DNA of 34,108 nucleotides, taken from positions 1 to 34,108 of IMG/VR virus record IMGVR_UViG_3300030114_000029; one strand, given 5' to 3'. The translations under genes were made by a program, and so were the position numbers. The notes beneath the pieces are model-generated. The model worked only from the letters and a program-made list of their open reading frames with translations. It had not been told where the DNA came from and ran no database searches. The first letter of the stretch is position 1. Each line of letters opens with the position of its first letter. The stretch comes from a virus. Shown here in pieces: positions 1 to 34,108 of this stretch.

Positions 1-100
1 CGCTGGCGCCCTCGATCACAATCAGCAACACGGCGCGGCCTTTGGTTGCCTTCCGCGCCGCCGTGCATGCCTCGTCGTACTTTCCCGGTCCAATCCCCAT
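1..100 (-). CDS. Small conserved phage protein, truncated by the window edge
   Basis: The first 33 codons are visible, starting at the ATG whose first base is 100. They read MGIGPGKYDEACTAAR and then a hydrophobic stretch (AVLLIVIEG). I recognise this N-terminus as a small uncharacterised protein common in phage early regions, which continues beyond the left edge. The start overlaps the stop of the upstream gene as TGATG, the tight coupling seen throughout this operon. A GGAGGGCGGG purine-rich stretch lies just upstream. The function is unknown. The call as coding is strong because of the motif and the coupling, not because of length. Confidence 0.7.
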   Translation of the reverse strand, partial: MGIGPGKYDEACTAARKATKGRAVLLIVIEGAS

Positions 101-345
101 CAGTCGCCCGCCCTCCACGGCACAATCACCATCTCGCGCGGCTCTGCGCTCACGCAGGGTTGTCTGTTTTGCATCGCAGCTTTCAAATCGTTGCAATACC
201 TAAAAAAGCTGTCGAGTACTCCCGGCTCCAGATACACCGTGTTGGTGCGCTCTTCGCCGTTCGACGCAAACAAAATCACCTGCCATCCGTCGAACTCAAC
301 ATAAAGCCCATCGCCCAGATATACAGGTTTGGTCAGATCGCTCAC
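100..345 (-). CDS. Small conserved phage protein (LGDGLYVEFDGW motif)
   Basis: An 81-aa protein starting at a GTG with GAGG about 7 nt upstream. It contains VYLGDGLYVEFDGWQVILFA and a later YLEPGVLDSF. That pattern (LGDG-Y-FDG near the N-terminus, then LEP) is familiar from small phage proteins of unknown function beside recombination or early genes. Its stop overlaps the next start (TGATG). It is predicted soluble with no metal motif. Function unknown. Confidence 0.75.
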   Translation of the reverse strand: MSDLTKPVYLGDGLYVEFDGWQVILFASNGEERTNTVYLEPGVLDSFFRYCNDLKAAMQNRQPCVSAEPREMVIVPWRAGD

Positions 346-388
346 GCTTGCCTCGGTTCTTGCCGCATAAACATAAACGGCGCTTCCA

Positions 389-424
389 TTATCTTTTTTT
401 GCACTTCTCGCAGATCGCCTTCAT
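389..424 (-). other. Possible tiny ORF with an A7 run (11 codons, or about 27 by frameshift)
   Basis: An ATG sits directly after the stop of the preceding gene (TGA-ATG), the same junction used by unquestioned genes here. It opens MKAICEKCKKR and then meets TAA. The codons before the stop include a run of seven A (394-400). A -1 slip on this run, or one extra A in the true sequence, would extend the peptide to the TGA that overlaps the GTG of the next gene, filling the 79-bp gap exactly. Deleting one A would instead fuse it to the downstream LGDG protein. It may be a real small Zn-knuckle-like peptide (CxxC), a decayed gene or a sequence error. Confidence 0.25.
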
Positions 425-700
425 TCAGACATTCCCACATCTGACTGGCGGCCACGCGCGCCAACTCCAAGCCCACGCCCTAATAGAAGAAATCACATAA
501 TGGCGACTGCCCGTGACCTCGGCTTTGTACCAATTCTTCGTGTCCTGCGATTCAAAAACCTTTTCGTCTTTGTAGTAGCGAAACCTGTAAACCAGTTCGT
601 ATTTTTCCTCTGGAACGATCTCTCGGACGCCTGCAAGCCAGTCGGATTTTGGCAAGCCCACTTGCCACATGCCAACCAGTTTTTCATCAATCACGATCAT
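425..700 (-). CDS. Hypothetical small phage protein
   Basis: A 91-aa protein starting at the ATG at 700, which overlaps the upstream stop as ATGA; GGCGGAAG precedes it. The N-terminal half is mixed alpha/beta (YELVYRFRYYKDEKVF, then YKAEVTG). The C-terminus is rich in Trp and Ala (IRAWAWSWRAWPP). It resembles short phage proteins of the early region that carry an EEKYELVYRFRYY-like strand, but I cannot name a family. Function unknown. Confidence 0.65.
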   Translation of the reverse strand: MIVIDEKLVGMWQVGLPKSDWLAGVREIVPEEKYELVYRFRYYKDEKVFESQDTKNWYKAEVTGSRHYVISSIRAWAWSWRAWPPVRCGNV

Positions 701-990
701 GCTTCCGCCGCCCTTCGGTGCAGATCTGTGTTGATCTCAGAAAAATCGTGCATCTTGCGCTCTGTCTCGCCATTCGCCATCTTGTCGGCGTGAAAGCGCA
801 GTGCCGCCGTTATGTCGGCGCGCAGCAGATCTGCCAAAGGGGCTTTAAACAGGTCTGGTAGCCACGCTATGCGGGTTCCTTGGTCCGGACTAAAAACGAT
901 AAAACCGATCGTCAAACTTCCATCTGCGTGAGTCACCGATTCGACCGAAACCCCCATCGCCATAACTTCTTGACCGTCTTTGTTCTTCAC
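697..990 (-). CDS. Hypothetical small phage protein
   Basis: A 97-aa protein. I place the start at the GTG at 990 because it overlaps the upstream stop as GTGA and AAGGC lies a few bases upstream; an upstream in-frame GTG at 1017 is less attractive. The sequence has a beta-rich N-half (SLTIGFIVFSPDQGTRIAWLP) and a helical, charged C-half. There is no recognisable motif. It belongs to the translationally coupled string of small genes downstream of the AAA ATPase. Confidence 0.65.
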   Translation of the reverse strand: MKNKDGQEVMAMGVSVESVTHADGSLTIGFIVFSPDQGTRIAWLPDLFKAPLADLLRADITAALRFHADKMANGETERKMHDFSEINTDLHRRAAEA

Positions 991-1175
991 GCCTTCGCCG
1001 CCTTTCCGTTGATCCACTCGATGATGGCCCGGCCCATCTCCTCGGCTGCATTCGTTACTTCGTCCGGTTGATAGCGCAGCGTGTAGGCGTGGTTTGGGTC
1101 GCCGTCGTCAAAGTCGGCTCCTATCTCGCCCGGCCTTAACTGCGCGTCGTAAGGGTAAAACGTGACTGTCTTCAC
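987..1175 (-). CDS. Hypothetical small phage protein
   Basis: A 62-aa acidic protein. The GTG at 1175 overlaps the stop of the preceding gene (GTGA), so I prefer it over the longer open frame reaching 1307. Residues read KTVTFYPYDAQLRPGEIG and later NAAEEMGRAIIEWINGK, a short strand followed by an amphipathic helix. No family recognised. Confidence 0.6.
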   Translation of the reverse strand: MKTVTFYPYDAQLRPGEIGADFDDGDPNHAYTLRYQPDEVTNAAEEMGRAIIEWINGKAAKA

Positions 1176-1363
1176 TGTTCCCACCCCAGACTCTTCGATA
1201 TTTCCGCGTTGAAGCCGCCCAGCTCCTTCAGCCGGGCTGCGAAGTAATCGCCGGTTTCGCTCTGCAAGAGAGGGTTGCCGGTCTTGGCAAACCTCCACAT
1301 GCGGCAAAGTTCATAGCGGCTCATCGCGTCGATCGCCGCTTTCTGCTCTGTCGTCATCGGCAT
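1172..1363 (-). CDS. Small conserved phage protein (ISKSLGWE C-terminus)
   Basis: A 63-aa protein starting at the ATG at 1363, which overlaps the AAA ATPase stop as TGATG with GAGG upstream. It shows a pattern I recognise in many phage small proteins: an early M-R-ELCRMWRFA stretch, G-NPLL in the middle and GGFNAEISKSLGWE at the end. These are commonly encoded beside phage recombination or early genes. No biochemical function is known to me; it may be helical and DNA-associated, which is inference only. Confidence 0.75.
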   Translation of the reverse strand: MPMTTEQKAAIDAMSRYELCRMWRFAKTGNPLLQSETGDYFAARLKELGGFNAEISKSLGWEQ

Positions 1364-2769
1364 CAGTCGGCCTCGTTCTGAGCAATGGCCAGGCCGTCTT
1401 CCATCACAATGCCAATCTTGCCGCTTGAGTCCACGCGCGAGATCCAGATCTGATAGTCAAACTCCTCGGCCATCTCGGCCAGCAGCTTGAGCCCGTCTTC
1501 GTCCAGCGCCTCGCCGTGCGGTATGCGCATCACGCGCAAGGTCGGGTTCAGCGCCATGCCCAGCCTGGTCGAGATCCTGATCGCCTCACCCTCGCCCAGG
1601 TTGGCCAGCGGCAAGCCGTTAAACGTCACCTTGGCCTCGTCAAAGCTCAAGCCCTCAACCGGAATCTTGGCCTCCCTGAGCGCCTTGCGCTTCTTCTCTT
1701 CCCTGCCCGCCATCTTGTCGCTCAAGGCCTGCGCCTCTTTCTCCTTGGCGGTCAGCTCGGCTTTCACCTTGTCATAGCGCTGGCGGTCTTCGATCGCGCG
1801 GTTGGTGCGCTGCGCGCTTTGCAACTCGGCCGTCAGTGCGCCCACGTCCACCGGCTCACCGCTCGGCGCGGCTTCGTGCGCCCGCTCGGCCTCGGTCAAG
1901 GCCTTGCCCAGCGTCTTGTTCTTGTCGCTCATAATCTTCAGGTTGTCTTTCGCCTGTTTGAGCTGGGTTTCAAGCACCGCAATGGTTTGCGTGATCCGCT
2001 CGGCCTCGCGTTCGCCGCCCTCAAAGGCCTGCCGCGCCTGTGTCACAGCCTGCCCAAGATCCTGCTTGGCTTTGAAAGTCTCCTGCATCCGGCGGTTGGC
2101 TTCGGCGGCCTCGTCCAGCTTGGCCAAGATCGCGCTCTCGTCCAGCTTCTCTTTGGGCAGTCCCTCAAGCGCGGTCATGTTGTTCAACTGCGCTTCAAGC
2201 TGCTTCACCTGGCGATTGACGAGCGTGCGCTCGGCATAGTCGATCTCGTTGGCGTTGTTCAAGTCGTCAATGTCCACATCAAGCACAACAGCCTTGCGTA
2301 GCGTCTCCACCTGCTCAGCCGGTGTCATGCGGGTAAAGGCCAGCGGGTCAAAGGCCAGCTCGCCCACAATGCCGTCAAGCATCGCCTGGGGCGTGTCCCA
2401 TGCCGTCTTTCCCTTGGCCATCTCAAGGGTCAGTGTCGGCAGCGCGCTATCCTGTCCCAGCGTCCGAGTCACGGTAAAGGCTCCAAACACTCCCTTGACG
2501 CGCAGTTTCTCGGCTCCGTTGCGCAGAGCCTTCACCGGCAGGGCGGCTTTTCCCTTGAGCAAAAACCAAAGCGCATCGAGCGCGCTGGTCTTGCCCTGGC
2601 CGTTCTTGCCGGTAAACTCTACGATGTGCCCCAGCTTGTCGAGCCTTAGCACTCTGATCTTCTTGAAGTTCTCTGCCTCAAAGGCAAGCAGTTTATCGAC
2701 GCCCGCGGCCTTTGCCGCCGCCCGCTTCTCCCCATCGCTCAGGTTCCGCTTTTCGTTATCCGCCTTCAT
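1363..2769 (-). CDS. SMC/SbcC-like AAA ATPase (ATP-binding coiled-coil protein)
   Basis: About 468 aa from the ATG at 2769, which has GGGAG just upstream; a longer frame reaches 2802 but its ATG lies inside a palindrome. The order is: an N-terminal head with FEAENFKKIRVL, a Walker A GKNGQGKTSALDAL about 45 residues in, a long charged coiled-coil middle, and a C-terminal head with a degenerate Walker B-like strand (LRVMRIPHGEALDEDG). This is the RecF/SbcC/Rad50-type ATPase often found in phage recombination modules with RecT/exonuclease genes, which may lie beyond the left edge. It probably uses ATP to organise DNA ends or single strands. It follows the ParA/RHH pair and a repeat cluster that likely contains its promoter. 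Confidence 0.85.
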   Translation of the reverse strand: MKADNEKRNLSDGEKRAAAKAAGVDKLLAFEAENFKKIRVLRLDKLGHIVEFTGKNGQGKTSALDALWFLLKGKAALPVKALRNGAEKLRVKGVFGAFTVTRTLGQDSALPTLTLEMAKGKTAWDTPQAMLDGIVGELAFDPLAFTRMTPAEQVETLRKAVVLDVDIDDLNNANEIDYAERTLVNRQVKQLEAQLNNMTALEGLPKEKLDESAILAKLDEAAEANRRMQETFKAKQDLGQAVTQARQAFEGGEREAERITQTIAVLETQLKQAKDNLKIMSDKNKTLGKALTEAERAHEAAPSGEPVDVGALTAELQSAQRTNRAIEDRQRYDKVKAELTAKEKEAQALSDKMAGREEKKRKALREAKIPVEGLSFDEAKVTFNGLPLANLGEGEAIRISTRLGMALNPTLRVMRIPHGEALDEDGLKLLAEMAEEFDYQIWISRVDSSGKIGIVMEDGLAIAQNEAD

Positions 2770-2794
2770 TCGCTCCCACTCTTTCCGCCCACTG

Positions 2795-2810
2795 CTATAC
2801 ATTTGTATAG
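2795..2810. promoter_or_regulatory. 16-bp perfect palindrome at the AAA ATPase leader
   Basis: CTATACA-TT-TGTATAG is a perfect inverted repeat lying between the 11-bp repeat cluster and the ATPase start. On the minus strand it contains TATACA, a plausible -10 element. It therefore looks like an operator overlapping a promoter, perhaps for the RHH protein encoded just upstream. Confidence 0.5.
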
Positions 2811-2813
2811 TGT

Positions 2814-2879
2814 GTGCAATTCATGTGCGATTAAGATGTATCATATGTGCAATTCATTTGCAATAGCTTTGCAAATTAA
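2814..2879. repeat. Cluster A of phased 11-bp direct repeats (six units)
   Basis: Six consecutive 11-bp units in + strand orientation: GTGCAATTCAT, GTGCGATTAAG, ATGTATCATAT, GTGCAATTCAT, TTGCAATAGCT, TTGCAAATTAA. The core (G/T)TGCAA recurs each helical turn. The cluster occupies the gap between the RHH gene (whose stop it overlaps) and the AAA ATPase. The order of units matches cluster B upstream of parA. Such arrays are typical of centromere/operator sites bound by RHH partition proteins, or of iterons. Confidence 0.75.
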
Positions 2880-3124
2880 ATTCCCATCTGCTCCATCTTC
2901 TCGACTGCGGCCGTTGAAAAAAATGCGTTGCGGCTCACGCCCAGCCGGCCAGCGGCCACGCCCACGCGCTCATAGATCGCCGCGTCAAAGGCCAGCGTCA
3001 CATTGCGCCTTGGCTGCTTGGCTTTGGTTGTGGGCGCGCTTGCGCGCTCTCTTGCCGGCGCGGCGATAAATGCGTCTTCGTCCATTCCTTTTTTCCGTCT
3101 GCTTGGGTTCGCTGCTATCGGCAT
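2876..3124 (-). CDS. Ribbon-helix-helix DNA-binding protein, ParG-like partner of ParA
   Basis: An 82-aa protein starting at the ATG at 3124 behind a very strong AGGAGGAAGG, 3 bp after the ParA stop. The N-terminal half is basic and probably disordered (PSRRKKG, KAKQPRR). The C-terminal half fits an RHH fold: strand RRNVTLAF, helix AAIYERVGVAAGRLG, turn, helix SRNAFFSTAAVEKMEQ. Size and layout match ParG/omega-type centromere-binding proteins of type Ib partition systems, which also repress their own operon. Repeat clusters lie on both sides of the parA-RHH pair and are the obvious candidate binding sites. Confidence 0.75.
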   Translation of the reverse strand: MPIAANPSRRKKGMDEDAFIAAPARERASAPTTKAKQPRRNVTLAFDAAIYERVGVAAGRLGVSRNAFFSTAAVEKMEQMGI

Positions 3125-3127
3125 CGT

Positions 3128-3853
3128 TTACCTTCCTCCTGCGGCTATGCTGAGCCCTTGTGCTTTTTTGTAGACTTGTCCATCAAACAGCGCGCTTGTG
3201 AGCCGATCCAGATCCTCGCGCGCCTTGGCCGTGGCCTCCCGTTGGTCTGGGTCGTTCAACTCAAAGACACTCAGCCCGAGCGCCGCCGCATTCGGGTAGA
3301 CCTTACGCCTGGTCAACTCGGCCGTGGCCAGCTCCAAGCCTGGCACGTTCCGGATGTACTCTGCGGCCTCGCCGTTGTCTTTGCCCTGCGGGTCGGCCTG
3401 GTTGAGCACAGCCACGGCGCGCAGTTGCTCGTTGATCTGGCGGGCATCGCCAATCAGGTCGGCCATCTGGTCGATGGCCCACAAGTCAAAGCTGCGCGGC
3501 TGCACGGGTATCAACACAAGGTCCGCCACAACCAGCGCGGCGCGCAGCCCGCCCGTGTCCCGACCTCCCACGTCGATAACTATATGGTCGTATTTAGACC
3601 TAAGCAGTCTGCATTGAGTTTTGATCGCTCCCTCGCGCAGCTCGATCGCCGTGTATCCCAGGCCCTTCTCTTGCCAATGTTGTATCGAACTAAATCGATC
3701 ATTGCGCAGTTCAGTAAAGGCCGCCGCCGTGCGCTGCTCGTCGCCGTCGATCAGCAAAACCTCGTTCCCTTGGCGCGCGAGCCAGATGGTCAGATTCACG
3801 GCCAGCGTGGTCTTGCCCACACCGCCCTTGATGTTCCCTACAGCTAATATCAC
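3128..3853 (-). CDS. parA: ParA/ParF-family partition ATPase
   Basis: About 241 aa from the GTG at 3853, which sits 5 nt after GGAGGGGAA. The longer frame to 3895 would read through the promoter repeats, so I reject it. Motifs: deviant Walker A NIKGGVGKTTLAVN near the N-terminus, LLIDGDEQRT as the A' strand, and Walker B YDHIVIDVGGRD. There is no N-terminal helix-turn-helix extension, so it belongs with the short ParF/type Ib ATPases of plasmids. It is followed by a ParG-like RHH gene and preceded by 11-bp repeats. The inferred role is segregation of a low-copy extrachromosomal prophage, working with the RHH protein and the repeats. Confidence 0.88.
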   Translation of the reverse strand: MILAVGNIKGGVGKTTLAVNLTIWLARQGNEVLLIDGDEQRTAAAFTELRNDRFSSIQHWQEKGLGYTAIELREGAIKTQCRLLRSKYDHIVIDVGGRDTGGLRAALVVADLVLIPVQPRSFDLWAIDQMADLIGDARQINEQLRAVAVLNQADPQGKDNGEAAEYIRNVPGLELATAELTRRKVYPNAAALGLSVFELNDPDQREATAKAREDLDRLTSALFDGQVYKKAQGLSIAAGGR

Positions 3854-3868
3854 TTCCCCTCCCCTTGT

Positions 3869-3874
3869 GTTATA
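3869..3874 (-). promoter_or_regulatory. Probable -10 element for the parA operon
   Basis: On the minus strand TATAAC lies about 16 nt before the parA start and abuts repeat cluster B; the matching -35 position (about 3892-3897, CTATGA) is poor and lies inside the repeats. Binding of the RHH protein to the repeats would occlude this promoter, consistent with autoregulation. Confidence 0.4.
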
Positions 3875-3875
3875 C

Positions 3876-3919
3876 GTGCAATCCATGTGTATCATAGGTG
3901 CAAACCGTTTGCAATAGCT
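3876..3919. repeat. Cluster B of phased 11-bp direct repeats (four units), upstream of parA
   Basis: Units in + orientation: GTGCAATCCAT, GTGTATCATAG, GTGCAAACCGT, TTGCAATAGCT. They are in the same order as the corresponding units of cluster A at 2814-2879, and the last unit is identical. The array lies immediately upstream of the parA promoter, where type Ib partition operons keep their centromere/operator. Confidence 0.75.
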
Positions 3920-3932
3920 TTATTTTGGGCGC

Positions 3933-3969
3933 AAAAAATCCGGAGAGGATTGGCAAAACTCCTCCCCGG
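3933..3969 (-). terminator. Rho-independent terminator ending the late operon
   Basis: On the minus strand an arm CCGGGGAGGA, a 10-nt loop and an arm TCCTCTCCGG (9 of 10 pairs) are followed directly by ATTTTTT. It sits 20 bp after the last structural-operon gene and just before the parA promoter repeats, so it separates the late operon from the partition operon. Confidence 0.85.
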
Positions 3970-3989
3970 TATCAGGTTTGGAATACTGG

Positions 3990-4541
3990 CTAGAGTTTAG
4001 CCCTGGCCAGCTCTCTATGCTTCTCGATGAGTTCGTTCCACGCCGCCTTAAAGTCGCCCTCGGGGCTGCGGCCGAGCCGATGGTGGATCACGGCATGGGC
4101 GTAAACGTCTGGTATCGGCGCGCGCGCGGCCATCAGTTGGGGGTTTGCGGTGTGGATGTTTGAAATCAGGATCTCGATCGCCGCTACCGCGATCGGCACC
4201 AGCATCGCAAACGGCGCGGTCACAGGGATTGCAGCCAAGATCACTTCAACGCCGGCGGCGAGTGAGGCAATGATCGCGGTCGGGTTTCCGGTCTGCCAGT
4301 TGGCGGTAGCCGCTGCCAGCGCCTGGGCGGCCGTGGTGAGCTTCTGGGCTATCCCGGCGGGGATGGCGGGGTCGGCGGCGATCGAGAGGCAGGCCTGGGC
4401 CACGGCGGCACCATCGGCGGCAATCTGAGCGTCAGAGATGGTGCAGGCAGTCATGGTGAGCGTGGCGGGGGCGAGCGAGGCCATGGTCAAGACGTTGACC
4501 CAAAGGCTGCTTGCGGTTAAAACTGCGATGATCCGTTTCAT
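3990..4541 (-). CDS. Putative secreted/lipoprotein membrane protein of the lysis region
   Basis: A 183-aa protein with AGGAGA 4 nt before the ATG at 4541. The N-terminus is a signal-like segment (KRIIAVLTASSLWV) reaching a near-lipobox TMTAC at Cys33, with Met in place of the usual aliphatic -3 residue. The middle is Ala-rich and contains a long hydrophobic stretch around residues 95-125. The C-terminus is polar and helical. It is the last gene of the late operon, after a coiled-coil membrane protein and before the terminator, where phages often keep lysis genes. Spanin-like or other membrane roles are possible but not shown. Confidence 0.6.
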   Translation of the reverse strand: MKRIIAVLTASSLWVNVLTMASLAPATLTMTACTISDAQIAADGAAVAQACLSIAADPAIPAGIAQKLTTAAQALAAATANWQTGNPTAIIASLAAGVEVILAAIPVTAPFAMLVPIAVAAIEILISNIHTANPQLMAARAPIPDVYAHAVIHHRLGRSPEGDFKAAWNELIEKHRELARAKL

Positions 4542-4554
4542 AGTCTCCTGCTTT

Positions 4555-5028
4555 CTAGTGCGTTTTCATCCAAATTGCCAGCAACGCGCTGGCCGCGCCG
4601 ATCGCGGCAATCAGATAAGTCCATCCGGCATTGAGGCCAACACCTTTGCCTGTGATCAGATTCATTCGGTCGGTCAGGTCCTGCAGCCGCTTTTGATAGC
4701 CTTCAAGCTTGCTGTCAATCTCCACGCGGGTTACAAAGTGCGCCTGCTGGTCACCGAGCGTGTTCCTAAATTCGTTCACACTTTCAAACCGTTTTTCATT
4801 GGCCGTCTCGGCTTTGGCCACGGCGATCTGTATCGCTTCGACAGTCTGGTGCAGCAGCCGCTCTACGCCGAGAATTGCAATATTGACCTCATTGCGCTGC
4901 GAGTTATGCAGTGCTTCTAAATGGGCCTCGGCGCGTTCGTGCCGGTTGTCGTGCTCTTCGGCAAGACGCAAGACAAACTCTTTAAGAGTTTCGACGTTCC
5001 AGCGGTTTCTCTGGTCGCGCCACCACAT
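4555..5028 (-). CDS. Coiled-coil protein with C-terminal membrane anchor, putative holin-like
   Basis: A 157-aa protein starting at the ATG at 5028 with GGGAGAT upstream. It is mostly long charged helices (many E, R, H, Q) with FESVNEFRNTLGDQQAHFVTR. The C-terminus is a single transmembrane segment (AGWTYLIAAIGAASALLAIW) followed by MKTH. I recognise the NEFR..L.DQ....TR pattern from phage membrane proteins placed near lysis genes. A holin or spanin-like role is an inference from topology and position after the tailspike. Confidence 0.6.
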   Translation of the reverse strand: MWWRDQRNRWNVETLKEFVLRLAEEHDNRHERAEAHLEALHNSQRNEVNIAILGVERLLHQTVEAIQIAVAKAETANEKRFESVNEFRNTLGDQQAHFVTRVEIDSKLEGYQKRLQDLTDRMNLITGKGVGLNAGWTYLIAAIGAASALLAIWMKTH

Positions 5029-5041
5029 GGTTGATCTCCCC

Positions 5042-7534
5042 CTACTGCATTTTGTATTGGACGCTGATGTTCATCACGTTTGGAGCTGTGGTGCACGTGC
5101 CTCCACTCGATGCCAAGGTGATTGTTGTTCCGGCGGCATAGTTTTGAGATAGTCCCGTGCACTTGTTTGACTTCGCCGCCGTCAGGGCGCAGCTCACAGT
5201 GTTGGTTCCATCCGACAAAACGATCGATGGAAAGGCCGTGCAGGCTGGTGTCGAGTTGGCCTGCGAGTTGAGCGACCAATCAATTCCAATCACCGTGATT
5301 GCCGATGCGGGCGTAATCGAGTTAAAAGTGTTTGCACCTGCAAAGTTGGCTGAGTTGCTCATCGTGCTCCAGCTCATCACCGGTAATCCGACGCCGTTTG
5401 AGTCGGGAAATTCCCAAGTCCGATTCGCCGTGCAGGCAGTGCATTTCAGCGTCATCGAGCGATTGGCCGCATTGCCGAAAGCAATGTTTTGGAAAGGCAG
5501 CGATGGCAGTCCTAACACTGACCAGGCGGCGACGGTCGGGAATATCTGGCCGCCCGATGAGGTTCCGGTCATGTTCAAAAACGGGTAATAAGTCGCGCCT
5601 GAGAGCGCCGAAAAAAGGTATCCAGACCCGCCGGCCTTGACCGTCATATTCACGACAGTTTGCGCCGATCCATCAAAGTAATCGCTGATCACATGAAAAG
5701 GATGTGGAACTGTTAAGTTCCCTTGGGTCTGAACGCCTGGTGCGCCGCCAATCACAATCACCTGGCCGGCGGCTGTGGCCAAAGCCTGTATTCCATTCAG
5801 CGAGATAATGCCCGAGTTATCCAACGAGCAGAGCGGCGCTGCAGATCCCCATTGCACCGTGTTGGTGAAGGTGGCTGAGTCGATCGGGTTTGAGGCAATC
5901 GTGCAAGGGGTGGGAGCCGATACGGCCGTAGAGACATAAATGGCCGCGGGCAGTGTCGCCTGCGGGTTGCTGCTTGAGTTGACGATCGTGTTTCCACCTA
6001 CATAAAACGCAGCTATATTCCCATCTACAAATACCGGCCAGCTCGTGTACGGTCCTCCCGTCGTTTCGCCTCCCCACCAGCCATCAAAGGTGTTCGAGGC
6101 CAGCGAGAATTTATTGAGGTTTCCGATCATCGCGGTCACACCCTGATAGGTATTCCCTGTCACCGTGTATCCGCTTGCAAAAGCCGCCGTGTAATAGGTG
6201 ATTCCAAAAGTTGTATGGCAGCTCGCGCCCGGTCCGGCATAGCTTCCCCGCCATCCATAGGCGACCGCCTTCGAGTCGCAGAAAAACTGGTTTCCGATCA
6301 CCCGCATGTTGGTGGGCGAGATGATGGTCCCGCTGCTGCAGCTCGTTCCAGTTCCTCCAATGCAGGTTTGCCCGATCGACAGAGCATCCGTAAAAGTGTT
6401 GCGAACTGTGTTTCCAATAAACTCCCCGTCCCACATATTGGCTCCGTCGATTCCTCCCGAGGTCCACCAAGGCTGGTGCCCAAAATCGGCAGGGCCGCGC
6501 ACAGTGTTGCCGATGACGTGAGAGCGCACGTTGCCACACTTAAAGGTGTCGCCTTGCTCGTCGATCTTGTTGCCGATACACCACGTGTCTTGCGAGATCG
6601 CCATATCGCTCAGCGATGTGGGGTGAGCAATATCGCCTCCCAGATCAATGCTCACCGAGTTTCCAGCATCTGTTCCCGCCACGTTGATGCCTGTCTGGTG
6701 AAAGTAGTTATTGATCAGCCATACTCGGCATGAGCCTCTAAAGTCGATTCCTCTGTGTCCTGCTCGCGTCACTTCTAGATCTTCAATTCTTACGTCAGAG
6801 AGGTTGCAGCCCGGATAGGTGTTAAAGCTGCTGGTGTTTGAGGCGATCGCGGTGTAGTAGGGTCCGGCGTCCTGATTGTCTTCGTTCCAGTCGAGCTTGA
6901 ATCCTTTGAGCGTGATCCGTTTCCTGGCTCCCAAATAAAAAGCGATGGCCTGATCGGCGTGTGTGGGCTGAGTGATTACGCAGCTTTTGCTGGCTCCTTC
7001 AAAAGAGAAATCGTCGGTCGCGATGTTGACGCATTTGTTTTGTCCGGTCGAGCAATTAATCTGCACTTTGCAGCCGGTAATTTTCAGAGGGTTCGATACC
7101 GTCAAGGTCGATGTGAGTGTGATCGGTGACGAAACAGCGCTCATATCCAAAGTGCTGCCAGCCGGAGCAGCAGCAACCGCACTGACAAAGTTGGCTGCGC
7201 TTGTGACTTGAAAAGTAGATCCGATCGAGAGAGATGGCGTTCCAAGCGTGTTAGTAGTGACGTTGTAAGTCAGCCCCGGAACGGCAGAGAATGCTCCGCC
7301 GAGGTTAAATTGAATCTGCCCGTTTGCGCCCGCCGGGTTCGCCGCTGTTCCAATCGCCACGCATCTGTTCGTGAGCCAGTTGTAAACCATGATGCCAGAT
7401 CCCGAGCATCCCGCCGGCCATTTGATTCCAGTGTGGGGGTTCACCTGGCCGAGCGCCGCCGCCGAGCAAGCCGCCAGCAGCGCAGCCCATTTCAGACCGT
7501 TACGAAACCACGCATAGAGCATCGATCCTGTCAT
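5042..7534 (-). CDS. Tailspike with right-handed beta-helix region and N-terminal signal-like segment
   Basis: 830 aa. The N-terminus (residues about 5-30) is basic, then hydrophobic, then AAALGQ, looking like a cleavable Sec signal. This is odd for a virion protein assembled in the cytoplasm. A short Cys-containing domain (WPAGCSGSGIMVYNW...CVAIG) and PAGANGQIQFN follow. The central part contains repeated short strands with asparagines (VIGNTV, FIGNTVRN, VTGNTYQG, LASNTFDG, VGGNTIVN) typical of a parallel beta-helix depolymerase or spike. The C-terminal 200 residues are beta-rich with paired Cys. It probably binds or degrades surface polysaccharide. Start could be 7534 or the ATG at 7522, behind ACAGGAT. 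Confidence 0.75.
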   Translation of the reverse strand: MTGSMLYAWFRNGLKWAALLAACSAAALGQVNPHTGIKWPAGCSGSGIMVYNWLTNRCVAIGTAANPAGANGQIQFNLGGAFSAVPGLTYNVTTNTLGTPSLSIGSTFQVTSAANFVSAVAAAPAGSTLDMSAVSSPITLTSTLTVSNPLKITGCKVQINCSTGQNKCVNIATDDFSFEGASKSCVITQPTHADQAIAFYLGARKRITLKGFKLDWNEDNQDAGPYYTAIASNTSSFNTYPGCNLSDVRIEDLEVTRAGHRGIDFRGSCRVWLINNYFHQTGINVAGTDAGNSVSIDLGGDIAHPTSLSDMAISQDTWCIGNKIDEQGDTFKCGNVRSHVIGNTVRGPADFGHQPWWTSGGIDGANMWDGEFIGNTVRNTFTDALSIGQTCIGGTGTSCSSGTIISPTNMRVIGNQFFCDSKAVAYGWRGSYAGPGASCHTTFGITYYTAAFASGYTVTGNTYQGVTAMIGNLNKFSLASNTFDGWWGGETTGGPYTSWPVFVDGNIAAFYVGGNTIVNSSSNPQATLPAAIYVSTAVSAPTPCTIASNPIDSATFTNTVQWGSAAPLCSLDNSGIISLNGIQALATAAGQVIVIGGAPGVQTQGNLTVPHPFHVISDYFDGSAQTVVNMTVKAGGSGYLFSALSGATYYPFLNMTGTSSGGQIFPTVAAWSVLGLPSLPFQNIAFGNAANRSMTLKCTACTANRTWEFPDSNGVGLPVMSWSTMSNSANFAGANTFNSITPASAITVIGIDWSLNSQANSTPACTAFPSIVLSDGTNTVSCALTAAKSNKCTGLSQNYAAGTTITLASSGGTCTTAPNVMNISVQYKMQ

Positions 7535-8090
7535 CTGGAACCCCCGATTCAGTTGTAAAATTCAGCGTTGCCACGTTGCCCACTGCGGTATAGCTCAGAG
7601 TTGGCGCCGCAGCTCCGGCCGGCAGGGCCGAGCCGTTATAAAACAGCATCACGATCGCGCCTGGAGCCGTGTAGACTGAGCCCGGCACGGCACCTGCGCA
7701 TGGCCGATACTTCATCTGCGGGATTGGCGGCAGAGATCCGCCCGGCAAGATCTGTATAGCGGTCGACAGATCCACCGTCGCCGTTCCGTTAAATTGGTAG
7801 TTTCCGCTCTGGATCGCATTGCCTTCTTCGTCCAGCACGGTGATGCAATAAAACGTTCCCGCCGGCGTGATCTGATCGTTTCCCCAAAGCGCGATCGAGA
7901 TCGCCGTGTCGCCAACCTGGGGCCCCACGGTCTCAGGGATGCCCGCATTGGCAACCATGCCCGCGCCGGCCACGGCTGGCAGAGCTGGGCCAAAGCCGCA
8001 AAGGGTAATCTGCAAGCTTCCAGCCAGGCTCACACCGGCAAGGATGCTCTTCAGATCTGCTGTGAGCGTGATTTGCGGTGTCGTCGCCAT
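7500..8090 (-). CDS. Tail fibre-type structural protein
   Basis: 196 aa from the ATG at 8090; GAGGGAT lies about 9 nt upstream. It is beta-rich with ITLTADLKSILAG, LQITLCGFGPALP, then SIALWGNDQITPAGTFYCITVLDEEGN and IQSGNYQFNG. I recognise this LWGNDQI..A.T.Y.I.VLD..GN..QSG.Y.F.G pattern from tail-fibre modules of acidobacterial phages and prophages. Its stop lies 35 bp inside the tailspike gene, so the two are coupled and likely form one adsorption apparatus. Repeat cluster C lies just upstream. Confidence 0.7.
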   Translation of the reverse strand: MATTPQITLTADLKSILAGVSLAGSLQITLCGFGPALPAVAGAGMVANAGIPETVGPQVGDTAISIALWGNDQITPAGTFYCITVLDEEGNAIQSGNYQFNGTATVDLSTAIQILPGGSLPPIPQMKYRPCAGAVPGSVYTAPGAIVMLFYNGSALPAGAAAPTLSYTAVGNVATLNFTTESGVPDDRIDALCVVS

Positions 8091-8122
8091 CGGGCTAATC
8101 CCTCGTTTCCTTTGCTTTTCAT

Positions 8123-8144
8123 GTGCAACTCATGTGCGAATCAC
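8123..8144. repeat. Cluster C: two units of the 11-bp repeat before the fibre gene
   Basis: GTGCAACTCAT followed by GTGCGAATCAC matches the first two units of cluster A (GTGCAATTCAT, GTGCGATTAAG) in sequence, order and 11-bp spacing. It occupies the 50-bp gap before the tail-fibre gene and overlaps the stop of the hydrolase-like gene. It may be a secondary binding site for the factor that recognises clusters A and B. Confidence 0.6.
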
Positions 8145-8542
8145 TTGAAAAACCATACCGGTCCCACATGCGCCACGCGCGGATGCTCGTCAGGCTGAGC
8201 GATGATCTCGTTCTCAAACCAGCGCGCCACGGCAAAATCCTGATCGACATAAAACAGCGCGCCTCCGGTCAGGTCTTCCTCGGTTCCAGTCCAGATCCCA
8301 TCCATGCGGCTCAAAAAGCTGCGGATATTTCCCGTCCGATAGTCCACAATCGCCGGCGGGTAAAAGCTGGCTCGCTTGGCTGGTGCGGTCATGGCCACAT
8401 CCAGCCAGTCTCCCCAGCCGGCCATTACGCGGTTGCGCAGCACCATGGCCACGGCCAGCATGTTGTTCACGCCACCATGGCGCGCGGCCTCTTCGATCGC
8501 AAAGCGGGCCACCTGGCCGCGAGTGTAGGTTTCAAGGTTCAT
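8141..8542 (-). CDS. SleB-like cell-wall hydrolase-type protein, candidate endolysin
   Basis: 133 aa from the ATG at 8542, which overlaps the previous stop as ATGA. The core reads ARFAIEEAARHGGVNNMLAVAMVLRNRVMAGWGDWL, resembling the E-A-R...G...AVA.V..NRV core of SleB/CwlJ-type hydrolases. It continues with GGALFYVDQDFAVARWF and ends HVGPVWFFK. The canonical EARGE is replaced by EEAAR, so catalysis is uncertain. It is the only wall-hydrolase candidate in the window and lies next to fibre, spike and lysis genes. It could alternatively be a virion-associated hydrolase. Confidence 0.5.
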   Translation of the reverse strand: MNLETYTRGQVARFAIEEAARHGGVNNMLAVAMVLRNRVMAGWGDWLDVAMTAPAKRASFYPPAIVDYRTGNIRSFLSRMDGIWTGTEEDLTGGALFYVDQDFAVARWFENEIIAQPDEHPRVAHVGPVWFFK

Positions 8543-9438
8543 AGTGCCTTTCCGATTTTGAGCTGCCTGTATGCCTTGAGCTGCTGCCGGTAAAAACTCC
8601 CAGCCTCGCCGAGCGGCGGCCCAAAAGCACGATCCACTTCCTCTTCGGTCAAGATCTCGGCCACGATCAAGACAAGCATCGCCGTGCGCCAGCCGCGATA
8701 CTTTTCCTTGGTCGCCACGCCGCGCTCGTTGATCCGCATCAGGCTCCATTCGGGTCCGGGGTCTTGCAGGCTGGTGAGTGTGCGTTGCACCTTGCGCCCA
8801 GCCCGGCAGGCATACCAGTTATAGGTCAGTAGCTCCCGCTGTCTTTCTGTCGTCACTGTCGAGAGCTGGTAAAGATAGCCTTCCTCATCCATCTCCACCG
8901 GGTTGACCCAGGCATTCACGCCAACCAGGCCCATGCGGCTCCAATCGTTGAGCCAGATCCTCGCATTCGGATGTTCCTCGTCGCGCGCATCCACGCCCGC
9001 ATCGCGCAGCTTCCTCATCACCGCGCTGGGGTAGAGCACATTGACAAGCCGCGCATCTTCGTTTTCTTTTCCTTCCCAGCGCTCTTGTCCGGGAAGCTGC
9101 TGGTCGCGTGCCTTCTCGCAATTGCGCGCGTAAAGCTCGAGGTTTTCTTCGACCCATCCAGAGGGGTCATTCTCGGCCCGGCGCAAGAGGGCCACATTCG
9201 GGTCGTGCGCGGCTAGGGAGTCAAACTCCGCATCAAAATCCTTGTTGACCATTGCCCGCCGTTTGGCGAGTACTCGCGGGTCAACGCAGTTGAGAGCTGC
9301 CCACTCCTCGGCATCAAAGTCTCGTCTGCGAGCTTCGTTTGGGTCTTTCAGGTCTGCGGCCGCGCGCGCCAGGCCTCGGTCATAACGCACGTTCGGTGCG
9401 CTTTGATGTTCGATCGGAATGATGATGTTCGGGCTCAT
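8539..9438 (-). CDS. Hypothetical late protein
   Basis: 299 aa, starting at the ATG at 9438 that overlaps the upstream stop (ATGA) with GGGGAG just before it. The sequence is charged and mainly helical, rich in Arg, Asp, Glu and Trp (DFDAEEWAALNCVDPRVLAKRR; RLVNVLYPSAVMRKLRD; NWYACRAGRKVQRTL). No signal peptide, membrane segment or known motif is visible. It lies between internal-virion-type genes and the wall-hydrolase-like gene. Function unknown. Confidence 0.65.
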   Translation of the reverse strand: MSPNIIIPIEHQSAPNVRYDRGLARAAADLKDPNEARRRDFDAEEWAALNCVDPRVLAKRRAMVNKDFDAEFDSLAAHDPNVALLRRAENDPSGWVEENLELYARNCEKARDQQLPGQERWEGKENEDARLVNVLYPSAVMRKLRDAGVDARDEEHPNARIWLNDWSRMGLVGVNAWVNPVEMDEEGYLYQLSTVTTERQRELLTYNWYACRAGRKVQRTLTSLQDPGPEWSLMRINERGVATKEKYRGWRTAMLVLIVAEILTEEEVDRAFGPPLGEAGSFYRQQLKAYRQLKIGKAL

Positions 9439-9743
9439 TCTCCCCTTTGCAGCTTGTTAAGGTGCCTGCTGGTCAAGTAATACAACGTGTCGATGGTTCC
9501 GGGGCCTATGTTGAAACCATGCGAGCAAACTCCAAGCTCTGGGTCGATATAGCGAATCAAGAGAATCGCGTCGGTCACTCGCCCCCATGTTCCGTGCTCG
9601 ATCTCGCGCACCTTCTGTCTGATTTTTCCTGTCACGTCATAACTCGTTCCCTGGTCGATCGCGCGGATTCCCGCGCCGCGTCTCTTCTTCAGCTTCTCGG
9701 CCTCGGTGTCCAAGAGCTTTGCCGTGGGTATGGTCTTATTCAT
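9435..9743 (-). CDS. Hypothetical late protein
   Basis: 102 aa from the ATG at 9743, overlapping the end of the 789-aa gene by 8 bp, with AGGAGG about 11 nt upstream. The longer frame to 9821 is a shadow of the upstream gene. Residues show a basic N-half (KLLDTEAEKLKKRRGAG) and WGRVTDAILLIRYIDPELGVCSHGF. No known domain recognised. Confidence 0.6.
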   Translation of the reverse strand: MNKTIPTAKLLDTEAEKLKKRRGAGIRAIDQGTSYDVTGKIRQKVREIEHGTWGRVTDAILLIRYIDPELGVCSHGFNIGPGTIDTLYYLTSRHLNKLQRGE

Positions 9744-12105
9744 TCGGCGCGGCCTCCTGTGCCGGTTGAGCCTGGTCGGGCTTCTTCTGTTCTTCAAATG
9801 GTTCCACGATCGCGCGAGCAATCAGCGGCGAATAGATCTGGGGGCTGATTCCATTCCTTACCGCATAGTTCACCATGTTGCCGATCCGCGGGCTGGTTGC
9901 TGCTGAGCGCAAGATCGCGCGCATTCCTTCGCCCGCCGCCGCGCCCGCCGCCATGCCCTCAAACCACGGCGCGCCCATGTGGTAGGCAGCCATGCCGCCC
10001 AGCATTCCGGGCACGCCTCCAACCCGCGCGTGCTTGCCCAGCTCCATAAAAACGTTTTTGACCACTGACGCCGTGGTTCGGGCCGTTCCCACATTTGAGA
10101 GCAGCTCGGTGATCTGTTTCAGGTTCGTCACGCCTTCTTTGCCGATGAGCTGTTCGATCTGCGCCTGGTTGGTGCCTTTCGAGAGATAGTTTTGCAGGGC
10201 TTTGGTGCGGCCTGTCATCACCCGCTGAAATCCCTGATCGCTTTCTTCTGGCGTGATTCCGTTCATCATGCGTTCAAAGGTCGTGTGCAGCTCACTCAAC
10301 CGCGAGCTTGAGCGCCATGCCAGTTTTGCGGCTCGGTAATCTCCGTCGCTGATTTCCGATCCATACCGCGTAATGAGGTTTTGAATTGCCTCGTTGGCTT
10401 CGCTCAATCTCACCTGCGCCTGGTCAACAGCCTCCATGCTGGTGGCTGAGCGAATCACGTTTTGAGCCTGCTTGACCTGGCCATTCCATTTCGTAAACTC
10501 GCCACCGCTCTTTTGATCAAGTGTTTCGTAGACAGGTTTTACAGCGGCCTGCACCTGCGCGGCCGCATCGCCAAAGGTTCTCACCTGGCCAACAGCCGCC
10601 GACACATCTGCTGGGCTGAAGCGCTGCGCGTAGGGGCTGGCATGATACAGGCCAAGCTGCTCCTGCAACGCCTTGCGCTGGGCCTCAAGCTGCCCCTGCT
10701 GGCGCGCGGGCAGCTCGTCATAGGCTGGGCTCGCCTTCACGTCCTCAAGCTGCTGCAGCCATCCCTCGGCCTGGCGCGGGTCGGTTGTCGTCAGTGCCCC
10801 AGCTCCGCGGGCTTCGTCTGCCGATACTTCGCCGGTCTTGCTGGTCCAGGCCTGGATGCGCTTCTGCAATCTTCCCGGCGCGGTATCTGCCGCCGAACCT
10901 ATCTCGGCTTTGTTTTGCGGGCCGGGCTGGCCTCCTTCGGGCACTCGTGAGCCAGTCGGCTCAAACTTTGCCGCCATCCCTGGCTCCTGCACGCTCATTT
11001 CTGTGCGGCCTTCAAAGGGCTTGCCGGTCTCAAGCGTGAAAGTAAAGGGTTTTGATCCTTCCGGCGCGGGCAGGGAAGCTCGACCCGGTACCGGCGCGTA
11101 GACAGGGCGCGTTTCGTTGATCTGGTTGAGCACGTTTTCTGTTGCGTCCTGCGCCGTGTGTCCAATCACGCGCTGCGCTCCGGCCTGCTGCGCCTGCTGG
11201 ATCTTCGGCGCTCCTTCGGCGCCGCTCGCGTTCGGCATTCCAGATTTTTCAACCTGGGACGCCAAAGCGGGAATCTCCTCGCCGGCAACGTTGAGCGTTT
11301 TCGGTCCCATGCTGGCCATGCTCTTCACCGCCTTGCTCGCCCCTGCAGCTCCGGCTGAGAGCGTTCCACCTACCGCGGCCGATTCCAAAGCCTGTGTTGT
11401 GTCTCCTGTGTGGCCGTAGGTTTGGCTGCCCATCATCAGCGCGTCTTTGCTGGCCTTCAATCCAACTGCCACAAGGCCCGCAATCTTCGGATGGCTGGCC
11501 AAAAACCCCGCTGCTTGTTGCGCTTGCTTTAGGTGTTCTCCCGTCTCAAGCGCGCCTGCGGCTGGCCCTGCCAGCTTGAGCAAGCCATCGGTGCCAAGCA
11601 GCTCCACCATCTGCTCGCCCGCCGCGCCCACGTTCTGCCAAAATCCGGTTGGCTCGCCGCCCGAGCGCAGCCAGGTGGCCGCGTCATGCAGATGCTTGTC
11701 GACATATTGCGCAACCGGGGTTTGCGTGGGCTGTTGTGGTTCTTTGGCGTGCGGTCCTGAGGTTGGCGAGAGTTGGATCGGCGCCGCCGGCGTGGCAATC
11801 ATATCCAACACATTGCCCAATAGGTGAGCACCAGAGTTGATCGCCCCTGATCCCATTCCAGAGAAGATCTTCGTTTCAGGGAAGTTTTTTACCAGCCAGC
11901 TACCCTCGTCATGGCTGGTGTCGGTCAGCTTTTGCATCCCGGTTTGCGGGGCTGCTGGTGCTGGCGGCGCACCTGTGTTCATCTTTGCGCCCGGCGGTAG
12001 CGGTGGCAGAGCATTCCCGCCAGTCGCAGGCGCGCCTGGTATTGGCGTCATCTTCGCGCCCGGTGGCAGCGGTGGCAGTCCCGTTAGTGTTGCGCTGGAA
12101 CCCAT
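9736..12105 (-). CDS. Large internal virion/ejection-type protein with LPPLPPGAKM repeats
   Basis: 789 aa. The ATG at 12105 has GAGGAGG 5 nt upstream and lies 22 bp inside the preceding gene. The N-terminal 60 residues are Pro/Ala/Gly-rich with two copies of LPPLPPGAKM. A long Ala/Gly-rich amphipathic helical body follows (GFLASHPKIAGLVAVGLKAS, GGTLSAGAAGASKAV), then Gln-rich coiled regions. Near the C-terminus a Gly/Ala/Met membrane-like helix region appears (GVPGMLGGMAAYHMGAPW). Size, composition and position after the 641-aa gene fit the internal proteins podoviruses eject with DNA. No lytic transglycosylase motif was seen. Confidence 0.6.
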   Translation of the reverse strand: MGSSATLTGLPPLPPGAKMTPIPGAPATGGNALPPLPPGAKMNTGAPPAPAAPQTGMQKLTDTSHDEGSWLVKNFPETKIFSGMGSGAINSGAHLLGNVLDMIATPAAPIQLSPTSGPHAKEPQQPTQTPVAQYVDKHLHDAATWLRSGGEPTGFWQNVGAAGEQMVELLGTDGLLKLAGPAAGALETGEHLKQAQQAAGFLASHPKIAGLVAVGLKASKDALMMGSQTYGHTGDTTQALESAAVGGTLSAGAAGASKAVKSMASMGPKTLNVAGEEIPALASQVEKSGMPNASGAEGAPKIQQAQQAGAQRVIGHTAQDATENVLNQINETRPVYAPVPGRASLPAPEGSKPFTFTLETGKPFEGRTEMSVQEPGMAAKFEPTGSRVPEGGQPGPQNKAEIGSAADTAPGRLQKRIQAWTSKTGEVSADEARGAGALTTTDPRQAEGWLQQLEDVKASPAYDELPARQQGQLEAQRKALQEQLGLYHASPYAQRFSPADVSAAVGQVRTFGDAAAQVQAAVKPVYETLDQKSGGEFTKWNGQVKQAQNVIRSATSMEAVDQAQVRLSEANEAIQNLITRYGSEISDGDYRAAKLAWRSSSRLSELHTTFERMMNGITPEESDQGFQRVMTGRTKALQNYLSKGTNQAQIEQLIGKEGVTNLKQITELLSNVGTARTTASVVKNVFMELGKHARVGGVPGMLGGMAAYHMGAPWFEGMAAGAAAGEGMRAILRSAATSPRIGNMVNYAVRNGISPQIYSPLIARAIVEPFEEQKKPDQAQPAQEAAPNE

Positions 12106-14009
12106 TGGCCTCCTCTAACGACAAGCGGTGTAACGCCATCAGCGGACATCGCCTGGGGTTCTCCCGGCGTGATCTTTACCAGTGCGCCTGGTTGCGCGGC
12201 TGGCTGCTGTGTGCTTTGTGCTCCCGCTTCCATTCCGGCGCGCAGGTTCATCAGCTCGGCAGTTTTGCTTTCTGGGTAAAGTGGGTTGAGAGTTTTGAGC
12301 GCGTCGATAGCTTCAGGGTCAATGCCGGGCATCTTGGCCTGGTAGGCTGCGCTCGGTGCCGCGTTGCGCCAGCTCTGCACAAAAGAGTCAAACTTCTCGC
12401 CCATTGCATGAGCCTGCGTTTCAATGGCTTTTTGTCGGTTTCCCGGTAGCGTTGAGCCGAGCGTGTCTCTGTAGCTGGCCAATCCCGGGATGGTGTCGTT
12501 TCCGTAAAATCTTCCAAGCTCGGGTACCAGTGTGCCCAATTGGTTTTGATATGCCGTGTAATCGTTGGTGCCTGGGATATGGCTCTCTTTCGTGTTGAGT
12601 TGCGATAGGCGGCGCAGATGCTTGAGCACGGTTGCGCCGGCATTGAGAGCCTGGCCGGGGCTGCCATTTTTGAGGGATGTGAACTCTTTGTAAGTGTTCG
12701 CATAGGCGGAAACTTTCGAGCTATCAAAACCGGGATACCTCTTTGCAATTTCGTCAGCCATCGCCGGGTTGCGCCCGAGCAGATAGGCCATATTCTTTAC
12801 ATCCATCTGCCCGCGTCCAATCAGGTCCACTGCCGCATCCCCGCCGCCACTAGCGATCGCGTTCGCCTGAGCAGCCTTGGCCGAGTGCTCACCTGCCGAC
12901 GCATAGCTTTCTGCGTTTTCGGCTGTCGTGCGGCTCTTCTTCAGTTTCAAATCTTCATCCTTCCGCTGCTCGTCGGCATCTTTGGCGTGCTGGTCGAGCG
13001 AATCTTTCGTCTGGCCCATCACGAGCTTCACATACTGATCGCCGGTCAGCGTTCCGGCCGGGATGGTGAAGGTCTTTTCAACCAGCTTGCCGTCTTCGAT
13101 CGTCGCCGTATGCAGCGGCAGATCGTTCGGAATCTTGGCCGCTAGCCAGTCCGAAGTCACAAGCGCCGCGTGCACGCCGTCAATCTTTCCGTTGGCGTCG
13201 GTGTGCAGGGTTGTCACGAGTTTGCCTTGCGCCTGGTGATCGTGCATCTGTGGCATCTCTCTGAATGCCTTGACCACGCTGGCGAAGTCGGGAAAGACGC
13301 CCATATCGGTTGAACCGTTTCCGCCATCGGCAATGTTTTTGATAAAGTCGCTTTCGCGCGCCAGATCCTGCTCGCTGGCTGCGACCTGGGCGCGGCCCAG
13401 CGTATAGGCCAATTGTGTGATCTGGTGTGAGAGCAGAGCATTCTGCGCGTCTGAGGTCGCCGCTTTCTGCTGGGCTTCAAAGTTCTCGTTGGCCTGTTTG
13501 GTCTTCTCTTTGTTGGCATCCTCGGCTTTTTGCATTCCAGCATTCACGCCCGCGCCTGCGCCGCGCATCATCTGGCCTGGTCCGGGTGCAACCTGCGATG
13601 CCGCTCCAAAGCCTGAGAGGGCGCCAGAGATAATGCGCTTCCATTGCTGGCCTGGTCCGCTCTTGACGGCGGTGGCCACCATCTTGCCGGTGGCCGGGTC
13701 GCGCGCCAGGCTCACGTCGCTTGAGCCTCCCAGCGCGTTCAATACGCCGTGATAGACCTTCGATCCCCAGCTCTCTGGTCCAGCCGCCGGCGCGGGTGCT
13801 GTGGGCGCTGCTGGCGCGGTCTGTGGCGGCACAGGTGGGCTCTGTGCCGCCGCACCGGCCGGGGGAGTCCCCTGATTCATTCCCCCAGCTCCAGCAGGCG
13901 GGGAAGACGGCATGGGAGCCGTTTGTGTCGCCGCTGGTTCTTGATCCTGATAAGCGTTGGCGGTCGGCTCGGGTTGTGAAAGTCGGGGGTCTACCCCTGT
14001 CGTTTCCAT
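12084..14009 (-). CDS. Large internal virion-type protein
   Basis: 641 aa from the ATG at 14009 with AGAGGAAAA upstream. The first 90 residues are low-complexity Pro/Ala/Gln/Thr. GPGQQWKRIISGALSGFGAASQV and a GPGQMMRGAGAGVNAG segment follow. Then come a long helical, Gln/Ala/Asp-rich region and coiled-coil stretches (DEQRKDEDLKLKKSRTTAENAESYA). The C-terminus is helical and ends GGQWVPAQH. It resembles uncharacterised structural proteins that sit between the tail hub and other internal proteins in short-tailed phages. Ejection or inner-core function is inferred. Confidence 0.55.
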   Translation of the reverse strand: METTGVDPRLSQPEPTANAYQDQEPAATQTAPMPSSPPAGAGGMNQGTPPAGAAAQSPPVPPQTAPAAPTAPAPAAGPESWGSKVYHGVLNALGGSSDVSLARDPATGKMVATAVKSGPGQQWKRIISGALSGFGAASQVAPGPGQMMRGAGAGVNAGMQKAEDANKEKTKQANENFEAQQKAATSDAQNALLSHQITQLAYTLGRAQVAASEQDLARESDFIKNIADGGNGSTDMGVFPDFASVVKAFREMPQMHDHQAQGKLVTTLHTDANGKIDGVHAALVTSDWLAAKIPNDLPLHTATIEDGKLVEKTFTIPAGTLTGDQYVKLVMGQTKDSLDQHAKDADEQRKDEDLKLKKSRTTAENAESYASAGEHSAKAAQANAIASGGGDAAVDLIGRGQMDVKNMAYLLGRNPAMADEIAKRYPGFDSSKVSAYANTYKEFTSLKNGSPGQALNAGATVLKHLRRLSQLNTKESHIPGTNDYTAYQNQLGTLVPELGRFYGNDTIPGLASYRDTLGSTLPGNRQKAIETQAHAMGEKFDSFVQSWRNAAPSAAYQAKMPGIDPEAIDALKTLNPLYPESKTAELMNLRAGMEAGAQSTQQPAAQPGALVKITPGEPQAMSADGVTPLVVRGGQWVPAQH

Positions 14010-14018
14010 GATTTTCCT

Positions 14019-14645
14019 CTATCCCCACTGCTTGATTCCGGCTGAGGCTGCCTGGCCGGCCACACCACCCAGCGCCCCGATCACACTGGTCCAAACCGAG
14101 TTTTGCTGTTGCGCGATCGTGTTGGCCTGGTCGCTAGCTGTTTTTCCGGCTGAGTTTGCTGAGCTGGCAAAGCTGTTGGGGTTCCATCCGGCCGCCAGAG
14201 ATTCCTCGCCCGCGATCGCGTTCTGATAGTCTGCGCTCCCTTTGGCGTAATCGGCTGTTGTAATCCCCAGCTTTTCCGAGCTTGTCGTGGCGGCGGCGGT
14301 CGCGGCAAGCTGCTCCTGCTCTTGCTCGTCTCCTCCAGACGTGATGTTTATGTTGCTAGTCCCGCCGCCGCGCGCCGCCTGTCCCTCCTGGAGGGCCGCG
14401 CGCGCCTTGGCATAACCCTGCGCGGTTCCCTCGGTAGCCTGGGTGTTCAAGGTGTTCCGCTCTGTGTCGTCGAAGCCCCTCTGGTTCGGACCTTTGGCCA
14501 GGATCGGCTCAAACTGTTTCTTCAGCGTGTCCGACAGAGCGCTGAAGTTCGCATACGACGTGTCATAGGACTCAATCTGCTTAGCGTAGAAGTCGGCTTC
14601 TTCGCTCTGCAGTTTGTCTTGTGTTGCGGTCGCGCCTCCACACAT
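14019..14645 (-). CDS. Putative internal virion protein (MCGG start)
   Basis: 208 aa. I choose the ATG at 14645, which overlaps the preceding stop (TGATG). The protein begins MCGGATATQDKLQSEEADFYAKQ and then has GPNQRGFDDTERNTLNTQA, a motif I recognise from acidobacterial phage structural proteins. The rest is Ala/Gln-rich helix with a small Gly/Ala hydrophobic patch near the C-terminus (VIGALGGVAGQAASAG). It lies just upstream of the two large internal proteins, similar to the placement of T7 gp14-type small core proteins. Role inferred. Confidence 0.6.
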   Translation of the reverse strand: MCGGATATQDKLQSEEADFYAKQIESYDTSYANFSALSDTLKKQFEPILAKGPNQRGFDDTERNTLNTQATEGTAQGYAKARAALQEGQAARGGGTSNINITSGGDEQEQEQLAATAAATTSSEKLGITTADYAKGSADYQNAIAGEESLAAGWNPNSFASSANSAGKTASDQANTIAQQQNSVWTSVIGALGGVAGQAASAGIKQWG

Positions 14646-15196
14646 CACTGCACCGCCTTTGTGCCCGCTTCGCTCCTCGTTCTTGGGCTTTGTTGCTCCG
14701 CGTGCAACGGGTTTATTTGCTGCTTTGGCGCTGTCAGAGGCTCAATCTCCCTCACAAGCTCGTTCGGCGAGTCTGTGAAGCCAAGCCGCTCACGCGCCAT
14801 GCGCGCCAGCTCCTCGTCTGAGGTTTCAAAGATCCACTGCTCACAACCGGCATGAGATAGTTGAACCTCCAAAAATGCCATCCCTTTGATCAAAGCCTCG
14901 GCGGTGCGCTTGCGTTCGCGGATCGTCTTCGCTTGCCCAAACTGAATATTCACCCTCGCCGCCCGGCTCAGCCTGATAAAAAACACTGTCCCGGCGTCAT
15001 CCTCAAGTGCATAGCAGCTCGCGCGCGGATCGGGAGCCAATTCGCCGCTGGAGTCGATCGCCTTTCCAAGAAAGAACTCAGGCTCCAAGACTCCCTCATG
15101 GAATCGATCGGCCTCAATCCACGCCTTGAGCGCAGGCAGATCCTCGTCTGTCACATCGCGCAGCGTGTAGCCGTCAAACTCTGCCAAAACTGCCAT
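14645..15196 (-). CDS. GNAT-like protein of the tail region
   Basis: 183 aa from the ATG at 15196 preceded by AAGGAG. The open frame extends to 15517 but only as a shadow of the tail genes. The pattern YTLRDVTDEDLPALKAWI, a strand TVFFIRLSRAARVNIQFG, a helix with ALIKGMAFLEVQL, then QWIFETSDEELARMARERLGF fits a GNAT N-acetyltransferase-like fold, the last part being the usual E-S/T...A..LE.LGF element. The R-x-x-Q-G-x-G/A acetyl-CoA loop is not clear, so enzymatic activity is doubtful. GNAT-like genes are common beside tail genes of short-tailed phages. Confidence 0.55.
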   Translation of the reverse strand: MAVLAEFDGYTLRDVTDEDLPALKAWIEADRFHEGVLEPEFFLGKAIDSSGELAPDPRASCYALEDDAGTVFFIRLSRAARVNIQFGQAKTIRERKRTAEALIKGMAFLEVQLSHAGCEQWIFETSDEELARMARERLGFTDSPNELVREIEPLTAPKQQINPLHAEQQSPRTRSEAGTKAVQ

Positions 15197-15199
15197 TGT

Positions 15200-15246
15200 T
15201 CTCCTTTTCGGGGTCCCCGCAGACAGGTCTTCATCTGTGGGGTGAA
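15200..15246. other. Gap with an imperfect hairpin between the 69-aa and GNAT-like genes
   Basis: A stem CCCCGCAGA / TCTGTGGGG (one non-Watson-Crick position) spans roughly 15215-15242. It has no U-tract on the minus strand, so I would not call a terminator. It could modulate readthrough or mRNA stability. Confidence 0.25.
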
Positions 15247-15456
15247 TCAAACTCCTGTCACGGGCAAGTAGCGCCGAAAAGGAACCCGGCTTCCCCGATA
15301 AAACTGCCGTGCATACACATCCGCTCCAGATGCCATTGAGGGCAGGCTGGCGATCATGAGCGGGTGTACTCCGCTGATCGTTCCCTCTTCGAGCGCCGGC
15401 GGCTGGATGGCCGGCTGAATCTGCTGCTGGGGCAAAGCCTCGCTTGGTTGCGCCAT
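15247..15456 (-). CDS. Hypothetical small tail-region protein
   Basis: 69 aa. The ATG at 15456 overlaps the stop of the 1209-aa gene as TAATG, behind GAGGAAG. It is Pro/Gln-rich at the N-terminus (PQQQIQPAIQPPALEEG) and ends with ADVYARQFYRGSRVPFRRYLPV. No family recognised. Coupling to the tail gene suggests a virion or assembly role. Confidence 0.6.
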   Translation of the reverse strand: MAQPSEALPQQQIQPAIQPPALEEGTISGVHPLMIASLPSMASGADVYARQFYRGSRVPFRRYLPVTGV

Positions 15457-18400
15457 TACTTCCTCGCTTTCTCAGGCAGCCGCCCATAGATCGTGTAGGT
15501 GAAAAGCTCGTTCGCAAAGTCTTCAGCCTTCCAGCTCAGCTCAACGCGCATGTGGCGGCAGGTCACGGGCTGAGCGTTCTGCATCGCCCAAAAGCGATTC
15601 ACTTCAATGGTTGTCGATCGCGGCTGGTTGGGCGGGTCGTTCGATGTGTTTTTCAGATCGTCATAGACGCCGGCAATCTCATCGAGCATAATGCCCACGT
15701 TTATGCGTGAGCTGCCGGTCAGCATCGCTTCTTCGGTTGTGATGAACTGCACGCCAACAGTTGTTCCTGGCTGAGCCATCACGATAGAGCCAATCTCGGC
15801 CGAGGCCTCATAGGGTGTGCCGTTGTCGGTCGAGACGGTTTTGTCGCGCATCAAGATTGGCCCGTTCACTGCGGGGCCCAGCAGCAAGCGTTTCATGCCC
15901 GGCGCAATTTCGAGACTCGCGATCGCCTTCACGCCGCCCTCGATGATCGCGCGCGGGCTCCAGACGTTTCCACTCTCCGGTGCGGCCACGGCTGCCATGC
16001 GGAACCATCCAATAGCGCCATCGGCTACATAGAGCGCAGCATCGGCGCTCGCGCCTGGATGATAGGCCATGTAGGTTTCGCTGCCGGTGTAGAGCGCGTC
16101 AAACTGATCGCCGATCGGGAATCCGACTTCAAGCTCTCCAGCTCCGGGGTCCATCGAGACCACCTGGCCAGAGGTCAGCATTCCGTAAGCCGTCGAGCCA
16201 TTGATCGTCAGAGCATCCTGGCCGGCGAGTCCTATGCCTGCCTGAAAGTTGATGACGTAAAAAGGCGAGCTGCTGGTTCCTTGTCCCATCACAACCCAGA
16301 CGTCCGAGTTGGTATAGACGATCAGGCCGATCGACGTAGGCCAGCAGGCCACGCCGAGCGAGGGCAGCGCAAAGTTATTGAGCGGTGGAAAGCTCTCATC
16401 GCCGCTGCCGGTCACGATCGCGGGGCCGCCGCTATAAACCAGCCGGTTGGCCACAAAGCCCCAGATCCGATTGAGGTAGTAGGCCATCGGCCTAAAGCCG
16501 ATAGGCGGCGGATCGTTTGAGCTCGAAACAGGCGCGGTGATGAGCTCGTTCAGGTTCCCATCGGGGTTGGTGTCGGTGTAGATCCACGTGTTCGGCGTCG
16601 ATCCCACGGCCGGGTTAGGTATCTCATCGTCATAAATCAGCGTGCTCCCGCCCTGTAGAGTCCTCCAGATGACGATCGTGTCAATCTGCTTGTCGTTGGC
16701 CAGGCCTGCGCCCTGTATCACCGCCAGATTTCCCGCTCCAACCAGCAAAGACAGCGATATTGGGCTCGCCGTCCCAATGTCGCCGGTAATTGAGTTTTTT
16801 CCGCTATAAGCCCACTGCCATGTTCCAGTGTTGGCCTTGCTATACGATCCGTCATTCAGCCAGGTCAAGGTGTTGTCTGTGGTGCTGCCGCCGCTTTCCG
16901 TGTTCCATGCCGGGGCGGTCGCGCCGCTTTTGCCCATTTTCTGCACGGTTTCTACGTTGTAGGCGCTGTCGAGCACTTTCGTCGCCAAGCTCAGAGTTTG
17001 AGTTGCTCCGGGCCACGCCGGGGCTGCGCCCTGGTTCTGCCACACCACGGTATTGTCTTCGGTCACGGTTCCCAGGCCGTTTGACCATGCCGGCACGGTG
17101 GCTGCGCTGGTTCCAGCCGTGACACACAAAAAAAGCCCGGTCGCCGTCACCGCCTGCTGCTGATTCTGGTAATAGCCTCCATCGATGCTCTTGTTGTGGG
17201 CTATTCGTCCATTCTCAAGCTCAAAGCATTGATCGTCGTAACTATCTGCATCTACGGTGAGAGTTCTGACCACTCCGATAAAATCATAGGTTTTTGCAAA
17301 AATCTTTTCTGCCTCGATCCAGCCGCCAGTATCTTTCAACAGGTGATCCGGGGTCACTCCTTCATTGTTGCCCATTTCACAGATCGAGCCCCTAAATTTG
17401 TGATCGTGGATCTCCTTGATGGCGACAAATTTCTTTCCATTCCACACCTGATCGTAGACAGTGATTTCGCCAATTCTCCGAGTCCCTTTTTCGGTTTTGA
17501 TGCGCGTGTTCAAGGTGAAGCAATTGCTCACCCAGACCTGCACGGTGATGTAGTAGGTAAACGTCGCCTGCACGACGTCGCCCACCGCATGAGTGGCGCT
17601 TGCAACCCACCCTGCCGCGCCCATGCAGGTCCATATCGCTGTGCCGGGCGAGGTTTCTGCGGTTGGGTTGCCTTTCACCGTTGTCCAGGTTGGGGCTGCA
17701 GCGCCGGTTGTTCCCGCCGTTGTGAGCTGTTGCAGATTTCCGTTGCTGTCTAAAATTACAAAGAGCGGAGCATACCAGGTGTTTGCCGCCCATGCCGGAT
17801 AGATCGACGGCGCCGTGGCCTGGGTAACGATGGGGGCTGTGGCCGGGGTCTCAATTCCCCATTTTTCGACCGAGGTGCCACGGTTCTCCCATTGCTCGCC
17901 GCCATCCTGGGTGATCGCTCCAAAGCCGGTGGCCCAGGTTGGCTGCGAGCTGCCAGTGATCCCGGTTCCGGTTGTGGCCGTGCCCGTTTCTACGCTAAAG
18001 GCTAGATCGGCGTGCGTCAGGGCAAAGCTCACCTGTTGCCCGTTTTCAACGATGGTCACCGTTTTGGTTGTTCCATTGAGCGCCGCAATCGTCGTGCAGC
18101 CGGCAAAGGTCAGTTTGGTTCCGACGGGTATTCTCAACTGCGATGCACTTGAAAAAAACACGGTCGCCACGTTCGCCGTCACTGAAATATCGGTGATCGT
18201 AGAGGTCTGCGATCCGACAGCCAGTTGCATGTTGTTGTTTGGGTCGACAAAAAAGTTCCCGCGGCTGTAGCTGGTCGCCGCTATCCACTGCAGAGCGCTC
18301 GTCACCCATTTATTTGCGTTCACTCCATCGCCAAAAAAAACGATGTTCCCAACACTTTGAAAGCTTGTTCTGCCCGCACTCTGGTCTTTGTTCCATAGGG

Positions 18401-19085
18401 TTAAATCCGTGCTCGGGCCAGTCACATCGCGCACGCTACCGCCAAACAAGACTGCATTCGTCACAACCGCATTGCCTGTGTCGGCGGCGGGTCCGTAGGG
18501 CGCTAAGACAGAACTTTCAAAGTAACAGTCGTTTCCTCCTGGTCCAAACCTAACTCGCGTGAGCGTTTGACTATTGAGCGCAGGATAGTTCGTCACTCCC
18601 GAAAATGTATAAGTCTGCCCAGATTGAAGCGGTGGAAGATTCGATGTAAAAACGACATAGATCAACCATTCAAAAGACCCGTGGCCAACCGGGAAGTATC
18701 CCACCTGCACGCTGGCTATTGTGAGAGTGGCGGGGCCAAAGCTGGTTCCCTCCACGTCAGCCAGGATGTGAATGCGCTCTTGGCCTCCCTGAAATGCGCG
18801 AAACTCATAAAAACGGCTGATCGGGGGAAAGTTGACCGAGTTATAAATCAGACTTCCGGGCCTCCGGGCAAGGCTCAGGCGGCTGGTGACCTCTGTGTTC
18901 TTGCCGCCAACCAGGCGGTCATAGCGCATCGCCGAATAAAACTTCTGATAGAGAAAAGGCACTGCCCCAGATCCCAGCGGGTTGCCCTGCGTCCACATCC
19001 CGGTAAACCATTCATTCGTGTGCAGGGGGGCTGCGGAGGTCGGAGGTATTTGCGCACCGGCGGCAATGAGGGGAGATTCTGGCAT
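15456..19085 (-). CDS. Large multidomain tail protein carrying an internal Hint domain
   Basis: 1209 aa from the ATG at 19085. The N-terminal part has RYDRLVGGKNTEVTSRLSLA then RRPGSLIYNSVNFPPI, a pattern I know from tail proteins of short-tailed phages. Two similar beta-domains follow (TYTFSGVTNYPALNSQTLT; KLTFAGCTTIAALNGTTKT). Then come about four repeats of the type seen at SSQPTWATGFGAITQDGGEQ (next W-N-G), AAAPTW, ATVPAWSN and ATAPAWNT. The third repeat is interrupted by a Hint domain (Cys522-Asn631). The C-terminal 450 residues look like a beta-propeller-type hub (MAYYLNRIWGFVANRLVYSG, VYTNSDVWVVMG, ALYVADGAIGWFRM). It probably forms the tail hub/nozzle. Its stop is coupled to the next gene. 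Confidence 0.75.
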   Translation of the reverse strand: MPESPLIAAGAQIPPTSAAPLHTNEWFTGMWTQGNPLGSGAVPFLYQKFYSAMRYDRLVGGKNTEVTSRLSLARRPGSLIYNSVNFPPISRFYEFRAFQGGQERIHILADVEGTSFGPATLTIASVQVGYFPVGHGSFEWLIYVVFTSNLPPLQSGQTYTFSGVTNYPALNSQTLTRVRFGPGGNDCYFESSVLAPYGPAADTGNAVVTNAVLFGGSVRDVTGPSTDLTLWNKDQSAGRTSFQSVGNIVFFGDGVNANKWVTSALQWIAATSYSRGNFFVDPNNNMQLAVGSQTSTITDISVTANVATVFFSSASQLRIPVGTKLTFAGCTTIAALNGTTKTVTIVENGQQVSFALTHADLAFSVETGTATTGTGITGSSQPTWATGFGAITQDGGEQWENRGTSVEKWGIETPATAPIVTQATAPSIYPAWAANTWYAPLFVILDSNGNLQQLTTAGTTGAAAPTWTTVKGNPTAETSPGTAIWTCMGAAGWVASATHAVGDVVQATFTYYITVQVWVSNCFTLNTRIKTEKGTRRIGEITVYDQVWNGKKFVAIKEIHDHKFRGSICEMGNNEGVTPDHLLKDTGGWIEAEKIFAKTYDFIGVVRTLTVDADSYDDQCFELENGRIAHNKSIDGGYYQNQQQAVTATGLFLCVTAGTSAATVPAWSNGLGTVTEDNTVVWQNQGAAPAWPGATQTLSLATKVLDSAYNVETVQKMGKSGATAPAWNTESGGSTTDNTLTWLNDGSYSKANTGTWQWAYSGKNSITGDIGTASPISLSLLVGAGNLAVIQGAGLANDKQIDTIVIWRTLQGGSTLIYDDEIPNPAVGSTPNTWIYTDTNPDGNLNELITAPVSSSNDPPPIGFRPMAYYLNRIWGFVANRLVYSGGPAIVTGSGDESFPPLNNFALPSLGVACWPTSIGLIVYTNSDVWVVMGQGTSSSPFYVINFQAGIGLAGQDALTINGSTAYGMLTSGQVVSMDPGAGELEVGFPIGDQFDALYTGSETYMAYHPGASADAALYVADGAIGWFRMAAVAAPESGNVWSPRAIIEGGVKAIASLEIAPGMKRLLLGPAVNGPILMRDKTVSTDNGTPYEASAEIGSIVMAQPGTTVGVQFITTEEAMLTGSSRINVGIMLDEIAGVYDDLKNTSNDPPNQPRSTTIEVNRFWAMQNAQPVTCRHMRVELSWKAEDFANELFTYTIYGRLPEKARK
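17193..17522 (-). other. Hint / bacterial intein-like domain inside the tail protein
   Basis: 110 residues from Cys522 to Asn631. It opens CFTLNTRIKTEKGTRRIGEI, a Hint block A. It has GVTPDHLLKDTGGWIEA, matching block B TxxH (Thr578, His581). It ends CFELENGRIAHN, blocks F/G with the His630-Asn631 pair. The next residue is Lys, not Cys/Ser/Thr, so normal protein splicing lacks its nucleophile, while N-terminal thioester formation and Asn cyclisation could still cleave. This matches type A bacterial intein-like (BIL) domains. At 110 aa it is very short, and there is no homing endonuclease. Confidence 0.8.
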
Positions 19086-19789
19086 TATGTCTCCCTCGCC
19101 TTGTAGCGTTCGGTTGTGCCGAGCTGGCCGCCCTGCATCTGGCTCAGCACGCGCAGCCAGTTCGCCAAAAAGATATTGCGCTCCATTTCGGTCAGACCGC
19201 CTTGCGCGGCGAGCAGGGCAGTAAGAAATTTTGCGTTGTACTCGTTAAAGCGCGCGTCGTTTCCAATCAGGCTCATCATGGCCAAAAATCCCCAGCGAGG
19301 GATGTAGTGCTTCTCGTCGGGAATCGGCAGCCACGCCGTTCCAATGCTCATGATCGTGCGTGCTTTCTTCTGATAGATGAGCGTGGTGAGATAGGCTTGG
19401 TCCGGAGCTGGAGTAAGCCTGAAAGTGATATTGCCTTGGCCATCGTCAATCAGTGGTGAGCAAAACGCCGGTCGCGCGTGGCTCTGGTCAAGATGCAAGA
19501 GATTTTTGACGGCTATCTCCCACGGCTTTCCGCCGTCGACCGATTGCACGGTTCCACCTTCAAGGAAACCAAAATCATTCAATCCCGCCTGCGTCACGTC
19601 CTGGTCAGAGGTTGTATAGCTCAAAATCGCCCGATTCCACGGCCAGCTAAAGGGCGGTCCTAACACCGTCTGCAAGATCAAATTGGCAGAGCCCAGCGCC
19701 GGCTCCATGCCGTTCACTAACACCGGCTGTTGCTCGATGTAGCTCTTTGCCCAACTTATGTCATCCTGCACGGTGATCGTTGAGGCCAC
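19085..19789 (-). CDS. Tail connector/head-completion-like protein, paralog 2
   Basis: 234 aa starting at GTG 19789, directly after the TAATAA of the 57-aa gene, with GAAGAGG upstream. Its landmarks parallel those of the 439-aa gene upstream: FSWPWNR against FNWKWNR, SDQDVTQAGLNDFGFLEGG against the WQQDYAQIGSRFPAPIGWLEA stretch, and IPDEKHYIPRWGFLAM against IPDDYAHHFRTGYIAG. Both therefore descend from one gene. The position between capsid and large tail protein suggests a connector or adaptor ring. The stop is coupled to the next start. Confidence 0.65.
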   Translation of the reverse strand: MASTITVQDDISWAKSYIEQQPVLVNGMEPALGSANLILQTVLGPPFSWPWNRAILSYTTSDQDVTQAGLNDFGFLEGGTVQSVDGGKPWEIAVKNLLHLDQSHARPAFCSPLIDDGQGNITFRLTPAPDQAYLTTLIYQKKARTIMSIGTAWLPIPDEKHYIPRWGFLAMMSLIGNDARFNEYNAKFLTALLAAQGGLTEMERNIFLANWLRVLSQMQGGQLGTTERYKARET

Positions 19790-19792
19790 TTA

Positions 19793-19966
19793 TTACCTCT
19801 TCTTTTTCTGGCTGTCGCGTTTCTGGCTCAGCACAGCGGCAATGCGCTGCTTGTTGGCCCTGGCCGCTCCAAACTTTCGCTTGGTGCGCGCATAGGTCTT
19901 GCCCTTGCCAAACTCTTGAAAGTTGGCTTTGACGATCGCGGCTGACGATCCTTTTCTCAAAGGCAT
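19793..19966 (-). CDS. 57-aa basic protein with MPLRKGSS start
   Basis: A short gene from the ATG at 19966, preceded by GGGGAGG (strong) and overlapping no other good gene; it ends with TAATAA. The product begins MPLRKGSSAAIVKANFQEFG, continues with a basic Lys/Arg/Ala helix (KRKFGAARANKQRIAAVL) and ends QKKKR. I recognise the MPLKKGSS..... start as a family of tiny phage proteins found among structural genes. The high positive charge suggests nucleic-acid contact, which is inference. The overlapping longer frame at 19761-19985 has no such features and is a shadow. Confidence 0.75.
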   Translation of the reverse strand: MPLRKGSSAAIVKANFQEFGKGKTYARTKRKFGAARANKQRIAAVLSQKRDSQKKKR

Positions 19967-19969
19967 CGG

Positions 19970-21289
19970 CTACCTCCCCGGCCAAACGTTATAGAGGTAC
20001 GGGTTTGCGGGGCCTATGTCGATGCCGCCCTGCGCGGCCACTACGCTCCTGTCGGGGATGAATCCCGCGTTATCTGGCTCGCGGTCGCCTTGCTTGGCCG
20101 CATCAAACATCGACGCCAGCCAGTTTTCATGCAGCCCGCGTGGCCCATAATAGAGGGCGCGCATCTGCGCGTTGGGGCTCATCTTGTAGCAGCCGGCAAT
20201 GTATCCCGTGCGAAAGTGGTGAGCATAGTCATCCGGTATCGGGTCGATAGTCTGGCTCATCTTGGTAAAGGCCAGTGGTGCTCGCCTCTGCGCTATCACG
20301 TTGACCTGGTAGACGACGCCTTGCTGCGGTGGCAGCGGGATGATTCTGAAGCCCTGCGAATCCGGATCGGCCACGGTCCATACGCAGCTCCCGTCACTGA
20401 CCGTCATGCCTTCAGGGGCATGTGCCAGAGGCACGTTAAAGGTTCCTACACCGCTGTCGTCAGTGTTCATCTGGAAGCTGAACCCCACACTGAAAACCGC
20501 CTGATTCGCGGCCGGGACAGGCACCCCGATCGGCAGGGCAGAGGGAGAGATTTCTTGGAGTGTCTGGCCGTTGAGAGCAACGGCAACCGTCAATCCAGCA
20601 AAAAGGCAGCTTTCGCCTGGCTGATAGGCTGGTGTCGGGCCGTCAAAGGTAACCAGCGCAAAGTAAATATTTCCGCCTGGCGTGCTCACAACAAAGCCTT
20701 GCAGATGGGTCACGTTCAACGGTGTTGGCGTGCTGGCCAGTGGTTCGGTGAGGCCCGTGGTTCCAAACGTAGTGAGCACAAGGATGTTTTGATAGGCGTC
20801 CAGTATGTTGGTTGGCGGGTTGGTCGGGGTGATCGTGGCGCCCAGCGGTGGCGTGTAGACCTTTCCCGCACCTGGCCAGATGCCTTGCGTAAGCTGCGAG
20901 TTAGGTAGCCAGCAGATCTTTCCCGGCGGGTTGCCACTTATGGAAGTGAAAGGGAGATCACGTACAACCTCAATCGGATAGGTCGGTTTGGGCAGTGCGG
21001 TGTTGTTAATGTCGATCCAATAGGCTGCCTCAAGCCAGCCTATCGGGGCAGGGAATCGACTTCCAATCTGCGCGTAATCCTGTTGCCAACTGTTCGTATA
21101 AAAGGGCGGAATCCGTTCGCGGTTCCACTTCCAGTTAAAGCGTTGCGCGATGAGATCAAGCATGACGTCGGTGGCGATACCCAGGGCCGTGTTGGTCGAG
21201 TAGCCGCCTGTGGGCAGCACAGGCGAGAGTTCGCCCATGCTGCTCACATAGTCATTGACCGATTGCACCGTTGTAGTGCTTGATCCCAT
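19970..21289 (-). CDS. Tail connector/head-completion-like protein, paralog 1
   Basis: 439 aa from the ATG at 21289. The N-terminal helix region has DVMLDLIAQRFNWKWNRERI and WQQDYAQIG. The middle is a beta insertion (residues about 140-330) with CLFAGLTVAVALNGQTLQ, related to the beta-domains of the 1209-aa tail protein. The C-terminal helices carry IPDDYAHHFRTGYIAGCY. It is the longer sister of the 234-aa gene and differs mainly by that insertion. It probably forms part of the head-tail connector or tail. Confidence 0.65.
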   Translation of the reverse strand: MGSSTTTVQSVNDYVSSMGELSPVLPTGGYSTNTALGIATDVMLDLIAQRFNWKWNRERIPPFYTNSWQQDYAQIGSRFPAPIGWLEAAYWIDINNTALPKPTYPIEVVRDLPFTSISGNPPGKICWLPNSQLTQGIWPGAGKVYTPPLGATITPTNPPTNILDAYQNILVLTTFGTTGLTEPLASTPTPLNVTHLQGFVVSTPGGNIYFALVTFDGPTPAYQPGESCLFAGLTVAVALNGQTLQEISPSALPIGVPVPAANQAVFSVGFSFQMNTDDSGVGTFNVPLAHAPEGMTVSDGSCVWTVADPDSQGFRIIPLPPQQGVVYQVNVIAQRRAPLAFTKMSQTIDPIPDDYAHHFRTGYIAGCYKMSPNAQMRALYYGPRGLHENWLASMFDAAKQGDREPDNAGFIPDRSVVAAQGGIDIGPANPYLYNVWPGR

Positions 21290-21303
21290 CGCGCGCTCGC
21301 TCT

Positions 21304-21444
21304 CTATTGCGACTGCCTAATCAGATCGTTCGGCGACAGAGGCTTTCCCAGCGGCGACTGAGCGGGTTGGCTCGCCGTCGCTGGTTTCACCTTCGCCGCC
21401 GCCGGTACCGCCGCCGGCTTCACTTCAGCGGTTACTTTTTTTTT
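21304..21444 (-). other. Candidate programmed -1 frameshift site and 43-residue extension
   Basis: The 0-frame of the preceding gene ends GCA AAA AAA AAG TAA, so it contains the heptamer A-AAA-AAG used by E. coli dnaX, within a run of nine A (21436-21444). A -1 slip reads on without a stop for 43 codons to the TAG at 21304-21306, giving a Pro/Ala/Lys-rich tail (VTAEVKPAAVPAAAKVKP) ending SPNDLIRQSQ. That fills the otherwise empty 140-bp gap to within 15 bp of the next start. Predicted products are 197 and 240 aa. A homopolymer error of one A is the alternative. Confidence 0.6.
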
Positions 21445-22025
21445 GCGAGTGTCGCCGGCGTGCCGGTGTCAAAAGCAATCTTGATGCTTGAGAGAACCGG
21501 AGTTCCGCCGCCGCCAGAGAGCGCAACCGTGATGCTCTCCGTGTCGGTGAGCGTGATCGGGTTCCCGTTCACGTCGGTAGCCTCGATCGTTGCGGTGAGG
21601 TTGGCAACACCGTTTGCCACTGCCGTCACGGTGTCGGTCGAGTCGTCATTGTCGACGCTGGTTGCAACCGCTCCGGCTGTGTCGTCGATCGAAAAGCTTG
21701 CCGGCGGCATGGTGCCGGTAAAAGGCTGGCCAAACTGGTCAAAGCCGAGGATGGATGCGGTCGCCACCTGTCCAAGCGTGGTGAGAGTGACTGGTCCTTG
21801 TACTGCACTCATGGGGATTCCTCGTGTTCCTACAACGGTTGAGAGGGTGAATTGCAGCCGGATTCTAGTGAGTCGTGGGGATAGCAAGTCCAAAATCTCT
21901 TCATTCTGGTGCTCGATCTTCTCCAGCCGGTGTGTGGTTTCGCGTTCAAATTTCTGTTCGGGCGTCTCGTGGTGGTGGTGCTCTTCGTGGTGCCCGCCTT
22001 CGTGATGCTGGTCGTGTTGGCTCAT
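21432..22025 (-). CDS. His-rich, Ig-like (BIG2-type) virion decoration protein
   Basis: 197 aa in frame 0 from the ATG at 22025. Residues 1-30 are His/Glu-rich (HHEGGHHEEHHHHE), then a coiled-coil segment runs to about 50. From about residue 75 an Ig-like fold appears (ATASILGFDQFGQPFTG, VTAVANGVANLTATIEATD, ITLTDTESITVAL) of the bacterial Ig-like type common in capsid decoration and tail proteins. An internal ATG at 21812 with GAGGAAT upstream could give a shorter Ig-only product. The gene follows the capsid block. Its 3' end carries a -1 slippery heptamer, so a C-terminally extended form is likely. Confidence 0.7.
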   Translation of the reverse strand: MSQHDQHHEGGHHEEHHHHETPEQKFERETTHRLEKIEHQNEEILDLLSPRLTRIRLQFTLSTVVGTRGIPMSAVQGPVTLTTLGQVATASILGFDQFGQPFTGTMPPASFSIDDTAGAVATSVDNDDSTDTVTAVANGVANLTATIEATDVNGNPITLTDTESITVALSGGGGTPVLSSIKIAFDTGTPATLAKKK

Positions 22026-22028
22026 CGG

Positions 22029-22499
22029 TTAGGCCGCCTCTTCCAAAATCTCGAAGATCTTGCCGCCCGAGGGCGTGTTGTCTGTGGGATAGCTCGCCCA
22101 GAGCTTCCACGTCTCCCACATCTCGGCGTAGAGCTTCGGGTCGGTCTTCTTGAGCTTCGCGTCGGGCTTGGGAACTTCCTTCCCGCAGCGGGTACACATG
22201 AAAATCATTGCCCCGGTCGGGTAGGTGTTGAGGATGATCGAATAGTCGGGGGCATTGCCGTTGGCAAACTTGTTGTCGCGGCCTCCCTTGCGGTGCTTGC
22301 AGACGCGCTGGTTATGGAGCCTCTGGCGTTCCGAGCGCTTGAAGTCCTCAACCTGGGCCAGCCGTTCGGCGCGCAATCGTTCTTTGCGTTCGGCCCTGTC
22401 TGAGAGCGTTTGCCGCAGCTCCTCGACCTGAAGCCGCCTATATTCCAGCTCCACGTCTTCGGCGGTGGTCAGTTCCTTTGGTGCTGTTGCTTTGGCCAT
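22029..22499 (-). CDS. Zinc-ribbon-like phage protein downstream of the capsid gene
   Basis: 156 aa from the ATG at 22499 behind AAGGAGG. The N-terminal half is a charged helix (ELEYRRLQVEELRQTLSDR). Then comes a putative metal site: VCKHRKGG with Cys and His, about 30 residues of strand (YSIILNTYPTGAMIF), then CTRCGKEVP. The C-terminal part has DPKLYAEMWETWKLWA. I recognise the C-H-KGG ... CxxC arrangement from phage proteins encoded near capsid genes; function unknown. The stop is 3 bp before the next start. Confidence 0.7.
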   Translation of the reverse strand: MAKATAPKELTTAEDVELEYRRLQVEELRQTLSDRAERKERLRAERLAQVEDFKRSERQRLHNQRVCKHRKGGRDNKFANGNAPDYSIILNTYPTGAMIFMCTRCGKEVPKPDAKLKKTDPKLYAEMWETWKLWASYPTDNTPSGGKIFEILEEAA

Positions 22500-22524
22500 T
22501 GCGGCCTCCTTGATGCGTGAGATT

Positions 22525-22549
22525 GGGCGCAATCGTTCCGGCTGCGCCC
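22525..22549. other. Hairpin 3' of the major capsid gene
   Basis: GGGCGCA / TGCGCCC, a perfect 7-bp stem with an 11-nt loop, in the 64-bp gap after the capsid stop. There is no U-tract on the minus strand. It may protect the capsid mRNA 3' end or attenuate downstream transcription. Confidence 0.4.
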
Positions 22550-22563
22550 TGGCCGGGTTCGGG

Positions 22564-23730
22564 TTAGCTGATCAGGGTCGGGGCGTCGATGTAGCGCACG
22601 CGGCCTGTGGTGTCGGGCACAACGCCAACCGCAAAGTTGAAGTTGTAAGCCGCGCTGCCGCCAATCATCATCGCCGGATCTGACACGCTGGCATCGTCAT
22701 ACCGCTTGGTGATGACCTTCAGGTTCCGCCAGTCGCCATCGCCCAGTTCGGTGTTTTCCTTGGCTCCCATCGAGATGGTGATGATGCCGTTCTTGCCGTA
22801 GATGTAGGTGCGGAAGGCGGTCACGCCAGAGTGGGTGAGATAGTTCGGCGTTTGAGTTACGATCGTGGACTCGTGAAAGCGCACGCCGGCCCATTCCACA
22901 ACCTGCACATACTCACCTTCGCCGCCGGGCAGCTCCTTCAACAGCTTCACGCCCTCAACCGAGCGCTTCAGCACGTCGGTAAAGCTATTGTTGGCCGTGT
23001 CGTTCAACGCATCCCCCCACGCAAACGGGTGGATGATGCCGCAGAAGAAACCTTCTTCAAACGGCTTCACGTTTCTGCCGCGCAGGCTGGCCACGGCTGA
23101 CGTGATGTTGTTCTTGTTGAAAGGCACGTTGTAGGCGTTCTGCACGCTCACGCTGCTGTCGATCACGCTCAAAGCGTCGGTCGTGTTCTTGATGAGGTAG
23201 GCCACGGTCAGAGCGCACTGATAAGCCAGCTCCTTGCCGCCATTCTCAAGAGCCGGGTCGATCGCCAGTTGCAGCGAAAAGCGCGAATAGTTGAGAAAAT
23301 CGGCATAGTTTCCGATCACGATCTTGTCGGTCAGCACGTTGATCGTCTCGCCAGTGCCCACGGTGCCCTCGGGCGCCTGCGAGAGATCCGGACCAAACGG
23401 GACATATTCAAAGAGGTTGAGCGTGTTGCCTGAGTTTTCTGGCAGGGGTCTGCGCTCGACGCATCGGTACTGAGGCGTTTCGGCCTTCAGGTTCTCGATG
23501 AAATTGGTGTCGTAATAGTTGACCTGGGCCTGGGTCAGATTGCTGGTGTTATTCGATGCCGGCGAGTAGCCCGCGCCATATCGCGCCGCGCGCGCCAGCG
23601 CCCGGCCTTCCAGTTGGATTGTGAAGGCGATCGCTGAGCCCATCATGGCCAGCACATACAAGAGCGGTTGCAGCACATAGGCAACAAGCCAGTCTCTTGA
23701 TGCAAGAAACTTTTCGTCTCTGATTTTCAT
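22564..23730 (-). CDS. Major capsid protein, N4-gp56 type
   Basis: 388 aa from the ATG at 23730 with AAGGGAG upstream. The segment LTQAQVNYYDTNFIENLKAE, then RRPLPENSGNTLNLFEYVPF and EGTVGTGETINVLTDKIVIG, fits the N4-gp56 family of major capsid proteins. Near the C-terminus it has GAKENTELGDGDWRNLKVIT and a GSAAYNFNFAVGVV strand. The first 45 residues are unusual: a hydrophobic helix (LLYVLAMMGSAIAF) precedes the family core, perhaps a scaffold-contact arm. It follows the scaffold gene as in other tailed phages and will be the most abundant virion protein. Confidence 0.9.
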   Translation of the reverse strand: MKIRDEKFLASRDWLVAYVLQPLLYVLAMMGSAIAFTIQLEGRALARAARYGAGYSPASNNTSNLTQAQVNYYDTNFIENLKAETPQYRCVERRPLPENSGNTLNLFEYVPFGPDLSQAPEGTVGTGETINVLTDKIVIGNYADFLNYSRFSLQLAIDPALENGGKELAYQCALTVAYLIKNTTDALSVIDSSVSVQNAYNVPFNKNNITSAVASLRGRNVKPFEEGFFCGIIHPFAWGDALNDTANNSFTDVLKRSVEGVKLLKELPGGEGEYVQVVEWAGVRFHESTIVTQTPNYLTHSGVTAFRTYIYGKNGIITISMGAKENTELGDGDWRNLKVITKRYDDASVSDPAMMIGGSAAYNFNFAVGVVPDTTGRVRYIDAPTLIS

Positions 23731-23739
23731 GGTCCCGCT

Positions 23740-23754
23740 CCCTTGGCTCAAGGG
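23740..23754 (-). promoter_or_regulatory. Hairpin overlapping the capsid ribosome-binding site
   Basis: CCCTTG-AGC-CAAGGG on the minus strand is a perfect 6-bp stem whose 3' arm contains the AAGGG of the capsid Shine-Dalgarno. It could hide the site until ribosomes leaving the upstream scaffold gene (stop at 23771) melt it, which would couple capsid to scaffold synthesis. Inference from sequence only. Confidence 0.4.
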
Positions 23755-23770
23755 CACGCGGGGTTTTAGA

Positions 23771-24604
23771 TCAACTTGCCTTTCGCCGTGGCTGGGAATA
23801 AAAATCAACCGCCCGGTTATACTCCGGGTCGTTGATTAGCCGCTTTTTCGTGCTGGCGCTCATGGCGTCGATCTGCTCCCGCGTATACTTCAGCCGGTTC
23901 GTGGGCCTCGGCGCGGTTCCGCTCACGTCGCGCGAGCTGATACCTGTCGAGATCCTGGTGGGAGTCTTCGGCTGTGCCGTTCGCGCGGGAGCATTCCGCT
24001 CTGGCTCGGTGGCCGATGACTGCGTTTCTTCCTCGTCCTCAGAGGGTGGCCGCTTTTGAAGCAGGTTTGCTGCTGTCAGCTCCTCAAAGGCACGTTGATA
24101 GTGGTCTTGCCTGGTCAGATCCCCACGCAGTTGCACATACGCATAGATTGTCTCTGCGTTGTGCTGGGTGAGGTAGTACTCCGGGTTCGCCGCGGCAAAG
24201 GCCTGGGCGGCCTCGGTCGCCTTGCGTTCCAATCGTTCCTCGCGTTCCGCGGGCGCGTTGGCGGCCGAGTCGCGCAGGTTTTCGATTGGTCCCACGACAG
24301 ACTCCATGATCCGGGTCACGGCAGAGTCGACGGTCGAGGGGTTGGCGAGATCTGCCACGGTCTGCATCCTCTCGCCCGCCGACAGGGGTTTTGGCCCGGC
24401 TGGCGGCGGGGGCTGGGAAGCCGCTGGTTGGCTATTCCTTTTCAGTTCGGCGATGCGCTGGTTGGCATTCAGTTGAGAATCCGCCAACTGGTCGGAAATC
24501 TCATCTCTGGTTCCGTGGAAGACGCTGATCGGCACACCGGGCTCGTCGCTCGTGACCGTCAGTTTCCATTTGCCGTTTCCCTTGTCTTCCCACGTCTTCG
24601 CCAT
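23771..24604 (-). CDS. Putative capsid scaffolding protein
   Basis: 277 aa from the ATG at 24604, GGAGTGA upstream. Composition is that of a scaffold: charged, Ala/Glu/Gln-rich, largely helical, with Pro-rich linkers (QPPPPAGPKP) and no enzymatic motif. The C-terminus has LKYTREQIDAMSASTKKRLI and NRAVDFYSQPRRKAS. The motif T-R-E-(Q/E)-I-(D/E)-x-M-S is typical of C-terminal capsid-binding helices in scaffold-like proteins. It sits between portal and major capsid genes, the usual scaffold position. Confidence 0.7.
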   Translation of the reverse strand: MAKTWEDKGNGKWKLTVTSDEPGVPISVFHGTRDEISDQLADSQLNANQRIAELKRNSQPAASQPPPPAGPKPLSAGERMQTVADLANPSTVDSAVTRIMESVVGPIENLRDSAANAPAEREERLERKATEAAQAFAAANPEYYLTQHNAETIYAYVQLRGDLTRQDHYQRAFEELTAANLLQKRPPSEDEEETQSSATEPERNAPARTAQPKTPTRISTGISSRDVSGTAPRPTNRLKYTREQIDAMSASTKKRLINDPEYNRAVDFYSQPRRKAS

Positions 24605-24618
24605 AACTCACTCCGCGC

Positions 24619-24957
24619 TCATTCTACGCCTTGGATTACATCGTTGAGGCTAGGTGGTTCCGATTGATCATCATCGGCCATCCTGCTGTTATAGGCATTT
24701 AACACTTGTTTCTGTACATAAGCAAAAAACTGCCACACGCCTTTGGTCAGACAGTGGCCGCCCAGCACGGCCTCTGGATGGCCAATATCGGTGTTAAAGT
24801 GGGCCGTTTCTAACTCGATACAGCCGCGCTCCATCACGTCCAGCAAAGCCTGATAATCCGGGTTTCCATAGAGATTCGCAAGCGCCGTGCGTTCCTCCGG
24901 TGTAACTGCCAGCTCTGTCACCTTCAGGGTTCGGGTTGTACGTACCTTCAGCTCCAT
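24619..24957 (-). CDS. Hypothetical structural-module protein
   Basis: 112 aa from the ATG at 24957 with GGGAGAAA upstream, coupled to the preceding Zn-ribbon gene (gap 2 bp). An N-terminal beta strand (LKVRTTRTLKVTELAV) precedes helices (ALLDVMERGCIELETAHF; GVWQFFAYVQKQVLNAY). I see no known motif. It lies between portal and scaffold genes and may be an assembly accessory protein. Confidence 0.65.
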   Translation of the reverse strand: MELKVRTTRTLKVTELAVTPEERTALANLYGNPDYQALLDVMERGCIELETAHFNTDIGHPEAVLGGHCLTKGVWQFFAYVQKQVLNAYNSRMADDDQSEPPSLNDVIQGVE

Positions 24958-24959
24958 CG

Positions 24960-25250
24960 CTAGTTTCTCCCGGCCCGTTCTCTGGCTCGCGCTCTCACAA
25001 GGTGTTGGATCTTTCCCAGAGTGAGCAGAGTTTCTGGCGGTTGCCGCATCAGCTCTTCAAAGTCTGCCCTGGCCGGCATCTCCAGTTGCAGGGCAAAGCC
25101 AAACCGAAGAATCGTTGCACAATAGAAACAGACGGTAAAATCTCCAGCGCTAGGCGCTCCGTCTCCAGTGCAGTTTGTTGCCCCATCCATTACACGCCCG
25201 CAGCGCGGGCATTTTGCCTCTTTCATCCGGTAATCTTTGAAGTCAGCCAT
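24960..25250 (-). CDS. Small zinc-ribbon protein
   Basis: 96 aa from the ATG at 25250, immediately after the portal stop (TGA-ATG). Two Cys pairs, CPRCGRVMDGATNC and CFYC, form a probable four-Cys zinc site. The C-half is a basic helix ending RARARERAGRN. Small Zn-ribbon ORFs of this kind are common beside portal and terminase genes in such phages; role unknown. Confidence 0.7.
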   Translation of the reverse strand: MADFKDYRMKEAKCPRCGRVMDGATNCTGDGAPSAGDFTVCFYCATILRFGFALQLEMPARADFEELMRQPPETLLTLGKIQHLVRARARERAGRN

Positions 25251-27392
25251 TCAAGCCCCCGCCGGCGCAAAGACACTCTGGTTAGTAATCTCCCGATCCC
25301 ACTTCCGTTCATCCCACAACGCGGCCTCGTTGGATGCCTTACCGAGCAAATCCTTAGCCAAATCGGCTTCCTTGGCTTGGTCGATCTCGGCCGATTTTGC
25401 TTCATGTCGCGCGCCGATGGCCGCGATCTGTCCCTGAACTTTTTGCATTCCGGGGTTGGCGGCCTGAAACTTCTGCTGCTCTTCGGGCGTCATCTTCCTT
25501 ATCAGCTCGCGCGCGTTCTTCCATTCGCTCACTTCCATAAACATCTCAAGCAGCATCTTTACATCCACCACGTAGCCGGTGGCGTTGAGCTGCTGGATGA
25601 GCGGCGCATTCTCAAAGATCTGCACCATCAGCGGCAGCGCCTGAGCCATCGCTTTCTTCGCAGCCAGGTGAGCGCCGGCCAGACATTCAAACCGGTCTTT
25701 GGATGCGTAGAAGTTTTTGGCGTCGAGTTCAAAGGCCTCGCCCAGCTCGTCGCCCAAAATATCCCTGATCTTCTGCGGGCTCATTCTGTCTTTCACGCAA
25801 AAATCGATCATCTCGATCACAGGCAGCAAGATGCCTTTCACAAAGTGGCCAACCGGGCCTTGGATCTTGCCGGCGTTCGCGGCTATGATTCCTCCCGCTC
25901 CGGTCGCGGTCCTCGCTGCCGAACTGCCGCCCTTGCCAGGTAGCGAACCTTGGGTGAAAGCTTCATCCGCACCAGTGGTCGATTGAGCGCTCTGCCCGGC
26001 TGCTTGCAATACCGTAAAGGCTTCTGGTGGGGCTTTGGGGAGTTCGATGATTCCAAAGGCATCGCGCACACTCTGTCCCGGCTTGGTGTCCACGTCGACA
26101 ATCCCGCCCAGCCGTTGGCGGATCTGCTGCGTCGGTGCGTTGGCGCCTCGATCGCGCGCATACATCGGGTTGACCGCCATGCTCAACAGGTCAAGCAGGG
26201 CATCGGTCAGACCTTTCTCAATTCTCTGATCGCTGCCGGCCAGCCTGCCCACGCCAATACCATAGGCCGCATTCGGAATGTTCCAAAAGTTAGCCGAGAA
26301 AAACGGGATGAAAGGGAGCCCGTGTTCCTCATTGCGGATCAGCACGCCGTCGACGCCGTTGGCAGTCAGTACGGTGTAGACGTAGGTTTTATCCCACCGC
26401 TCAAGCATCTGGATTGGCCGCTCCAGCGGATCCGCGCTGGCTGGCTCCTCGTCATTCTGCGCGTGGTGAATTGCCCAATTCTGACCGCCCAGATTGAGCT
26501 GCACCTGGCTGGGGGTGACGGCGTTGGTTTCATGCGCAAAAAAGTAGGCTTTGAGTTCATCTTCCGATGGAATGTCATAGCCGCCAATTTGCTTGCCGTC
26601 TTCGTCGACGACGGTTTCATCGCGCAGCTTGTCTAAATCTTTAAAGGTAGGATAGGTCACATGGATGACATACTTGGCCGACTTGTGCAGGGCGTTCGGC
26701 TTCTTCCAAGTCGGGTCGACTAACACTGACCCCAGCTCGCAGGTTTCAAAGATCAGCCCCTCGGTCGTGACCTCCGTATCCGTCACTTCCATTTCGTCCG
26801 ACTCTTTGGTGTGGATCGTGATCTCGCCGCCAAAGGGAAGTTTCTGTTTCACTGGCGCCTGTTTCGGGCTGCGCACCTTCGTTGTGCGCGTGTTCTTGTC
26901 CCATACGGCTTTGCAAACCACGGTCCCGAAGTTGACGGCCTGCTCCATCGCCAGCTCGCACTCGGTTTCAAAATCAGCTTCGTCAAGGATCACGCCATAG
27001 AGCGCAGTTTTCGCGCGCGCTGTGTTCTGGCTTGTCGCAGGCCTGGGCCTGATCAGAAAGGGCGGCATCTCATAAAAAATCCCGCTCTTCATGGCGGGTA
27101 CGAGTGAGTTGACGTGCTTGGCAACTGTAAAGCGAGAGATATTCGCCCGCGCAACTGTGCCGCCCTCAAACGCCTGATTGGTGCGTGGGCTTTGGTAAAG
27201 AACGTCGGCCTCGCGCCAATGCAGGTTCCATTGTTTCTGGTCAAGGTAGGTGCGGGCCTTTTCCGCGTCTTGGATCACGAGCTCCACCGCGCCGTCGTCG
27301 GTGTAGCGCGGATCGAGCAGCGGCCCCATCAGCTTTACATCGCCCGGCTCGATCGTCTGCGCGCCGTTCACCGTGTTTGCCAGCGTGGCCAT
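25251..27392 (-). CDS. Portal (head-tail connector) protein
   Basis: 713 aa from the ATG at 27392 with AGAGGTAA upstream. The N-terminal region (DQKQWNLHWREADVLYQSPR, then HVNSLVPAMKSGIFYEMPPF) and the alpha/beta core with ETCELGSVLVDPTWKKP match P22/N4-like portal proteins of about 700 aa. Further on there is FIPFFSANFWNIPNAAYGIG, and AGSDQRIEKGLTDALLDLL is typical of the portal stem/wing region. The Gln/Lys-rich C-terminal helices fit a barrel. Position after terminase and before scaffold and capsid supports the call. It would form the dodecameric DNA channel. Confidence 0.85.
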   Translation of the reverse strand: MATLANTVNGAQTIEPGDVKLMGPLLDPRYTDDGAVELVIQDAEKARTYLDQKQWNLHWREADVLYQSPRTNQAFEGGTVARANISRFTVAKHVNSLVPAMKSGIFYEMPPFLIRPRPATSQNTARAKTALYGVILDEADFETECELAMEQAVNFGTVVCKAVWDKNTRTTKVRSPKQAPVKQKLPFGGEITIHTKESDEMEVTDTEVTTEGLIFETCELGSVLVDPTWKKPNALHKSAKYVIHVTYPTFKDLDKLRDETVVDEDGKQIGGYDIPSEDELKAYFFAHETNAVTPSQVQLNLGGQNWAIHHAQNDEEPASADPLERPIQMLERWDKTYVYTVLTANGVDGVLIRNEEHGLPFIPFFSANFWNIPNAAYGIGVGRLAGSDQRIEKGLTDALLDLLSMAVNPMYARDRGANAPTQQIRQRLGGIVDVDTKPGQSVRDAFGIIELPKAPPEAFTVLQAAGQSAQSTTGADEAFTQGSLPGKGGSSAARTATGAGGIIAANAGKIQGPVGHFVKGILLPVIEMIDFCVKDRMSPQKIRDILGDELGEAFELDAKNFYASKDRFECLAGAHLAAKKAMAQALPLMVQIFENAPLIQQLNATGYVVDVKMLLEMFMEVSEWKNARELIRKMTPEEQQKFQAANPGMQKVQGQIAAIGARHEAKSAEIDQAKEADLAKDLLGKASNEAALWDERKWDREITNQSVFAPAGA

Positions 27393-27402
27393 AGCTTACC
27401 TC

Positions 27403-27594
27403 TCAAACCAGATCCGGGTTAGGTTCACCGCGCCACTTGCGAATCTCGCGCACCATCGAGCGTACAGCCTTCAGGGTCGGAATCATCAGCCCCGCATGGA
27501 TCAATTGAATCTCAGCGTCAGGCAGCTCGGCCGGCGGCTCTGGTGGCGTATCACCGGGAAAGACGGGCACGACTTTGGGGAAGTCTTGCTCCAT
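27403..27594 (-). CDS. Small Pro-rich protein before the portal
   Basis: 63 aa; the ATG at 27594 lies 1 bp after the preceding stop. The N-half is Pro-rich (VVPVFPGDTPPEPPAEL); the C-half is an amphipathic basic helix (TLKAVRSMVREIRKWRG). No family recognised. Its tight placement between terminase and portal suggests a packaging-related role. Confidence 0.55.
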   Translation of the reverse strand: MEQDFPKVVPVFPGDTPPEPPAELPDAEIQLIHAGLMIPTLKAVRSMVREIRKWRGEPNPDLV

Positions 27595-27595
27595 A

Positions 27596-27736
27596 TCAGA
27601 GCACCATTCTCAGTGGAAACGCGGTCATCGTGAACTGCGGCGGCCGGGTGGCCAGCAACTCCCGGTCAAACTGCTCCGAGTCGTCGTCTTTGCTGATCGG
27701 CAACTCTACAAAAGTGTGTGTCGTTCGCAGGCTCAT
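27596..27736 (-). CDS. 46-aa protein coupled to terminase (RTTHTFVEL motif)
   Basis: The ATG at 27736 overlaps the terminase stop as ATGA. The product starts MSLRTTHTFVELPISKDD and ends PPQFTMTAFPLRMVL. It resembles short phage proteins of the RTTHTY..L.VS type encoded next to terminase genes. The longer frame reaching 27790 is excluded by the overlap. Function unknown. Confidence 0.6.
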   Translation of the reverse strand: MSLRTTHTFVELPISKDDDSEQFDRELLATRPPQFTMTAFPLRMVL

Positions 27737-29394
27737 CCACTCAATCCCGGCATCATCTCGCTCAACCCTGCGGCTGTCGTTGGCTGCCAATCTTCCTCAA
27801 TCGGGGGGGCTTCCGGCTCTGACTCGGCATAGGCTCCCCGTCCATACACGCGATTGTACATATCTTGCTGAGCATATTTTATCCAGGCCCCCTCATCGGT
27901 CGGGTCAAAGTCGTCGGCGGCGATCGATTCTGGCAGGCAGGCGGCCACGCGGCTTACCACACTGGCTATCTCGTCATCTTCAACCATTCCAAAGTGATAG
28001 AGCTGCCTAAAAGCCTCCTGCAAGTTCTTGATTCCATCACTGAAAAGCAGCCTTCCCGCCAATAGGTGAGGCTCTGCGCTTTTGATGGCCAGAGCCCGAG
28101 CCGTCGGGTCTTGCAAAAACTCGGTCCAAAGGATCTCCAGCCTCCAGCCTTTCTCCAGAGCCTCGTTTCTTATGTGCTGCTCCATCGACCGCGCGCCCGG
28201 CGTCTCCTCGATCTGCACCCGATGGCATTCCCATCGCTTTGCCAGGTCTACAACGTTCGCGGCCAGCGTGCTGGGCGTCCATGCTCCGCGCAAGATCTCG
28301 GCCACGGTCATGCGCCCATGATGCTCCAGCCCGACCGCTCCGGCCGCGTTCTTGCACTCGGCATATTCAAAGCGCCAGGCGATGTGTACCTCATCCTCGT
28401 GAGGCGCATCGTTTTCCTTTACTTTTGCCGCTTCCAGCCGTTCCATGCCAAAGGTGGGCTTGAAACTTCCCTCGGCAATGTTCATGTATTGCGTCCAAAA
28501 CGAGTTTTCGTCGTCGGCCTTGGTCATTCTCAAAAACTTCCACGGCAATTGCTTCGGAAACTGTAAGATCACGTCGTTTTCATTCAGATTCTCATCCGCG
28601 ATCTTCAAAGCGTGCTGGCATCTGATATAAGCCGGTTTCCAGAGCACTTTCACTCGATCGTTTACTGTGGCCAGCATCTTCCCATAGCAGTCCATCGGCC
28701 CATAGCGCGTGCCGGTGTGCTCTCGATAGGCCCAATCGGCGAGCATTTTGATGTTGATATTGAGATTTGTCCACACCTTTCTCAGGGCAAAGGTGGTCTG
28801 CGAGTTTCGGTTATCCTGCACGTCCTCACCCTTGAGTACATCGGGGTGCCAGCCGCTCAAGCTCTGCTCAATCGAGACGCCCTTCACGGTCGGATCGCGG
28901 CGAAACTTGGTGCGCGCCGGCGTAATAAACTCCCCAGCCTTGGGCATCTTGTCGAGTACATGTTCGGGAAAGAGCAGATGAAGCGGTTTGAACGGTGCGC
29001 CGGATGGATGATAGAAGTGGCTGGCAACCTCGGCCACAAAGGCGTCGGCCAGGGGCGAGTCCGGCGAGTTCGAGGCAGTCATCGTCATCACCGCAACGTC
29101 GGGGAAGTCCAGAATCCATTGCACGGTGTCGGCGATGTTGGCGGTGGTCTTGAATGTGCGCCTGGGCATCAGGATGAGCCTGACTTTTACATCATCCTGC
29201 TCCTCGATCGGCTTGCGCGGGTCTTTCTTTACGAACATATCGAACATCTCTCGATGGTCGTGTTCGTCAATCAGACCGTACCCCAGCACAAATTTTGCCA
29301 GCCAGAGCAGATCGGTCTGGCAGCGCCAGCGCAGCTCTTCTTTGTAAGCCGAGTCGCCCTCGATCCGCGCAATGTCAATAGGTGGGAAAGTCAT
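27733..29394 (-). CDS. terL: Terminase large subunit
   Basis: About 553 aa from the ATG at 29394, overlapping the end of the preceding gene; a GTG frame to 29463 is less likely. The ATPase region has VRLILMPRRTFKTTANIADT, a non-classical Walker A of the R-x-x-K-T type. It also has HPDVLKGEDVQDN as Walker B and the following motif. The nuclease region has RVQIEETPGARSMEQHI and EDDEIASVVSRVAACL, the acidic metal-binding strands of terminase nucleases. It packages DNA into proheads through the portal encoded downstream. No small terminase subunit is obvious; the upstream genes are candidates. Confidence 0.88.
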   Translation of the reverse strand: MTFPPIDIARIEGDSAYKEELRWRCQTDLLWLAKFVLGYGLIDEHDHREMFDMFVKKDPRKPIEEQDDVKVRLILMPRRTFKTTANIADTVQWILDFPDVAVMTMTASNSPDSPLADAFVAEVASHFYHPSGAPFKPLHLLFPEHVLDKMPKAGEFITPARTKFRRDPTVKGVSIEQSLSGWHPDVLKGEDVQDNRNSQTTFALRKVWTNLNINIKMLADWAYREHTGTRYGPMDCYGKMLATVNDRVKVLWKPAYIRCQHALKIADENLNENDVILQFPKQLPWKFLRMTKADDENSFWTQYMNIAEGSFKPTFGMERLEAAKVKENDAPHEDEVHIAWRFEYAECKNAAGAVGLEHHGRMTVAEILRGAWTPSTLAANVVDLAKRWECHRVQIEETPGARSMEQHIRNEALEKGWRLEILWTEFLQDPTARALAIKSAEPHLLAGRLLFSDGIKNLQEAFRQLYHFGMVEDDEIASVVSRVAACLPESIAADDFDPTDEGAWIKYAQQDMYNRVYGRGAYAESEPEAPPIEEDWQPTTAAGLSEMMPGLSG

Positions 29395-29812
29395 CGGAAG
29401 ATAAGTCGTCGGGAGCAAGGAGGGTGATGTGGAAGTTTTCGCCTGCAAGAGGCTTCGCGCCACACTTTGCGATAGATTGAGGCGCTTCTAGATTTTCGTG
29501 AAATTGGTGACACGCACCGCAGTAGCATTGTTCTCGGTCGTGCAAGTTCCAGCTCGTCATGCCGCAGCGAAAACAGGTGATCGTTCCACCAAAGATCAAA
29601 TACCCTGCACTGGCTATGTCCATTCCGGCATCGTAAGCTGCGTTAAAAGCCTCATCTTTGCTTGCAAAGTTCGATACCTGCACCCCGGCTGCGGGCACTC
29701 CTCTGTCGTGCAAGACCCAGCGTGATCCGCTCCACGCCTGGCGGTAATCCTCAGCCTTCACAATCACCCAGCGTCCAAACCTGCCGGGGGCAAGATAGCA
29801 TCGCTCAATCAT
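29375..29812 (-). CDS. Zinc-ribbon protein with CYCGACHQFH motif
   Basis: 145 aa from the ATG at 29812 with AAGGAC upstream. The N-half (RFGRWVIVKAEDYRQAWSGS, then RWVLHDRG) is alpha/beta. The C-half carries ITCFRCGMTSWNLHDREQ followed by CYCGACHQFHE. I recognise this small Zn-knuckle (C-x2-C...YCG-x-CH-x-FH) as widespread in phage and bacterial hypothetical proteins. It overlaps the terminase start by 20 bp. Small-terminase function is possible by position but not supported by a motif. Confidence 0.65.
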   Translation of the reverse strand: MIERCYLAPGRFGRWVIVKAEDYRQAWSGSRWVLHDRGVPAAGVQVSNFASKDEAFNAAYDAGMDIASAGYLIFGGTITCFRCGMTSWNLHDREQCYCGACHQFHENLEAPQSIAKCGAKPLAGENFHITLLAPDDLSSDDFPTY

Positions 29813-29821
29813 CGTTCGTCC

Positions 29822-30184
29822 TTACATTCCGCCTGGTGCTGCGCCTGCGCCGGCTCCTGCCATCTCAGGCGGTGGAGGCGGCGCGGTTGCCTGTGCGGGT
29901 TCCATCTCGCCGGCGGCGGGCTGGTCGCCCATGTGTTCGTCAAGATGAGCCTGTGCGGCCTCGGTATCGGGTAGCACATGCTCCTCGGTGTGGTGATGTG
30001 CATGGTCAACTCCCGGCTTGCCGGTGTGCCGATGCACGTGCGCGATGACGCCGCCGTTGCCGGCGCGCTCATAATGTACGCCGTGCGTGTGCAGCTTTTC
30101 GCCGCCCTCGTGTTCGCTCTTCTCTTTCTCGCGATCGTGCTTGGCGCCCAGCGCCTTTTTTGCTCCTTCGTGCTTCTCGGCCAT
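29822..30184 (-). CDS. Histidine-rich protein
   Basis: 120 aa from the ATG at 30184 with GGAGG 6 nt upstream; the longer frame to 30286 is not used. The middle is rich in His (HTHGVHYE, HVHRHTGKPGVDHAHHHTEE) and the ends are charged or Pro/Gly/Ala-rich (PPPPPEMAGAGAG). Metal binding is likely. It sits before terminase. A His-rich N-terminus also occurs in the Ig-like protein gene at 21.4-22.0 kb. Confidence 0.65.
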   Translation of the reverse strand: MAEKHEGAKKALGAKHDREKEKSEHEGGEKLHTHGVHYERAGNGGVIAHVHRHTGKPGVDHAHHHTEEHVLPDTEAAQAHLDEHMGDQPAAGEMEPAQATAPPPPPEMAGAGAGAAPGGM

Positions 30185-30206
30185 GACGATCCTCCATTTG
30201 GTTGTG

Positions 30207-30234
30207 ATCCCAGGTGCGAGCGGCAACCTGGGAT
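30207..30234. other. Perfect 9-bp stem-loop between two late genes
   Basis: ATCCCAGGT and ACCTGGGAT enclose a 10-nt loop in the 85-bp gap between the structural protein and the His-rich gene. No U-tract follows on either strand, so an attenuator, RNase processing site or protein operator are all possible. Confidence 0.45.
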
Positions 30235-30269
30235 GTGCGCCGCCGCTCCGGCCTTTCGCGGTAAAGCAA

Positions 30270-30842
30270 CTAGAAACCAATCTCAAAGTTCATCAGGTTG
30301 GCGACGTTGAGCCCTGCGGTGCCAAAGGTACCGGCCACGGCAAGATAGGCAACTGGATCGGCGGGGGGAACGGTAGTTGCGCCTTGCAGAACTGGAACAT
30401 TGCTTCCATTGATTCCGGTCAAGGTGGCAGCCAGCGCGGCTCTGGCATCGAACAGGTTATTGACGAGCTGGCTGAACGATCCAGACAGGATGCCGCTTTG
30501 CGAGTCAAAGATCAAGTCAGCCTCGATATACCAGCCGCCCCATGTGGTCGCGATCGCGCGTGCGGTTCCTGATCCGAGAGTCGTCCAGTTGGCGGCGGTG
30601 AGCGGGGTACCGGGGATGGTGAGCGCTCCAAGCAGTGTTGGTTTGAAGGTGTACGCGCCCACGGTGAGCGCATTGCCTTCGGCGCGAACACTGAATTTCC
30701 TGCCCTCGATCGCGAGTTTGCCGGGAACGGCCAGGACGTTGGGGCTGAGCGGGTTTGAAATGTTAGTGAAGACCTGGGCGGTGGCGACACTGCCGGTCAA
30801 GGGGTTTGCGGGTACTGCGCGTCTGATAGCCAGACTGCTCAT
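30270..30842 (-). CDS. Phage structural protein
   Basis: 190 aa from the ATG at 30842 with AAGGAGAT 5 nt upstream; the frame to 30863 is not used. The protein is beta-rich and Cys-free: KFSVRAEGNALTVGAYTFKP, then WYIEADLIFDSQSGILSGSF, SQLVNNLFDARAALA and TGINGSNVPVLQGA. I recognise the IEADL..DS.SG.L.G.FS.L.NN..D pattern from phage structural proteins, possibly head decoration or a head-tail component. It lies upstream of terminase. Confidence 0.65.
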   Translation of the reverse strand: MSSLAIRRAVPANPLTGSVATAQVFTNISNPLSPNVLAVPGKLAIEGRKFSVRAEGNALTVGAYTFKPTLLGALTIPGTPLTAANWTTLGSGTARAIATTWGGWYIEADLIFDSQSGILSGSFSQLVNNLFDARAALAATLTGINGSNVPVLQGATTVPPADPVAYLAVAGTFGTAGLNVANLMNFEIGF

Positions 30843-30876
30843 AAGGTGATCTCCTTGGAGCATCCCGCGGCTTGGG

Positions 30877-31293
30877 TCAATCTGCCGCGGGGCTCATGCT
30901 CGGAGCATCTTCTTTTTTACCTGCCTTTGCAAGCCGCAGCTTTTCCGCGCGCTGCAATTTCTCTTCTTCTGTCAGCCTGGGCCGCCCGCGTTCTCTCTTG
31001 GGCCGATTGACACTTTTGGCCTTCAAAATCGTCCTCTGCTCAGCGGGCAGGCTTCTACGCCATGCTTTAAACAGCTCTAGCTCTTCGGGGGTTGATGGCC
31101 GGTTGCACATCCGGCAGCGTGTGACAGTTCGTTTCTTTCTCCGAGCACTTTTCAGCACGATCGCATGTTCCTCGCGGCAGGTCACGGCCTTGCGCGCAAT
31201 GCGTTCATCTGAGATAGCCTCGCCGCAAACGACACAGTGAAAAGTTTCAAGTCCATCTTTGTACTTGTCTATCTCTGAGCGGTCAATAATCAT
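30877..31293 (-). CDS. Zinc-finger-like basic protein
   Basis: 138 aa. I choose the ATG at 31293, which overlaps the stop of a 31-aa ORF (ATGA) and has AAAGGGAAA upstream, over the longer TTG frame to 31365. Two CxxC motifs (HCVVCGEAIS and TRCRMCNRP) with an intervening Cys/His (TCREEHA) form one or two Zn sites. The remainder is a long Lys/Arg/Glu helix (KRERGRPRLTEEEKLQRAEK). It may bind nucleic acid; position next to RusA suggests DNA processing or regulation. Confidence 0.65.
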   Translation of the reverse strand: MIIDRSEIDKYKDGLETFHCVVCGEAISDERIARKAVTCREEHAIVLKSARRKKRTVTRCRMCNRPSTPEELELFKAWRRSLPAEQRTILKAKSVNRPKRERGRPRLTEEEKLQRAEKLRLAKAGKKEDAPSMSPAAD

Positions 31294-31385
31294 GGGCGGT
31301 TTCCCTTTGCGCAGTCGCGCAAGCCAGAAACAAACCATGCTCCGAGCAAAATCGCAGTTGGCCAAAACAGCCAGTCATATCCCAT
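31290..31385 (-). CDS. 31-aa hydrophobic small protein
   Basis: A short ORF from the ATG at 31385 with an excellent AGGAGA 4-5 nt upstream. It reads MGYDWLFWPTAILLGAWFVS and ends with a basic tail CAKGNRP. Its stop overlaps the next start as ATGA. This is a one-span membrane peptide with Trp/Phe at the interface. The signals are stronger than those of many longer genes in the window, so I consider it real. Possible roles include membrane tether or small holin/antiholin-like protein; none is shown. Confidence 0.6.
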   Translation of the reverse strand: MGYDWLFWPTAILLGAWFVSGLRDCAKGNRP

Positions 31386-31395
31386 CGTTCTCCTC

Positions 31396-31917
31396 TCAAT
31401 CCCTGTCCATACGGCGCACATGCACATGCACACATTCAGGCTCACCATAGACCTTATGCAGCTCGTAGCTGACCACCTGGGCGTCGTCTACATACAACAC
31501 GCCAGTGAGTGCGTCGGCGGTCGACCTGGCCAACTTGTCGAGATCCGGCTTTACTACAGGCATGGTGCGCGATGCCGATACCGATTTAGGCCGCGCAAAA
31601 ACAAAAGTCACTCCCACATGCACAGCCACGCCAGCCTCGGCAAACACATCATGCACGCCGATTGCGGCTCGCGCCCTCAATGCCTCAAAGCCCACCTGTT
31701 TGCGGTAGGGGTGCGTGCGCGGGTTGTCGCTTTTGAAGATGGTTCCGGGCAATCCGTTTTTGCGGGTGATGGCCACGCCGCTCATGCTGCCCTGGGGAGC
31801 TGCCTTGCAGTCGACAGTGAAACTAATCGAGCGTGGTTTGCTCTGAGCATCGGTATTGGGCGTGCGTGCTTCCACAAAATCTGTCCACGCCTGCCTGTCT
31901 CGCGCCATCCTCCCCAT
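31396..31917 (-). CDS. rusA: RusA-family Holliday junction resolvase
   Basis: 173 aa from the ATG at 31917 with GGAAGG about 10 nt upstream. The core fits RusA: an N-terminal strand SISFTVDCKAAPQGS, GVTFVFARP in the middle, then KPDLDKLARSTADALTGVLY and VDDAQVVSYELHKVYG. The aspartates of KPDxDKL...DxLTG-x-xxDDxQ are the metal-binding residues of the family. Such enzymes resolve branched phage DNA before packaging. It is the first gene of the long leftward operon, under the divergent promoter. Confidence 0.9.
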   Translation of the reverse strand: MGRMARDRQAWTDFVEARTPNTDAQSKPRSISFTVDCKAAPQGSMSGVAITRKNGLPGTIFKSDNPRTHPYRKQVGFEALRARAAIGVHDVFAEAGVAVHVGVTFVFARPKSVSASRTMPVVKPDLDKLARSTADALTGVLYVDDAQVVSYELHKVYGEPECVHVHVRRMDRD

Positions 31918-31920
31918 AGA

Positions 31921-31966
31921 TTGTTACCTTCCGTCTTATTCCATGATAATGATATAGTGTAAAACC
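31921..31966. promoter_or_regulatory. Divergent promoter region of late operon and RHH regulator
   Basis: Minus strand: TTTACA (31958-31963), 17 nt, AATAAG (31935-31940), leading to RusA. Plus strand: TATAGT (31953-31958) lies only 8 nt before the ATG of the RHH gene, which has no Shine-Dalgarno, so that message may be leaderless. The two promoters overlap, so a repressor bound here would control both directions. Confidence 0.5.
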
Positions 31967-32209
31967 ATGAGAAGCAACAGAAAGATTTCCGCCAAAAAAC
32001 CAAAGGGAACTGGTCTTGACAAGCTCATCCGGTTTGAAAACAGAGAACAGATCGAGTACATCGAAGAAGCGGCGCGGCGGCGTGGTTTCAGCTTTACCGC
32101 GTTTGCTCGTTTAGCTTGCACGGCGGTTGCTGGGCGAGTGATGGCGTTGCCAGTCGATCCGATCTTTGAAACTGTCGCAGACGCCTTAGATGAGGAGACG
32201 GCAGCCTGA
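31967..32209 (+). CDS. Ribbon-helix-helix regulator (DUF1778/CopG-like)
   Basis: 80 aa on the plus strand from the ATG at 31967; no Shine-Dalgarno is visible and the -10 lies just upstream, suggesting leaderless translation. A basic N-terminus (RSNRKISAKKPKG) precedes an RHH core: LDKLIRFENREQIEYIEEAA, then RRRGFSFTAFARLACTAVA. The F-E-N-R-E-Q-I..IE.AA.R.GF..TAFAR pattern is one I associate with small phage and plasmid regulators. Divergent from RusA and upstream of replication, it is well placed to control the early/late switch. Confidence 0.7.
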   Translation: MRSNRKISAKKPKGTGLDKLIRFENREQIEYIEEAARRRGFSFTAFARLACTAVAGRVMALPVDPIFETVADALDEETAA

Positions 32210-32570
32210 TTTGAGAAAAACTCAATAAGTGAGCAATTTGGAACAAGTCGATATAAGATTGGCGCGTAATGATGATCGTTCCCAGCGTGGCGCTGGAGCG
32301 GTTTCTTACGCTTTTTGTTCCCGTTCGCGCTCGCCCTGACGGTCACCGTCACACACTCCGTTCGCACACCATCCCGCTCTCCAACCGCATACCGAGTCAC
32401 CCACCGCGCACTCATTGCGCGGTACACGTGTCGGTGTACGTGTCGGTGTACGTGTCGGTGTGTGGACGCTACCGTCGCGGCGTAACCAGAAAAACGCGCG
32501 TTTGTTCACGCGATGTTATCGACAGAGCGTGTTTTAGAGAGTTTTTTGCTCTTAGAAATGAGGCTGATAA
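32210..32570 (+). other. 360-bp structured intergenic region, candidate replication origin
   Basis: No convincing gene. In order: a hairpin CCAGCG-TGG-CGCTGG (32282-32296); a 15-bp palindrome TGACGGT-C-ACCGTCA (32337-32351); a perfect 8-bp stem ACCGCGCA/TGCGCGGT with a 5-nt loop (32403-32423); three perfect tandem copies of a 12-mer (32426-32461); and TTATCGACA (32516-32524), one base from the DnaA-box consensus. GAGG before the next ATG serves the replication protein. This density of structure next to a replication gene suggests an origin or its control region. Confidence 0.5.
32426..32461. repeat. Three perfect tandem 12-bp repeats (ACGTGTCGGTGT)
   Basis: ACGTGTCGGTGT occurs three times head to tail without mismatch, immediately after an 8-bp hairpin and about 110 bp before the replication gene. 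It is an iteron-like array; the units are too short and unspaced for CRISPR. Confidence 0.75.
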
Positions 32571-33587
32571 ATGCCTGCAAAATGGCAGACCTGGATGCCG
32601 CGTCAGATCGACGCTTGGCATGGAAGTACCTTTGTTCAGTTTTCACATCCAGCAGCTCGCGACGGCTATGCCTGGCTGCTCGATAAGCAGTGGCAGTCTG
32701 AGGACTGTACAGTGCCTGACGATCAGCAGGAGTTGTCTGAATTGAGTGGTTTAGGGGCCGAGTTATGGGAGATACATGGGCCTAGAATCTTGCGAAAATT
32801 TCCTGTTTTTGAGGATGGAAAGAGGCGCAACCAGGTCTGTTATTTGCTTTGGTCGGAAGCCAAGAGAGTCTTTGAATCACGCCAAAAAGCCGCCCACGAA
32901 ACCAACCTAAAACGTGCGCAAAAATCCGAAGCCGCGCGATTGCGCCGCGCAGAGCGGACGGTGACCGTAACGCCGAGCCCACACACGAACAGGGACAGGT
33001 TAAAAGAGCAAGTACAAAAGCTACCCCCCCCAACCCCCCCGCAAAAAAAAGCGGGGGGGCTTGCATCGGTCGACCGTCAGGTGGCGCAGCGATCTGCGGC
33101 GAAGCTCGGAGCATCGCAGCTCGCAGCATCTAAAGGAAATGAAAGGCGAAAACGATCAGGAGGCCCTGTAACGGCCTCGGTGGAGGCGGGTGAGGGAAAG
33201 GGCCACGGCAAGTCTGGCGAGAGCACCAGCATACCTACAAAAAATGTTGCTCCTAGTGTCAAACAAGGGGTCAGACCCACAAAAGAGCAAAACGGGTTTG
33301 ATCGCCGGCATGAGGGTTTTCGGAGTGAAGTTTTTGCGTTCTGGCGGGAGTTGAATAAAGAGAGTCCAGAGTGCCCTTGGGGCGGGGGAGATCGAGCGCT
33401 GGCTGCGCTGCTCTCGGATGCTCCAAGCATGACGCTGGCAGAGTTCCGGCGGCTGCTCCACAACCGGGCCGCGTCGGAGATCAATTCGGCGGCGATTCCT
33501 AGCAGTTGGCTACGCAAGCTCAAGGAGTACTCGGCAGGGCCGCTTGATCGCTTTGGCAAGCCGTTCGGCGGTGGGCGTGTATTGTGA
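32571..33587 (+). CDS. DUF1376-like phage replication protein
   Basis: 338 aa from the ATG at 32571, GAGG 8 nt upstream. The N-terminal 120 residues resemble DUF1376/YdaU: MPRQIDAWHGSTFVQFSHPA, GYAWLLDKQWQSEDCTVPDD, then a Trp-containing helix and CYLLWSEAKRVFESRQKAA. A low-complexity linker with homopolymers follows (about residues 150-235). The C-terminal domain has EVFAFWRELNKESPECPWGG and NSAAIPSSWLRKLKEYSAGP, as in helicase-loader/initiator C-termini. It is likely the replication initiator or loader, acting at the structured region upstream. Confidence 0.7.
   Translation: MPAKWQTWMPRQIDAWHGSTFVQFSHPAARDGYAWLLDKQWQSEDCTVPDDQQELSELSGLGAELWEIHGPRILRKFPVFEDGKRRNQVCYLLWSEAKRVFESRQKAAHETNLKRAQKSEAARLRRAERTVTVTPSPHTNRDRLKEQVQKLPPPTPPQKKAGGLASVDRQVAQRSAAKLGASQLAASKGNERRKRSGGPVTASVEAGEGKGHGKSGESTSIPTKNVAPSVKQGVRPTKEQNGFDRRHEGFRSEVFAFWRELNKESPECPWGGGDRALAALLSDAPSMTLAEFRRLLHNRAASEINSAAIPSSWLRKLKEYSAGPLDRFGKPFGGGRVL
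33034..33059. repeat. Perfect C7GC-A8-GCG7 hairpin inside the replication gene
   Basis: A 9-bp all-GC stem closes an A8 loop within the linker-coding part of the replication gene, preceded by a further C8 run. It is in frame (PPQKKAGG). Such runs are prone to slippage and could act as a transcription pause or phase-variable site. Confidence 0.7.
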
Positions 33588-33662
33588 TGTTCCAAGCATG
33601 GCGGGTGCATTGCAACGTAATAATGCAGTAACGTGCTAGCCTGGACTGGCAGGAGGGGCGCA
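33588..33662 (+). other. Short gap before the small plus-strand gene
   Basis: 75 bp with TTGCAA at about 33612 and several GTAA/TAAT elements but no clear promoter pair; GGAGGGG just before the next ATG is its ribosome-binding site. No terminator seen. Confidence 0.3.
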
Positions 33663-33938
33663 ATGAAGGATGCCGTAGGCAATGAGCTGAAGCTGGGGGA
33701 TCTGGTGCTCTTGAATCTGGAGCGCCCTCAAACCGTGGGCCGTGTGCTGAGAATAGAAGAGGGCGGCCTGATTACAGGGATGCGCAAGGGTGGCGCTGAT
33801 GTTCGGCCTTCGCATCTGGTGATCGGGTTCAATCACACGATAGATTGTGATCCACGTAGCCCTGTGCCTTCAGTAATCGCTCTGCGTGATCCAGCCCCGC
33901 CATCTGAGGAACCTCCTGCCGAGAAACTACCTGATTAA
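33663..33938 (+). CDS. Small conserved protein of the replication arm
   Basis: 91 aa from the ATG at 33663, preceded by GGAGGGG; the frame back to 33633 is not used. It reads MKDAVGNELKLGDLVLLNLE then VGRVLRIEEGGLITG, a small beta-barrel-like (SH3/KOW-like) pattern. The C-terminus is Pro/Glu-rich (APPSEEPPAEKLPD). I recognise short D-x-G-N-x-L-x-x-GD-x-V proteins from phage genomes but know no function. It is the second gene of the rightward unit. Confidence 0.65.
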   Translation: MKDAVGNELKLGDLVLLNLERPQTVGRVLRIEEGGLITGMRKGGADVRPSHLVIGFNHTIDCDPRSPVPSVIALRDPAPPSEEPPAEKLPD

Positions 33939-33960
33939 ATAATTGCACCTGTAGCAAATA

Positions 33961-34108
33961 ATGCGACGAAAGCGGCAAGCGGTGCGCTGCTGCGTGGCAG
34001 TGCTGCGCCCGCATGGTGAAGTGAATGAAATCAAGATGGTGAACAAAGACAAGCATCTGAATATAAATAAAGATGGGATTGCAAACCTTGATTTGAACGC
34101 TTATAATC
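33961..34108 (+). CDS. Possible truncated ORF at the right edge
   Basis: Open from the ATG at 33961 to the end of the window (49 codons), starting MRRKRQAVRCCVAVLRPHGE. There is no Shine-Dalgarno, and a consensus-like promoter lies at its end, so this may equally be untranslated leader. Composition changes from GC-rich to AT-rich near 34030. Confidence 0.2.
   Translation, partial: MRRKRQAVRCCVAVLRPHGEVNEIKMVNKDKHLNINKDGIANLDLNAYN
34079..34107 (+). promoter_or_regulatory. Sigma70-type promoter at the right edge
   Basis: TTGCAA (34079-34084), a 17-nt spacer and a perfect TATAAT (34102-34107) on the plus strand, in locally AT-rich DNA. It should drive genes to the right of the window. Confidence 0.6.

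Follow-up and report, generated by a model that had tools for sequence, protein, structure and literature searches.

Known systems and the locus

Because the repeat sequence differs among plasmids, finding the centromere of an RHH partition system is difficult. In pSM19035, it is reported that full activation of ParA by the RHH protein ParB takes a minimum of four contiguous repeats (PMC9499535). The stbDRs of R388 are described as two sets of five around one promoter, and a further three promoters are described as having two or three copies each (PMC3098194). Prophage DNA of the Burkholderia phage KS14, a distant relative of the phage studied here, is reported to have been isolated as a plasmid from five of five lysogens (PMC3091744).

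The present locus was found in a virus record of IMG/VR (IMGVR_UViG_3300030114_000029), of which a stretch of 34,108 nucleotides, the window, was analyzed. We consider it likely that the locus is a type Ib-like plasmid partition cassette in a temperate phage that is kept as a plasmid. The features are as follows.

1363 to 2769, minus strand: SMC/SbcC-like ATPase gene, ATG at 2769
2803 to 2879: array 1, made up of seven 11-bp units, with the RHH stop on one side and the SMC-like gene on the other
2876 to 3124, minus strand: RHH gene, 82 aa, predicted centromere-binding protein and repressor
3128 to 3853, minus strand: parA, 241-aa Walker ATPase, short form without an N-terminal HTH region, GTG start at 3853
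3865 to 3919: array 2, made up of five 11-bp units ahead of parA
7500 to 8090, minus strand: gene for a function-unassigned 196-aa protein, downstream of the third site and kept in sister phages
8123 to 8144: third site, two 11-bp units in a 50-bp gap

The cassette genes and their neighbors

On sequence comparison, ParA belongs to the ParF/PHROG 164 family. PHROG 164 was matched at 3.9e-51 (only profile positions 225-473 of 500 were aligned) and Pfam AAA_31 at 2.2e-22. The ParA family profile identified ParF (4dzz) at 3.9e-16 over 5-210 of 214 positions. The score against NCBIfam NF041546 was 158.8 bits, below the cut-off of 180. Like the short ParA of type Ib systems, the protein has no N-terminal HTH domain, and a small RHH-class protein that is predicted to bind the centromere is encoded beside it. 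Of 182 ParA loci, 168 are followed directly by an ORF that an iterated profile or the motif marks as a candidate for the RHH type.

The 82-aa protein (P0001) is placed in the RHH fold class by its family profile, Pfam hits among its relatives, and a predicted model. It has an N-terminal DAFIAAP motif, which is followed by a strand, RNVTLAF, and two helices. The profile A3 of the partner family matches CopG-type RHH chains (CopG at 1e-4), and RHH_1 was found in 31 of 44 relatives; P0001 by itself had no RHH match in Pfam. The AF2 model places the helices at 48-61 and 65-79, with a mean pLDDT of 57-60 across residues 1-30; in type Ib systems, the N-terminal tail of the partner is disordered and carries an arginine that activates the ATPase. 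The top Foldseek matches of the model were CopG, MazE6, and Arc, every one with an E-value above 0.1. The best family match of P0001 was PHROG 18157, "transcriptional repressor" (2.4e-7). F19 and I20 are at least 90% conserved in A3, although most A3 rows were taken from sequences preselected for a motif of this kind. The protein had been called ParG-like in a preliminary description of this DNA. The architecture bears this out and the sequence does not, since the matches are CopG-type and there was no ParG chain among 20 PDB matches of the partner profile (E up to 1). Direct searches with the RHH protein alone found nothing: 0 of 166 candidate stretches in viral contigs were confirmed, and phage records gave no match at E-values of up to 0.1. 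The family was reached through ParA.

The SMC-like gene (phrog_1499, 7.9e-83) comes next after parA-RHH and runs in the same direction. It is kept in the sister phages, away from parA, at 4.6-7.5 kb in four sister records. parA itself is present in 5 of 11 records, including the window. In the ParA tree, the window and four sister phages form a group whose support, 98/76, falls short of the strict mark; adding two acidobacterial contigs gives a group of seven, supported at 100/97. Because of this grouping, the idea that the cassette was captured from a sphingomonad plasmid is not favored. A scan of the window for tRNAs found none, and Rfam gave no match at its gathering thresholds.

The repeat arrays

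The units of array 1 can be read in one register as TTGTATAGTGT, GTGCAATTCAT, GTGCGATTAAG, ATGTATCATAT, GTGCAATTCAT, TTGCAATAGCT, and TTGCAAATTAA, and the final unit overlaps the RHH stop. Those of array 2 are TTGTGTTATAC, GTGCAATCCAT, GTGTATCATAG, GTGCAAACCGT, and TTGCAATAGCT. The two arrays have the same orientation. It had been proposed that a ParF-like ATPase gene and an RHH gene are flanked by two 11-bp arrays with units in the same order, and this was confirmed, as the 46-bp blocks at 2825-2870 and 3876-3921 are 80% identical and share that order. The outer units, 2803-2813 and 3865-3875, were absent from the preliminary description. Array 1 is also directly upstream of the SMC-like gene, a point that had been missed as well.

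The gap at 2771-2875 has a lag-11 match of 0.45 (z 3.9 against 2000 dinucleotide shuffles), a value that 0.5% of the shuffles reach at any lag from 4 to 30. For the core of array 1 (2803-2879), the corresponding share is 2.2%. Array 2 alone is weaker. Its lag-11 value is reached by 0.75% of shuffles at lag 11, and across all lags it is not significant, with 15% of shuffles (29% for the core) matching at some lag. The strongest 66-bp autocorrelation in the window at lags 5-40 is a 33-bp lag at 2801. At lag 11 only, the top stretch of the window is at 8104 (0.56), which takes in the third site, followed by 2813 (0.55). Words of the form (G/T)TGCAA occur 28 times on the plus strand of the window, and seven of these are in the two arrays. 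Single-stranded folding of the arrays gave z -0.73 for both. The promoters are placed by position alone because a sigma-70 scan of 2600-4100 found none.

The third site had also gone unnoticed. It shares 18 of 22 bases with 2814-2835 (counted by eye), and its pair score is 20.8, compared with a 95% point of 19.2 and a maximum of 22.0 in 200 random windows. The gap that holds it is 50 bp in the window, as opposed to 7-11 bp in all six sister records. The 196-aa protein was found in 7 of 11 records including the window, with sisters 47-58% identical, and had no PHROG match.

Phasing across the ParA/RHH family

The stretches upstream of parA were examined in 132 RHH clusters at 70% identity. The best lag was 11, 22, or 33 in 56 of the 132 clusters, compared with 5/133, 18/120, and 19/120 in controls, and z11 was at least 3 in 37 (controls 1/133, 7/120, and 7/120). 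Mean z was 2.01 for lag 11, 1.51 for lag 22, and 1.10 for lag 33, and the lag-11 signal exceeded the mean of the other lags (Wilcoxon p 1e-14). The share of loci with a best lag of 11, 22, or 33 was 28/65 among viruses and 28/67 among cellular or plasmid loci, and the phasing accompanies parA at loci with varied neighbors. The 11-bp phasing is thus a property of the ParA/RHH family, beyond a single phage, and the units vary by lineage. It also upholds the earlier proposal of a type Ib-like pair with 11-bp repeats as its likely binding array, for which binding is predicted. Literature searches in a library with few subscription journals brought up no previous description of such arrays for the family.

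After the RHH gene, the signal is weak, though not nil: mean z11 was 0.57, z11 was at least 3 in 13 of 129, and the best lag was 11, 22, or 33 in 27 of 129 (Wilcoxon p 0.006). Because of this weak downstream signal, paired flanking arrays were dropped as a family rule. The closest plasmid relatives (L009 and L011) are weakly phased, with z11 of 1.2 and 0.8, as are sisters L023-L025 (1.2-1.8). There are clear arrays in sister G031 upstream of parA (p 0.001) and in the phage FLC5 (z11 5.2). KS14 has two, one ahead of parA and one in the interval from parA to gp41, and for neither was the signal reached in any of 1000 base shuffles.

The flanks of parA-RHH were checked in four sister phages over 203-220 bp upstream and 160 bp downstream. 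The window-type unit was seen a single time, in G002, where another TGCA follows at a distance of 11 bp; the TTGCAC and TGCA words there stand beside GATAT words. A GATATC-type array is present in one sister. The (G/T)TGCAA unit is therefore hardly conserved, and the expectation that related genomes would share it while lacking an integrase holds for the integrase (no match in 11 of 11 records) and largely fails for the unit.

Whether residues of the RHH strand vary together with the sequence of the unit was also examined. Over 38 loci, the raw Mantel correlation was 0.146 (p 0.0015) for outward positions and 0.003 for inward positions. This raw correlation is confounded by relatedness, because control k-mers, drawn from the flank upstream, from the coding sequence of parA, and from DNA beyond the RHH gene, give the same values (0.146-0.163), and a link of residues to units was rejected on that basis. 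With RHH identity, flank composition, and GC controlled, outward values of 0.065-0.125 (p 0.0065-0.086) and negative inward values are suggestive only.

Probable maintenance as a plasmid

Phage-plasmids are recognized by virion genes, a plasmid replication initiator, partition genes, the lack of an integrase, and an extrachromosomal prophage, the last of which is reported here for the distant relative KS14 alone. The window has a terminase, a portal, and a major head protein as well as the partition genes. Tyrosine integrase (PF00589) and serine recombinase (PF00239) were each found in 0 of 11 records, which may be incomplete, although three are 42-44 kb. The Rep_3 initiator (PF01051) is present in two of the 10 other records, several of which are fragments; both are sisters, and the window, probably a fragment itself, had no match. 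Together with the iterons and 11-bp array of G031 and the plasmid prophage of KS14, these counts (Rep_3 in 2 of 11 overall) lend indirect support to the phage-plasmid reading that had been offered.

It is unlikely that the cassette serves incompatibility or gene control in an integrating or lytic phage. An integrase could be missed because the window is probably incomplete, as are several of the sister records, and some actinophages are reported to carry both integration and parABS modules (PMC11652158). The integrase counts, which include the three longer records, and the Rep_3 genes of the two sisters speak against it.

Proposed mechanism and alternatives

In the proposed partition mechanism, an RHH dimer would sit at every 11-bp unit with its two-stranded ribbon in the major groove, so that neighboring dimers would face almost the same side of the helix. 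Once loaded, the arrays could serve as centromere-like sites and also as operators at the expected promoters of parA and of the SMC-like gene that follows. The N-terminal tail, probably unstructured, may use its FI motif to touch nucleoid-bound ParA-ATP and set off hydrolysis of the ATP, by which sister genomes would be moved apart. Several results weigh against this reading, among them the lack of a Rep_3 match in the window, the weak phasing of sisters L023-L025 and of the closest plasmid relatives, the rarity of the window-type unit beside parA-RHH in the sisters, and a best lag of 11, 22, or 33 in no more than 56 of the 132 clusters.

The arrays could instead be operators only, through which the RHH protein controls its own operon, parA-RHH, and along with it the SMC-like gene and the 8090 gene, with the true centromere elsewhere or the genome unpartitioned. 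We regard this as quite unlikely. All three sites are directly upstream of a gene start, array 1 adjoins an SMC-like gene that is distant from parA in the sisters, and the best family match of P0001 is a repressor. RHH proteins are often simple repressors; however, simple RHH operators need fewer than five to seven contiguous phased units. Arrays 1 and 2 each offer at least the four contiguous repeats required by ParB of pSM19035, and in that plasmid the centromere and the operator are reported to be the same sites (PMC9499535). It is very improbable that the arrays are replication origin iterons beside the partition operon. Repeats near plasmid par genes are often iterons, and G031 does have iterons about 2 kb from its parA array. 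However, these are about 20 bp apart, differ in sequence, adjoin the Rep_3 gene, and are separate from its 11-bp array. In addition, the window has no Rep_3 match, and the 11-bp phasing follows parA across differing surroundings.

A broader idea, that the RHH centromere protein is also a regulator tying segregation to phage genes, is tentative and rather unlikely. The unit would have switched from a GATATC type to a TTGCA type, for which G002 could be an intermediate. The cassette would have moved beside the SMC-like gene, and a two-unit operator would have been gained in the 50-bp gap of a conserved cluster that is taken, by position only, for late genes. More generally, a large ParA/RHH family of phages and plasmids would share an 11-bp grammar with a freely drifting unit, and if so, a code for RHH-DNA recognition could be read from genomes. 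A family-wide spacing rule would let many centromeres of plasmids and phages be located without a motif, and it would supply matched protein-DNA pairs for how the RHH ribbon reads DNA. The locus also strengthens the case for a group of phage-plasmids from the environment, possibly of acidobacteria, and prompts one to ask whether other phage genes are under the control of partition proteins.

Comparison with known systems

The delta/omega system of pSM19035 is similar in its small ParA, its RHH partner, and its contiguous short-repeat arrays that overlap the promoters of three genes; repressor and centromere functions are reported to be combined there, as is predicted for the window (PMC9499535). 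It differs in its 7-bp WATCACW repeats of mixed orientation, compared with 11-bp units of one orientation, in genes described as separately transcribed (PMC5016525), and in being a plasmid rather than a phage. The ParF/ParG/parH system of TP228 has a short ParF ATPase (the 4dzz match), an RHH partner with a flexible tail, and a site reported upstream of the operon (PMC5016525). It is unlike the window in that the partner profile here finds no ParG chain. Two arrays are also found in par2 of pB171, with a repeat unit and period that differ from those of the window. According to the element order in constructs, parC1 and parC2 are on either side of parA-parB (PMC4270457).

KS14 and FLC5 have ParA proteins 43-44% identical over the match, a small RHH-type partner with the FI motif, and 11-bp arrays. 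They differ in a GTTGATATCAA-type unit and a P2-like virion, and in KS14 the arrays are upstream of parA and between the genes. StbA of R388 is not known to be an RHH protein, whereas P0001 is of the RHH class. The stbDRs are described as 9-bp TTGCATCAT repeats spaced by two nucleotides, and therefore have an 11-bp period, with a TTGCA core (PMC3098194). The repeat of the window, first thought to be new, is thus only partly so. The cassette is best placed as a variant of type Ib partition.

Partition Cassette and Flanking Arrays

The window's 34,108 bp are the full length of an IMG/VR virus record, in which virion genes for a terminase, an SU10-type portal, and a major head protein were identified. 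The partition genes, their neighbor, and the repeats are arranged as follows.

3853-3128, minus strand: parA, with a GTG start codon at 3853
3124-2876, minus strand: 82-aa gene, directly after parA
2769-1363, minus strand: SMC/SbcC-like ATPase gene, 106 bp after the 82-aa gene
2803-2879: array 1, seven 11-bp units
3865-3919: array 2, five 11-bp units

The preliminary description had placed two arrays of 11-bp units around the cassette, and both are real. They have a 46-bp block in common (80% identity). Against shuffled sequences, with all lags considered, array 1 was equaled by 0.5% of shuffles when the entire gap was taken and by 2.2% for the core, and its periodicity exceeds chance. Array 2 was reached by 15-29%. 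By itself it is only suggestive, but its likeness to array 1 is plain.

The match of ParA to PHROG 164 is limited to the ATPase part, and the ParA family profile found ParF (4dzz) at 3.9e-16. Searched alone, the 82-aa protein had no ribbon-helix-helix (RHH) match in Pfam. Its top family match was PHROG 18157, "transcriptional repressor" (2.4e-7), and a BrnA antitoxin match in NCBIfam was sub-threshold (0.0025). A profile of 44 relatives ranked CopG first (1e-4), and 31 of these relatives, each searched singly, matched RHH_1. The predicted model has a mean pLDDT of >90 per block from residue 41 and of ~57-60 before residue 30. CopG and Arc resemble it with a Foldseek probability of ~1, but with E-values >0.1. 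An N-terminal F-I motif is frequent among the relatives (F[IVL]xx[AG] in 96 of 168) and is a plausible contact for ParA. Near the right end of the window, an 80-aa ORF (31967-32209, plus strand) resembles, on visual inspection, another RHH/CopG-type protein; it had no match in NCBIfam.

11-bp Spacing Upstream of parA

Starting from ParA, 182 loci were collected. They comprise the window itself, 3 phage records out of 127 with a match, 14 plasmids hand-picked among 60 matches listed of at least 5000, 4 viral contigs that came from an initial scan, and the best 80 from each of two larger sets (411 viral and 487 bacterial contigs). A candidate partner ORF was present at 168 loci, and the 14 without one were left out. 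Clustering at 70% RHH identity gave 133 clusters, 132 of them with sufficient upstream sequence.

Over the 220 bp that precede parA, the mean z-score for self-match against shuffles was 2.01 at lag 11, 1.51 at lag 22, and 1.10 at lag 33, with ~0.35 for the 26 remaining lags. The lag-11 means in controls were -0.27 inside parA, 0.00 at 1 kb upstream, and 0.10 at 1 kb downstream. One of the lags 11, 22, and 33 ranked highest in 56 of 132 clusters, compared with 5/133, 18/120, and 19/120 in the same controls. Viral loci (28/65) and cellular or plasmid loci (28/67) were alike. By this measure, therefore, fewer than half of the clusters show phasing; in the others the arrays may be decayed, displaced, or absent. 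The signal 3' of the RHH gene is weak.

The type of unit varies: GATATC at several loci, AACGTT at L145, AATATT at L148, and TTGCA in the window. KS14, a distantly related Burkholderia phage, has arrays both ahead of parA and in the interval from parA to gp41. Its prophage DNA has been obtained in plasmid form (PMC3091744). At L002, an AT-rich region upstream of parA (5500-5960) holds many degenerate short repeats, and its last 220 bp have no 11-bp period (lag-11 z-score -1.4).

A matrix built from eight units of arrays 1 and 2 was used to search the rest of the window. The best phased pair lies at 8123-8144, with a score of 20.8, above the 95% point of 200 random windows (19.2) and below their maximum (22.0). 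It lies at the gap that precedes a conserved gene of 196 aa. This gap is 50 bp in the window and 7-11 bp in all six sister records with the gene pair. Such a lineage-specific stretch of array units is unlikely to have arisen by chance.

Related Phages

The window's portal was found at 75-81% identity in three records of 42.7-43.9 kb (30 searched), and a fourth sister has its head protein at 78%. All four carry parA (55-62% identity), and two possess a Rep_3 initiator. Sister G031 has four TTGTGCCAAAACCCAAG iterons (L199:1-240) ahead of its Rep_3 gene, three of them ~20 bp apart, with inverted copies behind, and a GATATC-type 11-bp array upstream of parA (p 0.001, base shuffles). No tyrosine integrase or serine recombinase was found in any of 11 records.

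Each of the four sisters has parA 4.6-7.5 kb past the SMC-like gene on the opposite strand, whereas in the window it adjoins that gene on its other side and on the same strand. The window-type unit occurs once in the sisters' cassette flanks. This copy belongs to G002, where a TGCA word follows 11 bp further and then GATAT words; L023, L025, and G031 have none. The ParA tree nonetheless groups the window with the four sisters (support 98/76), and these with two acidobacterial contigs form a set of seven (100/97). Thus, it seems that the cassette moved and the repeat unit changed within this phage group. The ParA proteins nearest to the window's, on acidobacterial contigs L103 and L104, hint at an acidobacterial host.

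Other features were observed. The SMC-like gene matches at L206 and L207 (sister records G001 and G034) contain a TAG codon, which may reflect recoding, a frameshift, or a broken gene. The viral contig L192 (6.3 kb) has a 208-residue match of 100% identity to the head protein of the window and no parA match; it is probably a fragment of a near-identical phage. At 32420-32472 of the window, roughly four tandem copies of the 12-bp unit GTGTCGGTGTAC, counted by eye, lie upstream of an ORF (32571-33587) with a weak DUF1376 match under its cut-off. These copies are possibly an origin.

Comparison with Known Systems

Arrays within promoters are already known for type Ib systems. In plasmid pSM19035, each RHH dimer binds one repeat, three promoters are overlapped by the sites, and full activation of ParA takes four contiguous repeats (PMC9499535). 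By analogy, the window's arrays are most likely operator and centromere together, and the 11-bp step would set successive RHH dimers near one helix face. Plasmid pB171 resembles the window in having two arrays around its partition gene pair, parA-parB (constructs in PMC4270457). The stbDRs of plasmid R388 share both the 11-bp period and the TTGCA core (PMC3098194). Literature searches, in a collection short of most subscription journals, turned up no earlier description of 11-bp phasing as a general property of this ParA/RHH family.

Follow-up and report, generated by a model that had tools for sequence, protein, structure and literature searches.

An intein-like HINT domain of 110 residues, lacking a +1 nucleophile, in a repeat of a phage virion-type protein

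BILs lack a +1 nucleophile, lie in variable regions of proteins, form no branched intermediate and yield mostly cleaved products, while in A-type BILs, which keep the terminal His-Asn, minor splicing occurs when the freed amine attacks the N-terminal thioester (PMC4031507, PMC7664689, PMC5874633). Cleavage rather than splicing is the expected behaviour of the A-type domains (PMC4031507, PMC7664689), which occur in bacterial secreted or variable proteins such as MafB (PMC4287609). The length of 130-155 aa given for BILs is a descriptive range and not a criterion (PMC9185962), and natural mini-inteins go down to 134 aa (PMC4031507). In the Magnetospirillum BIL, the +1 residue has been replaced by Cys (work cited in PMC4031507). 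For phages, inteins have been described from non-structural genes, among them those for terminases (PMC3706429, PMC7156551). A nucleophile-free intein-like domain in a virion-type protein would extend the known range of both phage inteins and bacterial BILs, and a length of 110 residues would probe the minimum size of a working HINT domain.

The window, the whole stretch of DNA analysed here, is an entire virus record of 34,108 bases. On its minus strand an uninterrupted frame (15456-19085) encodes a protein of 1209 aa within a block of virion genes. Genes for the large terminase, the portal and the major capsid protein are followed by two medium-sized proteins and then by the 1209-aa ORF. This is the order of head-tail adaptor and nozzle/tail genes in short-tailed phages, and we infer a nozzle/tail role from this synteny. 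The protein has 80 homologues on viral contigs, and a search of the phage collection gave one named relative, gp19 of Tunturiibacter phage Tunturi_3, so the host of the phage is probably an acidobacterium. Profile search of the 1209-aa protein against the PDB returned no credible structural relative. Tunturi_3 gp19 (L006, 7947-11357) is annotated as a head decoration protein, but neither its size nor its place in the gene order suits this label well, which may stem from a weak match to a repeat of the kind obtained here with phrog_20658.

The original prediction had placed a minimal Hint/BIL domain within this protein, and several lines of evidence agree on that identity for residues Cys522 to Asn631 (17193-17522, minus strand, as for all features below). 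An HMM of the N-terminal halves of 40 phage inteins, trained with the window left out, matched the ORF at 45.5 bits (E 1.7e-13), versus 9.3 bits for the runner-up among the 664 window ORFs and 8.8 for the best match in 100 shuffled ORF sets. Because the window domain headed the alignment that retrieved the training loci, the comparison is slightly circular, but these loci are still recognisable independently as polymerase and helicase inteins. The match to a HINT-type domain is not due to chance. In Pfam, the isolated domain matched Vint best (PF14623, E 0.0011, 19.2 bits against a curated cut-off of 27 bits), followed by Hint_2 (E 0.01), and a further Pfam search gave intein_Nterm (E 0.057), each below its curated cut-off. 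A tblastn search of phage genomes with the domain matched inteins of family-A DNA polymerases. The block G-like pattern [ND]G.[IVLM][AVI]HN has one match among the six-frame translations, versus 0.02 expected, and this match is the end of the domain (NGRIAHN, aa 625-631, 17193-17213).

Codon arithmetic and alignment with inteins put the predicted active-site residues in place. Cys522 (17520-17522), the candidate nucleophile for the N-terminal thioester, occupies an invariant column in the alignment with phage inteins, as do the Thr and His of block B TxxH, here Thr578-Pro-Asp-His581 (17343-17354). His630-Asn631 (17193-17198) falls at the boundary set by insert-free homologues. Clear intein homology covers the N-terminal half of the domain with blocks A, N2 and B (17295-17522), aligned to profile positions 1-74. 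An alignment-based scan of viral contigs with the domain gave 66 loci, and 10 of these, when checked with Pfam, comprised six family-A DNA polymerases, three SNF2/helicase proteins and one locus with an intein match only. The closest relatives of the domain are DNA-polymerase and helicase inteins of phages. Of 56 distinct relatives, 55 have Cys at +1 and one has Ser, and the shortest measures 137 aa (median 285). Lys632 (17190-17192) takes that position here, which upholds the claim that the splicing nucleophile is missing, and at 110 aa the domain is unusually short by comparison with these relatives as well as with the BILs and mini-inteins cited above, again as had been claimed.

An alignment-based scan of genome contigs, unlike viral contigs, gave no relatives, and near-exact peptide-pattern scans with either the domain or the whole protein gave no match. 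A DNA pattern for the end F-x-L-x-N-G-x-I-A-H-N-K, run on viral contigs, detected no other HNK domain and two chance matches that lacked protein context. A mixed profile matched intein chains ahead of the BIL of known structure, 2lwy (E 0.073), on an alignment with too few positions for a tree. Shigella phage EP23 at first sight offered an end-to-end relative, with a match over residues 1-110, but the EP23 intein ends about 300 residues on, so the last part of that match is a chance alignment.

The C-terminal half is far less recognisable. An HMM of 48 intein C-ends gave negative scores, with no detectable profile similarity, and alignment of this half with intein C-halves did not succeed. The terminal HN motif is the sole feature that the C-terminal half has in common with the block F and G region of inteins. 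The Asp of block F is absent, with VRTLTV in place of a VYDL-type sequence. The domain departs from class 1 inteins of the phage polymerase type in its Lys at +1, in having no block F/G splicing region by HMM and in its site, a variable loop instead of a conserved functional position of the carrier protein. Class 3 was considered and rejected, as Cys1 is present and Cys620 lies too near Asn631 to serve as the block F Cys, given the usual spacing in class 3 inteins. In length the domain falls 15-20% short of the smallest comparable ones cited above, and it may lack a structural element.

Structure prediction likewise gave a HINT fold. An AlphaFold2 model of the domain with 24 intein rows was nearly all beta (pLDDT 81.7, pTM 0.74), from an alignment whose inteins favour a HINT answer; the N-terminal half is independently backed by the HMM, and the fold of the C-terminal half is inferred from the model. 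In a Foldseek search of the PDB with this model, the best 50 matches were all inteins, BIL, Vint or Hedgehog autoprocessing structures. E-values were 9.6e-6 for the gp41-1 intein and 4.6e-5 for Tetrahymena BIL2, Vint gave the best TM-score by query length (0.76), and the Clostridium thermocellum BIL 2lwy ranked 31st (E 1.1e-3). In a second AlphaFold2 run, on the whole third repeat and with homologues lacking the insert as the only other sequences, the domain had a pLDDT below 50, which neither confirms nor contradicts the fold. Matches of this second model in a viral structure library had low TM-scores. Phage proteins labelled 'Hint domain containing protein' were present among the viral structure matches, so Hint domains as such are already known in phages. 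What is new here is the very small size, the lack of a nucleophile, the virion-type protein and the availability of clean insert-free homologues for comparison.

The insertion site could be defined from those homologues. The protein has four P-x-W...W-x-N-x-G repeat units, starting near W267, W432, W493 and W691, and the domain splits the third, as originally described (aa 493-690, 17016-17609). From W493 to N669 the unit measures 177 aa, versus 63-75 in the ten nearest distinct homologues, and subtraction of the 110-aa domain leaves 67. Similarly, the loop bounded by the YIT and F-x-C motifs comes to 27 residues without the domain, within the 23-42 found in 12 homologues, and once the domain is taken out the flanking sequence is 49-58% identical to that of the ten nearest distinct homologues. 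Since unit and loop lengths return to normal, the ends of the insert match Cys522 and Asn631 to within a few residues. Motif scan and intein HMM found the domain in none of the 80 homologues, and a Pfam scan found no Hint among them except in the 1209-aa ORF itself. AlphaFold2 modelling of the repeat with insert-free homologues predicts long strands both before (aa 504-520, 17526-17576) and after (aa 637-656, 17118-17177) the insert, and the domain therefore most likely sits at the tip of a length-variable surface hairpin. Many homologues carry a different large insertion in the third repeat (P0002; L023, L024, L025, L027, L035, L038 and L041), which is PA14-like in at least one, so this repeat seems especially prone to domain insertion.

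Set against the described systems, the domain is nearest in anatomy to A-type BILs, with which it shares the (modelled) HINT fold, Cys1, block B TxxH, a C-terminal His-Asn, the lack of Cys, Ser or Thr at +1 and a location in a variable part of a protein that is not conserved. It differs in its presence in a phage virion-protein gene and in a sequence that resembles phage class 1 inteins more than it does the BIL with a solved structure. We call it BIL-like and do not file it as a member of the A-type BILs because its 110 aa fall outside 130-155 aa. The class 1 inteins of phage family-A DNA polymerases and SNF2/helicase proteins (Shigella phage EP23; loci L087-L152) share VWDG-x-x-W-V and TPDH in the N-terminal half, at about 22-34% identity. 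Unlike the domain, they have Cys (once Ser) at +1 and a GPxxRF-type block F, span 137 to more than 300 aa and lie within enzymes. Vint, which leads both the sub-cut-off Pfam matches and the TM-scores (Tetrahymena Vint, PDB 8r2c), is a family of 166 positions that takes its name from being paired with VWA, a domain absent here. The gp41-1 intein (PDB 6qaz) is also a very small HINT domain, with 128 residues in the crystal, but it splices as a class 1 intein and has a +1 nucleophile.

The GC content of the insert is 46%, while the remainder of the gene has 58%; 0.18% of 330-base stretches in the window reach so low a value, and the insert was therefore probably acquired from outside. Phage class 1 inteins are the nearest to its N-terminal half, and so the domain may not belong to the bacterial A-type lineage but may have begun as an intein that turned BIL-like after moving to a nucleophile-free site. 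Inteins do circulate in this phage group: a related phage (L153, 426-1163, on the contig of L018) has a full-length intein, about 246 aa long, with Cys1, HN, a +1 Cys and a LAGLIDADG-like middle, in what looks like a large terminase. A PF14623 search of 45 related phage records found this terminase intein and one weak chance match (L154) only.

The best-supported reading of these observations is an A-type BIL-like mini HINT domain that would cleave where a break in the chain should be largely harmless, since the features compared match A-type BIL anatomy in all but length. We put at roughly 55% the probability that such a domain, derived from an intein, was acquired, inserted at the hairpin tip of the third repeat and cleaves the virion protein with little ligation. 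Cys522 would undergo an N-S acyl shift to a thioester, and Asn631 would cyclise with the aid of His630 and block B. Lys632 at +1 would make a branched intermediate impossible. Cleavage would take place at one or both junctions. The virion protein would tolerate a nick at the hairpin tip, with the two strands staying paired. Thanks to the many insert-free homologues, cleavage, splicing and inertness could be told apart by expression.

The short C-terminal half makes a serious rival of the idea that the domain is a decaying mini-intein that has lost its endonuclease, the block F Asp and the +1 nucleophile, and that persists uncleaved, folded or partly folded, as a tolerated loop insertion. Its nearest relatives are indeed splicing-type inteins of phage polymerases and helicases, half of it is unrecognisable by profile, it is unusually short and occurs once, and the hairpin tip tolerates changes in length. 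Random decay, however, would not be expected to spare Cys1, TxxH, the terminal His-Asn and the open frame, and a former intein at a nucleophile-free site is hard to explain because inteins need a host Cys, Ser or Thr at +1. We regard an inert remnant as somewhat unlikely.

Efficient splicing without a nucleophile appears improbable. Here the Cys522 thioester would be attacked by the free amine of Lys632 after cyclisation of Asn631, giving a continuous protein of 1099 aa. Excision at exactly Cys522 and Asn631 would restore a normal repeat, and the base of the hairpin would keep both ends close. The route has been proposed for A-type BILs (PMC4031507, which cites Dassa 2004 and Aranko 2013), but cleavage products dominate in those that are known (PMC4031507, PMC7664689).

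The original prediction further suggested that the domain may cleave the protein during maturation and leave a reactive end. A role in maturation, or a function for such an end, found no support: the domain is present in this phage only when compared with 80 homologues, lies in a length-variable loop and looks acquired, so that a tolerated or decaying element fits at least as well as a maturation role, and a benefit to the phage is unsupported. It is very improbable that the phage uses the 110-aa HINT domain with its +1 Lys as a built-in processing or ligation device, in which Cys522 would be activated as a thioester and the N-terminal part passed to an amine (of Lys632, a neighbouring subunit or the host surface) and the tail purposely nicked or cross-linked. 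Functional processing at assembly or infection, through reaction of a surface-loop thioester with an amine of a neighbouring subunit, another virion protein or the host surface, is very improbable too. HINT thioesters can react with outside nucleophiles and related phages hold other, PA14-like, domains in this surface loop repeat, but the domain is not conserved in relatives, has no identified partner and was apparently acquired from outside.

Two further features of the record deserve mention. A ParA-like partition protein (3128-3895, minus strand; phrog_164, E 8e-51) and an AAA/SMC-like ATPase of unknown function (1363-2802, minus strand; phrog_1499, E 9e-83) suggest that the phage may persist as a plasmid. 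In the gene for the 1209-aa protein, a second stretch (18309-18653) has an unusually low third-position GC (0.47-0.48) and no counterpart in the Tunturi_3 sequence; the protein may contain a further inserted domain there, towards its N-terminus at about aa 145-260.
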